From Gemmatimonadota bacterium (GTDB taxonomy: Bacteria; Gemmatimonadota; Gemmatimonadetes; Longimicrobiales; Gaopeijiaceae): a DNA stretch of 63,919 nucleotides. The stretch covers positions 1-63,919 of the forward strand of contig QJYK01000324.1 in the NCBI GenBank assembly GCA_003248075.1, written 5' to 3'. The position numbers and the translations under genes are program-made. The stretch's first letter is position 1, and each line of letters begins with the position of its first letter. The notes under the pieces are model-generated. The model was not told where the DNA came from. It did not search any database and was given only the letters and a program-made list of their open reading frames with translations. Shown here in pieces: positions 1 through 63,919 of the stretch.

Positions 1-345
1 CGACCCTCCGCGCGCGAGGCGGTCCATGGCATGTAGCGGATAGGGTTGGCGTGCGCCCACGGCCGACGGGGCATGTTGACGTGCATGTTCGCCCGCCACG
101 TCGCCGTGACCCTGCCCTGCACCGCCGGCCGCCTCGAGGAAAGAATTCCGTCCCGGAGCAGAAAGACATTCCTACGTCGTTTTCTGGCGTCACTGGGTGA
201 CGCGATGTGAGTGTCCAATCCACAGGTACCCCCGGCTGGCCCCGTCCTTGCTTGACGCTGGTGCGCGCGGCTACCTGCCCGGGCCCGAACAACCCCCTCG
301 CGGGCGGGTCGCCCCTCTGGATGCTCGGATGATGGAGGCTGGAGA
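1..345. other. intergenic leader, no gene supported
   Basis: No frame in this stretch carries a convincing gene. Plus frame 1 is open from the window edge to a TAG at 34-36, so the last codons of a gene from outside could lie there, but nothing identifies it. A short inverted repeat (GCGTCA, 5-base loop, TGACGC) lies at 187-203 without a T-tract, so it is not a clear terminator and might be an operator. The GGAGG just before 346 serves the next gene. Confidence 0.4.
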
Positions 346-795
346 ATGCACCGACCCCGCCAAGCCCACGTGACCCTCTTGCTCGGCCTCGCCCTGGCCG
401 GGTGCGGCGGTGGCGATGGACCGACGGACCCCGCCGGGGACCCACCCGCGGGGTCGCGGGAGATCCTCAGCGAACCCTCGTTCTCCACGCAGGTCATGGA
501 GGTGTTCGTCCGACGCGGTTGCACGGCCTCCCAGTGCCACGGGGGGGGTCAGGGAGGCCTGACGCTCACCGCGTCCGCGACGGTCTCCTACCAGAACCTG
601 GTCAACGTGCCCGCGACCGGCCCGGCCGGTGAGATCCGGGTGATTCCGGGCAACGCACAGGACAGCTACCTGGTGAAGAAGCTCGAGGGGCGACAGTCGG
701 TCGGCACCCGGATGCCGGTCACGGGCTCCGCGTTGGACAGCGTCGACCTTGCCAACGTCAGGAACTGGATCGACCGGGGCGCCCGGAACAACTGA
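346..795 (+). CDS. lipoprotein with a cytochrome c-like CX4CH site
   Basis: A 149-residue lipoprotein. The N-terminal signal ends in a lipobox (LAGC, Cys20) followed by a Gly/Pro/Asp-rich linker, so the mature protein should be lipid-anchored outside the inner membrane. Cys59 and Cys64-His65 form a CX4CH motif followed by glycines, and an RMP motif at Met123 could supply the second haem ligand. The C-terminal helix with a WIDRGA ending resembles the small cytochrome c-like domains common in planctomycete and Gemmatimonadota secreted proteins. Classical c-type sites are CXXCH, so covalent haem attachment is plausible but unproven. The start follows a GGAGG motif. The convergent gene begins 36 bases downstream. 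Probably an electron-carrying or haem-binding domain; the partner is unknown. Confidence 0.65.
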   Translation: MHRPRQAHVTLLLGLALAGCGGGDGPTDPAGDPPAGSREILSEPSFSTQVMEVFVRRGCTASQCHGGGQGGLTLTASATVSYQNLVNVPATGPAGEIRVIPGNAQDSYLVKKLEGRQSVGTRMPVTGSALDSVDLANVRNWIDRGARNN

Positions 796-831
796 GCGCG
801 CCCGTCCTCGCGACCTCTCTCGACCGTCGCC

Positions 832-1581
832 CTACCCCGGGATCGGCACGGCCAGCGTGTCGTGGTGCCGGAGGATGAGCTCCCGGAAGTACGCGCCGAT
901 GTAGTCCGCACCACGGAAGCCCGCGGCCCGGGCGGCCGCCTCCTGCTGCTCTCGCGTCGCATCCGGAGGGTTCGCGTAGGTCTTGAGATCCCGGTGGAAT
1001 CCGATGGTGAATCCATCCGTGGCGGAGCCGGCGATCCGGGTGAAGATCTTCGTGGTGGTGCGGCCGAGCGCGGCGGAGTAGGCGTTCTCCATCTCGCGCT
1101 CGTGCACGAGATCCGCGCGCTTTCCGGCGAGGCCCTGGAACATCTCCACGTGGTAGAGGCCCGCCCCCTCCCAGGCGGCGGTGACCTCGATCACGGGAGG
1201 CCCGTGTACGAACACCTCCTCGCGCCAGGCGGTGCGCGCGTCGATCGCGCGCTGGAGCTCGGCGCCGGTGCGGCCCGAGGGCCCGCGCGCTTCGGCAAGG
1301 CGACGCGTCCGCTCCGGAGCGAAGTACGCCGACACCCCCTCCAACGGATAGAGCAGCATCAGGTCCCAGGCGTCACCCTGGCTGTGACGCATCCACAGGC
1401 CTGGGGCTTCGCCCATGGACGCCAGGAGCGACCTCTCCTCGCGGTACAGCTCGATGAGCTCGAGCAGCGCGCCCGGCGCGGCCTGGACCGTGAGGGCGCG
1501 GTAGGTGCCCCGGTCCTGAGCCCGGATCGGGGAGGCGAGCAGCAGGGCCGACGCGGCGGCCAGGAGCACGGTTCGACGCAC
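832..1581 (-). CDS. secreted protein of unknown function
   Basis: A 249-residue protein beginning at a GTG (1581) that gives a clean signal peptide: Arg-Arg, a hydrophobic Leu/Ala core, then a cleavage-like IRAQ. The frame stays open far upstream, but that extension is Arg/His-rich and lies opposite the dipeptidase gene, so it is discarded. The mature part has two similar stretches around the sequences LLELIELYREE and KRADLVHEREMEN, which could be two halves of a dimeric alpha/beta-barrel (NIPSNAP or ABM-like) fold; that is a weak inference. It is divergent from the M19-like gene, with 129 bases between starts. No catalytic motif is recognised. Confidence 0.55.
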   Translation of the reverse strand: MRRTVLLAAASALLLASPIRAQDRGTYRALTVQAAPGALLELIELYREERSLLASMGEAPGLWMRHSQGDAWDLMLLYPLEGVSAYFAPERTRRLAEARGPSGRTGAELQRAIDARTAWREEVFVHGPPVIEVTAAWEGAGLYHVEMFQGLAGKRADLVHEREMENAYSAALGRTTTKIFTRIAGSATDGFTIGFHRDLKTYANPPDATREQQEAAARAAGFRGADYIGAYFRELILRHHDTLAVPIPG

Positions 1582-1710
1582 GGGATACCTCGGTGGGGGT
1601 CGGGGTGTGCGGTGAAGGTCGTGGGCCGGTCCCCCTCCCGCCAGAAGGCGCACGTGGCCACTTTGGCCCCGCCCCGTCCGCGTCCGTACCCCGAGCCCCG
1701 GAGGCCGCAC

Positions 1711-2862
1711 ATGACCCCGACGCGCCGCGACTTCGTGAAGGGCACCGCCCTCGCCGGCATCGCCATCCCCTCGCTCGGAGCGGCTGCGCGCTCCCGACCG
1801 GAGCCTTCTTCGGCTCAGTCGGCCGGGTGTGACGCCGGCAAGGCGGTGCACTCCATCCTGGAGCGGGACCACCCGTACATCTACGTCGACTCGTGCATGC
1901 AGATGTGGCCGGACGCGGACTTCCACCTCGCCCACCGGCACGGGGTCACGACCTACGCGGTGACCGCCTGGACCCCGCACGCGGACGCCGCCGCGGCACT
2001 GGCGGGGCTGATGTACTGGCACGGTGTGGCCCGGGAGCACGAGGGTCTCGAGGTCGTGCGGAGGACGGCCGACATCCGGCAGATCAAGCGGGAGGGCAAG
2101 GCCGGCCTCCTGCTCGCCGCCCAGGACGGCGACTGGGTGGGCTACGCGCTCAGCCGACTCCAGGCCTTCCACGACGCCGGGCTGCGCGTGATGCTCCTCG
2201 CGTACAACGCCAACAACCAGCTCGGCGGAGGCTGTCTGGACCGGACGGACGGCGGTCTTTCGCGCCTCGGCCAGCGGGTCGTCGAGGAGTGCAACCGGGT
2301 GGGCATCGTCGTGGACCTGAGCCACACCGGCAGGCGTACGACGCTCGACATCCTGGAGCGCAGCTCGAAGCCATGCGTGTTCACGCATTCGAACGCCTCG
2401 GCCCTGGTCCCGAGCCCGCGCAACGTCGACGACGAGCAGATCCGGGCCTGCGTCGCAGGCGGTGGCGTGATCGGCCTGGTGTCGTGGGGACCCCTGGTCA
2501 TGAAGCCCGGCAGCACGACGCGGCCCACGCTCGACGACTTCATCGATCATGTGGACCACGTGGTGCAGCTCGTCGGGAGCGCCCGGCACATCGGGATCGG
2601 CACGGACATGTCCATCGGCACCTACCCCCTGCACGAGCACGACCCGTTCGGCGCGCCGGTCTATCCCAACTTCACGGCGGCGTACGACGAGCACGTGACC
2701 GCCGACATCCGCTCACCGCTCCGGAACGTCGAGGGGTTCGACGACTACGCCCAGATCGTCGACGTGGCGGAGGGATTGCTTTCGCGGGGCTATGCCGACG
2801 AGGACGTGCGGGCGATCCTCGGAGAGAACTTCCTCCGGGTGTTCGAGGAGGTGTTCGGCTGA
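1711..2862 (+). CDS. Tat-exported M19 (membrane dipeptidase-like) protein
   Basis: A 383-residue member of the peptidase M19 amidohydrolase fold. An N-terminal twin-arginine signal (RRDFVKG, residues 5-11) with a hydrophobic stretch predicts Tat export. The C-terminal metal residues are present: His205 in DLSHTG, His226 in FTHSNA and the Asp299 loop in GIGTDM. The first metal site is not: the usual DGHND is replaced by DSCMQ at 60-64, and the bridging Glu of the EGG loop appears as Gln138-Asp139. Classical dipeptide hydrolysis with two zinc ions is therefore doubtful. A GGAGG lies 6 bases before the ATG. The family usually cleaves dipeptides or D-amino-acid derivatives; the substrate here is unknown. 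Confidence 0.75.
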   Translation: MTPTRRDFVKGTALAGIAIPSLGAAARSRPEPSSAQSAGCDAGKAVHSILERDHPYIYVDSCMQMWPDADFHLAHRHGVTTYAVTAWTPHADAAAALAGLMYWHGVAREHEGLEVVRRTADIRQIKREGKAGLLLAAQDGDWVGYALSRLQAFHDAGLRVMLLAYNANNQLGGGCLDRTDGGLSRLGQRVVEECNRVGIVVDLSHTGRRTTLDILERSSKPCVFTHSNASALVPSPRNVDDEQIRACVAGGGVIGLVSWGPLVMKPGSTTRPTLDDFIDHVDHVVQLVGSARHIGIGTDMSIGTYPLHEHDPFGAPVYPNFTAAYDEHVTADIRSPLRNVEGFDDYAQIVDVAEGLLSRGYADEDVRAILGENFLRVFEEVFG

Positions 2863-2902
2863 GCCGCACCCAGAGGCACGCGCCCGGACCTCGAGACCGT
2901 CG

Positions 2903-3472
2903 TCAGCTTCCCACGGGGGCGGGCTCGTCGGCCGTGTAGGCTCGATCCCCCAACGCGGATGGCACGACCGCGTAGGTCAGGGTGACGAGCCCGGAGGCAT
3001 CCCGAGCGACGTCCTCCAGATGCAGCTCGGTCCTGGCCCCGGTTTCGGGTAGGAAGGGTTCGCCGCCCCCCAGCAGGAGTGGGTGAACCGCGACCACGAC
3101 CCGGTCGACCAGCGCGTCGAGAAGCAGGTAGCGCAGGACGATGGGGTCACCGACGATCCCGATCCCACGACCGGGTGCACGGCGCAGGTCCTTCACGAAC
3201 GGCCCGGGGGCCGAGTCGATGATCCAGACGCCCGGGTGATCGCCCCCGTTCAATGTCCTGGAGAAGACGATGGTCGTCTTGCCCGGGTAGCCCGACACGC
3301 CGCCGGCTCTCATCGCGTCGTAGGTCGCCTGGCCCATCAAGACGGTATCCAGCGCGTCGAAGTGGCGGGCCACGGCGCGGTGCCCGGCGTCCAGGAGCCA
3401 GTCGCGTCCACGCGAGGGGTCCGCCGACCGCCCGTCCAGACTCGAGGCGATGAAGTAGATCACGGGACGCAT
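2903..3472 (-). CDS. DHFR/RibD-like reductase domain protein
   Basis: A 189-residue single-domain protein of the dihydrofolate reductase-like superfamily (RibD C-terminal type, like YyaP/YwjB). The N-terminus MRPVIYFIASSLDG is the typical first strand and loop. LMGQATYDAM matches the usual ..GRxTYe.. segment, and a glycine-rich GIVGDPIVLRYLL segment fits the NADPH-binding part. The family includes many stand-alone reductases of unknown substrate, and true folate reduction is not implied. The start at 3472 is the ATG directly before that first strand; the longer upstream frame has no domain. It converges with the M19-like gene 40 bases away. Confidence 0.75.
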   Translation of the reverse strand: MRPVIYFIASSLDGRSADPSRGRDWLLDAGHRAVARHFDALDTVLMGQATYDAMRAGGVSGYPGKTTIVFSRTLNGGDHPGVWIIDSAPGPFVKDLRRAPGRGIGIVGDPIVLRYLLLDALVDRVVVAVHPLLLGGGEPFLPETGARTELHLEDVARDASGLVTLTYAVVPSALGDRAYTADEPAPVGS

Positions 3473-3681
3473 GCTCCAAACCGTTGCAAGTTCCGAGCCG
3501 ACCAAGGCGGTTGGGGCGCTTCCGCCCCGCCCCCGGAAGCCGCCCCCGGGCCACAGTCGGCGGCGGACCGACATCCCCGATCCCCGAGGCACCGCGACTA
3601 TCCTGCGCTCGCTACGCTCACCGGGTACCGCTGCCCGCCCCCGTCCCTCCTGCGCCGCCCCCTGCGGCAGACTTGAAGGCT

Positions 3682-3710
3682 AGATATCTATATATCTGAA
3701 TATTATAATT
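3682..3710 (+). promoter_or_regulatory. AT-rich promoter of osmC-like gene with overlapping operator
   Basis: In an otherwise GC-rich window, 3680-3715 is almost pure A/T. It contains a perfect -10 hexamer TATAAT (3705-3710) and, 17 bases upstream, TAGATA (3682-3687; 4 of 6 to TTGACA). An inverted repeat AGATAT-CTAT-ATATCT (3683-3698) covers the -35 and spacer and looks like a repressor site, possibly of a PadR/ArsR-like dimer (inference). The next gene starts about 55 bases after the expected transcription start. The element also reads as TATAAT on the minus strand. Confidence 0.6.
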
Positions 3711-3771
3711 ACTGGAGCCTGACGCGCTCCCGGGTCGAGCCGCATTCAACCGACTGGAGCTGGATCGGTAC

Positions 3772-4173
3772 ATGGAGATGGACATCGTTTTTCCCGGAGG
3801 CGCGCGCGTGGACGCCATCATGGGTGATACCGTGGTGACCACCAATCAGGATGGAACGGCGCCGGCCCCGTTCGGACTCTTCCTTGCCTCGATCGGAACC
3901 TGCGCCGGGATCTACGTCCTCGGCTTCTGCCGTCACCGGGGGCTGCCCACCGAGGGCATCCGGATCGTCCAGCGCGTGCACACGGACCCCGTCACGCACA
4001 TGGTGTCGCGCGTGGACCTGGACATCGTGGTCCCGCCCTCGTTCCCCCAGAAATACCACGCCGCGCTGGTGCGCGCCGCGGACCAGTGCGCCGTGAAGAA
4101 GCACCTCGAGGTGCCGCCGACCTTCGACGTCCGCGTCAGGCCCGAGGGGGTACCGACGCCGGCGCTGGCCTGA
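3772..4173 (+). CDS. OsmC/Ohr family protein
   Basis: A 133-residue OsmC-family protein, normally a thiol peroxidase reducing organic hydroperoxides in the cytoplasm as a dimer. The two redox cysteines appear in the expected places: Cys44 in the central helix (ASIGTCAG) and Cys106 in the later helix (ADQCAVKKH). The length fits the small YhfA/OsmC branch rather than Ohr. The SD is weak (GGAG 12 bases upstream). The gene stands alone behind the AT-rich promoter/operator at 3682-3710, suggesting induction by a small repressor, and it ends 24 bases before the convergent small membrane protein. Confidence 0.8.
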   Translation: MEMDIVFPGGARVDAIMGDTVVTTNQDGTAPAPFGLFLASIGTCAGIYVLGFCRHRGLPTEGIRIVQRVHTDPVTHMVSRVDLDIVVPPSFPQKYHAALVRAADQCAVKKHLEVPPTFDVRVRPEGVPTPALA

Positions 4174-4197
4174 GGGAGCGCGCCGCGGCCGACCGGA

Positions 4198-4401
4198 TCA
4201 GAGGATGATCGCGAGCGGCAGGAGCACCACGTACGCGAGCACCAGCAGCAACGGCGCCGCCGTGATCGAGCCTCGAGCGAGGAGCCAGTAGCCGAGTGTG
4301 AGGCAGAGGAGACCGGCCGCACCGAGCACGGCGTTCACGCGGGTGAAGCGGAGCGCGGCGGGCTTCTGCCTGGGCGTCGAGGTCGTTCGGCGGGTGGCCA
4401 T
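4198..4401 (-). CDS. small two-helix membrane protein (DUF3098-like)
   Basis: A 67-residue protein with two hydrophobic helices (about 24-42 and 48-66) separated by a short ARGSITAAP turn. The second-helix pattern, a Pro after an Ile-Thr turn and ending in AIIL, resembles DUF3098, a small membrane family known mostly from Bacteroidota. The start at 4401 is chosen because it begins the basic MATRRT segment; an in-frame ATG at 4437 would add 12 residues. It lies 73 bases after the response-regulator gene on the same strand and may be its distal partner. Function unknown. Confidence 0.55.
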   Translation of the reverse strand: MATRRTTSTPRQKPAALRFTRVNAVLGAAGLLCLTLGYWLLARGSITAAPLLLVLAYVVLLPLAIIL

Positions 4402-4474
4402 GGCGAAGATGCTATCCGGATCGGGTCGTAGGGTCAAACGGATCGACGCCGGCAGCAGCCGGCTCCAGCCTGGC

Positions 4475-5791
4475 TCACTCGAGCAGCGCGGAGAGATCCT
4501 TCGCGGGGATGCCCAGGAGCTCCGCAGCGGCGCTCTCGTCTCCGGACGTGCGCTCGAGCACGGCGCGCGCGTGTCGGGCCATGGCGGACCGCATCGTCAG
4601 GTCTCCGTCCGACTCGACGCCCTCGTCGCCCAGAACGAGGTGGTCCGGCCCGACGATGGTCCCGCGGGCCAGGATCGCGGCCCTCATGAGCGCGTTCTCC
4701 AGCTCCCGGACGTTCCCGGGCCAGGAGTACTCCCGTAGCCTGCGCAGCGCCTCGTCCGAGATACGCCGGATGTTCCTTCGGGTCTCGACGCGGATGCGGC
4801 CGAGCAGCGCCTCCGCGATCAGTCGAATGTCGTCGGGGCGCTCACGGAGCGGCGGCACGTGGAGCTCGACCACCTTCAGCCGGAAATACAGGTCCTCGCG
4901 GAAGCGTCCCCCTGCGACCAGATCCTCGATGGGCTGGTGGGTCGCGGCGATGACACGCGCCTCGGTGATGCGCGCCTCCTCGCCTCCGACCGGATAGAAG
5001 ACACGCTCCTGGAGCACCCGCAGGAGCTTCGTCTGGAACTCGGGGCTCGTATCGCCGATCTCGTCCAGGAAGATCGTGCCCTTCCCCGCCAGCTCGAAGT
5101 AGCCCCTGCGACCGCCGGTGGCGCCCGTGAACGCTCCCTTGACATGACCGAACAGCTCGGACTCGAGCAGCGTGTCCGTGAGCGCGGTGCAGTTCACCGC
5201 GATGAACGGCTCGTCGACGTGCGCGGAGTGGTCGTGCACTGCGCGGGCGATGAGCTCCTTGCCCGTGCCGGTCTCGCCGCGGATGAGCACGGTGGCCCGA
5301 TTCCTCGAGAGTACGCCGATGGTCTTGTAGATCTCGATCATCTGGGGCGTCTTGCCCACGAGGCGCCGAGTCGCCGGGACCTCGGCGAGGTCGCCGTCGC
5401 CCTCGAGCCCCTCCTCCTCCACGAGAGACTGCTCCCGGAAGCATCGATCGGCCAGGGCCTGGAGTGCCTTGGGATCGACCGGCTTGACCAGGAAGTCGAA
5501 GGCGCCCGACTTCATGGCGGTCACCGCCGTATCCATGTCCTCGTGGCCGGTCATGACGACCACGTCCACGCCCTGAAGATCCGAGCGGAGGCGCTCGAGG
5601 AGCTCGAGCCCGCTCATGCCCGTCATGCGGATGTCGGTCACCACGAGGCCGGGGGCGAAGGCAGACACGCGCGCCAGCGCCTCCTCTGCGCTCTCGGCGG
5701 TCTCGACCTCGTAGCCCCCGTGCGTCAGCCGGGTGCGGAAGACCTCCAGCGCGTCGGTATCGTCGTCGACGATCAGGATCCGGTGACTCAT
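4475..5791 (-). CDS. NtrC-type sigma-54 response regulator
   Basis: A 438-residue protein with an N-terminal receiver domain (phosphoacceptor Asp53 in VVTDIRM, conserved Lys103 in LVKPVD), a central sigma-54-interacting AAA+ ATPase (GETGTGKE Walker A, GAFTGA loop that contacts sigma-54, GTIFLDEI Walker B, WPGNVREL), and a short C-terminal Fis-like segment. By family it would remodel RNA polymerase-sigma-54 at enhancer-dependent promoters after phosphorylation. The final helix-turn-helix (AAELLGIPAKDL) stops almost at once and lacks the usual basic recognition helix. No histidine kinase is nearby. The start is the ATG 9 bases after the upstream peptidase gene, making this the last gene of the DnaA-like/PATAN module. 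Confidence 0.9.
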   Translation of the reverse strand: MSHRILIVDDDTDALEVFRTRLTHGGYEVETAESAEEALARVSAFAPGLVVTDIRMTGMSGLELLERLRSDLQGVDVVVMTGHEDMDTAVTAMKSGAFDFLVKPVDPKALQALADRCFREQSLVEEEGLEGDGDLAEVPATRRLVGKTPQMIEIYKTIGVLSRNRATVLIRGETGTGKELIARAVHDHSAHVDEPFIAVNCTALTDTLLESELFGHVKGAFTGATGGRRGYFELAGKGTIFLDEIGDTSPEFQTKLLRVLQERVFYPVGGEEARITEARVIAATHQPIEDLVAGGRFREDLYFRLKVVELHVPPLRERPDDIRLIAEALLGRIRVETRRNIRRISDEALRRLREYSWPGNVRELENALMRAAILARGTIVGPDHLVLGDEGVESDGDLTMRSAMARHARAVLERTSGDESAAAELLGIPAKDLSALLE

Positions 5792-5799
5792 TCCCCGTG

Positions 5800-6768
5800 C
5801 TACCCCGCGGTCCGCGGGGGGTCCCCGTCCTCGCCTGTCTCCCGCCAGAACGCGGGACGCTCGGCCAGCTCGTCGGCGCGCAGGCGCGCGAGGCGCTCGC
5901 GGTTGAGCCGCGCGCGCACGCGCCACATCAGGACCAGCGCCGCGGCGAGCACGAGCCAGAAGATCGACGAGTGCGACAGCACGAAGAGCCAACCGTACCG
6001 ATCGCGGACATGCCTGCGCCAATCCTCCTCGAGCTGACCGGAGGTCACGCCGAACGTTGAGCGGAGCGCGGTCTCGAACGAGCCCTCCTCCCGCCACCGT
6101 TGGAAGAAGAGCTCCAACCCCCGCTCGCCACTCGACGCGAGCAGGTAGGTGACCGCGCTCGCGGCCAGCAGGTAGGCCGTCTCGGCCGACACCCTCTCCC
6201 TCGGCCAGCTCAGCGTGAGGGAGTCGAACCGGGGCGTACGACCCAGGGCGATGAGCACCCGGAGCCGCCACACGTCCAGCGCATCCCATCCGCCCGAAGC
6301 CCACTGGGCGTACCCCTCGTCGAACCAGCGCGGGGCACGCAGCCCGCCGACCTCCTGGTGCAGACCCACGTGGGCCCACTCGTGGCGCAGCGTGCGTAGG
6401 CCGTCGGGATCGAGCACACGACGGCCCTCCCCCGTCGGGATCACCAGGACCCCCAGCTCCGGCAGGGCCACCGCGGCCCGCCACTCCGGGACCCCTCCGC
6501 CGGTCGCTTGCTCGAACGCCGCCGGCGTGTGCGCGAGCACGACCGTCACCCCGGAAGGGACATCCGGAGGCATGCCGGGCAACGCGGGCGCGGCGAGCAG
6601 GGCCGTCAGGACCCGCGGGGCCACGAGGGAGTCCCGCGGGGCGTAGCGCACGCGAGTCGAGCCGCCGGCGATCTCCCGATAGAGGACGCCGTCCAGGGTG
6701 TCCGCGATGACCTGCACCGGCGGGGCGCCGAGTCGCGCGACGCTCACGAGCAGGAGGAGGGCGCTCAC
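5800..6768 (-). CDS. membrane-anchored HEXXH peptidase (MA clan-like)
   Basis: A 322-residue protein with an N-terminal hydrophobic signal/anchor (residues 3-12), a gluzincin-type zinc site (HEWAH in LRHEWAHVGLH, with WFDEGYAQW about 20 residues later supplying the probable third ligand), and one C-terminal transmembrane helix (SSIFWLVLAAALVLMW) followed by an Arg-rich tail. The domain should face the periplasm. The fold resembles the peptidase MA-like families found beside signalling genes. The GTG start at 6768 overlaps the PATAN-TPR stop in a GTGA, implying translational coupling; the longer upstream frame lies inside that gene. The role in the module is unknown; regulated proteolysis is a reasonable guess. 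Confidence 0.75.
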   Translation of the reverse strand: MSALLLLVSVARLGAPPVQVIADTLDGVLYREIAGGSTRVRYAPRDSLVAPRVLTALLAAPALPGMPPDVPSGVTVVLAHTPAAFEQATGGGVPEWRAAVALPELGVLVIPTGEGRRVLDPDGLRTLRHEWAHVGLHQEVGGLRAPRWFDEGYAQWASGGWDALDVWRLRVLIALGRTPRFDSLTLSWPRERVSAETAYLLAASAVTYLLASSGERGLELFFQRWREEGSFETALRSTFGVTSGQLEEDWRRHVRDRYGWLFVLSHSSIFWLVLAAALVLMWRVRARLNRERLARLRADELAERPAFWRETGEDGDPPRTAG

Positions 6769-8381
6769 CCCGTCTCGAGCGACTCCAGGTTCGCGCGCAC
6801 CGCCTCGTTGTCGGCGTTCAGCTCCAACGCACGCTGCCACAGGAGCCGCGCCACGTCCCGATCGTTGTCCTTGTATGCGAGGGTGCCCAATCGCAGAAAC
6901 ACGTCGTCGCCCAGACGCGGCGCCAGCTTGACCGCCTTCTCGTACTGGACGCGCGCGGATTCGTGGTCGCCCCGCGCCCACGCCTGATCGCCCAGGTTCT
7001 TATGCGCCTGTGGCGGCGCGGGCGTGACGGCCACGGCCCTCTTGTAGAGCGCCTCGGCTGCCGACATCTCGCCCAGTCGCTCGAGCACCGCCCCGGTGTT
7101 CACCAGGATCGGTCCCGACTCCGGGTAATGACCGAGCCCCTCTCGCCCCACGGCCACCGCATACTCGAGGTCGCCCGCCACGGCGGCCGCGAGGGCGGTG
7201 TACGCGTAGTACGCCGGCGAGGGCTTCTTCACCTTCGGCGACGTGCGGTAGGCGCGGAGCTCGTCCAGCGCCCGGGCCGCGTCGTGGACTTCGAGACGGG
7301 TCATGGCGGCGAGAAGGTGCACCTCCGGGTCCTCGGGATGCGCGCCCGCCGCCTCCAGCGCACCCAGTGCCTCGTCGTGCCGGCCGGCCAGGACGAAGGC
7401 CAGCGCCCGGTTGCGCTGCACCGTGGGCTTGGAGCGCGCTTCCGCGGGCATGGCGTCGAACCTCGCGATGGCCTGCTCGGGGTGACCGCTCCGCAGCGCG
7501 ATGAGCCCGAGCACGAAGTGCGCCCGTGCTTCTCGGCCGTCCACCGCCAGCACCTCGGTCAGCTCGCGGGTCGCGTCCTCGAGCATGCCGGACCGGTAGA
7601 AGGCGATGCCCAGGTTGAGTCGCTCCTGGAGGTCGTCGTCGGCCCCGGGCTCCGGAACGGCGCGGTACTCACCGGCCCGACTGATGAACCCGCCCTGCAC
7701 CAGACCGTACAGCGCTTTTCCGGTGTCGAAATCACCCAGCCCGCACTCCTGGACGATCTCCGTCACCGTGCGCAGCCCGTCGATGAGCGGGAGCACCTTG
7801 CGCTGCGCATCCGTGAGCTCGACGTCGTCACCCGCGCCCTCGGGGTCCTTGTCCACCTGGAAGACGATGTCGAAGGAGGGGATCTTCTTCTCGACCAGGG
7901 TCCACTCGTCCACCCGACGCGCTCCTTCCATGAGGAGGGATTCGGGCGGTATGTCCACCAGGAAGACGCCGTCTTCGTCGGGTGCCTGGCCGGAGTCGAA
8001 GTGGAAGGAGCCCTGAACCCAGGTGAACAGGTGGTAGACGGCCTCCTCGATCTGTCGGCGAACGTGCTCCTGGAGCACGTCGGGTTGCAGGCTGCCCAGC
8101 TCCAGCAGGATCTCGCCGATGCGTTTCCGCCTCTGCTCGGCCTGCTGCGCCACGGCCGCCCGGAGCTCCTCACGCGTGATGATGCGCTTGCGGACCAGCA
8201 CCTCGCCGAGTCGGTCCGGACGGTTCAACACGGAGGCGTGGATGACGCGGCCGTTGCGGAAGTAGATGTAGCCGAAGTTCGAGCGGTCCGTGATGGACAG
8301 GCAGCCGGTCTTGCGACCCATTCCCAGGAGCTGGCAGATGTCGGCCAGGCTGACGTCCTGGAGCGCGCCCTCGATCGCCAT
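6765..8381 (-). CDS. PATAN (DUF4388) domain and TPR repeat protein
   Basis: A 538-residue cytoplasmic protein. Residues about 1-190 match the PATAN/DUF4388 domain (GALQDVSLADICQLLG start, GCLSI and GYIYFRNGRVIHA strands), a protein-interaction domain first noted at the N-terminus of cyanobacterial PatA regulators. It contains the embedded helical segment with LGEVLVRKRIIT and IGEILLELGSL. Residues about 230-538 are at least seven TPR-like helical repeats (for example ARAHFVLGLIALRSG and AHKNLGDQAWARGD). It therefore looks like a scaffold. The ATG abuts the stop of the DnaA-like gene with zero spacing, so stoichiometric production is likely. PATAN proteins elsewhere accompany polarity and motility regulators and small GTPases; none is present here. 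Confidence 0.88.
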   Translation of the reverse strand: MAIEGALQDVSLADICQLLGMGRKTGCLSITDRSNFGYIYFRNGRVIHASVLNRPDRLGEVLVRKRIITREELRAAVAQQAEQRRKRIGEILLELGSLQPDVLQEHVRRQIEEAVYHLFTWVQGSFHFDSGQAPDEDGVFLVDIPPESLLMEGARRVDEWTLVEKKIPSFDIVFQVDKDPEGAGDDVELTDAQRKVLPLIDGLRTVTEIVQECGLGDFDTGKALYGLVQGGFISRAGEYRAVPEPGADDDLQERLNLGIAFYRSGMLEDATRELTEVLAVDGREARAHFVLGLIALRSGHPEQAIARFDAMPAEARSKPTVQRNRALAFVLAGRHDEALGALEAAGAHPEDPEVHLLAAMTRLEVHDAARALDELRAYRTSPKVKKPSPAYYAYTALAAAVAGDLEYAVAVGREGLGHYPESGPILVNTGAVLERLGEMSAAEALYKRAVAVTPAPPQAHKNLGDQAWARGDHESARVQYEKAVKLAPRLGDDVFLRLGTLAYKDNDRDVARLLWQRALELNADNEAVRANLESLETG

Positions 8382-10190
8382 TCAGTCCAGGTCCTCTTCG
8401 AGGAAATCCTCCAGCTTCGGCCAGCGCAGCACCACGTTCTCGCGAGAGGGGAACCACGAGCCCCCCTTCCTCTTCGGGCTCGGCTCCCCCGCGGCTTCGG
8501 CGGCGCCCCCCGCGGTGGCCCCGACCTCGGTCTGGCCGTTCCAGGCCGGTCGACGCCGGACCGTCACGGGTACCGCGGCCAGCTCGAGCGGGTCGTCGCC
8601 CTGCCCCGACTCGACCTCGAGCACGAGCCCGCCCTCGAAGCGCGACCGCAACCGCTCGTCGACCTCGTCGATCGCGGAGGGCGGGCGGTCCGCGACCAGG
8701 AGCACCCGCGCGCCTCGGCGCTTCAACGCCTCGAACAGGTGGAAGAACTCGTCCTGGGCCCGTTCGGTCTCGGACAGTGCCTCGACGCCGTGGACCAGCA
8801 ACAGGTCGGCGGTCCACCACCGCTCGCGCCACGCCCCGGCCACCCCCGCGCCCAACGCACGGATGAAGTCCGAGGCGAACTCCCGGACCGACGTGACGGC
8901 CATCCGCGATTCGGGGCTGAGCGCCTGGAACGTGCGCCCCGCGGCACCCAGGAGCACCCGGCCACGCTCCGCACGCTCCGACCACAGATAGAGCGGGTTG
9001 TACTCCGGTCGGCCCGACCCGATCAGCTGCTGCACGGCCTTCAGGGCGATGCGGGGGAAGTTCCCCAGCTCGTCGAGATCCGGACCCGGGGTGAGCCTGG
9101 GGAACGGACGTTGGCGCTCGCGCACGGACGCGAGCAGGGCCTCGGCCTCGTCGAGCCGGTCGGGATCCTTGAGGATCGCGCCCGCGGCATCGGGCCACGG
9201 ATTGCTCAGCTGGTCCAGCTCGTAGTCGATGTCCCGCAGGCGCTGGAGGTCGGTCCGGTACCGGCGGACGATCTCCTCCCAACCCGGCAGGTCGTGTCCA
9301 CCCTGGAGCATCTTCAGACGCTGCGCCGAGAAGCCCTCGCGCTCCGCGGCCTCGATGGACTCCCTCAGCGCCTTGCGCCAGGGCTGCTCCTTCGCCTCGA
9401 CGGTGAGGGCGACCGCCCCGGCGAGATCCTCGAGGAAGGTGCCGAAGTCGTCTCGACCGCCGGTCGAGGGAGACGCACCGCCGCCGATCAGGTCCTTGAC
9501 CTCCTCCGCCGAGATCTGGCGCCCCTCCAGGTCCTGCGCGGCCAGGACTCGGTTCAACGCGCCGCCCAGCTCGCGCACGTTCTTGAACGGGTATCGCCCC
9601 AGGGCCTCGGCGACGCCCGTCGCCAGCCGCTGGCCGCTCAGCCCCGCCTTGCGTCGGACGATGGCGACGCGGGTCTCGTACTCGGGAGCGCCGATGTCCA
9701 CGATGAGGCCCCCGGAGAACCGGGAGAGCAGCCGGGCGTCGAGCCCATCGATCTCGGCCGGCGCCCGGTCCGAGGCCAGCATGATCTGGCTCCCGGCCGC
9801 GGACAGCTGGTCGAGCGTCCGCAGGAGCATCTCCTGAGCCTCGTTCTGACCCGCGAGGAACTGGACGTCGTCCAGCAGGAGAATCTCGAGGTCGCCGTAG
9901 CGGTCCTTGAACGCATCCCTGCGCCCACTCTCGAGCGCGGCCTCGAGCTCCTCCAGGTAGCCCTCGAGCGCCATGTACTCGACCCGGGTCCCCCGACCCC
10001 CCTTGTGCACGTGATGCGCGACCGCATGGAGGATGTGCGTCTTTCCCAACCCCGAGCCGGCGTAGACGAAGAGAGGGTTGTAGCTGGTGCCCGGCGAGTC
10101 CGCCGCGCGACGGGCGGCGGCGCTGGCCAGGCGATTGGCGGGACCGACGACGAAGGTGTCGAAGGTCAGCTTCGGATCGAGATCCGTCAT
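8382..10190 (-). CDS. tandem DnaA-like AAA+ protein without DNA-binding domain
   Basis: A 602-residue protein. Residues 1-235 closely follow DnaA domain III: TFDTFVVGPANRLA, YNPLFVYAGSGLGKTH (Walker A, Lys50), LEILLLDDVQF (Walker B, 104-110), LLSRFSGGLIVDI with box VII Arg157, and PFKNVRELGGALNRV. A linker (about 240-370) is rich in charged helices. Residues about 371-530 repeat the same layout, but the P-loop is replaced by SERAERGRVLL and the Walker B Asp-Asp by His-Gly, while the arginine-finger segment (LRSRFEGGLVLEV) remains. There is no DnaA domain IV helix-turn-helix and no domain I. So one module could bind ATP and the other probably only supports assembly. It is not the replication initiator. 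The PATAN-TPR gene follows with zero spacing. Confidence 0.88.
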   Translation of the reverse strand: MTDLDPKLTFDTFVVGPANRLASAAARRAADSPGTSYNPLFVYAGSGLGKTHILHAVAHHVHKGGRGTRVEYMALEGYLEELEAALESGRRDAFKDRYGDLEILLLDDVQFLAGQNEAQEMLLRTLDQLSAAGSQIMLASDRAPAEIDGLDARLLSRFSGGLIVDIGAPEYETRVAIVRRKAGLSGQRLATGVAEALGRYPFKNVRELGGALNRVLAAQDLEGRQISAEEVKDLIGGGASPSTGGRDDFGTFLEDLAGAVALTVEAKEQPWRKALRESIEAAEREGFSAQRLKMLQGGHDLPGWEEIVRRYRTDLQRLRDIDYELDQLSNPWPDAAGAILKDPDRLDEAEALLASVRERQRPFPRLTPGPDLDELGNFPRIALKAVQQLIGSGRPEYNPLYLWSERAERGRVLLGAAGRTFQALSPESRMAVTSVREFASDFIRALGAGVAGAWRERWWTADLLLVHGVEALSETERAQDEFFHLFEALKRRGARVLLVADRPPSAIDEVDERLRSRFEGGLVLEVESGQGDDPLELAAVPVTVRRRPAWNGQTEVGATAGGAAEAAGEPSPKRKGGSWFPSRENVVLRWPKLEDFLEEDLD

Positions 10191-10290
10191 CACCAGCGGA
10201 ATTCGGGAACGGGGCCGGGGCCCCGAGGGGCGCCGAGCGAGGGTGGAAGATAAGGTACGGCCCCCACCCGGAGGAAACGGGCCGCGGACA

Positions 10291-11277
10291 TCAGGACGAC
10301 CCCTCGCCCGAGCGCGCCCACAGGACCACCCGCGCCAGGTCCTCGGGAAGCCCGGCCCGGAAATGGAGCCGCTCCCCGGTGACCGGGTGGTCGAACACGA
10401 GCTCGGCAGCGTGCAGGAATTGGCGCGTCGTCTCGAGGGCGAGCGTGCGCGCCCATGAACGGTCCGGGCCTCCGAGTCCGCGTTCCCACCCGGCCCCATA
10501 GAGGGTGTCCCCCACGACGGGGTGTCCGATGTGCGCAAGGTGGACGCGGATCTGATGCGTGCGCCCCGTCTGGAGGGCCACGTCGAGAAAGTCGGCCCGG
10601 ACCCACCGTTCCCGCACGCGCACGCGGGTGACGGCCCGCTTCCCCCCATCGCGCACGGTCATGCGTCGGCGGTCGCGCGGGTCGCGGCCGATGGGGGCGT
10701 CGATCGTCAGCGGACTCTCCGCCAGGTGACCCCAGCTGGCACACCGGTACAGCCGCCTGACCCTTCGCCGGCGCAGCGCATCGGTCAGCCCGAGGTGTGC
10801 GGCGTCGGACTTCGCCACGACCAGGAGCCCCGACGTATCACGGTCGAGTCGGTGCACGATCCCCGGCCGCAGCCGGCCTCCCACCCCGGACAGGTCGCGC
10901 ACGTGATGGAGCAGCGCGTTGACGAGGGTCCCGGAGCGATGCCCCGGTGCCGGGTGCACGACCATCCCGGACCGCTTGTTCACCACCAGGAGGTGCTCGT
11001 CCTCGAAAACGATGTCCAACGGCAAGCTCTCGGCAGCGATCTCCACCGGTTCCGGGGGGGGAACGTGGACCTCGACCCGGGCGCCGCGCGTGACGCGCTC
11101 GGATTTGCGAGCGGGGCGCCCATCCACCGAGACCAACCCCGCGTCGATGATCCGCTGCACGCGGGAACGCGACAGCCCGAGACGATTGGACACGTAACGG
11201 TCCAGGCGGTCCTCGTCGTCAGGCGCGACCTCGAGCACCTCGGTGCGGCCCTCGCTCCCGCCGCGGGACACCGCCAC
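10291..11277 (-). CDS. rluD: RluD-family 23S rRNA pseudouridine synthase
   Basis: A 328-residue RNA modification enzyme. An N-terminal S4 RNA-binding domain (about 20-75, LGLSRSRVQRIIDAGLVSV) precedes the RluA/RluD catalytic domain, with the catalytic Asp in HRLDRDTSG, the LYRC segment and the RTHQIRVHLAHIG motif. RluD acts on 23S helix 69 uridines; the exact target cannot be told from sequence alone, as RluA/RluC/RluD paralogues are similar, but the S4 domain and neighbourhood favour RluD. The GTG start lies 9 bases after ileS. In many bacteria lspA sits between ileS and rluD; it is absent here. A 100-base gap precedes the DnaA-like gene. Confidence 0.88.
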   Translation of the reverse strand: MAVSRGGSEGRTEVLEVAPDDEDRLDRYVSNRLGLSRSRVQRIIDAGLVSVDGRPARKSERVTRGARVEVHVPPPEPVEIAAESLPLDIVFEDEHLLVVNKRSGMVVHPAPGHRSGTLVNALLHHVRDLSGVGGRLRPGIVHRLDRDTSGLLVVAKSDAAHLGLTDALRRRRVRRLYRCASWGHLAESPLTIDAPIGRDPRDRRRMTVRDGGKRAVTRVRVRERWVRADFLDVALQTGRTHQIRVHLAHIGHPVVGDTLYGAGWERGLGGPDRSWARTLALETTRQFLHAAELVFDHPVTGERLHFRAGLPEDLARVVLWARSGEGSS

Positions 11278-11286
11278 CGTACCCGT

Positions 11287-14200
11287 TCAGCGCTCCGCGG
11301 CCCGCAGGGCGATGCGGGCCGGCACCCCGTCGAGATCCACCTCCCGCACGTGCGGGAAGTCCTCACTCTCGAGGCCCGCGATCAGCGACAGGGCCAACGT
11401 CTCCCCGACGATGAACGCCTCGTGCTCCCTGGCCGCGGCGAGCAGCCCCTCCGGACCGTCGAGTCCCAGGTGGATCCGGTCGGTGATCTCGAGTCCCGCG
11501 TCCCTGCGGAGCCGCTGGACGCGGTTGACCACCTCGCGCGCGAGACCCTCGGCGCGCAGATCGTCGTCGAGCTCCACGTCCAGGGCGACCGTGAAACGCC
11601 CCTCGCCCTTCACGACCAGATCGCCTGTGGCCTCCTGCGCCACCTCGAGGTCGCCCTCGTGGAGCGCATGCCGCTCTCCGCCCACCGCGATCTCCACCGT
11701 CGCACCCTCACGGTAGGCCGTGAGCTGCTCCTGATCGAGCCCGCGGATCGCCTCCGCCGCCTCCTGCGTTCGCTTCCCGAAGCGCGCCCCGAGGTCGCGG
11801 AAGCTCGGCCTGGCCACGAGCCTGACCAGGTCGGTCGCCGCATCGGTGAACTCGATCCGTTTCACGTTGAGCTCGTCGCGCACGACGTCCAGCACCGCCC
11901 CCTGAAGCGACCGCCCACCCGGGAGCGCAGCATGGAGCGCCCGGAGCGGCTGTCGGACGCGGATCCGCGCCTCCTCGCGTGCGGCCCGGCCCAACGACAC
12001 GAGTGTGCGTGCCAACTCCATGTCTTCGTCCAGCGCCGCGTCCGTCGGACCGTGATCGGCAGGGTATCGCTCGAGGTGGACGGAGCGACCCGTGAGGGCC
12101 CGGTGCAGCCAGTCGGCCGTGAACGGCAACACCGGGGCGGCCAGGAGCGCCACGCGCACGAGCGCCTCGTGGAGCGTCCGGAAAGCCGCCCGCGCGTCCT
12201 GCTCGGAGCCGTTGCCCCAGAAGCGGGGGCGGGAGCGTCGCACGTACCAGTTGGACAGGTCCTCGATCACGAACTCGCCCAGGGATCGATACGCGCGGGT
12301 GATCTGGTAGCCATCCAGCTCGGCCAGGACCGAGCGGGTCGTACGCGCCACCCGGGAGAGCAGCCAACGGTCGAGGAGGGGCCGGGCCTCGGGCGGGGGA
12401 TCCGCGTCGGACGGCTCCCATCCTTCCACGCCGGCATAGAGCGAGAAGAAGCGGTACGTGTTGAACAGCGTGTCGAAGAACTTGCGCGCGGCTTCCCGCA
12501 CACCCTCGGGGTCGTAGCGCTTCGGCACCCAGGGGTTCGAGACCGTGATGAAGTACCAACGAACCGGGTCCGCCCCGTGCTCGGAGATGGCGTCCCAGGG
12601 GTCGACGACGTTGCCCCTGGACTTCGACATCTTCTGACCCTCGGCGTCGAGGATCAGATCGTTCACGATGACGTTCCGGTAGGACGGGCCGGCACCGAGC
12701 ATCGTGGAGATCGCCATCAACGAATAGAACCAGCCCCGGGTCTGATCGAGCCCCTCACAGATGAAATCCGCGGGAAAGTGGGACTCGAACTCGGCCTGCT
12801 GCTCGAACGGGTAGTGCCATTGGGCCCAGGGCATGGAGCCCGAGTCGAACCAGACGTCGATGACCTCGGGCGTGCGCCTCATGGTCCCGGCGCACTCGGG
12901 GCAATTCCACACGACCTCGTCGATGTACGGCCTGTGCGGGTCGAAGTCGGCGGGTAGCCCGCCGGCCGCCTGGTCGAGCTCGGCCAGCGAGCCGATCCAG
13001 CGAAGGTGTCCCGGATCGGTGTCGCAAACCCAGACAGGGAGGGGTGTCCCCCAATAGCGGTCGCGGGACAACGCCCAGTCGACGTTGCCGCGCAGCCACT
13101 CACCGAAGCGGTTCGCACCGACCTCGGGGGGATACCAGGAGACGCGGTCGTTGTTCGCAACCATGTCGTCCTTGAGCCGGGAGGTCGCGGCGAACCAGGA
13201 GTCGCGCGCCACGTAGAGAAGCGGGGAATCGCAGCGCCAGCAGTGAGGGTAGTTGTGGACCACCGTACCGATGTGGAAGAGCATCCCCCGCTCCCGGAGC
13301 CGCTCCACAAGGAGAGGGTCGGCGTCCTTCACGAACAGGCCGCCCACCAACGGGACGGATTCCACGAAGCGCCCGGCGTCGTCGATCGGATTGAGCATCG
13401 GCAGACCGTGCCGCTGGCCGGCGGCGTAATCGTCCGACCCGTACGCGGGCGCCATGTGCACGATCCCGGTTCCGTCCTCGGCGCTGACGAAGTCCTCGGC
13501 GACCACCGTCCACCCGTTCATCACGTCCGAGGGCGCGGGCACCAGGTCCAGGGGGCGCTGATAGCGCAGCCCCGCCAGCTCCCGGCCCTTCCGTCGCGCC
13601 ACGACCGTGGAGTCCTCGCCGAGGACAGGCCCCACCAGGGACTCGGCGACGATCAAACGCCGGCCGTCGCGCTCGACCTCCGCGTACACCAGCTCCGGAT
13701 GGACCGCGAGACCCGTGTTGGACGGTACCGTCCAGGGCGTGGTGGTCCAGACCAGAAAGGCGCGCCGATCCGGGTCGGGCGAGCCATCCTCGGACAACAC
13801 CGGCGCGAGGAACGTGAGGGATGGATCGTCCACGTCCCGATAGCCCTGGGCCACCTCGTGCGACGAAAGCGCCGTCCCGCACCGTGGGCAGTACGGAACG
13901 CTCTTGTGCCCGCGGTAGAGGAGGCCGCGATCCGCCAGCGACTTCAGGATCCACCAGACCGACTCGATGTATTCGGGGTGGAAGGTGACGTACGGCCTCC
14001 AGTACTCCAGCCAGTAGCCGATGCGTTCGGAGAGGTTCTCCCACTCCTCCTTGTACGTAAACACCGAGTCGCGGCAGGCCTGGTTGAACTTCGCGATGCC
14101 GAGGGCCTCGATCTCCGGCTTGCCGCTGATGCCGAGGCGCTTTTCCGCCTCGATCTCAACGGGGAGCCCATGCGTGTCCCAGCCCGCGATCCGCGTGACG

Positions 14201-14430
14201 CGTCGTCCCTGGAGGGCGCGGTGACGGCACACGAGATCCTTGATGGTACGACTGATGATGTGGTGCAGCCCCGGCCGACCGTTGGCGGTCGGCGGTCCCT
14301 CGTAGAACACGAAGGGCTCGCCGTCCTGGTTGGCGGCGAGGGTACGACGGAACAGGTCCTCGTCCCGCCACCGGGAGAGGGTCTCCTCCTCGACCTCGAG
14401 GACGGTACGCGGCAGCTCTGGGTAGGGCAT
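11287..14430 (-). CDS. ileS: isoleucyl-tRNA synthetase, type II
   Basis: A class I synthetase of about 1047 residues charging tRNA-Ile. The HIGH-type signature appears as GLHHI (residues 54-58 of PPTANGRPGLHHI) and the second signature as QKMSKSRGN. The CP1 editing domain (WTTTPWTVPSNT, about 230) and anticodon-binding C-terminal region are present. Length and the HHI variant match the type II, eukaryote-like IleS class, which in other bacteria is associated with low mupirocin sensitivity. The start is taken at the ATG (14430) one base after the punA stop; an in-frame ATG at 14442 inside punA would add four residues. Neither has a strong SD, consistent with coupled translation. Confidence 0.93.
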   Translation of the reverse strand: MPYPELPRTVLEVEEETLSRWRDEDLFRRTLAANQDGEPFVFYEGPPTANGRPGLHHIISRTIKDLVCRHRALQGRRVTRIAGWDTHGLPVEIEAEKRLGISGKPEIEALGIAKFNQACRDSVFTYKEEWENLSERIGYWLEYWRPYVTFHPEYIESVWWILKSLADRGLLYRGHKSVPYCPRCGTALSSHEVAQGYRDVDDPSLTFLAPVLSEDGSPDPDRRAFLVWTTTPWTVPSNTGLAVHPELVYAEVERDGRRLIVAESLVGPVLGEDSTVVARRKGRELAGLRYQRPLDLVPAPSDVMNGWTVVAEDFVSAEDGTGIVHMAPAYGSDDYAAGQRHGLPMLNPIDDAGRFVESVPLVGGLFVKDADPLLVERLRERGMLFHIGTVVHNYPHCWRCDSPLLYVARDSWFAATSRLKDDMVANNDRVSWYPPEVGANRFGEWLRGNVDWALSRDRYWGTPLPVWVCDTDPGHLRWIGSLAELDQAAGGLPADFDPHRPYIDEVVWNCPECAGTMRRTPEVIDVWFDSGSMPWAQWHYPFEQQAEFESHFPADFICEGLDQTRGWFYSLMAISTMLGAGPSYRNVIVNDLILDAEGQKMSKSRGNVVDPWDAISEHGADPVRWYFITVSNPWVPKRYDPEGVREAARKFFDTLFNTYRFFSLYAGVEGWEPSDADPPPEARPLLDRWLLSRVARTTRSVLAELDGYQITRAYRSLGEFVIEDLSNWYVRRSRPRFWGNGSEQDARAAFRTLHEALVRVALLAAPVLPFTADWLHRALTGRSVHLERYPADHGPTDAALDEDMELARTLVSLGRAAREEARIRVRQPLRALHAALPGGRSLQGAVLDVVRDELNVKRIEFTDAATDLVRLVARPSFRDLGARFGKRTQEAAEAIRGLDQEQLTAYREGATVEIAVGGERHALHEGDLEVAQEATGDLVVKGEGRFTVALDVELDDDLRAEGLAREVVNRVQRLRRDAGLEITDRIHLGLDGPEGLLAAAREHEAFIVGETLALSLIAGLESEDFPHVREVDLDGVPARIALRAAER

Positions 14431-14431
14431 G

Positions 14432-15268
14432 TCAGACCGCATGAAGGCGTTCCACGACGGAGCGAACGAGGCGGGTGAGGTGTGGCTCGGCGGTCCTGGC
14501 GTTTTCGATGATCCGTGCGATGTCGGCCACCTCCAGGCTGTCCGGGTCGCACAGGTCCGTGACGATGCTCAGCGCGAGGACGCGCATCCCCGCGTGGCGG
14601 GCGGCGATCACCTCGGGAACCGTCGACATGCCCACGACGTCCGCCCCGATCCGACGGAGCATCCGATACTCGGCGCGGGTCTCCAGGTTCGGCCCCGTGA
14701 CCGCGGCGTAGACACCCTCGCGCAGCCCGATCCCCAGCTCGTGCGCGACGGCCCTCACCTGGCTCCGGACCTCCGCGTCGTACGGATCGGACATGTCCGG
14801 AAACCTCGGGCCCAGCTCGTCCTCGTTCGGACCGATGAGGGGGTTGTCGCCCATGAGGTTGATGTGGTCCTCGATCAGGACGAGGTCTCCCTCGGACCAT
14901 TCGGGAACCAGACCGCCGCAGGCTCCGGTGAGGATCAACATGTCGGCACCGAGGCGCCGGAGCAGGCGCACCGGAAAGACCACCTGCGCGAGGGTGTGAC
15001 CCTCGTAGCGGTGGAGGCGTCCCTGCAGCGCCGCCACGGGGACGCCCGCCAAGGACCCCAGGATCAGTCGACCCTCGTGGGTCTCCACCGTCGGTCGGAC
15101 GAACCCCGGCACCCCCGCGAAGGGAACGGCGCACGCATCCTCGATCTCTCCGGCGAGCCCTCCGAGGCCGGTCCCGAGCACGATGCCCACGCTGGGCGAC
15201 CGGTCGCAGTGTCGACGTACCTCCGCAACGGCCGCGTCGAGGCGGTCGATCAGCGTGCGGGGATCCAT
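14432..15268 (-). CDS. punA: purine nucleoside phosphorylase, PNP-I trimeric type
   Basis: A 278-residue enzyme splitting purine (deoxy)nucleosides with phosphate to base and (deoxy)ribose-1-phosphate in purine salvage. The phosphate-binding loop GIVLGTGLGG, the segment LQGRLHRYEGH, the ITLTGACGG-like DMLILTGACGG and the GMSTVPEVIAARH motif identify the trimeric inosine/guanosine family. The ATG at 15268 gives the usual length; the longer frame runs into the divIVA gene. The gene sits 32 bases after divIVA and one base before ileS, so it is embedded in an otherwise cell-division/translation gene order. Confidence 0.9.
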   Translation of the reverse strand: MDPRTLIDRLDAAVAEVRRHCDRSPSVGIVLGTGLGGLAGEIEDACAVPFAGVPGFVRPTVETHEGRLILGSLAGVPVAALQGRLHRYEGHTLAQVVFPVRLLRRLGADMLILTGACGGLVPEWSEGDLVLIEDHINLMGDNPLIGPNEDELGPRFPDMSDPYDAEVRSQVRAVAHELGIGLREGVYAAVTGPNLETRAEYRMLRRIGADVVGMSTVPEVIAARHAGMRVLALSIVTDLCDPDSLEVADIARIIENARTAEPHLTRLVRSVVERLHAV

Positions 15269-15300
15269 GCTCGCGCCTTCGACGGAGGCCTTCGCCCGAT

Positions 15301-16224
15301 TCAGGTCATGCTCGGACCTTCGCCCCCGCCCTTCGGCGGAGGCGGGAAGTCCGGCAGACGGAACAGAGCGCCTTCCGCGGGCTCCTCTCGCGCGTCGCCG
15401 TCCGACGTCGCCGCCTTCGACGGGCGCCTCCACGTGGGTGCGGCGGCCTCCCCCGACTCGGCCGGCTCCTCGATCGAACTCTCCACGCCAGCGTCGTCCA
15501 ACGCGGTCCCCTCACCGTTGTAGAGCTCGGCGAGGCGCTCCACGGGGGCGTCGTATGGAGGGCGCTCTCGAGCGGAGTCATCCACGGCGGCGGGATCATA
15601 CTCGGCGGCCCGGAAGACCCGATCCACGGCCTCCTCCGCCTGCGTCGCGTCGAAGAGGGCCTCTTCGCTCGAGTCGGCCTCCACGTCGCGGTTCTGGGCC
15701 AGATCCAGATCGATGGCCCGGTCGTCGTACGGGGTCCGCCCCTGCTCCACCTCGACGACGTCGAGCTCGCGCTCCAGCAGCTGCCGGTACGTCTTCAGGA
15801 AGCGCACGCGTCGGCGCTCCATCTCCTCCAGCGCAGCCCGCGACTGTTCGTGTCGGGTCTCGGTGTCGCGCAGCCGCGTCCGAGCGTCGCCCTCGGCCTC
15901 CGTGACCGCTCTCCGAGCGGCGGCGTTCGCCTCCTCGATGATCAGCTCGGCCTCGCGCTCGGCCTGCGCCCGGATATCGGCTCGAAGCTCCTGGGCGGTG
16001 ACCAGCGCCTCCTGCACGGCGCGCTCGCGCCCGGACTGCGTGTTCACCTGCTGCGCCAGCAGCTCGGAGCGCTCCCGGAGCTGGAGGTTCTCGCGCACGA
16101 GCGCCTCCAGACGCTCCGACACGAGCAACAGGAAGTGATCGACCTCCTGAGGCTCGTATCCCCGAAGCGCCTTCTTGAAGTCCCGAGGCTTGTTGCGGAC
16201 GTCCAGCGGTGTCAGGTCGATCAT
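15301..16224 (-). CDS. DivIVA-domain coiled-coil protein
   Basis: A 307-residue protein whose first 40 residues match DivIVA (MIDLTPLDVRNKPRDFKKALRG-like start with GYEPQEVDHFL), followed by a long coiled coil (about 35-165) and an acidic, low-complexity tail ending in a Pro/Gly stretch. DivIVA proteins bind negatively curved membrane and recruit polar or septal partners. In Gram-positive bacteria divIVA lies between ylm genes and ileS; here it overlaps yggS in an ATGA and is separated from ileS by punA. It probably organises growth or division sites; its partner through the disordered tail is unknown. Confidence 0.85.
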   Translation of the reverse strand: MIDLTPLDVRNKPRDFKKALRGYEPQEVDHFLLLVSERLEALVRENLQLRERSELLAQQVNTQSGRERAVQEALVTAQELRADIRAQAEREAELIIEEANAAARRAVTEAEGDARTRLRDTETRHEQSRAALEEMERRRVRFLKTYRQLLERELDVVEVEQGRTPYDDRAIDLDLAQNRDVEADSSEEALFDATQAEEAVDRVFRAAEYDPAAVDDSARERPPYDAPVERLAELYNGEGTALDDAGVESSIEEPAESGEAAAPTWRRPSKAATSDGDAREEPAEGALFRLPDFPPPPKGGGEGPSMT

Positions 16225-16955
16225 CGGACCCTCTCCCCGAAGAGTGCCGTTCCGATCCGAACGAGGGTACTCCCCTCCCGGACCGCGATCTCCAGATCGT
16301 TCGTCATTCCCATGGACAGCTCGCCACCGACCCTGCGGTCCTGGCGGCGTACCTCCTCCAAGGTCTCCCTGAGCCGAGCGAACGTCGACGCCAGGATCCG
16401 CTCGTCGTCCACCAGCGGCGCCATCGTCATGAGGCCGTCGACCTCCAGTGCCGGCAGCGCGGCGACCGCGAGCGTCGCGTCCACCGCCTCCGGGGCGTCG
16501 AAGCCGCTCTTGCTCCCTTCACCCGAAGTATTCACTTGCACGAGGACCCTGAGGTCCCCACCCCGCTCCACGACGGCGCGGGACAGGCGCGTCGCGAGCC
16601 GCAGCGAGTCCACGGAGTGGACGAGGTCGGCGCGCTCCGCGACCCGTGGGGCCTTGCGGCCCTGAACATGCCCGATCATGTGCCAACGCGCCGCGTCGCG
16701 CCCCACCACCCCCACCTTCTCCTCCAGCTCCTCGACGCGATTCTCCCCCAGGTCGCGGACCCCCGCCTCCAGCGCCGCCCGCAGCGCCTCGACGGGATGT
16801 CCCTTGGTCACCGCCACGAGCGTGATCCCGGCCGGGTCCCTCCCGGCCTCGCACGCGGCCCTGTGGATCCGCTCCCGGACCCTCGGGAGCGTCGTGGCCA
16901 GCCGCTCCCGATACGACGCGCCGAATTGTAGCTCTTCCAAGGTCCCCACCACCAC
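16221..16955 (-). CDS. YggS/PLPBP family PLP homeostasis protein
   Basis: A 244-residue TIM-barrel protein of the YggS/PROSC family, which binds pyridoxal 5'-phosphate without known catalysis and buffers free PLP. The PLP lysine lies in LVAVTKGHP (about Lys50), followed by LGENRVEELEEK, WHMIGHVQGRK, VQVNTSGEGSKSGF, and GLMTMAP with LSMGMTNDLEIAV, all standard for the family. The start is a GTG. It heads the convoy leading through divIVA to rluD and beyond, the position of ylmE in Gram-positive division clusters. A terminator at 16995-17037 separates it from tonB upstream. Confidence 0.92.
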   Translation of the reverse strand: MVVGTLEELQFGASYRERLATTLPRVRERIHRAACEAGRDPAGITLVAVTKGHPVEALRAALEAGVRDLGENRVEELEEKVGVVGRDAARWHMIGHVQGRKAPRVAERADLVHSVDSLRLATRLSRAVVERGGDLRVLVQVNTSGEGSKSGFDAPEAVDATLAVAALPALEVDGLMTMAPLVDDERILASTFARLRETLEEVRRQDRRVGGELSMGMTNDLEIAVREGSTLVRIGTALFGERVR

Positions 16956-16994
16956 CCGGTCCGCCTCAGCGGGCCGAGGAAAAGTGCAAACCGT

Positions 16995-17037
16995 AAAACG
17001 ACGAGGACCCCGCCGGAGCCACCGGCGGGGTCCTCGC
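16995..17037 (-). terminator. Rho-independent terminator of the tonB operon
   Basis: A perfect 15-base-pair stem (17003-17017 with 17023-17037) and 5-base loop begins 25 bases after the tonB stop. Read on the minus strand it is followed by TCGTTTTACGG, a short T-tract. The strength of the stem and its position before yggS make this a convincing operon end. Confidence 0.85.
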
Positions 17038-17061
17038 GGCGGACGGACTCCCGGGCTCCGG

Positions 17062-17742
17062 CTAGCGGACCTGGAAGGTAATCGGGAACGATACCCAAAC
17101 CGGCACCTTCTTGTCCCGGTTCAGCGCCGGCGAGAAGCGGTACACCGCCGAGACGTTCAACGCCGCGTCGTCCAAGGCCTGGTGACCGGATGACTGATCG
17201 ATCCTGCGGTCCTGGACCTGGCCGTTCTCGTCGATGAAGAAGTAGACCCTCACGGTGCCGCCGATGCCGGCATCACGCAATAGCGGCGGATATTCACGCT
17301 CCATCGCCCGCACCACCTCGTCGCGATTCAGGATGGAGGGAGCCACGGTGAACGGCGTGAACGTCGGAGCCGCCGAAATGTCCGCGGTGCGCTCCTCGGG
17401 CGGCGGCGGAAGATCCTCCACCGGATTTTCTTCGAAGGTCGTGGGCGCGATCGTGATGTCCTCGTCGATGTTGGCCTCCGCGATCACCGGCGTGGCCGGG
17501 CGCGCGATCGCCTGTGGCGGCGGCGGGATCTCGATCTCGGGCGGGAGCTCGATGGTCTCCAGCTCCTCGGAGGTGAAGGACATGTCCTCCGCCGTGAGCT
17601 CGGGCCAGAAGGCGAACACGGCGAAGTGGATCACGGTCGCCGCGATCATGGAGGCCCAGAACCAGCTGCTGAAGGACTTCTTCAGCCGGTCGTTGGCCGT
17701 CTCCATCGTCGTGACGTCGGGTGCGGCTTCAGCTGCGCTCAT
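17062..17742 (-). CDS. tonB: TonB family energy-transducing protein
   Basis: A 226-residue protein with a short cytoplasmic start, one transmembrane helix (about 25-45, WASMIAATVIHFAVFAF, including the conserved His of TonB anchors), a Pro/Glu-rich periplasmic spacer (70-120) and a C-terminal TonB domain (about 140-226, YPPLLRDAGIGGTVRVYFFID with ALNVSAVYRFSPAL). It transmits proton-motive force from ExbB/ExbD to outer-membrane TonB-dependent receptors. The ATG overlaps the exbD stop in an ATGA. It is the last gene of the exbB-exbD-exbD-tonB operon; no receptor gene is in the window. Confidence 0.92.
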   Translation of the reverse strand: MSAAEAAPDVTTMETANDRLKKSFSSWFWASMIAATVIHFAVFAFWPELTAEDMSFTSEELETIELPPEIEIPPPPQAIARPATPVIAEANIDEDITIAPTTFEENPVEDLPPPPEERTADISAAPTFTPFTVAPSILNRDEVVRAMEREYPPLLRDAGIGGTVRVYFFIDENGQVQDRRIDQSSGHQALDDAALNVSAVYRFSPALNRDKKVPVWVSFPITFQVR

Positions 17743-18185
17743 CGTCTTGCCCTCTGCATCTGCTGTTCGAGGAGAGCCGCGAACACGACCCGGACGACGC
17801 CTGCGGCCACGAGCTCCTTCTGGAGCTGGTCCATCAGGATGTAGGGCGTGTCACGGTCTCCGGCAATCGAGATCACCAGGGCGCGGTCCGACGCCGCGTA
17901 CAGCGGAGCGACCACCTGGGAGACCTCGTCCATCGAGTAGTTCTGATCGTTGATGTAGATCTTCCCGTCTTCCTCGATCCACACGTTGAGGATGTTCTTC
18001 TTCTTCTCGTCGACCTTCTGTGCGGCGGCTGCTTCCGGCCAGTCGATGGGCCGGGCGCGGTCGCTCGGGAAGACCGTGGTCACCATGAAGAAGATGAGGA
18101 GCAGAAAGGCGATGTCGGCCAGCGAGGACGAGGGAATCTCCTCGGAGGCCTTGGACCGCTTCTGAAATCCCTTGCGTCCGGCCAT
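17739..18185 (-). CDS. exbD: ExbD/TolR family biopolymer transporter, second copy
   Basis: A 148-residue ExbD/TolR protein: basic cytoplasmic N-terminus, one transmembrane helix carrying the essential Asp (SLADIAFLLLIFFMVTT, about 22-38), and a periplasmic domain containing DRDTPYILMDQLQKEL and an Arg-rich end. With ExbB it forms the proton channel driving TonB. It differs considerably from the preceding ExbD copy in the periplasmic domain, so the two may form a mixed complex. It is 4 bases after the first exbD and overlaps tonB. Confidence 0.9.
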   Translation of the reverse strand: MAGRKGFQKRSKASEEIPSSSLADIAFLLLIFFMVTTVFPSDRARPIDWPEAAAAQKVDEKKKNILNVWIEEDGKIYINDQNYSMDEVSQVVAPLYAASDRALVISIAGDRDTPYILMDQLQKELVAAGVVRVVFAALLEQQMQRARR

Positions 18186-18189
18186 TCCG

Positions 18190-18615
18190 TCAGTTCTCCA
18201 GGATCTGGAGGGAGATTCGTTCGGCGTTGGCGCTGTGCAGAGCGTCCAGCACGGCGATCATGAAGCGGTAGGGCGCGTCGGGATGCGTCTTCACGGCCGC
18301 GATCAGGTTCGTGTTGGCGGCCACCTCCTGACGCCAGACGCCCTCGATCTCCTGGGCGCGAAGCGTCTGGATCTGCTGGCTCTCGCCCCGCTTCACCTCG
18401 ACCATCCCGTTCGGTTGGACGATCAGGTGCAGGATGTTCTTCTGGCTCACCTGCACCTGCTCCGACTCCTCCGGGAGCACGATGGCCAACCCCTTGTCCT
18501 TGGGGAAGACCGTCGTGACCAGGAAGAAGATCAGCAGCAGGAAGGCGATGTCGGCCATCGACGAGGTGGGGATCTCGTCACTGACGCCGGACTTCTTCTT
18601 GTTCAGAACCGCCAT
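18190..18615 (-). CDS. exbD: ExbD/TolR family biopolymer transporter, first copy
   Basis: A 141-residue ExbD/TolR protein with a basic start (VLNKKKSG), the proton-path Asp in the single membrane helix (SSMADIAFLLLIFFLVTT) and a periplasmic domain ending ISLQILEN. Tandem divergent exbD genes behind one exbB are usual in Bacteroidota and Gemmatimonadota. It lies 54 bases after exbB and 4 bases before the second copy. Confidence 0.9.
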   Translation of the reverse strand: MAVLNKKKSGVSDEIPTSSMADIAFLLLIFFLVTTVFPKDKGLAIVLPEESEQVQVSQKNILHLIVQPNGMVEVKRGESQQIQTLRAQEIEGVWRQEVAANTNLIAAVKTHPDAPYRFMIAVLDALHSANAERISLQILEN

Positions 18616-18669
18616 GGATTGCGACCTCGTCCTTTGACTGCAGGTACCGGATGGGGGCCGTAAAGGTTC

Positions 18670-19341
18670 CTACTCGGCAGTCGCCTTCACGATTTGGATG
18701 CGACCCGATTTCTCCAGATCCCACGCGAGATTGATGATCTTCTGAGCACCCTGCTCCATGTCCACGATCAGCTGATCGATACGGGTGACGAAGAAGTTGT
18801 ACGCGATGTTGACCGGTACGGCGATGATGAGGCCCGCGGCCGTCGTCAGGAGCGCGACCTTGATGCCGCCGGCCACCAGGGTCGGGTCGACATCACCCGC
18901 CGCCTCGATCGCGCCGAAGGCCAGGATCATCCCGGCGACCGTGCCGAGGAAGCCCATGAGGGGCGCTACGTTCGCGATGGTGGCAAGGATCACCAGGCCC
19001 CGCTCGAGGAAGCCGAGCTCGATGGTCCCGGTGGTCGCGACCGCTTTCTCGATCTCGCCCTCGACCAGCTTCCGGTTCCGGATCCGACGCAGCCCGACCA
19101 GCAGGATGGCGGCGGCGGGTCCCGGGGTATCGGCGGCGATCCTCATGGCCTCGTCGATGTTGCCGCCCAGGGCTGCGCCCTCGACGTCCTGAAGCACTCG
19201 GGCGGTGCCGTGGTGCGCCTGAAAGAGCGTCCAGGCCTTGGCGATGATCACACCGAGCGCGATCAGCGAGCACAGGACGAGGGGATACATCATCCAGCCC
19301 CCGTCGGCGAAGAGCGACAGCAGTTGGTACTGGGTGCCCAC
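18670..19341 (-). CDS. exbB: ExbB/TolQ/MotA family proton channel protein
   Basis: A 223-residue inner-membrane protein with three helices (about 13-37, 108-135, 150-180), including APLMGFLGTVAGMILAF and TTAAGLIIAVPVNIAYNFF, the characteristic ExbB/TolQ segments. It assembles with ExbD to convert proton flow into movement of TonB. The GTG start is supported by an AGGAG 10 bases upstream. First gene of the operon, following the promoter at 19407-19436. Confidence 0.92.
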   Translation of the reverse strand: MGTQYQLLSLFADGGWMMYPLVLCSLIALGVIIAKAWTLFQAHHGTARVLQDVEGAALGGNIDEAMRIAADTPGPAAAILLVGLRRIRNRKLVEGEIEKAVATTGTIELGFLERGLVILATIANVAPLMGFLGTVAGMILAFGAIEAAGDVDPTLVAGGIKVALLTTAAGLIIAVPVNIAYNFFVTRIDQLIVDMEQGAQKIINLAWDLEKSGRIQIVKATAE

Positions 19342-19406
19342 GGAAGGCTCGCTCCTGAAATTCGTTGCGGCCTGGGACTCGCCGGGCCAAGAAGAAGAAC
19401 CGGGCC

Positions 19407-19436
19407 AATCTACGGGCGTCGCGAGACACGTGTCAA
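19407..19436 (-). promoter_or_regulatory. sigma-70-like promoter of the exbB-exbD-exbD-tonB operon
   Basis: On the minus strand a perfect TTGACA (19431-19436) is followed after 18 bases by TAGATT (19407-19412; 4 of 6 to TATAAT). It lies in the 137-base gap between cdaA and exbB, pointing at exbB, about 65 bases before the start codon. No iron-type operator was recognised by eye. Confidence 0.7.
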
Positions 19437-19478
19437 CGCGACTTTCGCCTTCCCGTACGTGGCTCCCGCCGCCGTCTT

Positions 19479-20285
19479 TCAGGCCTTGGCCGGCGCCGCC
19501 GCGAGGGCCGCTCCGCGTGTCTCGGGCAGGGCTCCGGAAAGGATCTGGCGTAGCCGATCGGAGGTCACGCCGCGCTCGAGGCGCCCGCCGACGGCGATCG
19601 AGACCTGGGACGTCTCCTCACTGACGACGATCACGATGGCATCGGTCTCCTCGCTCATCCCCAGCGCGGCCCGATGGCGCGTGCCCAGCGATCGGTCGGA
19701 TACGGAAGACTGGGTGAGCGGGAGGATGGCTCCGGCCGTGGTGATCACGTCCCCGCTGATGAGGATGGCACCGTCGTGCAGCGGCGAGTACGGGGTGAAG
19801 ATGGTGGTGATCATCTCCGCGGAGACCCTGGCGTCCACCGGGTTCCCGGTCTCGGCGTACTCCTCCAGGCCGACCTCGCGCTCCAGGGCGAGGATCGCTC
19901 CCACGCGGCTGCGCGAGAGCCGCTCGACCGCCTCGACGACCTCGTCGGTGACCTTGCTTCCCTCGAGCCGCTGGAAGGCACGAAGGAGCCGGCTGCGACC
20001 CAGCCGCGCGAGCGCCGCGCGCAGCTCCGGCTGGAAGACGACCAGGGCCGCGATGGCGCCGTACTGGAACAGTTGCTCCAGCAAAAGCCGGATGAGGATC
20101 AGGTCGAAGAGACGCGCCACGCCGTAGGAAACGGCGAGCAGGACGACCCCGAGCAGGATCTGCATCGCCCGGGTGCGTTGGATCACCAGGAGAATGCGGT
20201 ACAGCAAAAAGGCCACGAGGAGGATCTCGAAGAGATCCGTCCACCCTGGCCTGAGGAGAAGCAGCTCTTCCCAGATCCCGCTCAA
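19479..20285 (-). CDS. cdaA: diadenylate cyclase CdaA
   Basis: A 268-residue c-di-AMP synthase, joining two ATP. Three N-terminal hydrophobic helices (about 15-90) are followed by a DAC domain with LHDGAILI (DGA motif) and GTRHRAALG (RHR motif), both catalytic. The start is a TTG forming TTGA with the folP stop; no ATG gives the membrane segment a natural beginning. The usual partners cdaR (YbbR) and glmM are missing; instead cdaA is the last gene of the tilS-hpt-ftsH-folP run. c-di-AMP commonly controls potassium and osmotic balance, and the enzyme should face the cytoplasm at the inner membrane. Confidence 0.92.
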   Translation of the reverse strand: MSGIWEELLLLRPGWTDLFEILLVAFLLYRILLVIQRTRAMQILLGVVLLAVSYGVARLFDLILIRLLLEQLFQYGAIAALVVFQPELRAALARLGRSRLLRAFQRLEGSKVTDEVVEAVERLSRSRVGAILALEREVGLEEYAETGNPVDARVSAEMITTIFTPYSPLHDGAILISGDVITTAGAILPLTQSSVSDRSLGTRHRAALGMSEETDAIVIVVSEETSQVSIAVGGRLERGVTSDRLRQILSGALPETRGAALAAAPAKA

Positions 20286-21145
20286 CGCCCATCCTCCCCT
20301 GAACGGGCCGGAGCCTTCTCGATGGCTTCGGCCACGGCGAGCGCTCGTACCACCGGCTCCACGTCGTGCACGCGGAAGATCCGTGCGCCCCGAAGATACG
20401 CCACGACGCAAGCCGCGACCGTACCGGCCAGGCGATCCCCGGGAGGCACGTCGAGGATCGCGCCCAGAAAGCTCTTGCGGCTCGGCCCCACGAGCACGGG
20501 GAACCCCAAGTCGTTAATGCAATCGAGCCTTCGCAACACCTCCAGGCTCTGGCCCGGGCGCTTCGCGAACCCGAGGCCGGGATCCACGACGATGTTCGGA
20601 TCGCCCACGCCAGCCTCACGCGCCCGGGTCACCGCCAGAGCAAGCTCCGACCGGACCTCCTCGACCACGTCCGCGTAGTGGGCGCGCCCGGCCATCGTGC
20701 CCGGGGTCCCGCGCATGTGCATGAGCACCACACCCGCCTGGGCTTCGGCGACCACGGCGGGCATCTGCGGGTCCCACGAGAGACCCGAAACGTCGTTGAC
20801 GATGGCCGCGCCGGCGTCCAGCGCCCGCCGCGCGACCGAGGCATGCCGGGTATCAATGGAGATGGGCACGGGGAGGCGAGCGGCGGCGCTCTCGACGAAC
20901 GGGAGGACCCGGAGCGCCTCCACCTCCGGGGCCACCTCGGCCGCACCCGGGCGCGTGGACTCACCCCCGACGTCGATCAGGCCGGCGCCCTGATCCGCGA
21001 GCCTCTCCGCCTCGTCGAGCGCATGCTGGACGTCTCGGATCCGCCCGCCGTCGGAGAACGAATCCGGCGTCAGGTTGAGCACACCCATGACGACCGGGCG
21101 TCCGAGGGCGATGCATCCGCCCCGGATCGCCCAGCCCGGGGTCAC
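20282..21145 (-). CDS. folP: dihydropteroate synthase
   Basis: A 287-residue TIM barrel condensing p-aminobenzoate with hydroxymethyl-dihydropterin diphosphate in folate synthesis, the target of sulfonamides. Family signatures are [15 protein letters not shown] (pterin and PABA loop 1), [12 protein letters not shown] (loop 2), [25 protein letters not shown] and GPSRKSFLG. The GTG start overlaps the ftsH stop in GTGA and the gene overlaps cdaA in TTGA, so it is tightly coupled on both sides. Residues are as expected for a functional enzyme. Confidence 0.95.
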
Positions 21146-23166
21146 GAAGGATCGATCTCCTCGCCGGGTGTGTCGGTGAAGCCGGGAGCGGGCCCCGGCA
21201 GAGGTCCCTCCCCGCCTGGAAGCGTGAGAGGCTTGGCCGGCGCCGAGGCGGGCCGGGCCTGTTGGCCGGGCTCGATGGATTTGATCGGCCCCGGGCTCGG
21301 CATCGGGGGGAGCCGCTCTCCGCGCTCGAGGGTCTCGATCTGGTCGCGATCCAGCGTCTCGCGCTCCAGGAGCGTGGCCGCGATGGTCTCGAGCAGCTCG
21401 CGGTTCTGTTCCAGGACCTGGCGGGCTCGGTCGTGTGCCTCGTCCAGGATCCGCTTCAACTCCTGGTCCACCTGCCTCGCGGTGTGCTCCGACACCTGGC
21501 GCCGCTGGGTGATCTCGCGCCCCAGGAAGACCTCGTGCTCGGAGTCGCCGATGGCCACGAGCCCGATGACCTCACTCATGCCGAACTGGGTCACCATGCG
21601 TCGCGCCATCGCCGTCGCGCGCTCGATATCGTTGCCCGCGCCGGTGGTGACGTCGTTCTCGCCGAAGATCATCTCCTCCGCGACGCGACCCCCGAAGAGC
21701 ATCGCCAGCTGACCCTCCATCCACTCCTTCCGATACGAGTGCCGATCCTCCTCCGGTAGGCTGGCCGTGATGCCGAGCGCCCGCCCCCGGGGGACGATCG
21801 TCACCTTGTGGACCGGATCGAGCCCCGGGATCTTCAGCCCCAGGACCGCGTGGCCGGCCTCGTGGTACGCGGTGAGCCTTCGCTCACGCTCGGTGAGGAC
21901 GAGGCTACGGCGTTCGGTTCCGAGCATGACCTTGTCCTTGGCCTGCTCGAAGTCGTCCATCGACACCTTGTCGACCCCGCGGCGCGCCGCGAGCAGCGCC
22001 GCCTCGTTGCACACGTTGGCGAGGTCGGCTCCGCTCATGCCCGGCGTGCCGCGGGCGATCAGGCCCAGCTCGACGTCGTCGGCGAGCGGGAGCTTCTTGG
22101 CGTGGACGCGCAGGATGCCTTCACGTCCCCTCACGTCGGGCGCGTCCACGACCACTTGGCGATCGAAGCGTCCCGGGCGCAGGAGCGCTGGGTCCAGCAC
22201 GTCGGGTCGGTTCGTGGCCGCCAGGAGGATGACGCCTTCGTTGGACTCGAAGCCGTCCATCTCCACCAGGAGGGCGTTCAGGGTCTGCTCGCGCTCGTCG
22301 TGTCCGCCCCCGAGCCCCGCGCCACGATGACGTCCGACGGCGTCGATCTCGTCCACGAAGATGATGCACGGCGCGTGGGCCTTCCCCTGCTCGAAGAGGT
22401 CCCGCACCCGTGAGGCGCCCACACCGACGAACATCTCGACGAAGTCCGACCCCGACATCTGGAAGAACGGCCGCCCGGCCTCACCCGCGACGGCGCGCGC
22501 GAGCAGGGTCTTGCCCGTGCCCGGCGGGCCCACCAGCAGCACGCCCTTGGGCAGGCGACCGCCGAGCCGCGAGAACTTCGCCGGGTCCTTCAGGAACTCG
22601 ATGATCTCCTGGAGCTCCTCCTTCGCCTCGTCGGCCCCCGCCACGTCCGAGAACGTGACCTTGGGCGTGTCGGGGCTGATCAGCTTGGCCTTGGACCGAC
22701 CGAACTGGAAGGCGCGGTTGCCCCCTCCCTGCATCGTGCGGAAGATCCAGAGCCAGAACGCGATGAAGAGAAGCCAGGGGAGCGCGCCGAGCAGGAAGGT
22801 CCCCCATCCCGCCTGGGGTGCTTCGGAGTTGATGATGACGTTCTTGGCCTCGAGCTCGGACACGATCTGGACGTCTGGCGGCAGCGTCAGATCGAAGTGG
22901 ATCAGGTCCTTGCCGTCCCGTACCACGGGAGCGCGGAGCTCACCCTCGAGCTTGGTGCCCTTGAACGTCACCTCGTGGATGTTCCCGGCGGCGAGCTGCT
23001 CCTTGAACTCCGTGTAGTTGAAGTCCGCGGCCGCTTCCCCCGGCCCGCGCACGAGCTGGAGGGCCACCACGAACATCAACACCATGAGGATCCAGAAGGC
23101 GGCCGTCTTGGACAGTCGGGCCCAGCGGGATCCGTCGTCGGGTCGTAGCGGGTCGTGTTCTGGCAT
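21142..23166 (-). CDS. ftsH: ATP-dependent membrane zinc protease FtsH
   Basis: A 674-residue AAA+ protease degrading unfolded or regulatory membrane and cytoplasmic proteins. Two transmembrane helices (about 22-42 and 122-142) flank a periplasmic domain; the AAA+ domain has GPPGTGKT and FVDEIDAVG, with the pore motif [14 protein letters not shown]; the zinc site is HEAGH in [11 protein letters not shown]. The C-terminal 60 residues form a Pro/Gly-rich tail longer than usual. The ATG at 23166 gives the standard N-terminus. Located in the conserved tilS-hpt-ftsH order, 32 bases after hpt. Confidence 0.96.
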
Positions 23167-23198
23167 CGTTCTCGGTATTCGGTGGAGCCGCGGCTCTC

Positions 23199-23747
23199 TT
23201 AAATGCTGGCGATGTACGGCAAATGGCGAAAGTCTTCGGCGTAGTCCAGCCCATACCCCACGAGGAACTCGTTGGGTGCCTCGAAGCCGATCCAGCGCGG
23301 CTCGTGGGCGGGCGACGACACCCGCTTGTGCAACAGCGCGCACACCTCGAGGCTCGCCGGATCCCGCTCTCTGAGGCGTGGAAGCAGCCGCTCCAGGGTC
23401 GCGCCGCTGTCCACGATGTCCTCTACGAGAACGACGGCCCTTCCTTCAAGGGACGCCTCGGCATCGTACAGGAGGCGTACGTCGCCGGAGGAGACCTTTT
23501 CCTTCGCGTAGCTCGAGGCGACCAGGAAGTCGACGTGCAGCGGCAGGTCGATGGCGCGCACGAGGTCGGCCACGAACAGGAAGGACCCCTTGAGGAGACC
23601 CACGACGAGCAGCCGGTCGGTCGCGGTGTACGCCCGGGAGATCTCCGCACCCATCTCGGCGACCCGGGCCTTGATCTCCTCCTCGGAGAAGACGACGCGC
23701 CGGAGCTGTTGTCCTCCGAGCTTCGTATCGTCAAGCGACGTCGGCAT
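23199..23747 (-). CDS. hpt: hypoxanthine phosphoribosyltransferase
   Basis: A 182-residue type I phosphoribosyltransferase that salvages hypoxanthine/guanine with PRPP. The PRPP loop [14 protein letters not shown] (about 105-118), the PPi loop LLKGSFLF and the purine-contacting [18 protein letters not shown] segment are all present. Its start lies 17 bases inside the end of tilS, so the pair is translationally coupled. tilS and hpt neighbours are conserved widely in bacteria. Confidence 0.94.
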
Positions 23748-25089
23748 GCGCGATCTCGACGGTGAGGGCTTCCTGGTCCCCTTCGGGATGTGCGTCTCGC
23801 GAGCGCGCCACGCCCACGACCCAGAGGACGCGTCCCGTGGCGTCGGCGAGCACCGGTACCTCCGCTCGGCGTGCGGCCGGAACCCGCGCCTCCAACAGCA
23901 GCTTCTTCACCTTCTTCGTCCCGTACTCCATCCGCAACCGGTCGCCCGGCTCACGTCCCCTCACGACCAGGGGAAACCGCACGGCATCGACCGACAACCG
24001 CTCGGCGCCCGGAGCTCCCCGGCCCCTCCCCCAACGTACCCGCCACGGGATCCCTCCGATCCTCGCCACGGCTGACCCCTCCCCGGAGTCCGCGATCACG
24101 ACGGGGACCTCGCCCGCTCGCGGTCGCGACGCCACCAGCACGAGTCGCCCCAGGTCGCGGCGCAGCTCCAGCCGGCCACACGGCCGCATGTGGCGGCCGC
24201 TGGAGCCCGAGCTAGTAAACTCCACCGCCAGGTGGGTTCCGGCCTCCGACAGCCGCCCGCCGAGCTCGGCGGCGAGGTCTCTCAGCAGGCGTCCCCGCAC
24301 GGAGGGATGGAGCTCCAGCAGCGCGCCCCTGTCCATCGAGAACCCGTTCGTTTCGTCGCGCACGCCGGCCATCTTCCGAAGCGTGCCGGAGAGACTCCCC
24401 CAAGCCGACTCCTCTTCAGCCGCGCGGCGGGCCAGGCGCCTCAGGGATCGTCGCGCCGCCGGGGCCACCCGGGCCTCGAGCTCAGGCAAGATCCGATGCC
24501 TGAGGACGTTGCGGGAGAAGGGCTCCACGTTGGTCGGATCCTCGCGCCAGCACAGCAGCGCGCCCTCGGCATAGGCCCGGATCTGTGCGCGGTCGAAGGG
24601 CAGCAACGGTCGCCAGAGGCCCGGTTCGCGACGTTCGCGGATACCGACCAGCCCTCGAGGCTCCCCGTCCCGGACCGCTCGGAAGAGGACCGTCTCGGCC
24701 TGGTCGTCGCCGTGGTGGGCCGTGGCGCACAGACGGGCTCCATGTTCGAGGCGCACGCGCTCCAGAAACGCGTACCGTGCCGATCGCGCCGCGGCCTCAC
24801 CGACCGGCGGCGCCCCCAGTCGCTCGCTCGCGAGGGGGATCTCCCAGGCCGTGCACACGCCCCGTACCCAGAGCGCGTCGGCGGCGCTGCCCTCGCGCAT
24901 GGCATGGTCGAGGTGTGCCGCGACGATCCCGAGCTCGGGAAGGCGCGTCGCGAAGCGGAGCAGATGCAGGAGCGCCATCGAATCGAGCCCGCCCGAGACG
25001 GCCACGACCACGCGATCCCCGTCGGAGACGTGGCCGCGCGCCCGCACGTGGGCGGCGAAGAGCTCCGCGAACGGCCGGTCCCTCGTCAC
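23731..25089 (-). CDS. tilS: tRNA(Ile)-lysidine synthetase
   Basis: A 452-residue enzyme that attaches lysine to C34 of the CAU-anticodon tRNA-Ile, letting it read AUA. The N-type ATP pyrophosphatase loop [11 protein letters not shown], the [13 protein letters not shown] segment and HHGDDQAET (catalytic) are present; a central helical domain and a C-terminal TilS domain (RVRW... [20 protein letters not shown]) follow. The GTG start at 25089 overlaps the gdpD stop in GTGA; the longer open frame upstream lies in gdpD. The tRNA at 31347-31420 also has a CAT anticodon. Confidence 0.93.
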
Positions 25090-25922
25090 GACGGCTGCGG
25101 TCCGGGCGGGTGCGGGCGGCCGATCTCCTCCGTCAGCACACGCGCGAGCAGGTCGGGGCGGTCGGTCTGGATCCCGTCGACGCCCCACGCCAGAAGACGG
25201 CGCATCGTCTCGGGGTCGTCCACGGTCCACACCTGGACCGGCAGGTTCAGCCGGTGCGCCTCGCGAACGAACCGGGGCGTCACGATACGTCGTCCCTTCC
25301 AGTGCTCGGGGACCTGGAGGACGTCCGCCGCCGGAGTGTACGGCCCGCCCCGCGGAAGCCGATGCGAGAGGAGGAAGAGGAGCACGTGATGCCGGCTCGC
25401 ACCCCACGGCCCGGGGTATCCGCGGGCGCCGTGACGGTTCCTTTCGTACTCCGCCGCCACCAGGACCCGCTCCTCCGCGCCGTGGCGTCGCACCAGGTCG
25501 ACGAGCGGAGCTGCCACCGCCGACTCCTTCGCCTCGACGTTCAGGCGCGCGTGGGGGAAGGCGCGAAGCACGGTATCGAAGAGGGGAACGCTCACGCCGG
25601 TCCCCCGGAACGAGGCCGCCCCCGAGAGATCGCGGAAGTGGTACCCTGCGTCGAGTCCCGCCAGCTCGGCATATCGGAGCCGCGACACCGGTCCCGATCC
25701 GTCGGTGGTCCGATCCACCGTCGGGTCGTGGATCACCACCACCTCACCGTCCGCCGTCAGCCGCACATCGAGCTCGAGCATGTCGGCGCCCCACCAGGTC
25801 AACGCACGCTCGAACGCCACGAGGGTGTTTTCCGGAGCGAGCCCGGAGCCCCCACGGTGTGCCACCAGCAGGGGCGCCCCCGCCAGGTACACGCGGCCGG
25901 GGCGGGGCCGATGGAGGCTCAC
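25086..25922 (-). CDS. glycerophosphodiester phosphodiesterase
   Basis: A 278-residue GDPD-family TIM barrel hydrolysing glycerophosphodiesters to glycerol-3-phosphate and an alcohol. Metal and phosphate motifs are [39 protein letters not shown] and LNVEAKE; the C-terminal [26 protein letters not shown] is standard. No signal peptide is seen, suggesting a cytoplasmic enzyme of phospholipid turnover. GTG start; 22 bases after the preceding unknown gene. Confidence 0.92.
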
Positions 25923-25944
25923 ACCCAGGGGTCCATCCGGGGTG

Positions 25945-26460
25945 TCAGGCGGTCGCCCGGCTCTCGGCCTCCACGCGCTCGATTTCCGACATATCCAGCT
26001 CGTGGAACCTGTACAGCACCAGGTCGAGCAGACGACTCGTCATGTCCAGCTCCAACGGGATGCGCTCGACGTCGTCCTCGTCGTCGGTCACGCCGTCCTC
26101 GAGGTCGACGACCCGGGAGGCCAGGAAGCTCAGGATGTCCTCCACCACCTCCGGCCGCGGGCTTGCGGGAGCCTTTGCATCGGGCATGACCTCGGTGAGC
26201 AGGAGACCTCTCACGAACGCCAGGAAACCGGGAAAGGTCAGCTCCGCGAGGGGCCCCTCCTCGAGGGCTTCCTCGTCGGTGACGTGCTCCCACTCGAGCT
26301 CGTTCCAGTAGAGGTCCTCCGCCTCCTCCAGGAGGAAGGTGCGCACCTTCGAGGACAGGGGCGGACGCGGGCCCGTCTGGGGCTGGCCCAGAGCGCGCCC
26401 GAGCAGACGCTCGAGACGCCCTCGGCGGCTGGCGAGCAGCGTGCTGACGCGGTCGGTCAT
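25945..26460 (-). CDS. conserved-looking protein of unknown function
   Basis: A 171-residue soluble, acidic protein, not recognised. It contains Glu/Asp-rich helices ([18 protein letters not shown]) and a Leu-rich C-terminal helix ([23 protein letters not shown]) suggesting an all-helical fold. An N-terminal basic region ([15 protein letters not shown]) contrasts with the acidic body. The ATG at 26460 is chosen because the upstream extension is Arg/Pro-rich shadow sequence. It heads the gdpD-tilS-hpt-ftsH-folP-cdaA run and is divergent from the amidohydrolase, sharing a 152-base promoter region. Confidence 0.6.
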
Positions 26461-26612
26461 GAGAGGCACCTCGTGCGAGGAGGACTGGCCGGGCAGCCAA
26501 GATAGGCTCCCGGGGTGCCGGTGAAAACGCCCCCTGGACGACGCCGCGCTGGCGCCCGGTCGACGCCTGCCCGAAGTTGTGCGGCCCATCGTGATCCGTC
26601 CCGGGAGCTCCC

Positions 26613-27872
26613 ATGTCCAGAGCGTGGCCCCTACTCGCCCTGCTGCCCCTGCTGGCTCCCCACGTGACGGCGCAGGACGTCACGCTCCTGCGACCCGATC
26701 GGGTCTTCGACGGTGAGGAGCTCCACGACGGTTGGGCCGTCGTCGTGAGGGACGGTCGCATTGTATCCGCAGGACCGTCCGTGGAGAGACCGTCCGGGGC
26801 CCGTGAGCTCAGCCTGCCGGGAACCACCCTGCTCCCCGGGATCATCGAAGGACACAGCCATCTGTTGCTTCACCCCTACGACGAGACACCGTGGAACGAC
26901 CAGGTGCTCTTCGAGTCGCTCGGCGAGAGGGTGGCGCGAGGAACCGTGCACGCACGGGCCACTCTGGAGGCGGGTGTGACCACGGTGCGCGACCTCGGGA
27001 GCGAGGGCGCCGGATACGCGGACGTCGGTCTCAGGGACGCCATCCGCAAGGGCGTCATTCCCGGCCCTCGCATGCTCGTGGCCGGGCCCGCCCTGGTGGC
27101 CACCGGCAGCTACGGGCCCAAGGGTGCCCCCGAGTGGGACCTGCCCAAGGGCGCTCAGGAGGCCGACGGCGTGGACGGCATCGTGCGTGCCGCCCGCGAG
27201 CAGATCGGGAAGGGGGCGGACTGGGTGAAGGTGTACGCGGACTATCGGTGGGGCGCCGGCGGTCAGGCGGCGCCGACGTTCACCACCGAGGAGATCGCCC
27301 TCGTCGTCCGGGTCGCGGCGAGCTCCGCGCGGTACGTGGTCGCGCACGCCTCCACGCCCGAGGGGATGGAGCGCGCGACGCTAGCGGGCGTGCGCACGAT
27401 CGAGCATGGCGACGGCGGCACCGCCGAGACGTTCCGGCTCATGGCGGAGCGCGGAGTCGCGTTCTGCCCCACCCTTGCCGCCGGCGTCGCCATCCTGCAG
27501 TACGGGGGGTGGAGAAAGGGCATCGACCCGGAGCCGGAGCGGATCACGCGCAAGAAGGAGAGCTTCCGTCTCGCGATGCGCTCGGGCGTGCGGATGTGCG
27601 TGGGGGGCGACGTGGGCGTCTACACGCACGGGACGAACGTGCGTGAGCTCGAGCTCATGGTCGAATACGGCATGGACGCCGTCCAGGTGCTGCGCGCCGC
27701 CACCTCCGGGAATGCGGACATCTTCGGGCTAGCGGACCGCGGCCGCGTGCGCCCGGGGCTGCTAGCCGACCTCGTCGCCGTGCGTGGCGACCCGACGCGG
27801 GACCCGCACGTGCTTCGGGACGTGGCGTTCGTGATGAAGGGGGGTGAGGTCGTCGTGGGAGGCGGGGGGTGA
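26613..27872 (+). CDS. secreted imidazolonepropionase-like amidohydrolase
   Basis: A 419-residue metal-dependent hydrolase with an N-terminal signal peptide (cleavage near TAQ, residue 21). Metal residues expected for this group are visible: HxH in IEGHSHLLL (about 78-83), a Lys in [10 protein letters not shown], His in [10 protein letters not shown], His in TIEHGDGG, and the Asp in VGGDVG. The closing strand [12 protein letters not shown] fits the small beta-sandwich subdomain. These secreted amidohydrolases act on peptide-like or cyclic amide substrates (Xaa-Pro dipeptidase-like activity is known for relatives); the substrate cannot be told. Single gene on the plus strand; a GGGAG lies 4 bases before the ATG. 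Confidence 0.85.
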
Positions 27873-28268
27873 TCGCGCGAGGTCCGGTCAACCCGCGCTC
27901 CCCCACGGCTCTCCATGGAAACGCGGGGTGGACCCGTCGGTGATAAAATAGTCCGACGCGCGCCCCTTCAGTTCGAAGCAGACCCGCGGGTGTGCCGCGC
28001 GCGCCGTCGAGATCGACGACGACTTCCACGCGCAGGACGTCGTAGCCTCACGTCAGCCCGCCGGAAGGCGGCCGATCTCATGTGAATGCGGGCATCGGCG
28101 GCGTGCAGGACCTCCGGCGAGCTCCCGACAGCCGTCTGCGCGCCATCGGAGCGGCTCCAGCTGCATTAGGCGCCCCCACCTGCCCGCGCTCGGCGGTTTC
28201 TCGCCGTCGGCCAAGGGGATTCTCCGGGGGTGGCGCGCGACGCGGGGAGGCACGCTAGATTGCAGCCG
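27873..28268. other. 396-base gap with promoter-like elements, no gene supported
   Basis: No convincing coding frame. Two promoter-like elements face the kinase: an extended -10 TGATAAAAT at 27941-27949 (no matching -35) and TAGATT at 28256-28261, ending only 7 bases before the kinase ATG. If the first is used, about 310 bases of leader or a small RNA would be made; if the second is used, the kinase message would be leaderless. The region 27960-28240 is otherwise unexplained. Confidence 0.4.
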
Positions 28269-30977
28269 ATGCGCGACCCCGTCGCCCGCCTGAACGACGC
28301 CCTTTCGGGGCGCTACCGCGTCGAGTCGTTGCTGGGCGAAGGCGGAATGGCTGTGGTCTACCTCGCACACGACCTCCGACACGGCCGCCCGGTCGCGCTC
28401 AAGGTGCTCAAGCCCGAGCTCGCAGCCGTCGTCGGCGCGGATCGCTTTCTCGCCGAGATCAAGACAACTGCGAACCTGCAGCATCCGCACATTCTGCCGC
28501 TCTTCGACTCGGGCCACGCGGACGGGATGCTCTTCTACGTGATGCCCTACGTGGACGGGGAGAGCCTGCGTGGGCGGCTCGATCGCGAGCGGCAGCTTCC
28601 GGTCGACGAGGCCCTGCGCATCGCGACGAACCTGGCCGAGGCGCTCGACTACGCGCATCGGCAAGGGGTGATCCACCGCGACATCAAGCCTGCGAACATC
28701 CTGCTGCGCGACGGGATGCCGGTGATCGCGGACTTCGGGATCGCGCTCGCGGTGACAGCCGGTGGGGCGGGACGACTCACGGAGACCGGCCTCTCACTGG
28801 GCACGCCTCACTACATGAGCCCGGAACAGGCGACAGGGGACGTGCACGTGGGCCCGGCCACGGACATCTACGCGGTGGGCTGCGTGCTCTTCGAGATGCT
28901 CGTCGGTGAGCCGCCGTACACGGGGGGCACGCCCCAGGCGATCCTGGGCAAGGTCATCGCCGGGGAGGACGTGTCGGCCACCAAGCACCGCTCGACGGTG
29001 CCGCCGCACGTCGACGCCGCGATCCGCAAGGCGATCGAGAGGGTGCCGGCGGACCGCTTCGCGACCGCGGAAGCGATGACGAGGGCGCTTGCGGATCGCG
29101 GATTTCGTCACGGGGAGTCGATGACGTCCACTGCGTCCGCGCGGCGCTCGGCGCGGCGGTCGGTCGCGCTCGTGTGCGCCGGCGCCCTGGCGGGTGTGGC
29201 CGCGGTGGCGCTCTGGCCGGGTGCCGACTCCGCCCCCGCCAGTCCGGAGGTCATGCGCTTCGTGCTGGCGACGCCGGGGGGGGATTCCCTCAGCTCTGGA
29301 ACCCTCAATCAAGACGTGGCGATCTCCCGAGACGGGAGGCTGATCGCCTACACGGGGAGCGCGGCGTCGGGCGCGTCACCGCAGATCTATCTCCGCTCGC
29401 TGGACCGGCTGGAGAGCACGCCCGTCGCGGGCGCGGTCGGACACAATCCATTCTTTTCGCCGGACGGAGCCTGGATCGGATTCGTGGACGCGGCTGACCC
29501 AAGAACCGTCAAGCGGGTTCCGACTCAAGGCGGCACGCCCGAGACGGTCGCCACGCTGCCCAGCAACGTCCCCTACATCGCGGGCGCGACCTGGGGCGCC
29601 GACGGCCGGCTCATTGTCGGCACCGGGGCGACCTCCGGGCTGTTTCGTTCTTCTCCCGGCGGCGGAGTCGTCGAGAATCTGACGCAGGGGCAGCACCACT
29701 GGCCGTCGCTGATCGAGGGTCGCGACGCCGTCCTGATCATGGACCACGCAAACGGCAGCATGAGGCTGGCGGTGCTGGACCTGCGCACGTCGGAGGTGAA
29801 GCCGCTGGGCCTCGAGGGGACCAGCCCTCGGTACGTCCCGACAGGCGACCTGGTCTACACCACGGCGGACGGCGCAGTCTGGGCGGCGCCGTTCGACGTG
29901 AAGTTGCTGCAGGTCGTGGGGAGCCCCGTTCGCCGGCTCACGGGCGTCGACATCAAGGTGGTGCCCGAGGGCGCCGCCAATTTCTCGGTCTCCGACAACG
30001 GTCGTGTGGTCTACGGCGCGTATGCGCCTCGTTCCCGGGTCATCACCAATCTGGTCAGCGTCGCCCGAGATGGGTCACGGTCGATTCTGACGCGGCTCGA
30101 CGGCAGGGCGATGTACCCGCGATTCTCGCCCGATGGAGCCCGGATCGCTTTCGGGCTCATCGCGGACAACACGAACTCCAGAGACCTCTGGGTATTCGAC
30201 GTCGCCCGCGGCGCGCTGACCCGCGTGACCTTCGGTGGAAGCAATTGGGTCGTGCCCGTGTGGAGCCCGGACGGCAGGAGCCTCACGTACGCCGATGGCA
30301 CGGGCGCCGACAACCGCGTCCTGACGACGACCGCGGACGGGAGCGGGGTCTCCGACACCTTGCTGCCCCTCGCCGCCCGGCGCTTCCCGACGTCCTGGTC
30401 GCCGGACGGGCGGACGCTGGCCTATTATGCCGGTGGGGAGGCTGGAACCAATTCCAGCCCCCGTGATGTCTGGCTTCTGCGCCGGGATGGGGACCGGCAG
30501 GCAACGGAGCCTTTCGTCGTGACCCCGTTCTCGGAAGCCGGGGCGATCTTCTCGCCCGATGGCCGCTGGCTGGCCTTCGTCTCGGACAAGTCGGGTCGGA
30601 ACGAGGTCTACGTACGACCCATCGACGGCTCCGGCCGGGAGGTGACGATCTCGGTGGGAGGCGGATCCGAGCCGGTCTGGGCTCCCTCCCGAGACCGCAT
30701 GTACTACCGGCACGACGGCGACCTCATGACGGTTTCGATCGAGGACGCAGGGTCCCGGCTGAACGTGGGCACCCCGCAGCGCGTGCTCGAGGATCCCTAT
30801 CGGCGCGACGACCAGGGTGCGGCCGGTTCACTGGCCAACTACGATGCAATGCCGGGTGGCGGTGGCTTCGTGATGGTGGAGGACAGCGCACCCGAGGACT
30901 CGCTCGTTCCCGCGTCGGCTCGGTTGCGCCTGGTCCTCAATTGGTTCGAGGAGCTGCGCGCCCGGACCCCAAACTAG
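28269..30977 (+). CDS. serine/threonine protein kinase with TolB-like propeller
   Basis: A 902-residue Hanks-type kinase. The kinase domain (about 14-270) has LGEGGMAVVY, the VAIK-type Lys in VALKVLKPE, HRDIKPANIL with the catalytic Asp, DFGIA, and GTPHYMSPEQ. A single transmembrane helix (about 297-316) leads to an extracytoplasmic part with at least six WD40/TolB-like beta repeats (FSPDGARIAFG, WSPDGRSLTYA, WSPDGRTLAYY, FSPDGRWLAFV). This kinase-TolB layout is multiplied in Gemmatimonadota genomes. The ATG at 28269 gives the usual N-terminus; an earlier in-frame ATG at 28230 lacks family sequence and there is no SD before 28269. The signal sensed outside and the target inside are unknown. 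Confidence 0.92.
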   Translation: MRDPVARLNDALSGRYRVESLLGEGGMAVVYLAHDLRHGRPVALKVLKPELAAVVGADRFLAEIKTTANLQHPHILPLFDSGHADGMLFYVMPYVDGESLRGRLDRERQLPVDEALRIATNLAEALDYAHRQGVIHRDIKPANILLRDGMPVIADFGIALAVTAGGAGRLTETGLSLGTPHYMSPEQATGDVHVGPATDIYAVGCVLFEMLVGEPPYTGGTPQAILGKVIAGEDVSATKHRSTVPPHVDAAIRKAIERVPADRFATAEAMTRALADRGFRHGESMTSTASARRSARRSVALVCAGALAGVAAVALWPGADSAPASPEVMRFVLATPGGDSLSSGTLNQDVAISRDGRLIAYTGSAASGASPQIYLRSLDRLESTPVAGAVGHNPFFSPDGAWIGFVDAADPRTVKRVPTQGGTPETVATLPSNVPYIAGATWGADGRLIVGTGATSGLFRSSPGGGVVENLTQGQHHWPSLIEGRDAVLIMDHANGSMRLAVLDLRTSEVKPLGLEGTSPRYVPTGDLVYTTADGAVWAAPFDVKLLQVVGSPVRRLTGVDIKVVPEGAANFSVSDNGRVVYGAYAPRSRVITNLVSVARDGSRSILTRLDGRAMYPRFSPDGARIAFGLIADNTNSRDLWVFDVARGALTRVTFGGSNWVVPVWSPDGRSLTYADGTGADNRVLTTTADGSGVSDTLLPLAARRFPTSWSPDGRTLAYYAGGEAGTNSSPRDVWLLRRDGDRQATEPFVVTPFSEAGAIFSPDGRWLAFVSDKSGRNEVYVRPIDGSGREVTISVGGGSEPVWAPSRDRMYYRHDGDLMTVSIEDAGSRLNVGTPQRVLEDPYRRDDQGAAGSLANYDAMPGGGGFVMVEDSAPEDSLVPASARLRLVLNWFEELRARTPN

Positions 30978-31289
30978 GCGCCCCAAGCTTCGCGTCTAAG
31001 CTCAGGGCTGGCGACCGGGCCGCGGTAGGTTCAAATCGAAACGCAGAGAACTTCAGTCATCGCGGACCCCTTTGTTGACCACACCCCGTTTGCCGCCCTC
31101 CGGGTGTGCACTCGGGTGTTCGCGTCCCTCCCGCCCCTTGTTCAACTGCTGGCGCCAAATCTACAGCCACCCAGCGCCGCCAGTGACTGCGCGTGACCGA
31201 CGACGCACACCAGACCGCTCCCCGGAATTCCGGGCCCCCTTTGGGGCCTCTCGGCCCCCCTCCGGTCACACATCGGTAACACAGGGCGC
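30978..31289. other. 312-base gap after the kinase gene, no gene supported
   Basis: No coding frame with family features is seen. A GC hairpin (GGCCCC, 4-base loop, GGGGCC; 31233-31248) next to the palindrome CCGGAATTCCGG has no T-tract. The bidirectional terminator at 31290-31323 may also stop kinase transcription. Confidence 0.4.
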
Positions 31290-31323
31290 AAAAAGCGGCC
31301 CCTCGAGACGAGCCCGAGAGGCC
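31290..31323 (-). terminator. Rho-independent terminator of the tRNA gene, probably bidirectional
   Basis: Arms GGCCCCTCG (31297-31305) and CGAGAGGCC (31315-31323) pair with one mismatch. Read on the minus strand the hairpin is followed by GCTTTTT, 24 bases after the tRNA 3' end. On the plus strand it is followed by GTTTTCC, so it could also end transcripts from the kinase side. Confidence 0.8.
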
Positions 31324-31346
31324 GTTTTCCTTTGTCCCGCTTGGGA

Positions 31347-31420
31347 TGCCGGAGGAGGGACTCGAACCCCCGACACGCGGATTATGATTCCGCTGCTCTA
31401 ACCGACTGAGCTACTCCGGC
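31347..31420 (-). tRNA. tRNA-Met (CAT anticodon), elongator type
   Basis: A 74-base cloverleaf. The acceptor stem GCCGGAG pairs with CTCCGGC, leaving discriminator A. The D arm is AGCTCAGTCGGTTAGAGC, and the anticodon stem GCGGA/TCCGC closes the loop ATCATAA with anticodon CAT. The T arm contains GGGGGTTCGAGTCCCTC-like sequence. CCA is not encoded. A CAT anticodon is shared by initiator, elongator and lysidine-modified Ile tRNAs; the paired acceptor end argues against the initiator, and Ile2 cannot be excluded. It stands alone between convergent and divergent protein genes, with its own promoter and terminator. Confidence 0.92.
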
Positions 31421-31430
31421 GTGGACGGAA

Positions 31431-31459
31431 AAACTCATCCGCTCCATCGGGGATGTCAA
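31431..31459 (-). promoter_or_regulatory. promoter of the tRNA gene
   Basis: Minus strand: perfect TTGACA at 31454-31459, 17-base spacer, then GAGTTT at 31431-31436 (weak -10), ending 10 bases before the mature tRNA 5' end. Position and the exact -35 support the call; the -10 is poor. Confidence 0.55.
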
Positions 31460-31600
31460 CCAGGCTTCACGCCGTCGCGACAGCTTCTGGGCGGTCCCCT
31501 GGCCGCTTGCGCGAAGCGGTCGCTTGGGCGACGCTGAGAAGGCCGCACGAGCCTGCCCCGTACTCCGGACGGCCCCGTAGAACACCGCCAGGAGAGCAGC

Positions 31601-32542
31601 ATGGAACTCAGCGCCCTGCTCATCCCGCTCGCCGTCGCGGGCGGTCTCGGGTTGATCACGAGCCTCCGCATCCTCTTCGAATACGAGCGCGGCGTCGTCT
31701 TTCGACTGGGGAAGCTCACGCGCGCGAAGGGTCCGGGCCTCATCTTCCTGGTACCGTTCGGCGTGGAGCGGATGCGCAAGATGGACCTGCGCATCGTGGC
31801 CCTCGACATCGCTCCCCAGGATACGATCACCAAGGACAACGTCAGCGTTCGCGTCAACGCGGTCGTCTACTTCCGGGTCGCCGATCCGACCAAGGCGGTG
31901 ATCGAGATCGAGGACTACTATTTCGCGACCAGTCAGCTCGCCCAGACGACGCTGCGCTCGGTCATCGGGCAATCGGAGCTCGACGAGCTCCTCGCGGAGC
32001 GCGAGCGCATCAACGAGGTCGTGCGGGGGATCATCGACGAGGGAACCGACCAGTGGGGAATCGAGGTCACCGGCGTCGAGATCAAGGACATCGACCTCCC
32101 GCAGGAGATGAAGCGCGCGATGGCCAAGCAGGCCGAGGCCGAGCGGGAGCGGCGCGCCAAGGTGATCGCGGCGGAAGGCGAGTACCAGGCCTCGACCAAG
32201 TTGGTGATGGCGGCCGAGGTGATCCAGAAGTTCCCCGTTGCCATGCAGCTGCGCTTCCTGCAGACGGTCGTGGAGGTCGCCGCCGAGAACAACTCGACCA
32301 CCCTCTTCCCCATTCCCATCGAGCTCTTCCGCCCGCTCCTGCAGCGCGTGGACAGCGCCGACCAGGAGGCTACGGCTCGCGCCCTCAAGGCAGCAGCGGA
32401 GACCATGGTGGACGCGCTCCCCGAGGGAGCCGATCGGGCCACGTTGGAGAACACGGCCCGCCGCCTGGTCGGGCTCGCGCCCGGCGGTACCAAGACGGTC
32501 GAACCCGCTCGCGCCGGCGAGGATCCCGAGCCGGGGGACTGA
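31601..32542 (+). CDS. slipin (stomatin/SPFH family) membrane protein
   Basis: A 313-residue SPFH protein: one N-terminal membrane helix (about 6-23), then the band-7 domain ([60 protein letters not shown]), a coiled coil with the Ala/Glu-rich [22 protein letters not shown] region, and a C-terminal LFPIPIEL segment. Such proteins form ring scaffolds in lipid microdomains and often work with an NfeD-type protease partner. Here the next gene, 10 bases downstream, is not NfeD but a different small membrane protein. A strong SD (AGGAGAG) precedes the ATG. Confidence 0.92.
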
Positions 32543-32552
32543 GTCGGCGCCG

Positions 32553-33266
32553 ATGGATCCGAAGGGCGAGGACGCGGCCCCGCTGCCCGGACCGCCGGCG
32601 CGTCGCTTCAGCGCGGCCGAGGTGGACGCGATCCTGCAGCGCGCCGCGCTGTCGGAGACCGATCCCCTGTTGCCGGAACGGTCCGGCTCCACCCTCGACG
32701 ACCTGGTGGCGGCCGCCGAGGAGGCGGGGCTGGACCCGGCAGCCGTACGGCGCGCGGCAGCGGTCGTGCCCACCGGGCCCGACGGACCCATCGCCCGGCT
32801 CCTGGGGGCCGCGGATCGCCGTGTGGTGACGGCCTACCTTCCCGGTGTGGCTCTTCCCGGCCTTCCGCGAGCGCTGGGCGGCGCCGCGGAGCGGGGCCTG
32901 GGGCGACCCGGGGAGATCGGGACCGGAAAGGACGGCCAGTTCCAGTGGCGCGCCCGCAGCTCCGGGGGAACCGCCGTGGTCGAGGTGGCCCAGCGGGAGG
33001 GGGGAACGGAGATCACGGCGCGCGCCGAGCGCGGCGCCCATTACCTCGGACTCTGGCTCGTCGGTCTCGGCGGATGGGCCGCTCTGTCCGCGCTGACGCC
33101 CCTCGGAGCGCTGGGACCTCTGGGATTCGCCACCTCGCTCCTGCTCGTGCCGGTGCTGATCGCCCGCCCGTTCTGGCGTCGCGCCGACCACAGGCTGCGA
33201 CGCCGTTTGGAGCGCACCGTGATCGAGCTGGCCCGCGTCGTCGAGGAGGGAGACGACGCCGGCTGA
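32553..33266 (+). CDS. two-helix membrane protein of unknown function, slipin neighbour
   Basis: A 237-residue protein. The N-terminal part (about 18-75) has a helical pattern AEVDAILQRAALSETD and LDDLVAAAEEAGLDPAAVRRAA that recurs at the start of many Gemmatimonadota-type membrane proteins. A central beta-rich part (80-165, FQWRARSSGGTAVVEVAQREGG) could be a small lipid- or ligand-binding domain. Two adjacent transmembrane helices (about 168-188 and 190-209) come before a basic tail. It starts 10 bases after the slipin gene, so the two are probably co-expressed and may act together. It converges with ftsB, 4 bases apart. Confidence 0.7.
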   Translation: MDPKGEDAAPLPGPPARRFSAAEVDAILQRAALSETDPLLPERSGSTLDDLVAAAEEAGLDPAAVRRAAAVVPTGPDGPIARLLGAADRRVVTAYLPGVALPGLPRALGGAAERGLGRPGEIGTGKDGQFQWRARSSGGTAVVEVAQREGGTEITARAERGAHYLGLWLVGLGGWAALSALTPLGALGPLGFATSLLLVPVLIARPFWRRADHRLRRRLERTVIELARVVEEGDDAG

Positions 33267-33270
33267 TGGC

Positions 33271-33588
33271 TCAGGGCTTCGGCGGGCCCGCGCTGTCGGG
33301 TCGCGCCAGCGAGTCTCCCTCGACGAAGCGGTACAGCGTTTCTCCGGACCTGATCATCCCGAACCTTTCGCGCGCGAGACGCTCCAGGGTGACCGGATCG
33401 ACTTCGAGCGAATCGGCCCAGGCGCGCAGCGAGTCGATCTGGCGACGCAGGTCCTCGAGCTCCGCCGCCTCGCGCGGGAGCGAGCGTCGAGCCCGCCGCA
33501 CCTCGAAGGTCGAGTACTCGCCTCCGAAGACGGCGTAGTACGCGGCGATCAGCAGCACGGCGGGTAGGATGAGGCGCCTCGGTCGCAT
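33271..33588 (-). CDS. ftsB: FtsB/DivIC septum formation initiator
   Basis: A 105-residue bitopic protein: short basic N-terminus, one membrane helix (about 7-22), a periplasmic coiled coil (30-62, REAAELEDLRRQIDSLRAW) and the conserved LERLARERFGMIRSGETLYRFV segment of FtsB/DivIC. It joins FtsL and FtsQ in the division complex. The gene follows eno by 12 bases, the common eno-ftsB order in bacteria. Confidence 0.88.
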   Translation of the reverse strand: MRPRRLILPAVLLIAAYYAVFGGEYSTFEVRRARRSLPREAAELEDLRRQIDSLRAWADSLEVDPVTLERLARERFGMIRSGETLYRFVEGDSLARPDSAGPPKP

Positions 33589-33600
33589 CGGAGGGTGCCC

Positions 33601-34905
<1,305 letters not shown>

Positions 34906-35622
34906 TCAGCCGCCTGCCAGGAGGGCGGCGACCGCGTCGCGGCCCCTCCGGGTCAACTCGTTCCGGTCGTCCAGGCCCAAGCCTTCCACCGGAAGGGGGG
35001 CGCCGAACCGGACACGCACCGTGCGTCCCGTCCGGATGCGCCAGGACCCCTTCCGCATGACCTCCCAGCTCCCCAGGATCGCCGCGGGAATCACCTCGAC
35101 TCCGGTCTGGATGGCTAGGACGAAGGCGCCTTTCTTGAAGGAGCGCAACTCCCCCGTCGGGGACCGGGTGCCCTCCGGGAATAGGATCATGGTCGGGTGG
35201 TCCTCCGCGATCCCCCGGCGAGCGGCCGAGAGGGATTCGATGGCGGACATCCGGTCCGAGCGATCGATGCCGATGTGGCCACACGCCTGCCAGGCCGCAC
35301 CGAAGAGGGGAATCTTCGCGAGCTCCTTCTTCGCCACGAACCGATAGGTGCCGGGAACGTGGCCAGCGAGCACGAGCACGTCGAACCAAGAGACGTGGTT
35401 GGCCACCAGCACCTGGGCGCGGTCCTGGTCGATACGCTCCGCGTTCTCGAGCACGACCTTCACCCCTGCCGCCCAGAGCAGCGACCGTGACCACTTCCGC
35501 GCCACGGTCTCACAGATGCAATGCATCCTGCGGCTGCGCAGCGCGGCCGGCACGAGAATCCTCAGGCTATACCAAAACGTGGACGGGATCGCCACGAGCG
35601 CCACGCGCAGCAGCCCGATCAC
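34906..35622 (-). CDS. plsC: 1-acyl-glycerol-3-phosphate acyltransferase
   Basis: A 238-residue PlsC-type acyltransferase forming phosphatidate from lysophosphatidate at the inner membrane. The catalytic NHVSWFD (HX4D), the FPEGTRS motif and the GHIGIDRSD segment are present, with hydrophobic helices near the N-terminus (about 2-25). The GTG start at 35622 overlaps the thiL stop in GTGA; the longer frame upstream lies inside thiL. Function in phospholipid synthesis is clear; acyl specificity is not. Confidence 0.9.
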   Translation of the reverse strand: MIGLLRVALVAIPSTFWYSLRILVPAALRSRRMHCICETVARKWSRSLLWAAGVKVVLENAERIDQDRAQVLVANHVSWFDVLVLAGHVPGTYRFVAKKELAKIPLFGAAWQACGHIGIDRSDRMSAIESLSAARRGIAEDHPTMILFPEGTRSPTGELRSFKKGAFVLAIQTGVEVIPAAILGSWEVMRKGSWRIRTGRTVRVRFGAPLPVEGLGLDDRNELTRRGRDAVAALLAGG

Positions 35623-36620
35623 GGCGCAACGTCTTCCACGTGACTGTATCCGCCCCGCAGCAACCGACGCTCGCGGCCGTCGGGAGCCCTCAGCCACACG
35701 CCCTCGCCGACCTCGGCGTGGCCGACCCGGGCGAGTGACGCCGCCTCGTGCGCCTGCAGCGCACCGGCGACGGGCGCCCCGGGTCGCGCCGAGAACAGGA
35801 GCTCATAGTCCTCCCCGCCGTGGAGCGCGAGCTCGAGCGACTCCTCGGCGCCGAAATGCGCAGCGAGCGCCGGGTGGATCGGGATCGCGGCGGCATCGAG
35901 AACGATCCGGACGCCGCTGGCGGCCGCGATGTGCCCGGCGTCGCCGGACAGGCCGTCCGACACGTCGATGCACGCGCCGAGGACGGAGGCGTGGGCGAGC
36001 CTCGCCGCCTCTGCGATGCGCGCCCGGGGGCGCGCGTACGCCCTGCGCAGCTCGGGACCCGGATCCGCTCCGGCCTCGAGGACCCGCACGGCGCCGGCGC
36101 TGGCTCCGACCGGGCCCGTCACCCACAGCTCGTCCCCCGGAAGCGCCATCGAGCGGAGGGCGGGTCGTCCCGTGCGACCCAGCACGACGGCATCGAGGAC
36201 GAGCGGACCCGGTGACCGCGACAGGTCCCCGCCCACCAGATGGGTCCCCGCTTCCCGGCAGGCGTCCTTTACGCCCGACATGACCGCCTCCACGTCCGTC
36301 CGCTCCGGGAATGCCAACGACACGAGGACCCCGACCGGCGTCGCCGCCATGGCCGCCAGGTCCGAGAGCGCGGCCGTGACGGCCCGGTAGCCCGTCTCCG
36401 GCTCGCTGAGCCATGCGCTGCGGAAATGAACGTCCTCGACCGAGACGTCGGTGCTGACGACGAGTCCGTCCACGAACACGACGGCGTCGTCGCCGGGCCC
36501 CACCCGCACGTCGAGGGGCAGCGGATTCGCCTCGAGAAAACGACGGATCAGAGAGAACTCGCCGCCACCCCCAAGCCTAGGCGACCGCTCGTCGGGAGCC
36601 GCATGGGCGGAGCGTCTCAT
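35619..36620 (-). CDS. thiL: thiamine-monophosphate kinase
   Basis: A 333-residue enzyme phosphorylating thiamine monophosphate to the diphosphate cofactor. AIRS-superfamily motifs are RVGPGDDAVVF, STDVSVEDVHF, ALSDLAAMAATP, HLVGGDLSRS, IDVSDGLSGDAGHI and LHGGEDYELLF. The ATG overlaps the nnr stop in ATGA and the 3' end overlaps plsC. Other thiamine genes are not in the window. Confidence 0.94.
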   Translation of the reverse strand: MRRSAHAAPDERSPRLGGGGEFSLIRRFLEANPLPLDVRVGPGDDAVVFVDGLVVSTDVSVEDVHFRSAWLSEPETGYRAVTAALSDLAAMAATPVGVLVSLAFPERTDVEAVMSGVKDACREAGTHLVGGDLSRSPGPLVLDAVVLGRTGRPALRSMALPGDELWVTGPVGASAGAVRVLEAGADPGPELRRAYARPRARIAEAARLAHASVLGACIDVSDGLSGDAGHIAAASGVRIVLDAAAIPIHPALAAHFGAEESLELALHGGEDYELLFSARPGAPVAGALQAHEAASLARVGHAEVGEGVWLRAPDGRERRLLRGGYSHVEDVAP

Positions 36621-38158
36621 CGAGCCGGATCGTGGTCAAAAAGGACGAAGGGAAGGTCGAAGGACGTGGAGGGTGCGGTGGTCTCGCTTCGCGCGTGCGG
36701 GAGCCAGCGAACGACGTCGGTGGGGGAAAGCCCCGCTCCCCGTCCCGCGAGGGTGGCGGCGCGCCCACTGAGGTACAGGCCCACCGCTCCGGCGTCCCGA
36801 GGCTCGAGTCCCTGAGCCAGGAGGGAGGCACACGTCCCCGTGAGCACGTCGCCCATGCCCGCGACGGCCAGGTCCGACGAGCCCTGGGCGTCGACCAGCA
36901 CCCGGCGATTCGGAGACGCCACGAGCGAGGGCGCGCCCTTGAGCAGGACGGTGCACCCGTACTCCGACGCCGCGCCACGCGCGAACCCGACTCGGTCGGT
37001 GGCGATGTCCGCCGGTGAGACGCCCCTGAGCCGCGCCATCTCGCCGGGGTGCGGGGTGAGCAGGGCCGGCCGACCCCGAAGAGCGGTCGGGAGTTGCGCC
37101 GCTCGTCCGTGGGCGAGGAGGTTCAAGGCATCCGCGTCGATCACGGCGGCCACGGGCGGGCCCGCCAAAACGCGCCGGAGCAGCATTGCCGCCTCGGCCG
37201 TGGTGCCCAGGCCGGGCCCCAGGGCGATGGCACGCGCGGCGGAGAGTGCAGCCTCCAGCGCGCCGGCGTCGTCCGGGTCGACAAAGATCGCCTCGGGGAC
37301 CGCGGCCTGCAGCACCTCCCGGTTCTCGGGGGGCGAGCACACCTGAACGAGCCCGGCACCGGCGCGCATCGCCGCGCGGGCGCTCAGCACGACCGCTCCG
37401 GCCATCCCGCGTCGGCCACCGACGACGAGCACCCGGCCCACGGCGTTCTTGTGGGTGTCGGTGTGGCGCACCGGAAGCCGGGCGCGGGCCCAGCTCGGCG
37501 TAGCCACCGCAGCGGCGGCGTCCGCCGCGGCCCACGGGGGGAAGCCGATCTCGACCGCCACCAGGCGGCCGGTCAGGGCCCGGGCCGGGTGCAAGAGTGA
37601 CCCGAGCTTCGGTGCGCCGAACGCCACGGTCACCACGGCTCGCACCGCCTCGCCGGGGACCGCACCGGTCGTGGCGTCGACCCCCGACGGAACATCGAGA
37701 GCCAGGACCGGCCGGCCGCAGCGGTTGACCCGCGCGATGGCGCGCGCCTGCCGCTCTCTCGGGGCTCCGCGCGTACCGGTGCCGAGAATCCCGTCCACCA
37801 CCACGGCGGCCGACTCGAGAACACCGCCGCCACCGGCACGACCCTCGCCCAGGGCGGTGTCGTCCAGCCGGGACAACGGCCAACCGTGCAACAGCGGCTC
37901 CTCGAGCGGCCGGTCCGCCACGAGCACCGTCGTCACATCCCTTCCCCAGCTGAGGAGCGTTCGGGCCAACACCAGGGCGTCACCGCCGTTGTTGCCCGCA
38001 CCGACCATCACGGCGACGCGCCCCTGCGGGAAGAGCTCCGCCAGGATCTGCGCGGCCGCGCGGCCGGCGTTCTCCATCAGGACCGGTTGCGCCACACCCA
38101 GAGACTCGATGGCGCGCTGGTCGAACGCGGCCGACTCGGGGCCGGTGGGGGCGGGCAT
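36617..38158 (-). CDS. nnr: bifunctional NAD(P)H-hydrate epimerase/dehydratase
   Basis: A 513-residue fusion repairing damaged NAD(P)HX. The N-terminal epimerase half (about 1-210) has LMENAGRAAAQILAE, MVGAGNNGGDALVLARTL and GILGTGTRGAP; the C-terminal ADP-dependent dehydratase half (about 225-513) has VVGGRRGMAGAVVLSARAA, TPHPGEMARL and AGMGDVLTG. The ATG at 38158 gives the normal YjeF_N beginning; one at 38203 would add 15 Pro-rich residues. The usual neighbours tsaE and acpS are absent; instead it overlaps thiL. Confidence 0.93.
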   Translation of the reverse strand: MPAPTGPESAAFDQRAIESLGVAQPVLMENAGRAAAQILAELFPQGRVAVMVGAGNNGGDALVLARTLLSWGRDVTTVLVADRPLEEPLLHGWPLSRLDDTALGEGRAGGGGVLESAAVVVDGILGTGTRGAPRERQARAIARVNRCGRPVLALDVPSGVDATTGAVPGEAVRAVVTVAFGAPKLGSLLHPARALTGRLVAVEIGFPPWAAADAAAAVATPSWARARLPVRHTDTHKNAVGRVLVVGGRRGMAGAVVLSARAAMRAGAGLVQVCSPPENREVLQAAVPEAIFVDPDDAGALEAALSAARAIALGPGLGTTAEAAMLLRRVLAGPPVAAVIDADALNLLAHGRAAQLPTALRGRPALLTPHPGEMARLRGVSPADIATDRVGFARGAASEYGCTVLLKGAPSLVASPNRRVLVDAQGSSDLAVAGMGDVLTGTCASLLAQGLEPRDAGAVGLYLSGRAATLAGRGAGLSPTDVVRWLPHARSETTAPSTSFDLPFVLFDHDPAR

Positions 38159-38305
38159 CGTGGGCCCGCCGAAAGGCCTCAGGGGTGGCGGGGCGCCGCT
38201 CACCCGGCGAGCTGCGGGCGCAACCTTGGGCTACGCGCCTCGAAGGAGCTGGTGGCCGAGAGGCCGCCACCCGGTGCCGACGTCATTGTTGGGATCACGG
38301 GGGGG

Positions 38306-38333
38306 CCGGAGCTTCGGGGGGGTTCAGCTCCGG
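38306..38333 (-). other. GC hairpin after the zinc-ribbon gene
   Basis: An 8-base-pair perfect inverted repeat (CCGGAGCT ... AGCTCCGG, 12-base loop) starts 7 bases after the zinc-ribbon stop on the minus strand. It is followed by a C-run rather than a T-tract, so it may be a pause site or a weak terminator before nnr. Confidence 0.35.
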
Positions 38334-38339
38334 TGGAGA

Positions 38340-38543
38340 CTACTTGTAACTCTGACCGATCGACCGACCGAATGTCACTTCGCCGTTGTCGATCCGGATG
38401 TTGAATCCGCAGTCCGGATTCGAGCACACCCAGGCCTTGTATCGGATCGGCGCCCCGTCTCTTCCGTAGTCGGAGAGCGGCAGCAGTATTCCCGTCTCGC
38501 ACTTCAGGCATCGCGGAAACCCGCGTTCGTCCACCATTTGCAT
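38340..38543 (-). CDS. small zinc-ribbon protein
   Basis: A 67-residue protein with two zinc knuckles: CLKCETG (Cys12 and Cys15) and CSNPDCGF (about Cys40 and Cys45), typical of a four-cysteine ribbon. The end is VTFGRSIGQSYK. Small ribbons of this kind act as protein- or RNA-binding modules; no specific family is recognised. A GGGAGGGG sits 6 bases before the ATG. It follows the Minf_1886-family gene by 99 bases, a GC-rich stretch with a minor hairpin. Confidence 0.65.
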   Translation of the reverse strand: MQMVDERGFPRCLKCETGILLPLSDYGRDGAPIRYKAWVCSNPDCGFNIRIDNGEVTFGRSIGQSYK

Positions 38544-38642
38544 CCCCTCCCGAGGGCGCAGCGACCCTCGAGGTCGCCTGCGGGCCCGGTCGCGCCGGGC
38601 GGTTTCGCTGTTCGGGCCAGGCCTCGAGCCAGGCCCCCGTCG

Positions 38643-39023
38643 TCATGCTCGAGCTTCCCAGGGGTAGTTGAGCTCGAACGCCTCTTCGAAATCGAACACG
38701 TCCGTGAAGTCCTCCAGGCGATCCTCTTCCTGCTTGACCAGAACCCCCTGCTCCACCAACGCGAACACCACGCATCCCACGTCCTCGGTGGCGTGGATTC
38801 CCCAGTGTTCCAGCACGGTCCGAGCCAGTGGCCCGTACCGGTCGATCGCGAGCTGCCTCAACCCCTGGGTCAGCTCCCTCCCCGAAATGTGCCTCGGCTC
38901 GTCCAGCGATTGGATCACCGCGTGGAGGGCGGCCAGCACGAAGAAGTACGCCTTCGCGTGGAACCTGGGGTTCCTCTCCTGGAGCTGGTCCAGGATCTCT
39001 TCTGCGAACTGGAGATCCGTCAT
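38643..39023 (-). CDS. Minf_1886 family protein
   Basis: A 126-residue protein matching the uncharacterised Minf_1886 family: FAEEILDQLQERNPRFHAKAYFFVLAALHAV, RHISGRELTQGLRQLAIDRYGPLARTVLEHWGIHATEDVGCVVFALVEQGVL, then an acidic DFTDVFDFEEAFE end. The fold is probably all helical. It occurs widely in Planctomycetes-Verrucomicrobia and related groups, without known function. The start at 39023 matches the family N-terminus. Downstream of glyA by 89 bases. Confidence 0.82.
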   Translation of the reverse strand: MTDLQFAEEILDQLQERNPRFHAKAYFFVLAALHAVIQSLDEPRHISGRELTQGLRQLAIDRYGPLARTVLEHWGIHATEDVGCVVFALVEQGVLVKQEEDRLEDFTDVFDFEEAFELNYPWEARA

Positions 39024-39112
39024 GCGGCCAAATGTGTACGGGTGGCCTCTCCTCCGCCAGTGTCCGACGGCCTCCGTCGCCGTCGCGCGGCACGCACGTC
39101 CACGAGGGATCC

Positions 39113-40375
39113 CTACCCGACCGTGGCCAGCTCTTCGTAGAGCGGGAAGGCACCGCAAAGCTCCCGGACCTCGGCCCTCACGGTCGCCAGAACCGACGCG
39201 TCGGCCGGGGCGGCGAGCACGCGGGCGATCCAGTCGGCCACACGGGCCATCTCGGCCTCGCGGAGGCCTCGGGTCGTCACCGCCGGCGTGCCGATGCGCA
39301 GGCCCGACGCCACGAAGGGGGACCGGGTCTCGCCGGGAACCGTGTTCTTGTTGACCGTGATTCCTGCCGCCTCGAGCCCGGCCTCCGCCTCCTTACCCGT
39401 CAGCTCCGGATGGCTCGGCCTCAGGTCCACGAGCATCAGGTGGTTGTCCGTGCCCCCGCTGACGAGGTGGAGTCCGTGCCCGCTCAACCCTTGCCCAAGG
39501 GCCCGCGCGTTCGCGATCACCTGCGCCGAATAATCCTGGAAGGCCGGCTGTAGCGCCTCGAGCAACGACACCGCCTTCGCCGCGATGACGTGCATGAGCG
39601 GCCCGCCCTGCATGAACGGGAAGACCGCCTTGTCGATGGCCTTGGCGTGCTCCTCGGGACTGAAGATCAGGCCACCGCGGGGGCCCCGGAGGGTCTTGTG
39701 GGTCGTGGTCGTCACGACGTCCGCATGCGGGATGGGCGAGGGATGGTGTCCGGTCGCCACCAGTCCGGCGATGTGGGCCATGTCCACCAACAGACGCGCG
39801 TCGACCTCACGCGCGATATCCGCGAAGGCCTTGAAGTCCAAGACCCGCGGATATGCGCTCGCGCCCGCCACGATCATCTTCGGGCGTTCCGCGCGTGCCT
39901 GCGCGCGCAGGGCGTCGTAGTCGATCAGCCCATCGTCCTCCCCGACGCCGTAGCTGACCACCTCGAAGAGTCGCCCGCTGAAGTTCACCGGGGAGCCGTG
40001 GGTGAGGTGACCACCGTGGCTCAGGCTCATCCCGAGGATCTTGTCCCCCGGCTCCAGGAAGGTGAAATACGCAGCCATGTTGGCCTGCGCGCCCGAGTGG
40101 GGCTGGACGTTGGCGTGCTCCGCCGCGAAGAGGCGGGTGGCGCGCTGACGCGCGAGCTCCTCGGCCACGTCGACCCACTCACATCCCCCATAGTACCGCT
40201 TGGCCGGCAGCCCTTCGGCGTACTTGTTCGTCATCACGGTCCCCATGGCCTCGAGCACCGCGCGTGACACGAAGTTCTCGGAGGCGATCAGCTCCAGCCC
40301 CTCCGCTTGGCGACGGGCCTCGGCGACGATCGCCGCGAACACCTCGGGGTCGGTGGCCTTCAGGTGATCCATCAT
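39113..40375 (-). CDS. glyA: serine hydroxymethyltransferase
   Basis: A 420-residue PLP enzyme exchanging serine plus tetrahydrofolate with glycine plus 5,10-methylene-THF, the main source of one-carbon units. The PLP lysine lies in [16 protein letters not shown]; other signatures are [49 protein letters not shown] and DMAHIAGL. Adjacent ATG codons begin the gene (ATGATG). It follows leucine dehydrogenase by 12 bases. Confidence 0.97.
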
Positions 40376-40387
40376 GGCGTGCCAGCC

Positions 40388-41443
40388 TTACAGGTACGTT
40401 CGCTGCAGCTGCCGGGCTTCCAGGATCCGGCTTTCCGCGACGCGATCTGCAGCGATGTGCGTCGGGACGTCTTCCGCCTTCGCTCGTTCGAAGATCCGCA
40501 GGAGGGTGTTGTAGATGTCCCCCGCCTTCCGTTTGCTGCGCTCGGCGCTCCACTCGTGGATCTCACCATACACGTTGATGAGGCCGCCCGCATTGATGGC
40601 GTAGTCCGGAGCGTACAGGATGCCGCGCGCGTGGAGCCCATCACCGTGGTGGGAGCGGGCAAGCTGGTTGTTCGCGGCGCCGGCCACGATGTCGAACTTG
40701 AAGCCCTCCAGGGTCTCGTCGTTGACGACCGCCCCCAGGGCGCAGGGGGCGAAGATGTCGGCGTCCACGCCGTAGATCGAGTCGGGGTCGACGGAGGTCG
40801 CACCGAAGTCCTCGACCACGCGGGCCACGCGGTCCTTGTCGATGTCCGTCACCGTGAGCTTGGCGCCTTCTGCCGCGAGGTCCTCGCACAGGTAGTAGCC
40901 GACGTGGCCCAGGCCCTGGACCGCGACGTGCCTTTCGGTCAGCGAGTCGTCGCCGTACCGGAAGGCGGCACACGCTTTGATTCCCCGATAGACCCCATAG
41001 GCGGTCACCGGCGAAGGGTCACCGGACTTGCCCAGCATGCCGACCACGTGCTCCGTCTCCATGTGGACGAACTCCATGTCCTCCGGTGACGTACCTACGT
41101 CCTCTGCGGTGATGTAGCGACCCTTGAGCGAATCCACGGCGCGCCCGTGGGCGCGGAAGATCATCTCCCGGTCCTTGGTCCGGTTGTCCCCGATGATGAC
41201 CGACTTGCCACCCCCCAGGTTGAGGCCCGCGATCGCCGCCTTGTACGTCATGCCTCGGGACAACCGCAGGGCATCGACGATGGCCGCGCTCTCGCTCTCG
41301 TAGCTCCAGAAGCGCGTCCCGCCCAGCGCGGGCCCCATCGTCGTATCGTGAATCGCGATGATCCCCTTGTAGCCGAACTGGGGCTCGTTCCAGAAGACGA
41401 GCTGCTCATGCTTGCGCTCGGACATCAGCTCGAAGATCTCCAT
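40388..41443 (-). CDS. leucine dehydrogenase (Glu/Leu/Phe/Val family)
   Basis: A 351-residue NAD-dependent amino-acid dehydrogenase. The substrate domain has GPALGGTRFW and MTYKAAIAGLNLGGGKSVI with two catalytic lysines; the cofactor domain has VQGLGHVGYYL. Length and AAIAGLNLGGGK favour the leucine/valine branch over glutamate dehydrogenase. It would convert branched-chain amino acids to 2-oxo acids, or the reverse, making NADH. The downstream acyl-CoA genes are on the same strand, and the next gene is glyA. Confidence 0.9.
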   Translation of the reverse strand: MEIFELMSERKHEQLVFWNEPQFGYKGIIAIHDTTMGPALGGTRFWSYESESAAIVDALRLSRGMTYKAAIAGLNLGGGKSVIIGDNRTKDREMIFRAHGRAVDSLKGRYITAEDVGTSPEDMEFVHMETEHVVGMLGKSGDPSPVTAYGVYRGIKACAAFRYGDDSLTERHVAVQGLGHVGYYLCEDLAAEGAKLTVTDIDKDRVARVVEDFGATSVDPDSIYGVDADIFAPCALGAVVNDETLEGFKFDIVAGAANNQLARSHHGDGLHARGILYAPDYAINAGGLINVYGEIHEWSAERSKRKAGDIYNTLLRIFERAKAEDVPTHIAADRVAESRILEARQLQRTYL

Positions 41444-41507
41444 CTCGCTCAGCTCCGCATTTCTTTCGGAAACGGGTCCTGGCCCCCGGTCGGCCGGACG
41501 ATCCGGC

Positions 41508-42674
41508 TCACGCGTCCCGGGTCGCCCGGAGCAACTCCCGGGCGATCACATGCCTCATGATCTCGTTGGTTCCCTCGTAGATCTCGGTGCCCTTCGCGTC
41601 CCGGAGGAGCTTCTCCACCGGGTACTCCTTCATGTATCCGTAGCCGCCGAAGATCTGGATCGCCTCGTCCGCCACCCAGGTCGCTGCCTCGCTGGCGGAC
41701 AGCTTCGCCACCGCGGCCCTTGCCGTGAGCCCATCCGGGCCGGTGCGGGTGACCCCGTTGCCGGCGTCGTCGACGGCCTCCGCGGCGCGAAGCGCGAGCG
41801 CGCGCGCCGCCTCGAGCCGGCGGTGCATCTCGGCCATCTTCGCCCGGGTCGCGCCGAAGTCGGCCAGCCGTTGTCCGAACTGGCGGCGCTCCAGGGCGTA
41901 CGCCATCGCGTGCTCCATGGCGGCCCGTCCGATCCCGACCGCTTGGGCGGCGACACCGACCCTTCCAACGTCCAGTGCCTCGAGCGCGTGGCGCAGCCCG
42001 GCGCCCTCCTCGCCGCCGAGCAGGGCGTCGCTCCCGAGCCCCACGTCGTCGAGGTGCACGGTCACCGTCTCGGACGCCCGCAGGCCGAGTGTCTTCTCGC
42101 GGCGCCCCACGCGATATCCCGGCGTCGCGGGGTCCACCAGGAACGCGTCGATCGCGTCGGGGCCGGTGCGGGCGAACACGATCACCAGACCGGCACGCGC
42201 CCCGTTCGTGACCCAACGCTTGACTCCGTTGAGCACCCAGCCGTCTCCCCGGCGGTCGGCCCGCGTCTGGATCGACGCGGGATCGCTACCGGCGTCGGGC
42301 TCCGAGAGCGCGAACGCCGCCAGACGCTCGCCCGAGGCCAGCTTGGGAAGCCACATCCGCCTCTGCGCTTCCGTCCCCCGGGCGACGATCATCGACGAGA
42401 CGCCCCCGCAGTGGATCGCGACCGACAGAGCCAGTGCCCCGTCCCCCCAGGCGAGCTCCTCCAGGACGGTGACATACGTCGCGGCATCGAACGCGAGCCC
42501 ACCGTACGCCTCCGGGATGCGCATGCCCAGAAAGCCCAGCTCGGCGAGCTTCCCGAAAGCCGAGTCGTCGATGACGCCGGCCCGTTCCCAGGATGAGACC
42601 CGAGGTCGGATCTCCCCCTCCGCGAAGGTCCGCGCGAGATTGCGCAGCTCCAGGCGCTCGCCGGTGGAGGTCAT
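41508..42674 (-). CDS. acyl-CoA dehydrogenase
   Basis: A 388-residue FAD enzyme forming the alpha-beta double bond of acyl-CoA esters. Family signatures: LAAFALSEPDAGSDPAS, KRWVTNGARAGLVIVFART, YALERRQFGQRLADF and the C-terminal IYEGTNEIMRHVIARELL, where the Glu is the catalytic base. Short-chain or branched-chain specificity is possible next to leucine dehydrogenase but not proven. It starts 10 bases after the 3-hydroxyacyl-CoA dehydrogenase stop. Confidence 0.93.
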   Translation of the reverse strand: MTSTGERLELRNLARTFAEGEIRPRVSSWERAGVIDDSAFGKLAELGFLGMRIPEAYGGLAFDAATYVTVLEELAWGDGALALSVAIHCGGVSSMIVARGTEAQRRMWLPKLASGERLAAFALSEPDAGSDPASIQTRADRRGDGWVLNGVKRWVTNGARAGLVIVFARTGPDAIDAFLVDPATPGYRVGRREKTLGLRASETVTVHLDDVGLGSDALLGGEEGAGLRHALEALDVGRVGVAAQAVGIGRAAMEHAMAYALERRQFGQRLADFGATRAKMAEMHRRLEAARALALRAAEAVDDAGNGVTRTGPDGLTARAAVAKLSASEAATWVADEAIQIFGGYGYMKEYPVEKLLRDAKGTEIYEGTNEIMRHVIARELLRATRDA

Positions 42675-42684
42675 CGGCAGACGC

Positions 42685-43539
42685 TCATGGGTAGCGGTGG
42701 AAGCCGCGGCCGGACTTGCGCCCGAGCCAGCCCGCAGCGACGTACTTCCGGAGCAGCGGCGACGGCCGGTAGCGATCGTCCCCGAGCTCCCGGTGGAGCA
42801 CCTCCAGGATGTTCAGGCACGTGTCGAGGCCGATGAGGTCCGCGAGCGCCAGCGGGCCCATGGGATGATTCATCCCGAGCTTCATCACCGTGTCGATCGC
42901 ATCCGGTTCCGCGACGCCTTCCATGACCGCGGTCGCGGCCTCGTTGATCATCGGCATGAGCACCCGATTGGATACGAAGCCGGGGAAATCGTTGACCTCG
43001 ACGGGCGTCTTGCCCAGGTCTCTTGAGAGCTCGACCACCGCGGCCGCCGTCTCGTCGCTCGTGGCGAGGCCGCGGATCACCTCCACCAGCTGCATGACCG
43101 GGACCGGGTTCATGAAGTGCATGCCGATCACGCGATCGGGTCGGGACGTGAAGCCCCCGATCTCCGTGATCGAGATGGACGATGTGTTGCTGGCCAGGAT
43201 GGTCCGTTCGTGAGCCGCACGATCGAGCGCGGTGAAGATCGTGCGCTTGAGCTCGGACTTCTCCGGAACGGCCTCGATGACGACGTCGGCGTCGACGACC
43301 CCCGATTCCAGGTCGGTCGTGGTCTCGATGCGATCAAGCGCGGCATCGCGGGCCTCCCCATCCAGGAGCCCCTTCTTCACCTGTCGGTCCAGGTTCTTCC
43401 CGATGGTGAGGACGGCGCGCTCCAGAAGGTCGCCGGACAGGTCGATCAGCTTCACGGAGGCGCCACGCTCCGCCGCAACGTGCGCGATGCCGTTCCCCAT
43501 CGTCCCCGCTCCCACCACCGAGAGGCGCGCGATCCTCAT
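42685..43539 (-). CDS. 3-hydroxybutyryl-CoA dehydrogenase
   Basis: A 284-residue NAD(H)-dependent enzyme oxidising L-3-hydroxyacyl-CoA. [17 protein letters not shown] is the dinucleotide motif, [14 protein letters not shown] is standard, and [15 protein letters not shown] carries the catalytic His. The length is that of the short, single-function HBD/PaaH type. The ATG overlaps the CPBP stop in ATGA. Likely role with thiolase and acyl-CoA dehydrogenase: short-chain acyl-CoA oxidation or its reverse. Confidence 0.93.
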
Positions 43540-44444
43540 GACGGGTCACCCCCATCAGGGAGCGCGCCCGCGGGCGGCCCCCGGAAGACGAGCGGGCGCC
43601 TTTCGACCGCCGACGGCTCCGGGCGGAGCCAGGGGCCCCACCAGAAGGCCGCAGCTGCCCCCAGGAAGCCCACGGTGGCCAGCAGGCTCCCCTCCGGTCC
43701 GAAGCCGCCGCCGGAGAGCCACGCGGGCCCCTGGACGCGCGCCGCGACCATCGGCGCGTCGATCAGCTCGAGTCCGCTCACCGGGAGGTCGGCCAGGAAC
43801 CCCAGGCCCCAGTTCCAGCCCAGGTGCGCGCCGCTGGCCCACCACAGACTGCCGGTCCGCAAGTAGACGACACCCAGAAAGACGCCGGCGGCCGCGGTGT
43901 TCGCGGCGCCCAAGGCGGTCGCGTTGTCGTTGGCCAGGTGCGCCATTCCGAAGAACGCGGCGGTGAGCCCGAGCGCCGCCAGCGGTGACCAGGCCTCCGT
44001 CATCGCCTGGAAGGGATACCCCCTGAAGAGCGCCTCCTCCGCAGCCGCCGGCACGGCCAGGATGGCAGCGGCCCAGAGCGCCGATTGGAGCCAACCCAGC
44101 GGAGTGCCCGCCTCGGCGCTCCACCGAACCACGCCGACGGCGGCCATCGCCGCCGTCACCAAGACGGACAGCCCCAGCCCCAGCGCGAGGCCGATCAGGG
44201 CTTCGCGCGGCACGGAGCGGGAAAGGTGGAAGCCCAGCGCACCCGGGCCCCGTCCGTCCATACGCAGGGTGAGGGCCCCGGCGGCCAGAGCCGCCACCAG
44301 CATCGACAGCCCCGAGCCGAACAGGCCCGCGGGAAGCGAGAGGATCACCACGCTGAGGATCACGAAGCCGACGACCAGGAAGATCACGAGCCGCCACCCG
44401 AGCCGAACCCGACCGGTGACCGTCCTGAGCACGCTGCCGCGCAT
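43536..44444 (-). CDS. CPBP family intramembrane glutamic protease
   Basis: A 302-residue membrane protein with about seven hydrophobic helices and the CPBP/Abi motifs: [11 protein letters not shown] (catalytic Glu-Glu and Arg), [10 protein letters not shown] and [13 protein letters not shown]. These proteases (Rce1 relatives) cleave within the membrane or protect bacteriocin producers. The ATG at 44444 is preferred over the TTG at 44453. A terminator-like hairpin overlaps the bioY stop immediately upstream, so this gene may need its own promoter inside bioY. It overlaps the HBD gene in ATGA. Confidence 0.88.
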
Positions 44445-44450
44445 GGCTAC

Positions 44451-44486
44451 CAAGAAAAGAGCCCCGACCTAACGGTCGAGGCTCTT
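44451..44486 (-). terminator. terminator-like hairpin between bioY and the CPBP gene
   Basis: On the minus strand, arms AAGAGCC-GACC and GGTC-GGCTCTT pair with one 2x2 internal mismatch and a 4-base loop, then run into TTTTCTTGG. The hairpin covers the last codons and stop of bioY and ends about 8-12 bases before the CPBP start, so it could be an attenuator rather than a complete stop. Confidence 0.6.
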
Positions 44487-45050
44487 GGACCGGACGGACC
44501 GGGCCAGAAGGAGCGCCGCGAGGATCTTCGTGACGTCCCCGGCCCAGAACGGGAGTACACCGAGCGCGAGCGCGCTCCCCAGGCCCTGACGGGCGACCAG
44601 GAGCAGCTGGGCCACGCCCCCCACATAGAGCGCGACCATGCCCAGGGTGAGCGCCACAAGCTGGCGACCCACGCCCGGGCTCCGTCCCCCGATGGAGCCC
44701 ACGACCCAGGCGGCGACTGGCATGGCCAGCAGGTATCCCCCCGTCGGGCCCATGAGCCAACCGAGGCCGGCTCCACCGAGTGCGAAGACGGGCAACCCCG
44801 ACGCGCCGAGGACGAGATAGGCGGCCATCGCCGCGGCACCGGCGTGCGCGCCGAGCACGGCCCCCGCCAGGATCGCGAACAGCGGCTGGAGCGAAATCGG
44901 GACCGGCGTCCACGGAAGCGGAACCGCCACCGAGGCGCCGAAGCACGTCGCCAAGACGAAGAACGCGATCCCGACGCCGTGCGTGGTCCAGCGGCTCCGG
45001 ACCCCCTCGGCCTCGGCTCGCGACTTCAGCGTGTCGGCCAACGTGCTCAT
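44469..45050 (-). CDS. bioY: BioY biotin transporter S component
   Basis: A 193-residue membrane protein with about six helices and the BioY signatures FGASVAVPLPWTPVPISLQ, GASGLPVFALGGAG and GPTGGYLLAMPVAAWVVG. As the biotin-binding S component it uses an energy-coupling ATPase (EcfA/EcfT) that is not in the window; solitary BioY also works in some bacteria. It lies 38 bases after thiolase. Biotin could serve acyl-CoA carboxylases. Confidence 0.9.
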   Translation of the reverse strand: MSTLADTLKSRAEAEGVRSRWTTHGVGIAFFVLATCFGASVAVPLPWTPVPISLQPLFAILAGAVLGAHAGAAAMAAYLVLGASGLPVFALGGAGLGWLMGPTGGYLLAMPVAAWVVGSIGGRSPGVGRQLVALTLGMVALYVGGVAQLLLVARQGLGSALALGVLPFWAGDVTKILAALLLARSVRSKSLDR

Positions 45051-45088
45051 CGGCTACCCCCGTTCGCGTGGATCGTCGTCTTCTGCGC

Positions 45089-46303
45089 TCAGACCCGCTC
45101 GACCGAGAGCGCTACCGCGTTGCCCCCGCCCAAGCAGAGCGTTGCCAGCCCCGTCGCAACATCACGTTGCCTCATCACGTTCAAGAGGGTCACGAGAATG
45201 CGCGTCCCGGACGCCCCGATCGGGTGACCCAGGGCGACCGCGCCGCCGTTCACGTTCACCCGGTCTTCGTCCATGTGCAGCGCGCGCATGTCGGCGATGG
45301 CCTGGACCGCGAACGCCTCGTTCACCTCGATGGCACCGTAATGGTCGATGGTCGTGCCCGAGCGTGCCAGGAGCTTCTCCACCGCGTCGATCGGCGCGAA
45401 GAAGAGGTCCCGGGGCTCCATCGCGCCCGATGCGTACGCCGTGACCCGCGCCTCGATCGGCAGCCCGTGTGCCTGCGCGTATTCCTGGGAGGCCACCACC
45501 ACCGCGGCCGCGCCGTCGTTGAGACCGGGCGCGTTGCCCGCCGTCACCACGTGCTGGGCGAGGCCCTCCGGGGCATCGCGCACGAACGCGGGGCGGAGCC
45601 TGGCGAGCGCCTCGAGCGACGTATCGGCCCGGGGACCCTCGTCCCGCGCCACCACGGTGACGCCCTTGCGTCCCGCGACCTCCACCGGAACGATCTCGTC
45701 GTCGAAACGTCCCGCTTCGGCAGCCGCCACGGCCTTCTGGTGCGACCGGAGCGAGAACGCGTCGGCCTGCTCGCGCGTCACGCCCGCCTTGTCGGCCGTG
45801 TATTCGGCGTGTCCGCCCATGTGGCAATGGCCGAACGAGCACCAGAGGCCGTCGAGGATGAGACCATCCTGAACGGTCTGGTCACCGAACTTCACGCCCT
45901 CCCGCAGACCGCGCAGGTAGAAGGGAACGTTGGACATCGATTCCATCCCGCCGGCGACCACGAGGCGCGCATCGCCGGCGCGGATCGCCTGGGCGGCGAG
46001 CATCACGGCCTTGAGCCCCGAGCCGCACACCTTGTTGACCGTCAGCGCGGGCACGGTCGCGGCTATCCCTCCGCGCACCGCGGCTTGCCTCGCGGGAGCC
46101 TGCCCGCTGCCGGCGCCGACCACGTTCCCCATGACGACCTCGTCGAGCTGGGCTGGATCGATGCCCGAGCGCTCTACGGCGGCGCGTACCGCGATCGCTC
46201 CCAGGTCCGGGGCGGAGAAGGAGCTCAGCCCGCCCAGGAAGCGACCGATCGGCGTGCGTGCGCCGCCCTTCAGGATCACGGCGGTCCTGGATGCATCACT
46301 CAT
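45089..46303 (-). CDS. acetyl-CoA acetyltransferase (thiolase)
   Basis: A 404-residue thiolase. The active-site nucleophile Cys lies in VNKVCGSGLKAVMLAAQAI, and the acid/base groups in NEAFAVQA, GGAVALGHPIGASG and CLGGGNAVALSV. It condenses or cleaves acetoacetyl-CoA, and may act on longer 3-oxoacyl-CoA. The ATG at 46303 gives the standard beginning. With HBD and the acyl-CoA dehydrogenase nearby it forms most of a short-chain beta-oxidation set; an enoyl-CoA hydratase is missing. Confidence 0.94.
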   Translation of the reverse strand: MSDASRTAVILKGGARTPIGRFLGGLSSFSAPDLGAIAVRAAVERSGIDPAQLDEVVMGNVVGAGSGQAPARQAAVRGGIAATVPALTVNKVCGSGLKAVMLAAQAIRAGDARLVVAGGMESMSNVPFYLRGLREGVKFGDQTVQDGLILDGLWCSFGHCHMGGHAEYTADKAGVTREQADAFSLRSHQKAVAAAEAGRFDDEIVPVEVAGRKGVTVVARDEGPRADTSLEALARLRPAFVRDAPEGLAQHVVTAGNAPGLNDGAAAVVVASQEYAQAHGLPIEARVTAYASGAMEPRDLFFAPIDAVEKLLARSGTTIDHYGAIEVNEAFAVQAIADMRALHMDEDRVNVNGGAVALGHPIGASGTRILVTLLNVMRQRDVATGLATLCLGGGNAVALSVERV

Positions 46304-46394
46304 GGATTGTCGGTTCCGGGGGTGATCGCTCGGAAGTGGTCCCGGCGCTGGGCCGGGGCCCATACGGCCCTTGGAAGATAGGGAAAAACGCGGT

Positions 46395-47297
46395 TCAGGT
46401 CACGCCGGCAGCGGGGTCCGGAGGCACCAGCGTGGGGCGTTCTTCATCGGGGTCCAGGCGGCCCCAGGGGACCTCCGGATCGTGCTCGAACACGAGCAGC
46501 CATCCCTCGGAACGCGCCCGCGTCCACAGCCCTCGCTTGGACTCCAACGTGACGAGCGGCTCGAGGTCGTAGCCCATGATCCACGGGAGGGGCAGGTGGG
46601 CCGAAGTCGGGCATACGTCGGCCAGGAAGCACGCCGTCTCACCGTCGCTCTCCACGAGGACGGACTGATGATGGGGGGTGTGCCCGGGGGTGGGGAGGAC
46701 CCGGACGCCCCGGGTGACCTCGGCCTCCCCCACCGCGAGCTCCCAGAGGCCCGAGGAGGACACCGGCTCGAAGTTGTGCCCGAGGTAGCTGGCCCTGATG
46801 CGCTCGTTCGCGCTGTGCGCGAACGAGAGCTCCCCCGCCTGGACCACATACCGGGCACGCGGGAAGGCGGGCACGACGGCGCCGTCCGGGAGCAGCACCG
46901 TGTTTCCGCCGGCATGATCGAAATGGAGGTGGGTATCGAGCACGATGTCGACGTCGTCCGGCGTGAACCCGGCTGCCCGGATCGCGTCCTCCAGTCGAGT
47001 CGGCTCTCCTTCGTTGGAAACGCCATACAGATCCTTGAAGCGTGTGCTCTCCTTGTTCCCGATGCCCGTGTCCACGAGAACGAGGGCCTCAGGGGCCTCG
47101 ATCAACAGACAGCGCAGGGCGAGCGGAATCCGGTGGCGCTCGTCGGGCGGGATACGGCGTTCCCAGAGCGGCCGCGGTACGACCCCGAACATGGCCCCTC
47201 CGTCGAGCCACTGCAGACCGGCCTCGAGGGCATGGATGCGGATGGAGCCCACCCGGCGCGTCCGGACCAGGGGTAGCTCCGCGACGGATCCGATCAT
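46395..47297 (-). CDS. MBL-fold metallo-hydrolase
   Basis: A 300-residue metallo-beta-lactamase-fold hydrolase. The zinc motif THLHFDHAGG (HXHXDH) is intact, with PTPGHTPHHQSVLVE and LADVCPTSAH as later metal-ligand regions and HDPE near the end. The pattern resembles the AHL lactonase/YtnP group, but the substrate is open. The ATG overlaps the exonuclease stop in ATGA. Cytoplasmic, no signal peptide. Confidence 0.88.
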   Translation of the reverse strand: MIGSVAELPLVRTRRVGSIRIHALEAGLQWLDGGAMFGVVPRPLWERRIPPDERHRIPLALRCLLIEAPEALVLVDTGIGNKESTRFKDLYGVSNEGEPTRLEDAIRAAGFTPDDVDIVLDTHLHFDHAGGNTVLLPDGAVVPAFPRARYVVQAGELSFAHSANERIRASYLGHNFEPVSSSGLWELAVGEAEVTRGVRVLPTPGHTPHHQSVLVESDGETACFLADVCPTSAHLPLPWIMGYDLEPLVTLESKRGLWTRARSEGWLLVFEHDPEVPWGRLDPDEERPTLVPPDPAAGVT

Positions 47298-48166
47298 CCC
47301 GCCTCCGTGCGGCGGTCGGCCTCCGCGATGAGCGGGAGGACCGTCTGGCTCGGGTCCCGCCGCACGCGTCGACCTCTCCGTCTCAGGTACCAGGCCAGCG
47401 TCTCCACGTCGTCGATGCCCCGGCCCCGGGCCTCGTCCAGGAGACGCAGGAGGACGCGCGCCGTCGCCAGCGCGTCCCCATAGGCGCGATGGCGCGCGTG
47501 ATTGTCGACACCGAAGTGCCTCGCCACCACGTCCAGGTTTCGATGCCGCAGGCGGGGAACGAGTCGACGGACCATGCGGACGGTGCACATTCGAACCGGG
47601 TTCGGGGCCTCTCCCAGGGACCGGACCAGCTCCGCCGAAACGAAGGACCAGTCGAAGGTCGCGTTGTGGGCCACGAAGACCCGTCCCTCGAGCCGCCGGA
47701 ACACCTCGTCGGCGACGTGGTCGAACCACGGGGCGCCGGACACCATGTCGTCAGTGATCCCGGTCAGCGCCGTCACGCCCGGCGGAATGCGGCGCCCCGG
47801 ATTCACCAGTGTCTGGAACTCGTCCACGACGCCGCCTCCGCGCACCTCCACGATCGCGATCTCGGTGATCCGGTGGCCGTAGTCGAGGCCCCCGCCGGTC
47901 GTCTCGACGTCGACGACGGCGAATCCCACCTCGTCCAGGGACGCTCCCAGCGCCGCCAGGTCCGCGTCCAGGGTCCACACGCCGGAGGCATCCACCAGGA
48001 AGCGTCGGTCCGCCCCGAGGAGCTGAAAGACCGCCGCGGACGCGGCGCCGGCATGACCGGACAGGCCCAGCACGTCCCTCGCCAGCTCGAGGGTGTGCAG
48101 GGGGCCGGCACGCAGCCGCGCCTCGGCCGCGCGCACGAGCGAGTGGCCCTTAGGGAAGCTCTGCAC
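47294..48166 (-). CDS. DnaQ-like 3'-5' exonuclease
   Basis: A 290-residue protein. The DEDDh exonuclease domain (about 80-250) has VVDVETTGGG (ExoI), HNATFDWSFV (ExoII) and HRAYGDALATARVL (ExoIII). An N-terminal 75-residue segment (FLVDASGVWTLD) looks like a small helical/winged region found in DnaQ proteins of this kind. A basic C-terminal stretch WYLRRRGRRVRR follows. It may be a polymerase III epsilon subunit or a repair exonuclease; no clamp-binding motif was picked out. It follows rex by 12 bases. Confidence 0.85.
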   Translation of the reverse strand: MQSFPKGHSLVRAAEARLRAGPLHTLELARDVLGLSGHAGAASAAVFQLLGADRRFLVDASGVWTLDADLAALGASLDEVGFAVVDVETTGGGLDYGHRITEIAIVEVRGGGVVDEFQTLVNPGRRIPPGVTALTGITDDMVSGAPWFDHVADEVFRRLEGRVFVAHNATFDWSFVSAELVRSLGEAPNPVRMCTVRMVRRLVPRLRHRNLDVVARHFGVDNHARHRAYGDALATARVLLRLLDEARGRGIDDVETLAWYLRRRGRRVRRDPSQTVLPLIAEADRRTEAG

Positions 48167-48178
48167 AGGCCCTGCGCG

Positions 48179-48814
48179 TCACGCGTGCGAGTCGGCCTGC
48201 GTAATGGCGAACGACAGGGCTTCCATCTCGAACACGAGGTTGACGTCCTTCACGGGGATGCCACGAGGAACCCTGAGCTGCACGGCGGCGAAGTTCAAGA
48301 TGCCGCGAGCTCCCGCGCCGACGGCCCGCTCGGCGAGGTCCTGGGCCGCCTCGGGCGGCACCGCGAGGATCACCAGATCCGCCTCGAGCTCCCGGACGGT
48401 ACGCTCCAGCTCGGACACAGGACGGATGAGGATCGGCCCCCAGCGGCTCCCGACCTTGGCGGGGTCGGCGTCGAGCACCGCGACGCAGTCGAAACCACGC
48501 TGCGCGAAGTTGGGATACTCGAAAAGAGCCGATCCGATCCTTCCGGCCCCCACCAGGGCGACGCGCCAGCGTACGTGGAGGCCCAGGATGCGCCTGAGCG
48601 TGCACTCCAGCTCCTTGACCGCGTAGCCCAGACCACGCTTGCCGAACGACCCGAACTGCGACAGGTCCTTTCGCACCTGGGCGGCGGTGGTGCCACCTCG
48701 CTCCGCCAACTCCTCGCTCGATACCGTGGCGGCCCCGCTGCCCTCGAGGGCCTCCAGGGCCCGGAGGTAGTAGGAGAGCCGGCGGATGGTCGATTCCGAC
48801 ACACGGCGAGACAC
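48179..48814 (-). CDS. rex: redox-sensing transcriptional repressor Rex
   Basis: A 211-residue NADH/NAD+-ratio sensor. The N-terminal winged helix (about 5-80: STIRRLSYYLRALEAL, TTAAQVRKDLSQFGSFGKRGLGY) binds DNA; the Rossmann domain (about 80-200) has VALVGAGRIGSAL, with the C-terminal swapped helix. High NADH releases it from operators. Its own promoter carries a textbook Rex site (48862-48879), so it should be autoregulated. It precedes a DnaQ-like exonuclease and MBL hydrolase on the same strand. Confidence 0.95.
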   Translation of the reverse strand: MSRRVSESTIRRLSYYLRALEALEGSGAATVSSEELAERGGTTAAQVRKDLSQFGSFGKRGLGYAVKELECTLRRILGLHVRWRVALVGAGRIGSALFEYPNFAQRGFDCVAVLDADPAKVGSRWGPILIRPVSELERTVRELEADLVILAVPPEAAQDLAERAVGAGARGILNFAAVQLRVPRGIPVKDVNLVFEMEALSFAITQADSHA

Positions 48815-48861
48815 GTATGGACTCCGACGACGAGCGGGCCCCCGCCCTCAACGGGGCTCAC

Positions 48862-48879
48862 TTGTGAAAAGCTTCACAA
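48862..48879 (-). promoter_or_regulatory. Rex operator
   Basis: TTGTGAA, 4 bases, TTCACAA: an 18-base site matching the Rex consensus exactly in both arms. It lies 47 bases upstream of the rex start, immediately downstream of the -10 of the rex promoter, where bound repressor would block RNA polymerase. Confidence 0.9.
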
Positions 48880-48907
48880 TATTAGCCGACGTACCCTAGG
48901 CCAGCAA
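48879..48907 (-). promoter_or_regulatory. promoter of the rex gene
   Basis: Minus strand: -35 TTGCTG (48902-48907, inside the end of ksgA), 17-base spacer, -10 TAATAT (48879-48884), overlapping the first base of the Rex operator. The -35 is weak (3 of 6), the -10 moderate. Confidence 0.55.
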
Positions 48908-49708
48908 TCTGCGTGACAGCGCCACGAACAAGCCCGGGGACAGGCGCTCCGGGCGGTCACCGAGGTCGATGCCGAGCTCCGAGGCGACCTCCTCGACACG
49001 ATCCGGGGGCAGCCGGAGATCCGGATGGTTCCTCAGGATCCCCGACAGCTGCTTGCGCCGCCACTGGAACGCCGCCCTGACCAGCCTGCGCAGACGCGCT
49101 TCTTCCGCGGGCCCGAGGGGCTCGGGGCGGAAGGGTCGGATGCGCACCACCGCCGAGTCCACCCGTGGCACCGGCCGAAACGCCGATCTCCCGACGCGGA
49201 AGAGGCGATGGACCTCTGCGAGCGCCCTGACGCCAACCGTGAGGGCCCCGTATTCGCGGGTCCCCGGTTGGGCCGCGAGTCGTCCGGCGACTTCCTCCTG
49301 GACCATCAGGAGCATGTGCGCGGGTCGCGGCCGCTCCAGAAGCGTGAAGAGGATCGGGGTCGTGATGTTGTAGGGGATGTTCCCGACGACGATCAGGCGC
49401 TCGGGTCGGCGGACCCTGTCCCTCCACGGAGCCTGGAGCGCATCGCCATGGATCACGTCTACACCCGAGCGTTCACCGAACTCGGACTTGAGCGAGCGGG
49501 CCAGGTCGTCGTCCAGCTCGACGAGCACGAGGTGACCCACGTGGTCGACCAGATGCCGGGTCAGGGCGCCGCGTCCCGGCCCGATCTCCAGCACCTCGTC
49601 GTCGGGCCCGGCCCGCGCCGCCTCGACGATTTTGCGCTGGAGATTCGGATCGACGAGGAAGTTCTGACCCAGGGAGCGCTTGGGCCGGTGTCCGTCCGAC
49701 GCGTGCAA
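48896..49708 (-). CDS. rsmA: 16S rRNA (adenine1518/1519-N6) dimethyltransferase
   Basis: A 270-residue KsgA/RsmA enzyme dimethylating two adenines in 16S helix 45. Signatures: SLGQNFLVDPNLQRKIV, EIGPGRGALTRHL (SAM), VVGNIPYNITTPIL (NIPY) and the C-terminal helical domain. A TTG start (49708) is preferred: it has a GAGGA 6-10 bases upstream and avoids a 44-base overlap with the preceding phosphatase gene that an ATG at 49762 would need. The 3' end carries the rex -35. Confidence 0.92.
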   Translation of the reverse strand: MHASDGHRPKRSLGQNFLVDPNLQRKIVEAARAGPDDEVLEIGPGRGALTRHLVDHVGHLVLVELDDDLARSLKSEFGERSGVDVIHGDALQAPWRDRVRRPERLIVVGNIPYNITTPILFTLLERPRPAHMLLMVQEEVAGRLAAQPGTREYGALTVGVRALAEVHRLFRVGRSAFRPVPRVDSAVVRIRPFRPEPLGPAEEARLRRLVRAAFQWRRKQLSGILRNHPDLRLPPDRVEEVASELGIDLGDRPERLSPGLFVALSRRLLA

Positions 49709-49718
49709 AGGTTCCTCG

Positions 49719-51311
49719 TCAGGACCCGCGAGCCCGCACCACCAGCGCTGTGCGGTCGTCACCCCGGTTGGGCGGATTGGCGTCGGTGGTCAGCTCGAAG
49801 AGCTTGTCGATGATGCGCTCGGGATCGGAGCGCCGGTGGAACCGAACGGTTTCCAGGACACGGGTCTCGCCGTCGCCGCGGGCCGTGGTGGCCAGCGTGT
49901 CCGAGAGTCCGTCCGTGAACAGGAGCAGCAAGTCGGTCGACGCATCCCAGCTCACCTCCTGCTCCCCGTAGGAGTCGGGCCCCGCGAAGCCCACCGGCGG
50001 GTCGGTCGCGGTCAGGCGGTCGATCACACCGTCGTCGTGCACCACGAACGCGTGCGGATGGCCGGCGTTGGAGTACACGAGCCGCCCCTGCTGCGGATCG
50101 ACCACGCCGTAGAAGACGGTGAGGAACATCTCCGTCGTCTCCAGCTCCTCCCGAAGCGCGTCGTCGAGATCGCGCAGCACCCGAGCCGGCGAGTCGTGCT
50201 CGCGAGCATAGATCCCCGCGGCACTCATCGTCAGGGTCATGATCAGCGCGGAGGGGAATCCGTGCAGGGAGACGTCGCCGAGCATGACCCCCACGCGTCC
50301 GCCCGGGAGCTTGAACAGCTGATAGAAGTCGCCACCGACCTGCTCCGCCGGGGCCACACGCCCCGCGGCTTCGGCCGCATCGAACCGCTCGGCGACCGGC
50401 AACAGCTTCTGCTGGAGGTCATGGGCCAACTCCATCTCCCGGCCCATCCGCTCCTTGGAGAGGCTCTCCTCGTGGAGGCGCTTGTTCTCCAGCGCCGAGC
50501 CGACCTGCGACGCGATCGCCCACAGGAGCTTCTGATCGGCTGCGCTGTATCGGTCGTCACCGCGCCGCCCGATGAGGTTCAGGACCCCCAGCGTACGCGC
50601 TTCCCCCGAAGGAGGCGTGTAACGGATCGGCACCGCCAGGAAGGAATCGCCTCGCAGGCCGCGCTCTCGCTCTTCGCGCGTCGGTGCCCTGGACGCGATC
50701 ACCGGACGCTCCTCCCGGAAGACCATCGACGTAACCGCATCCGGATCGTCGGCCCGCACAGGAGGGAAGCGGCGCTCCTCGCCCACGGACGCGGTCAGGT
50801 GCAGCGAGTCGTCGCGGTCCCGATAGAGCCACAGGGAGCCCCGCTTGGCACCCATGACATCGCACACCTCCCGCAAGATCACGCGTGCCGCGTCGTCCAT
50901 GCGCACGATGGAGCCCAGGGTCTCGCTGATCGAATAGAGGAGGTGGATCTCCTCGTATCGCTCCGAGAGCTCCACCGTGAAGAACCGGATCTCACGGGCC
51001 GCCTCGAACGCGTGCTCGAGGGTGCCCCTCAGCGCCGTCGCGACCGCCTCGGCGTCTCCCCGCACCGAAGCGAGCACCTCGAGCTCGAACGTGGCTCCCT
51101 CCCGGGTGCCGATGGCCACCCTCGCGACGCGGGCGCGGATGGAGTCGCCCGCACCCTCCGTCTCGTAGAGGATGCGTGCCGCGGCGCCCGGTTCTGCCGG
51201 AGGGGCCACGAGTCGGAAGAGCGCCCCGAAGCCCGCCTCAAAGTCGCCGAACGCACGCAGGACCGGGTCTGGAAGGCTCGAGCGTCCGCCGTCCTCGCCG
51301 TAAGGCATCAT
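49719..51311 (-). CDS. GAF-SpoIIE serine phosphatase (RsbU-like)
   Basis: A 530-residue regulator. The N-terminal region (1-105) is unassigned, then a GAF sensor domain (about 120-280, GAKRGSLWLYRDR and LGVLNLIGRR), a coiled linker (SKERMGREMELAHDLQQKLLP), and a SpoIIE/PP2C phosphatase domain (about 310-530). Four metal-binding aspartates appear in VGGDFYQ, LGDVSLHG, LFTDGLSD and RGDDRTAL. It should dephosphorylate the STAS antagonist encoded upstream, switching on a sigma factor or other target. ATGATG start. Lies 119 bases after the anti-sigma kinase gene. Confidence 0.9.
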   Translation of the reverse strand: MMPYGEDGGRSSLPDPVLRAFGDFEAGFGALFRLVAPPAEPGAAARILYETEGAGDSIRARVARVAIGTREGATFELEVLASVRGDAEAVATALRGTLEHAFEAAREIRFFTVELSERYEEIHLLYSISETLGSIVRMDDAARVILREVCDVMGAKRGSLWLYRDRDDSLHLTASVGEERRFPPVRADDPDAVTSMVFREERPVIASRAPTREERERGLRGDSFLAVPIRYTPPSGEARTLGVLNLIGRRGDDRYSAADQKLLWAIASQVGSALENKRLHEESLSKERMGREMELAHDLQQKLLPVAERFDAAEAAGRVAPAEQVGGDFYQLFKLPGGRVGVMLGDVSLHGFPSALIMTLTMSAAGIYAREHDSPARVLRDLDDALREELETTEMFLTVFYGVVDPQQGRLVYSNAGHPHAFVVHDDGVIDRLTATDPPVGFAGPDSYGEQEVSWDASTDLLLLFTDGLSDTLATTARGDGETRVLETVRFHRRSDPERIIDKLFELTTDANPPNRGDDRTALVVRARGS

Positions 51312-51431
51312 CGTCCCCTCGTGACCCGCCGGGCCGCGCGCGCCGGGTCGGAGGGAGGGCCCTGGTTCACGACATCGTTGGACGGTGGGGCCCGTAGCCC
51401 CCGGCGGGCCGGAGGAAGGTCGGACCCCGCC

Positions 51432-51890
51432 TCAGGCCTGCGCCCCACCGCGGACCAGAGGCGAGGCCGCGTCCAGTCGGAGCACCAGCGTGACCTGATT
51501 GCCCCGATCGTTGAACGAGACCTCGTCGAGGAGCTTCCGCATCAGGAACAGACCGCGGCCCCCGACCTTCGCGAGGTTCTCGGGCGCGGTCGGATCCGGC
51601 ACCGCCGCAGGGTCGAAGCCTGTCCCCTGATCCGTCACCCTGGCACGGATCTGATCCGGACCCAGGGTCACCTCGACCCGGACCCGCTTGGATGGGTCAC
51701 GGCCGTTGCCGTAGAGCATGGCGTTGGCGAGAGCCTCCGTCAGCCCGACCCTGAAGTTGAGACGCAGACGCGCCGCGTGGTCCTGGCAGCCGCCGCACCG
51801 GGACACCACGTATTCGACCGCGTGCTCGATCGAGCGCACGTCGGTGGGCAGCTCGAGAACCAGTCCGTCCTCGACCCGCTGCTGAAACAC
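51432..51890 (-). CDS. RsbW-like anti-sigma serine kinase
   Basis: A 152-residue GHKL-type ATPase. The N box is GLTEALANAMLYGN, the G1 box VTDQGTGFDP, and the G2 box GGRGLFLMRKL. Members phosphorylate a STAS antagonist and bind a sigma factor. It contains a short Cys motif (RCGGCQDH) near residue 33, unusual for the family and possibly redox- or metal-related. It lies 23 bases after the STAS gene. No sigma-factor gene is adjacent, so its target lies elsewhere. Confidence 0.9.
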   Translation of the reverse strand: MFQQRVEDGLVLELPTDVRSIEHAVEYVVSRCGGCQDHAARLRLNFRVGLTEALANAMLYGNGRDPSKRVRVEVTLGPDQIRARVTDQGTGFDPAAVPDPTAPENLAKVGGRGLFLMRKLLDEVSFNDRGNQVTLVLRLDAASPLVRGGAQA

Positions 51891-51913
51891 AGTGGGTTCT
51901 TCGCGGAAGGGCC

Positions 51914-52246
51914 TCAGAAACCCTCCAGGGCCTCGGCCCGCGTGCCCGTGATGCGGAACAACGTGTCGAGCTTCGTGAGCTCGAACAGCGTACGGAGGTC
52001 CTCGTTGAGGCTCGAAAGGCGCAGCTCCCCGCCCTGCTCACGGATCTTCTTCGAGAGGCTGACCAGGACACCGAGTCCCGAGGAGTCGATGTAGCCGGTA
52101 CTGGAGAAGTCGATGACGAACTTGCGGTCGCCGTTCTCCAAGTGCTCGAGAACCTTCTGCTTGAGCTCCTGACGGTTGCCGACGATCAACTGTCCTTCCA
52201 CGTCCACGAGGGTCACACCGTCACTGCGCGACACCTGAAAGCCCAT
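51914..52246 (-). CDS. STAS-domain anti-sigma factor antagonist
   Basis: A 110-residue STAS protein of the RsbV/SpoIIAA type. The phosphorylatable serine is in YIDSSGLGVLVSLSKK. Unphosphorylated, it would bind the RsbW-like kinase and free its target. First gene of the partner-switching set, with a promoter at 52327-52356. Confidence 0.93.
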   Translation of the reverse strand: MGFQVSRSDGVTLVDVEGQLIVGNRQELKQKVLEHLENGDRKFVIDFSSTGYIDSSGLGVLVSLSKKIREQGGELRLSSLNEDLRTLFELTKLDTLFRITGTRAEALEGF

Positions 52247-52326
52247 CGATCCAGCGCTCCCGTCGGGATGGTGGCTTGGACGGTCGGGGTCAGCGCGCCG
52301 GCGCCGGCCGGCCGCAACCGTCCACT

Positions 52327-52356
52327 ATGATATGAAAGGAACAAATGTCGGGGCAA
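52327..52356 (-). promoter_or_regulatory. promoter of the partner-switching operon
   Basis: Minus strand: -35 TTGCCC (52351-52356), 18-base spacer, -10 TATCAT (52327-52332; 5 of 6 to TATAAT). It is the only AT-rich patch in the 132-base gap and points at the STAS gene 80 bases away. Confidence 0.6.
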
Positions 52357-52378
52357 GGCGGGGCATCCACTGGGCCCG

Positions 52379-52879
52379 TCACCCGTCTGCCATCGCCTGC
52401 AGGCGAGAGAGCACCTGCGGGGATACGAACCTGGACACGTCGCCCCCCAGAGAGAACACCTCTCGGACCAGGGAGGACGAAAGGAACGAGTAGTCGACCT
52501 CCGGCGCGAGGAAGAGCGTCTCGACCTCGTCCCAAAGCTCCCGGTTCATCTGCGCCATCTGGAACTCGTACTCGAAGTCGGAGACGGCGCGGAGTCCCCG
52601 GATGATGAACCGCGCCTCCAGTTCCTTGGCGAAGTCCACCAGAAGGCCCTGGAAGGCCACCGCCTCGACGCGCTCCTCGTCCCGGAACACCTCACGAATC
52701 ACCGCGACGCGCTCCTCCACCGAGAAGAGGCCGCGCTTGGTTTGCGTGGCGTGATGAGCCACACCGATGATCAGTCGGTCCGCGATCCGCAGCGTGCGTC
52801 GGGCGATGTCCTCGTGCCCTCGCGTGAGTGGATCGAACGAACCGGGGTAGATTGCGATGACAGGGTGGCTCAAGGGCAT
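52379..52879 (-). CDS. coaD: phosphopantetheine adenylyltransferase
   Basis: A 166-residue nucleotidyltransferase making dephospho-CoA from 4'-phosphopantetheine and ATP. Signatures: IYPGSFDPLTRGHEDI (TxGH-type site), FIIRGLRAVSDFEYEFQMA and YSFLSSSLVREV. It starts 10 bases inside the end of rsmD, the conserved rsmD-coaD pair. Confidence 0.95.
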   Translation of the reverse strand: MPLSHPVIAIYPGSFDPLTRGHEDIARRTLRIADRLIIGVAHHATQTKRGLFSVEERVAVIREVFRDEERVEAVAFQGLLVDFAKELEARFIIRGLRAVSDFEYEFQMAQMNRELWDEVETLFLAPEVDYSFLSSSLVREVFSLGGDVSRFVSPQVLSRLQAMADG

Positions 52880-53400
52880 CTGGCGATGAGTGTGGTGAGG
52901 GCCGTGTCGCCGTACCGGCGGGTGCGTTCCCCCGAAAGCGTCTCGATGGGCTCGCGCCAAGGATGCTCCACCCAGAGCTCACGCGCAAACGGCTTCGTCC
53001 GGAACATCCCCGCGAGGCGTGCGGCCTCTCCACGGCCATAGGGCGGGTCGGCGAGCGCGAGGTCGAAAGCCTCGGGCTCGAGGCTGCGCACGTACCGGAA
53101 GGCGTCCTCCCCCACGATCGTGACGCGGTCGCCGGCGCCGAGCCGACCGACGTTCTCCTCGATCACCCGGAGCGCCCCCCTCGCACGCTCCACGAGCACG
53201 ACGTGCTCCGCCCCGCGGCTGGCCGCTTCCAGCCCCAGCGCGCCGGAGCCCGCGAACAGGTCGACGACCGTCTGTCCCTCCAACGAGCCTCCCAGCGCCG
53301 ACATCCATGCCTCCCGCACCCGATCCGTCGTGGGGCGCACCTGTCGATCCGGAGGGGGCTTCAAGCGGTGTCCGCGCCACCGACCCCCGATGATCCTCAA
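52870..53400 (-). CDS. rsmD: 16S rRNA (guanine966-N2)-methyltransferase
   Basis: A 176-residue SAM-dependent methyltransferase acting on 16S G966. Signatures: RIIGGRWRGHRLKPP, VVDLFAGSGALGLEAASRG and the catalytic LADPPYG. The TTG start at 53400 overlaps the recJ stop in TTGA and yields exactly the family N-terminus (LRIIGG); no better ATG exists. Confidence 0.92.
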   Translation of the reverse strand: MRIIGGRWRGHRLKPPPDRQVRPTTDRVREAWMSALGGSLEGQTVVDLFAGSGALGLEAASRGAEHVVLVERARGALRVIEENVGRLGAGDRVTIVGEDAFRYVRSLEPEAFDLALADPPYGRGEAARLAGMFRTKPFARELWVEHPWREPIETLSGERTRRYGDTALTTLIARCP

Positions 53401-55160
53401 GGGGGAGCGACCCCGGAGGGAGTCAGGTCCACCACGTGTGCCTGCGGCCGCGCCACGCCACGCCACTCGTTTCGCTCCAGCCTGATCAGTGCGTCGTAGG
53501 GTCCCTGACCCAGCGCGTCCGGCGGATGTGTGGACGCCAGGCCGAAGCCGATCGCGTCCACCTGCGCGGCTCCGGAGCGAAGGGAGAGCTTCAGGTGTCG
53601 CTCCTTGAGTGTCCTCACGCGCTCCAGGGTGACCCCGCGGGCCAGGAACAGCGGCCGGGGGTTGGCGATACCGTGAGGGCCCAGGTACCCAAGCCAGTGG
53701 ATCAGGTCCAGGTCGATCGACCCCAGGGGGAGCTCCAGGTCGGGTCGGTGCACGGGGCGGAGGTCGTCCTCCCCCAGCCGCGCCCGCGCCTCGCGGTTGA
53801 AGTCAATGCGGAAGGCGCTGAGCCGGTCTCGATCCAGGTCCATCCCGGCCGCCTGGCGGTGACCGCCGAACCGGCGCAGGTGCGCGCGGGTCGCATGGAG
53901 CGCCTCGTAGAGATGGAACCCGGGGATGGACCGAGCGCTTCCCCGTCCCGAGGATCCGTCGAGGGCCACCATGACCACCGGTCGGTGGATGCGCTCGACT
54001 ACGCGGGAAGCGACGATGCCGATCACACCGGGATGCCAACCTTCGGCGGCCAACACCACGCCGAAGTCCCGGGCCGGATCGTAGTCCCTGCGCAGGAGGT
54101 CGAGCGCCTCGTCCAGCGTACGTCGGTCCTCGTCCTGGCGGGCGCGGTTGATGTCCTCCAGGCCTCTGGCCAAGCGCTCCGCCTCGTCAGGGTCACCCGT
54201 CAAGAGGAGGCGCAGAGCGTCGGCCGCCTCGCCGATCCGCCCGGCCGCGTTCACGCGGGGCGCCACCACGAAGCCCAGCTGCCCGGCGGTCACGGAGCCG
54301 GGCTCGACACCGCTCGTCCGCAGGAGCGCGCGCAGGCCCGGGATCCTCGAGTCCGCGAAGCAGGCCAGACCGCGTCGGACGAGGATACGGTTCTCTCCGC
54401 GGAGCGGGACGAGATCGGCGACCGTGGCGAGCGCGACGAGGTCCAGCATCCCCAGCAGCTCGTCCGCGCCGCCTCCCGCGCGGGAGGCGACCAGCTGACC
54501 CACCTTGAACGCGAGCCCGGTACCGCACAGGCCCTTTTCGGGATAGGGGCAGTCCGGCCTCTGTGGATTGACGAGCAGGTCGGCCGGTGCGGCCTCGACG
54601 CCCACCGCGTGGTGGTCGACGACGACCACGTCGAGCCCCGCCGCCTTCGCCGAGCGCACCGCGCCGTCGGCGACGGTGCCGCAGTCGACGGTCACGACGA
54701 GTCGGGCTCCGACCTCGAGCGCGGCCCGGAGCCCGGCCTCCCCGAAGTCGTACCCGTCCCTCAGGCGGTGAGGCACGAAAGGCACGACGCTTCCGCCCAG
54801 GCGCCGCAGGAAGCGGGTGAGCAGCGCCGTCGCGCACACCCCGTCCACGTCGTAGTCCCCGTGCACGAGGATCACCTCGCCGTCGTGGAGCGCACGCACG
54901 ATCCGGTCGGCGGCGCCCGGGCCATCCGCAAGCAACTCGGGATCGTGCAGGTGCTCGAGGAGAGGACGGAGGAAGGCCTTTGCCGACTCGGGCTCTGCAT
55001 GACCCCGGATCGCCAGCAGCGCGCAAACCTCCGCGGGAAGGCGAAGCGCCTCCTGCAACCGCGATACGTCGGCGGGGTCAGCCGTCGAGGGCGCCTCCCA
55101 GCGCGGTCGCGGCACGGACAGCGCCGCCCGCGACGGGGCGACCCGGCCCGTCGGGTTCAC
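53397..55160 (-). CDS. recJ: single-strand-specific exonuclease RecJ
   Basis: A 587-residue 5'-3' single-strand exonuclease of repair and recombination. DHH-phosphoesterase motifs: HGDYDVDGVCAT, TVDCGT, VVVDHHAVG and DLVALATVADLVPL; DHHA1 motif GGHRQAAGMDL. The C-terminal OB-like region follows. The GTG start overlaps the zinc-ribbon gene stop in GTGA. Confidence 0.94.
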   Translation of the reverse strand: MNPTGRVAPSRAALSVPRPRWEAPSTADPADVSRLQEALRLPAEVCALLAIRGHAEPESAKAFLRPLLEHLHDPELLADGPGAADRIVRALHDGEVILVHGDYDVDGVCATALLTRFLRRLGGSVVPFVPHRLRDGYDFGEAGLRAALEVGARLVVTVDCGTVADGAVRSAKAAGLDVVVVDHHAVGVEAAPADLLVNPQRPDCPYPEKGLCGTGLAFKVGQLVASRAGGGADELLGMLDLVALATVADLVPLRGENRILVRRGLACFADSRIPGLRALLRTSGVEPGSVTAGQLGFVVAPRVNAAGRIGEAADALRLLLTGDPDEAERLARGLEDINRARQDEDRRTLDEALDLLRRDYDPARDFGVVLAAEGWHPGVIGIVASRVVERIHRPVVMVALDGSSGRGSARSIPGFHLYEALHATRAHLRRFGGHRQAAGMDLDRDRLSAFRIDFNREARARLGEDDLRPVHRPDLELPLGSIDLDLIHWLGYLGPHGIANPRPLFLARGVTLERVRTLKERHLKLSLRSGAAQVDAIGFGLASTHPPDALGQGPYDALIRLERNEWRGVARPQAHVVDLTPSGVAPP

Positions 55161-55900
55161 TCCGTCGGCTGCTCCGGCTCCGCGTCGGGGACGCCGGAGG
55201 GAGCGGCCAGGATCACACCGCAGGCCTCGCAGCGTATCAGCGCGTTCCCGTGCCGGATCTCGTTCTGCAGCTGGAGCGGCACGACGCCGAAGCAGTGACC
55301 GCAGGCTCCGTCCTCGGTGAGCTCGGAGACGGCCCGCCGCTTGCCGCCTGCCCGGATCGCCTCGTACATGCGGAGCTCCGCCGCCTCGATCCCCTCCACG
55401 AACGAGACTCGCTCGGCCTCGAGCGATGCGAGCTGAGCCTTCGCCTCTTCACGGTCGCGCAGCAGGCCCTCCAAGCGGGGCTCCAACTCCGCCCTGGCCT
55501 CGCTCCATGCCCGCTGCAACTCCTCGAGCCGGGCATCCAGCTTCCCGATCTGGTCCACCAGGGTGTACCCCTCCTGGTCGTCGCTCTGCAGCGCCCGTCG
55601 CACCATGTCGAGCTCGGCGCTGACGGCCGCCTCCTCGCGCAGGTTGCGCACGCCGCCGAGTCGCTCCTCGAGCCGCTTGAGCCGCGCGCGCTTCTCTTCC
55701 GCAGCAAGCTGCAGGCGCCGCTCCTCGAGCTTCATCTCCTGCACACGCCCCCGCGTAGTCGTCACCTCGGACTCGAGGGAGAGCGCGGGTGCCTCCACCT
55801 CCTCGAAGAGCGGATCGAAGTCCCGGACGCGCGTGCGCGCCCGTTCGATGCGTGAATCGAGATCTTGGAGCGCTTTGAGTGCGGTGCGGGTCTGCGTCAT
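55157..55900 (-). CDS. coiled-coil protein with C4-type zinc ribbon
   Basis: A 247-residue protein: a long two-stranded coiled coil (about 10-180) followed by a zinc ribbon (CGHC near 199 and CEAC near 223) of the zf-RING_7 type, and an acidic end. This family is widespread and usually sits near primase or rnhB genes; some members are proposed nucleic-acid or flagellar-export-linked proteins, but its function is unsettled. It overlaps both dnaG and recJ by four bases, suggesting a role in replication or repair. Confidence 0.85.
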   Translation of the reverse strand: MTQTRTALKALQDLDSRIERARTRVRDFDPLFEEVEAPALSLESEVTTTRGRVQEMKLEERRLQLAAEEKRARLKRLEERLGGVRNLREEAAVSAELDMVRRALQSDDQEGYTLVDQIGKLDARLEELQRAWSEARAELEPRLEGLLRDREEAKAQLASLEAERVSFVEGIEAAELRMYEAIRAGGKRRAVSELTEDGACGHCFGVVPLQLQNEIRHGNALIRCEACGVILAAPSGVPDAEPEQPTE

Positions 55901-57714
55901 CTGTCCGGCAGGTTCGAGTTCGGCCCGCGCAATCGGCGCGCGGTGGTGATCCAGTCGTCGGGTGCCATCGCTCGCCGCTCGCGGGCGAGGCGCAGCTTCT
56001 CCTCCATCAGGCTCCTCTTCTGGAGCTCTTCGTTCGTCCGCTCGATCTTGCGGTCGATCTCCTCGATGTGGCGACTCAACGCCCCCACCCGGATCCGCTT
56101 CACGGCGTCGTCGAAGACGCGACCGGCGTGCCCGATCTCCTCTGGGTCGTCGAGGATCTCCTTGAGCCGCTCACCGGCCACCGGATCGATGCCGCGAGGT
56201 GGCGCCCGAAGCTCGGGATCGTCGAGAAGCGCTTGAAAGATGGCGCGGTATGCCGGATCCATAAAGTCCTCGGCACCGAGCCACTCCCCGGCGCGCTCGA
56301 CGAAGTCCGGGTTCTTGGTCATCAGCAGCAGGAGCGACCGCTCGGCTCCGAGCCTGGGCAGGCGGGTCGCCGGAACGGATCGTGGGGGTACCGGGGCCTC
56401 GGCGCGTGGCCGGGGGCCTGGGGCTTCCGGACGCCTCAGCTCGCCCTCGAGGGTCTCCCGGCGCACGCCAGTGCGGTCCGCCACCTTGGCGACGTAGATG
56501 TCGCGCAGCGCGGGATCGGAGGCGGCGCGCAGGGTGGGCAGGAGCCGGTCCACCGCCTCGCGGGTCCGTTCGATCGAGGAGAAGTAGTCTCGGTCCTCGA
56601 GGATCTGGAGCTTGCGGTCCAGCACGTCCATCGCGTCGTCGACGTGCCGTCTCAGCGCCGCCGGACCCTGTCCCCTGACCAGGGTATCGGGATCCTCGCC
56701 CGGGGGCAGCGTCACGACGGCAGGGTGGAGGCCCTCCTCGAGCAACGTGTCGCCCGCACGGAAGGTGGCGCGCAAGCCTGCCGGATCGCTGTCGAACAGG
56801 AGGTAGACCCGTGGCGTGTACCGGGCGAGCAGCTTCGCCTGCTCCGGGGTCAGGGCTGTGCCTAGGGGCGCGACCACGTTGTCGAAACCGTGCGCCGCGA
56901 GCGAAACGACGTCGATGTATCCCTCGACAACCAGGGCCGATTCTTCCCGACGGATCGCGTGCCTGGCCCAGGAGAGCCCATAGAGCATCTGGCCCTTGTG
57001 GTAGATCGGGCTCTCGGGCGAGTTCAGGTACTTGGGAGCGTCCCTGCGCTCCGCCGTCAACACGCGCCCCCCGAACGCCACGACTTTCCCCGCCATGGAT
57101 TCGATCGGAAAGATGATCCGCCCGCGAAATCGATCGTAGGGCTCGGTCGAGCGGTCGCTGGAGCCCAACAGCCCCACCTCGGCCATCACCGCCTCGTCGA
57201 TCCCGTGCCTGGCCGCCGCGTCCCGGAGCGCCCTCCACTCGTCCGGCGCATAGCCCAGTCCGAAGCGCTCCGCCGCGTGGGCGTCGATCCCCCGACCTTC
57301 GAGGTAGGCCCGCGCCACGCGCCCCCCCTCCGGGTCGACGAGGCGCTGTCGAAACCAATCGGCCGCGAACGCGTTGACCGCGTACAGCGGCGCATTCGGA
57401 TCCTCCTCCTCACGCTGTCGAGAGACCTCACGGACCTCCACGCCCGCCCGCGCGGCCACGTGCTTGACCGCCTCGACGAAGTCGAGACCGAGACGTTCCA
57501 TCACGAAGGAGAAGACGTCGCCCGACTTCTGACATCCGAAGCACTTGTAGAAGCCCTTGTCGGGCACCACGTAGAACGACGGCGTGCGCTCCTCGTGGAA
57601 GGGGCAGTTGGCCTTGTACTCGCGCCCCGCCTTCTTGAGGGGGACGAATTCGCCGATGACGTCCACGATGTCGGCACGAGCCCGTACCTCGTCGACGACT
57701 TCGTCGGGGATCAC
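55897..57714 (-). CDS. dnaG: DNA primase
   Basis: A 605-residue primase making RNA primers. N-terminal zinc domain CPFHEERTPSF with YKCFGCQKSGD, RNA-polymerase core with the EGR-like FRGRIIFPIES, TOPRIM VVEGYIDVVSL and DSDPAG, and a C-terminal helicase-binding region with a coiled end. The GTG start overlaps the mutS2 stop in GTGA. rpoD, often next to dnaG, is not present. Confidence 0.95.
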   Translation of the reverse strand: MIPDEVVDEVRARADIVDVIGEFVPLKKAGREYKANCPFHEERTPSFYVVPDKGFYKCFGCQKSGDVFSFVMERLGLDFVEAVKHVAARAGVEVREVSRQREEEDPNAPLYAVNAFAADWFRQRLVDPEGGRVARAYLEGRGIDAHAAERFGLGYAPDEWRALRDAAARHGIDEAVMAEVGLLGSSDRSTEPYDRFRGRIIFPIESMAGKVVAFGGRVLTAERRDAPKYLNSPESPIYHKGQMLYGLSWARHAIRREESALVVEGYIDVVSLAAHGFDNVVAPLGTALTPEQAKLLARYTPRVYLLFDSDPAGLRATFRAGDTLLEEGLHPAVVTLPPGEDPDTLVRGQGPAALRRHVDDAMDVLDRKLQILEDRDYFSSIERTREAVDRLLPTLRAASDPALRDIYVAKVADRTGVRRETLEGELRRPEAPGPRPRAEAPVPPRSVPATRLPRLGAERSLLLLMTKNPDFVERAGEWLGAEDFMDPAYRAIFQALLDDPELRAPPRGIDPVAGERLKEILDDPEEIGHAGRVFDDAVKRIRVGALSRHIEEIDRKIERTNEELQKRSLMEEKLRLARERRAMAPDDWITTARRLRGPNSNLPDR

Positions 57715-60077
57715 GACAGCGTCACCACGGTCACGCCGGCTCCACCTTCGGTCGGGCCTCCCAGGCGGAACGCCCGCACACGCGCATCGCCGCCCAGGAG
57801 CTCGCTGACGCGTTGACGTAGCGCCCCGGTACCTTTCCCGTGTATGATGCGCAGCTCCGAAAGGTCATCCAGGATCGCCTGGTCCAGGGCCCGCATGAGC
57901 TCGACGTCGATTTCGTCGACGCGCATCCCCCTCAGGTCGACCTCGGTTCGCACCTCGCTCGTGCCCGGACCGCTCCAGCTCCCGGCCGATCGAGGCCGTG
58001 CATCCGGCTCCGCCAACGGCTCCAGGTCGAGGAGCGGTAGCTCCATGCGCACCTCGCCCACCTCGACCAGAGCCCGATCCGCTCTCACCTCGGCGATGCG
58101 ACCCTTCGCGCCCGTGGCCCGGACGCGCACCCGGGATCCGACCTCCGGCTCGCGGATGCCGTCCGGCCTGTCCCCGGACGTCCGCGTGGCCGAGCGCGCC
58201 CGTCGCGCTTGCTCGGCCGCGACCTCGACCCTGCGCCTCGCACTTCGGGCGGCTTCGTCGAGAGCGGTTTCGGAGGCGGCCGCCCTCACCTGCGCGATCG
58301 CCTCCTCGACCTCGGTGCGCGCATCCATGAGAAGCCGCCTGGCGCGCTCGCGAGCCCGTGCGTCGGAGGATTGCTCGGCCTCACGCAACTCCCGCGACCG
58401 ACGCTCCACCTCCGCCGAGCGCCGGCCCACCTCCGCGCGCTCCGACCGCAGCGCCTCGACCGCGGTCTCCGCTTCCCGCTCGCGCTGCTCGAGGTTCTGG
58501 AGGATCTCCTCCATACGGGCCTCGCCCCGGTCCCGATGCGACTCCGCCCGGTCGATGACCTCGGGGGGAAAGCCGAGCCGACGCGCGATGGCGAGTCCGT
58601 AGCTTCGACCCGGGCGCCCCTTCACCAGGCGGTAGGTAGGCTCCATCCGATCCGAGTCGAATTGGAGTGATGCGTTGACGATGCCGGTGCCCTCTCCGGC
58701 CAGCTGCTTGAGCTGCCCGAGATGCGAGGACACCACCGTCAGGCAACCGCGCCCGACCAGCACCTCGAGCACGGCCTGCGCGAGCGCTGCGCCCTCCGCC
58801 GGATCCGTCCCGGTGCCCATCTCGTCGATGAGCACGAGGGACTGGTCGTCAGCCTCACGTATGATATCCGCCAGGTTGGCGAGATGGGCGGAGAACGTCG
58901 ATAGGCTCTCGGCGATCGATTGCTCGTCTCCGATGTCGGCGAAAACCCCGCTGAGGAGCGGAAGCCGGGTACCGGCTCCGACCGGAGGTACCACCCCGGA
59001 CTGGGCCAGGCAGCAAACCAGTCCCGTCGCCTTGAGGAACACACTCTTGCCGCCCGTGTTCGGACCCGACACCACCAGCGCACGCTCTCCCGACAAGAGC
59101 TCCAGGTCGTACGGAATCACTTCACGTCGCAACGATTCCAGCAGGAGGGGGTGCCGCGCGTCCACCAGATGGAGGGTCCGCTCGCCCGGCGGAAGCATCT
59201 CGGGCACGGTGGCGCGCCAGGCCAGCGCGCTGCGAGCCCGCGCCATCGCGGAGTCGAGCTCCACGAGGGCCTCGAGGGCGCCCTCGAGGGTTTCGCGCAG
59301 CGGTGCGAGGCGTGCTGACAGCTCCCCCAGGATCCGCCGAATCTCTCGCGCTTCCTCGCGCTCCAGGTCACGAAGCTGGTTCATCAGCTCGATCGCGACC
59401 GGGGGCTCCACGAACAGGGTCGCCCCCGTGTGCGACTCGTCGTGCACGATCCCGGCCACCTCCGACCGGCCCTCCCGACGGATCGGAATCACGTAGCGAC
59501 CCTCGCGGATGGTCACCGATCCGTCCGCCACGACGAACCGCTCGGGCAGGCCCTTCATGTAGGTCTCGAGCTGCCGGACGATCCTCGCGTGGGCGCCTCG
59601 CAGGCGCGCGCGAATCTGGCGCAGCTCCTTCGAGGCGGTGTCGAGCACCTCGCCGTCCCCGTCGACAGAGCGCTCTAACGCGTCCTCCGTGGGACGCTCC
59701 GCCAGGAGGCGCTCGCGGATCGGGGCCAGCTCCGGATGCTGCCCGTCCCGGGCATCCATCTCCCCGGAGGTGATGCGGGAAGCCCGAAGCAGTACGCCGA
59801 TCCGGTGGAGCTGCACGGGCTCGAGCACCGCCCCCTCGGCCGCCAGAACCCGGAGCGCCGATCGGCAATCCGGGACCGCCGGGAGGCCCCACGATGGCTC
59901 CTCCTCGATGAAGCGCATCGTCGCATCGACCTGGCGAAGCATCGCGGAAACGCGGTCCCGGTCCGACGTCGGGCGGAGGGCGCGGAGGTGCTCCTTGGCC
60001 ATGTCCGTGGCCGCCCTTCCGGCGACCACCTCCAGGACACGATGGAACTCCAGCACTCGAAGCGCGTGCTCGCTCAC
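57711..60077 (-). CDS. mutS2: MutS2 family protein
   Basis: A 788-residue MutS homologue. The N-terminal core, ATPase domain (VSGPNTGGKSVFLKATGL Walker A; LVLIDEMGTGTDPAEGAAL Walker B), long coiled coil (about 510-620), KOW-like domain, and C-terminal Smr nuclease domain (VDLRGMRVDEID, IHGKGTGALR). MutS2 acts on recombination intermediates or collided ribosomes rather than mismatches. GTG at 60077 matches the family start (SEHALRVLEF); an ATG at 60104 would add nine residues. Confidence 0.93.
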   Translation of the reverse strand: MSEHALRVLEFHRVLEVVAGRAATDMAKEHLRALRPTSDRDRVSAMLRQVDATMRFIEEEPSWGLPAVPDCRSALRVLAAEGAVLEPVQLHRIGVLLRASRITSGEMDARDGQHPELAPIRERLLAERPTEDALERSVDGDGEVLDTASKELRQIRARLRGAHARIVRQLETYMKGLPERFVVADGSVTIREGRYVIPIRREGRSEVAGIVHDESHTGATLFVEPPVAIELMNQLRDLEREEAREIRRILGELSARLAPLRETLEGALEALVELDSAMARARSALAWRATVPEMLPPGERTLHLVDARHPLLLESLRREVIPYDLELLSGERALVVSGPNTGGKSVFLKATGLVCCLAQSGVVPPVGAGTRLPLLSGVFADIGDEQSIAESLSTFSAHLANLADIIREADDQSLVLIDEMGTGTDPAEGAALAQAVLEVLVGRGCLTVVSSHLGQLKQLAGEGTGIVNASLQFDSDRMEPTYRLVKGRPGRSYGLAIARRLGFPPEVIDRAESHRDRGEARMEEILQNLEQREREAETAVEALRSERAEVGRRSAEVERRSRELREAEQSSDARARERARRLLMDARTEVEEAIAQVRAAASETALDEAARSARRRVEVAAEQARRARSATRTSGDRPDGIREPEVGSRVRVRATGAKGRIAEVRADRALVEVGEVRMELPLLDLEPLAEPDARPRSAGSWSGPGTSEVRTEVDLRGMRVDEIDVELMRALDQAILDDLSELRIIHGKGTGALRQRVSELLGGDARVRAFRLGGPTEGGAGVTVVTLS

Positions 60078-60153
60078 GAGCGACCCGCACCCCAGTCGGC
60101 CCACGGGGAGCCAGCGGCCCGGCCGCTCGACCCGTCGCTCCCGGGGACGGGCG

Positions 60154-60627
60154 TCACCCGTCCAGCTCCTCCCGGGCGATGCGGTTGGCTTCCTTCCCGT
60201 CGAAGCGCCCGCGGAGGCGCGGCATCAGCTGGGACATCAGGGCACCGATTTGATGGACGCCGCCCGCGACCAGCTCCTGGACCAGCGCGCGGACGTCTTC
60301 CTCGGACAGCTCCGCCGGCAGGTACGCGCGCAGCACCCGGGCCTGCGCCTCCTCGACGTCGGCGAGCTCCGGCCGCCCCGCCGCCCGCATCTGTGCCGCC
60401 GCGTCGTTGCGTTGCTTGATCGCGCGCGTCAGCACCAGAATGACCGCTTCGTCGCCAGCCTCGGCGCCACCGTCGATCTCGTGATTCCTGATCTCGGACA
60501 GTGCCGTGGACAGGACGAGGATCCGTTCCTTGTCGCGCAGCTTGCGCGCGGCGTTCAGGTCGCCCTGGATTCTCGCTTTCAGCTCGCTGGACACTGCTCT
60601 CGGGCTCACGGATCGGGTGCCGTCCAC
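60154..60627 (-). CDS. yqeY: GatB/YqeY domain protein
   Basis: A 157-residue helical protein with the GatB-tail-like YqeY domain: AARKLRDKERILVLSTALSEIRNHEID, RAYLPAELSEEDV, and IGALMSQLMPRLRGRFDGKEANRI. Possibly linked to tRNA-dependent amidation, function unproven. The usual neighbour rpsU is absent. A GTG at 60594 is an alternative start. The following 262-base gap up to the HIT gene has nothing recognisable. Confidence 0.9.
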   Translation of the reverse strand: MDGTRSVSPRAVSSELKARIQGDLNAARKLRDKERILVLSTALSEIRNHEIDGGAEAGDEAVILVLTRAIKQRNDAAAQMRAAGRPELADVEEAQARVLRAYLPAELSEEDVRALVQELVAGGVHQIGALMSQLMPRLRGRFDGKEANRIAREELDG

Positions 60628-60889
60628 GTGCGGGCGGCATGATCCAGAAAGGTGATCGGATCGGGGAGGCCCCGCGATGGGAGCGCCATCGTCTCTCGTC
60701 CCGGCCGTGCCAAACCAGGGCCGCCCATGGCTCCACGAAGCGGTCGCCCCAGGGATCCCGCTCGCCCCATGGTGAACGCGCCGAAGGCCCGGAAGCTATC
60801 CAGCCGGCCGCCGGAGGGTCAACGCGTCTCCACGTCGCCCTCCGGTGCGCAGGGCCGGATCGCCGACCGGGCTCGACGCCCGTGCCACG

Positions 60890-61240
60890 TCACCCGGGAG
60901 GCCATCCCATCGCCCGACCGCCCAGCACGTGCAGGTGGATGTGGTGGACCGTCTGGCCCCCCTCGTCCCCGACGTTCAGGACCGTCCGGTACCCGCGGTC
61001 GGCGAGCCCCTCCCTTCGAGCGATGTCGCGTGCGACCAGCAGCATGCCGCCAAGCAGCGAATCGTCGGCCCCCCGCGCCTCGTCGAGGGACGAGACGTGC
61101 TTGCGAGGCACGACCAGCACGTGAACGGGCGCCTGGGGGTTGATGTCGCGGAACGCGACGACCTGCGCATCCGCGTGGACGAGCGTCGCGGGAACGTCGC
61201 CCGCCGCGATCTTGCAGAACAGGCAGTCGGGGCCGGTCAT
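60890..61240 (-). CDS. HIT family (HinT-like) nucleotide-binding protein
   Basis: A 116-residue histidine-triad protein: CLFCKIAAGDVPATLV, AFRDINPQAPVHVLVVPRKH, LNVGDEGGQTVHHIHLHVLGGR with the HXHXH active site. It hydrolyses purine phosphoramidates such as AMP-lysine. Divergent from the plus-strand gene at 61441. Confidence 0.94.
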   Translation of the reverse strand: MTGPDCLFCKIAAGDVPATLVHADAQVVAFRDINPQAPVHVLVVPRKHVSSLDEARGADDSLLGGMLLVARDIARREGLADRGYRTVLNVGDEGGQTVHHIHLHVLGGRAMGWPPG

Positions 61241-61440
61241 GGGGCACGTCCGGGGCAGTTTGGCGGTGTTCGCGAATCAGGCACCCTTTTCCCTCCGTCC
61301 GATCATGGTGCCTCGACGCGAGGGCGCGCAATGCGCCGATGGGTCGCCCTCGGGGGGCGCCTCCGGCCGAACGAGCCATGGAAGCGTCCCGACACCTGGT
61401 CGAAGTTGGGCATCCAGAGCCTCGACCACCTGGAGATCCG

Positions 61441-61875
61441 ATGGAAACCCTCCCCGACACCGCCGAGACCGTGCTCCGACGACACCCCGCCCCAGCGTTA
61501 CGCCTCAGCGAGCTGCTACGCCTGGTGCGACTCGCCCTGCGGGATCCGGCCCTGGACCGGGATCGCCTCCTGCAGTCGCTCAGCGCACGCCCCGAGCGCT
61601 TTCGCCTCCTCGATCCCTGGAAGGGGCCGTGGAGGCGCGTGGTGGAGGGCCGGGCCTCGAAGCCGCACGCCGAGCCTTGGGTCGTGCTGGTAGCCGATCC
61701 CGGAGGGGACGCGGGCGCGGCGGTCGAGGGCGTGTCCCTCGGTCGCATGCGCTCGTGCGTCCGCTGGATGGCAGGCGCCGTGGATCCGACGTCGGCCTGG
61801 TCGCTCGCGCGGTGGCACGGGCTCGCCCTCGCGGAGACCTCGGCGCGCGCGGCCCTAGTCAGGAAGGCTGCCTGA
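61441..61875 (+). CDS. unknown protein, convergent with prmA
   Basis: A 144-residue soluble protein, not recognised. Leu/Arg-rich helices (RLSELLRLVRLALRD, RDRLLQSLSARPERFRLLDPW) suggest a small winged-helix-like N-terminal half, followed by a beta strand (EPWVVLVADPGG) and a hydrophobic end. The ATG at 61441 is preferred; upstream sequence is Pro/Arg-rich. Its last 17 bases overlap the 3' end of prmA on the other strand. Coding potential is plausible but the length and isolation leave doubt. Confidence 0.5.
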   Translation: METLPDTAETVLRRHPAPALRLSELLRLVRLALRDPALDRDRLLQSLSARPERFRLLDPWKGPWRRVVEGRASKPHAEPWVVLVADPGGDAGAAVEGVSLGRMRSCVRWMAGAVDPTSAWSLARWHGLALAETSARAALVRKAA

Positions 61876-62761
61876 GGCCGTCTCCGTCGCGGGCGTCGAT
61901 GACGAGGCGCACCGCGACCCAGTCACCGTCGCGGTCGATCTCGGTAACGACGAACCCCACCTCCTGGAAGTCGAGCTCCAACGAGGGCCATTCCTCGGCG
62001 AGGATCCCGGAGAGGATCAGCCACCCGTCGGGTGGCAGCGCGGCACGGAAGCCCAGGCGCAAGCCACGAAGGATCCCGGACTCGATGTTGGCGATCACCC
62101 CGTCCCACGTGCCGATCCCCGCGAGCTGCGCGCCGTCCACCCAGACCTCGCGACACGCCACCCGATCTCCCGCGTCGTTCCGCTCGATGTTGTCCGCCAG
62201 CGCCTCCATCGCCAACGGATCTCCCTCGAGGGCGAGCACTTCACCGGCCCCGAGATGCGCCGCGGCGATCGAGAGGACTCCGGACCCGGATCCGACATCC
62301 AGGATCCGTGACCCCGGCGTCACGGACCGCTCGAGCAGTCGCAGACACCCTCGCGTCGTCCCGTGCTCCGCGTTCCCGAACGCCATACCGGGATCGAGCA
62401 CGAGCACGATGTCGTCGGCTTCGGCATCCACGCGACACCATGACGGGGTGACGACGAGGCGCCGTCCGACGCGTCGGGGCTCGAGCCCACGTTTCCACGT
62501 CTCCGCCCAGTCCTCGTCGGCACGCCAACCGACCGTGAGCTCGACGTCGGGAAGACCCACTTCGATCAGGGCCCTGCGGGCCGCATCCAGGAAAACATCC
62601 AGGTCCGGCGGCTCGGAAAGGTGCGTCACGAAGCCCTCGGCGCGCTCCTCCACGGCCCGGGCACCCAGGCGCACGAGGGCCTCGGCGACGAGGTCGTGGC
62701 GGGGGTCGTCCGGGCCGATGCGGGCACCGAGCTCGAGCCAGCGTCGGGGGAGCGCGCTCAT
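61859..62761 (-). CDS. prmA: ribosomal protein L11 methyltransferase
   Basis: A 300-residue SAM-dependent enzyme trimethylating L11. An N-terminal ferredoxin-like part with [21 protein letters not shown] leads into the methyltransferase domain: [35 protein letters not shown], and [10 protein letters not shown] (ANI motif). The ATG overlaps the dnaJ stop in ATGA. rsmE, usual downstream, is absent. Confidence 0.93.
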
Positions 62762-63918
62762 CCCCCCGTGAACGCCTCCTTGACCTTCGACCAGAAGCCC
62801 TTGTGTGCCCGCCTCCCCACCTTGGCGGGAGGCGCGGCTTCCACCTCGGCGAGCGCGCGCATCGCGTCCGCCTGGGCCGCATCCAGGTCGGTGGGGGTCC
62901 ATACAACCACCCGGATCAGCTGGTCGCCCTGCCCCCGTCCGTTCAGCTCGGGCAGGCCGAGCCCCTTGAGACGCATCATCTCGCCGCTCTGGATCCCGGC
63001 GGGAACCGAGACGCGAGCGGTTCCATCGACGGTCGGGACGGTCGCCTCGGTGCCCAGCGCTGCCTGGCTGAAGGTCACCACCAGCTCGTGGACCAGATCG
63101 ACACCGTCTCGGACGAATCTCGGGTCCTCCTGAACCTCCAGGAGAACCACGAGGTCCCCACGGGGCCCGCCTCGGGGTCCGATGCTCCCCTGCCCCCGCA
63201 GCGTCAGGAAGTTCTCCGACGTGACGCCCGCCGGCACCTCGACCTCGATCGACTTCTCGGCCCGCACCCGTCCTTCCCCACGACACGTGCGGCAGGGAGT
63301 CTCGATCACCTGGCCCTCTCCGCCGCAGCCTCTGCACGGTTGGACGCTCACGAACTGGCCGAACACGGAGCGCTGGACGTGCCGCTCCTCCCCGGCCCCG
63401 CCACACACCGAGCAGACGGACGGGCTCGTGCCGGCCTCGGCGCCGGAGCCTCCGCACGCACCGCACTGGTCCAGCAGCGAGATCCGCAGCGTCTTCTTGG
63501 CGCCGTGAGCCACGTCCTTCAGCGTGAGGGGCAGCCGCAGGCGGACCGTTTGTCCCTTCCGGTTGGGCATCCTCGAGGTGCGCGCGCCCCGCGAGCCGAA
63601 CAGGTCCTCCAGGCCGGCGAAGCCGCCGAAATCGCGCATGAACACTTCGATCGCGTCGGCGAAGTCGAAGCCCCCGAACCCCCCCGGGCCGGTGCGGCCC
63701 CTCAATCCCTGCTCGCCGTACCGGTCGTAGAGCTCGCGCTTCTCGGGGTCACGGAGAACCTCGTACGCCTCGGTAACCTCCTTGAAGCGCTCCTCGGACT
63801 CCTTCGAGCCCTCGTTGCGGTCCGGGTGGTACTTCAGCGCGAGCTGCCGGTATGCCTTCTTGATCTCCTCGGCGTCCGCGTCACGGGCGACGCCCAGGAG
63901 CTGATAGTAGTCGGCCAT
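62758..63918 (-). CDS. dnaJ: chaperone DnaJ
   Basis: A 386-residue Hsp40. J domain (2-70) with HPD in KYHPDRNEG, Gly/Phe-rich region (GGFGGFDF), four zinc CXXCXG repeats ([32 protein letters not shown]), and the C-terminal substrate-binding domain. It stimulates DnaK ATPase. The ATG is one base from the window end; grpE/dnaK would lie outside. Confidence 0.96.
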
Positions 63919-63919
63919 G

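Follow-up and report, generated by a model that had tools for sequence, protein, structure and literature searches.

A tandem DnaA paralogue of Gemmatimonadota with a possible role in an MglA/PATAN motility pathway

The window analysed here (the whole stretch of DNA, 63,919 nucleotides) contains a gene whose 602-aa product holds two DnaA-type AAA+ modules in tandem (8382..10190), as defined by its ORF, Pfam, a genome search and AlphaFold2. Like all other features of the window given below, it lies on the minus strand. AAA+ proteins of the DnaA clade are known chiefly from replication (DnaA, Hda, DnaC/DnaI) and from transposition (IstB). In the following, DnaA2 is our name for the Gemmatimonadota family of this protein, and M1 and M2 denote modules 1 and 2.

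Architecture of the DnaA2 protein

DnaA2 begins with an intact DnaA AAA+ module, continues through a helical linker into a second DnaA module and ends in a conserved peptide at the C-terminus. Module 1 (residues 1-236; 9483..10190) is a complete DnaA domain III with lid, matched by Bac_DnaA at residues 4-165 (Pfam E=1.4e-79) and modelled with pLDDT mostly of 90-97. Its Walker A motif GSGLGKT (residues 45-51; 10038..10058) and Walker B motif LLLDDV (residues 104-109; 9864..9881), which the first-pass annotation had pointed out, are present in the sequence and in our motif table, its box VII/arginine-finger region covers residues 153-157, and its sensor 2 NVRELGGAL covers residues 204-212. In a Foldseek search with the whole DnaA2 model, the best match was domain III of B. 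subtilis DnaA (TM 0.95 by target, rmsd 1.4).

The protein begins straight at domain III, without domain I (DnaA_N), and domain IV, already reported missing, was not found by Pfam either (no PF08299/Bac_DnaA_C match), whereas the genome's own DnaA does match this domain. A six-frame search of the window genome with Bac_DnaA gave four places above cut-off: a full-length DnaA on contig C117, the two modules of DnaA2 (178 and 95 bits) and, more weakly, a place on C330. The DnaA on C117 carries domains I, III and IV, so that DnaA2 is not the sole DnaA of this genome.

A helical linker domain (residues 249-360; 9111..9446), recognised from AlphaFold2 helices and present in aligned relatives, leads to module 2 (residues 366-530; 8601..9095), a DnaA AAA+ core without ATP site or lid. 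The DnaA nature of module 2 is supported by Pfam (Bac_DnaA on the module alone, E=7e-27), by PDB (top match Aquifex DnaA, E=4e-21), by hhalign of a module 2 profile for the window's own GTDB family with that of DnaA (probability of 99.9%, E=3.9e-36, 153 columns), by its fold and by its dN/dS. Moreover, the order of strands and helices in the AlphaFold2 model is that of module 1, shifted by about 360 residues, with most blocks at pLDDT 90-97: strands 40-43, 70-74, 103-107, 135-140 and 162-165 of module 1 recur as 400-403, 430-434, 463-467, 495-500 and 522-525, the likeness of the folds being judged via element order and sequence alignment. The relative placement of the two modules was predicted at low confidence (pTM 0.48-0.52). 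The first-pass annotation had made its reading hinge on a DnaA-like second module and on a separate DnaA in the genome, and both are found here.

The motifs of module 2 are also as first described. In place of the P-loop, which is intact in most other GTDB families, stands SERAERGRVL (residues 404-413; 8952..8981), followed by another Leu, and Walker B is replaced by LLLVHG (residues 463-468; 8787..8804), with His-Gly for Asp-Asp in the motif table. Sensor 1 Asp-Arg is retained, as is the box VII Arg (in 16/16 own-family members) within the arginine-finger segment ERLRSRFEGGL (residues 512-522; 8625..8657). GVAGAWRERWW (residues 449-459; 8814..8846) is essentially invariant in own-family module 2 and replaces part of the DnaA initiator-specific motif. 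Two further features had gone unmentioned: the module 2 lid is gone, residues 534-591 being disordered in the model, and behind this stretch lies a conserved C-terminal motif, SRENVVLRWPKLEDFLEEDLD (residues 582-602; 8385..8447), kept in nearly all relatives including single-module forms (L016 is without it).

The DnaA2 family and the operon of its relatives

A protein search of 200 Gemmatimonadota genomes found full-length DnaA2 homologues in several families, along with ordinary DnaA. The labels f1, f2, f4, f5, f6 and f9 stand for family-level groups with full-length homologues, f1 being the window's own GTDB family. In the motif table of these relatives, the module 1 P-loop GK[ST] is present throughout. 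Module 2 has kept both P-loop and Walker B in nearly every member of f4, f5 and f6. In f2, three of the four members tabulated keep the P-loop of module 2 (L025 has lost it), and all 16 f1 members tabulated have lost it. Outside f1, the P-loop Lys is present in 94% of module-2 copies, and the model of one intact relative, L077, has two complete AAA+ modules with lids. Single-module DnaA2 proteins occur in f9 (four members) and at L043, L064 and L161. As most relatives outside f1 have two intact sites and some have one module, the active-inactive pairing is not the basic design of the family, and may describe the f1 form only. The "decayed" site of the first-pass annotation holds for f1 (16/16) and for one of four members tabulated in a neighbouring family.

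In a tree of 79 AAA+ modules rooted on DnaA, whose bootstrap is not fully settled, DnaA (99/90), M1 (100/99) and M2 (100/99) form single clades, which implies one old duplication. The single-module proteins are placed within the M1 clade, hence they have probably lost M2 after that duplication. The stem leading to the M2 of f1 is 1.26 changes per column long. Two of the single-module forms deviate further. The protein at L161:9471-10526 (G080) is short (351 aa) and strongly diverged, with GK[ST] P-loop and C-terminal motif kept and a partial Bac_DnaA match; that at L043:7128-8342 (G032), with sensor 1 altered and the sensor 2 motif missing, adjoins a rather complete Che/MglA cluster.

Other lineages (23 genomes) gave only DnaA-like single-module matches, and no strong DnaA2 match occurred in 284 and 297 genomes from the phyla of a Myxococcales and a Vicinamibacteraceae locus. 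In a genome contig search outside the phylum, 74 of 80 loci among the matches listed cover only part of the query and carry DnaA. Across the phyla sampled, which are not all phyla, these searches suggest that DnaA2 is likely restricted to Gemmatimonadota. An origin from mobile elements was also considered and rejected: in plasmids and phages, linker plus module 2 was matched only in part, over the DnaA-like module, where no record covers 80% of the query and several are annotated dnaA.

In f2-f6 and f9, DnaA2 lies within a conserved operon of about 16 genes. Its first part encodes CheA, CheC, a 900-aa TPR protein, a PATAN-TPR protein (~380 aa), a TPR-roadblock protein, two roadblock proteins and an MglA-type GTPase; its second part encodes DnaA2, a PATAN-TPR protein of ~540 aa (PATAN540), CheR, CheD, CheB, two CheW, a TPR protein and a peptidase-MA protein. 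Pfam confirmed CheA, CheC, CheR, CheD, CheB, both CheW, three Robl_LC7, the small GTPase and DUF4388-TPR. At L044, most of these genes have overlapping or directly adjoining ends. Gene content varies and some clusters are without every operon gene, yet DnaA2 and PATAN540 are neighbours in clusters of f1-f6 and f9. Proximity of MglA and PATAN genes is a known association (PMC4316618).

Two clusters with the operon-type MglA (MglA-1), L160 (G010) and L162 (G047), have a shorter, diverged PATAN-TPR gene and no DnaA2; between MglA and PATAN, at the expected place of DnaA2, both have a small unannotated ORF (72-73 aa). DnaA2 is therefore not essential to the cluster. Likewise, f9 has the Che cluster without module 2, so the pair of modules is not essential.

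This context bears on the first-pass proposal that the tandem serves something other than origin binding, which agrees with the lack of domain IV, the separate DnaA and the motility-type neighbourhood in relatives. It also bears on a role in loading the helicase, as played by DnaC/DnaI. Loaders of the DnaC type are related to DnaA within the AAA+ proteins, but the DnaI/DnaC-type scores of DnaA2 are weak, its distribution is patchy and its gene context is that of motility; moreover, Gemmatimonadetes are among the phyla named as having the alternative helicase operator DciA (PMC5109545). We regard a loader as scarcely credible.

The DnaA2 locus of the window and its selection

In the window, the start codon of a PATAN (DUF4388)-TPR gene (538 aa; 6765..8381; Pfam E=5.7e-40, and co-retention) directly follows the stop codon of DnaA2 (TGA-ATG). 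Next come a Peptidase MA superfamily protein (Peptidase_MA_2 by Pfam; 5800..6768), also present in clusters of relatives, and an NtrC-type response regulator with receiver and sigma-54 AAA+ domains (Pfam; 4475..5791), which adjoins the remnant in several own-family genomes. On the other side are a RluD-type pseudouridine synthase (10291..11277), a flank marking the ancestral cluster site, and, as outer flank, isoleucyl-tRNA synthetase (ileS; 11287..14430), both named from sequence. The order is thus ileS, rluD, DnaA2, PATAN-TPR, peptidase MA and NtrC-type regulator. Since rluD also stands upstream of the cluster in L058, L081, L160 and L161, and L162 has the order ileS-rluD-MglA-PATAN, the window is most likely a remnant of the same locus, reduced by loss in place. 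A DivIVA-domain protein (15301-16224, minus strand) lies near the ileS-rluD-DnaA2 locus, as it does in several other f1 genomes.

The window genome has no CheW above cut-off and no roadblock domain, and its only DUF4388 protein is the neighbour of DnaA2. It has one MglA, on another contig than DnaA2; this is of a second type, a different paralogue (59% identity). The second MglA has a conserved housekeeping context of its own (L159:6297-13857 on contig C196 of G000; also L163, L164, L165 and L168), which comprises dnaX, ybaB, recR, a small gene, mglA, a pgsA-like gene, cinA and a gene similar to the dnaJ-like one at the end of the window. A roadblock gene precedes mglA in L164 and L165, and no roadblock domain was found there in the window genome.

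With Che, roadblock and MglA-1 genes missing from the window genome, and ATP site and lid missing from module 2, DnaA2 might be a functionless, decaying relic of the lost Che/MglA operon. However, for module 2 of f1 the two closest pairs (L017/L018, L012/L013) give a dN/dS of 0.05 and three pairs at greater distance 0.12-0.21, and module 1 is similar in this; both modules span 0.04-0.21 in own-family pairs, against 0.38-1.02 for the disordered tail of f1 DnaA2, as estimated by a simple counting method with synonymous sites partly saturated. By these estimates module 2 of f1 is under strong purifying selection, and thus the dead ATP site is maintained and not decaying. The essentially invariant new motif GVAGAWRERWW and the exact co-retention with PATAN540 (see below) also argue against a relic, which we consider most unlikely.

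Comparison with DnaA residues in E. coli numbering suggests that the two modules have specialised. The roles of these residues, including the ssDNA-binding H/B motif (Val211, Arg245), have been reported (PMC5742627). In module 1 outside f1 and f9, Lys178, Asp235/236, Asp269, Arg281, Arg285 and Arg334 are retained, while Val211 is replaced by His (74%), Arg245 by Glu (88%) and Lys243 by Arg (57%), and Arg227 is lost. By alignment, the residues lost from module 1 (Val211, Arg227, Lys243, Arg245) are those of ssDNA and oligomer contacts. Module 2 outside f1 mostly retains Ile/Val211, Arg227, Lys243, Arg245, Arg281 and Arg285; module 2 of f1 retains Ile211 and Arg245, with Trp at 227 and mostly Thr at 243, inside GVAGAWRERWW. 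Hence module 1 has best preserved the ATP machinery, and module 2 the initiator-specific motif.

According to this pattern, module 2 could bind nucleic acid and anchor a motility/chemosensory complex to the nucleoid, module 1 acting only as a switch. In module 2 the H/B residues survive the loss of the ATP site (I 100%, R 93%), whereas they are gone from module 1, and nucleoid-associated chemosensory arrays are known in Myxococcus (PMC6952110). We think such a tether rather unlikely, because module 2 of f1 has mostly Thr for Lys243 and Trp for Arg227, f9 has no module 2 and domain IV is absent.

Within f1, DnaA2 is present in 17 of 52 genomes. PATAN540 occurs in 17/17 genomes with DnaA2 versus 0/35 without, MglA in 17/17 versus 7/35, and two or more PilT genes in 16/17 versus 0/35 (Fisher tests, kinship ignored). 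Shared ancestry confounds this co-retention apart from three genera with both states (G136 vs G082, G154 and G165; G116 vs G118; G134 vs G132), in which genomes that have lost DnaA2 have also lost PATAN540 and have fewer PilT genes. DnaA2 is likewise missing from several genomes outside f1 whose only MglA is of the second type. Nine genomes have MglA-1 without a strong DnaA2 match (G010, G047, G062, G080, G094, G095, G113, G137, G159); in three of these the cluster was inspected, and it is without DnaA2 in G010 and G047 and holds the short divergent form in G080.

These data bear on the intramolecular, Hda-like control first proposed for the tandem, and on a rival reading of DnaA2 as an Hda-like regulator, which would contact DnaA and, by means of an arginine finger, set off hydrolysis of the ATP bound there, so that replication timing is tied to a further signal. 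The DnaA-type fold, the arginine-finger residues in both modules and a weak similarity to Hda fit such a regulator. However, the score is 104.1 bits against an NCBIfam Hda cut-off of 194.8, DnaA2 begins at the AAA+ domain and has no N-terminal extension able to hold a clamp-binding site, and the neighbours in relatives are Che, MglA and PATAN genes and no replication genes. In addition, DnaA2 is missing from many near-complete f1 genomes, and is tied there to PATAN and PilT. An Hda-like regulator therefore appears decidedly unlikely, and Hda-like control of the tandem is not supported.

Proposed role and comparison with known systems

DnaA2 seems to be a non-replicative DnaA paralogue of Gemmatimonadota, a replication module reused elsewhere. 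Its membership in the MglA/PATAN pathway is supported by genomics, through operon and co-retention. In our preferred reading, to which we give a probability of roughly 0.6, DnaA2 is an ATP-switch AAA+ protein of this pathway, which would control type IV pilus motility. The family, its architecture, the duplication, the operon in relatives, co-retention and selection are read from sequence; ATP switching, docking by the C-terminal motif and action on MglA and pili are proposed from DnaA biochemistry and MglA biology (PMC4316618).

Domain III of DnaA, its AAA+ part, was doubled to a tandem that lacks domains I and IV and that acquired a helical linker as well as a motif at the C-terminus. Ancestral DnaA2 probably belonged to an operon of chemosensory, MglA-GTPase/roadblock and PATAN-TPR genes, which would control type IV pilus motility or polarity, as suggested by the roles of MglA and PATAN elsewhere and the association with PilT. 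By analogy with DnaA, module 1 would bind ATP and assemble head-to-tail via the arginine finger, and module 2 may provide a partner surface and an arginine finger. The C-terminal motif would dock the ATPase on the PATAN-TPR protein encoded directly downstream, so that the nucleotide state of DnaA2 could switch the PATAN/MglA complex. In f1, Che, roadblock and operon-linked MglA genes were lost and module 2 turned into a conserved pseudo-ATPase. More tentatively, and with clearly less confidence, DnaA2 could be a dedicated regulator of the MglA-type polarity GTPase, linking chemosensory input, and perhaps the state of the nucleoid or of single-stranded nucleic acid via the ssDNA residues kept in module 2, to type IV pilus motility.

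If true, the DnaA clade would be used outside replication and transposition: a DnaA paralogue family fixed in a chemosensory-MglA operon across the families of one phylum would show recruitment to polarity and motility signalling. The family also offers a natural series of two active sites, one dead site and a single module. The function of PATAN (DUF4388) proteins is poorly known, and an operon that unites the Che pathway, MglA, roadblock and PATAN in one transcription unit gives testable partners for them. In the open-access literature we found no description of DnaA paralogues encoded in Che or MglA operons, no link between DnaA and DUF4388, and none that connects paralogues of DnaA with Gemmatimonadetes and MglA. 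Each of the components (DnaA domain, Che genes, MglA, PATAN) is known by itself; the way they are combined, and likewise the family of tandem DnaA2 proteins, seems to be new.

ORC subunits and tandem AAA+ proteins such as the p97 type combine an active with an inactive site, and, in a comparison from general knowledge, f1 DnaA2 resembles them in its adjoining active and degenerate ATP sites. Unlike these, its degeneracy is lineage-specific, it belongs to the DnaA clade, and there is no sign of origin or substrate remodelling roles. Like Hda, DnaA2 is a stand-alone DnaA-type AAA+ protein without domain IV and with the arginine finger kept; unlike Hda, it is a tandem without N-terminal clamp-binding extension, stays below the family cut-off and has another context.

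With domain III of DnaA, DnaA2 shares the AAA+ fold, the module 1 ATP site, box VII/arginine finger and sensor 2, with 42% identity to B. subtilis DnaA domain III over 233 columns. It differs from DnaA in lacking domains I and IV, in its tandem modules and gene context, and in standing beside a separate DnaA. Moreover, the H/B ssDNA residues and Arg227 of AID-1 are gone from its module 1, and the Trp of FxWGL is Gly in both modules. The pathway itself resembles Frz and MglA/MglB of Myxococcus xanthus, as a Che pathway with an MglA GTPase, roadblock and TPR/PATAN proteins and a link to type IV pili. Whereas mglA of Myxococcus is not near the genes of its partners (PMC4316618), the operon of the DnaA2 relatives holds all of these together with a DnaA-type AAA+ protein.
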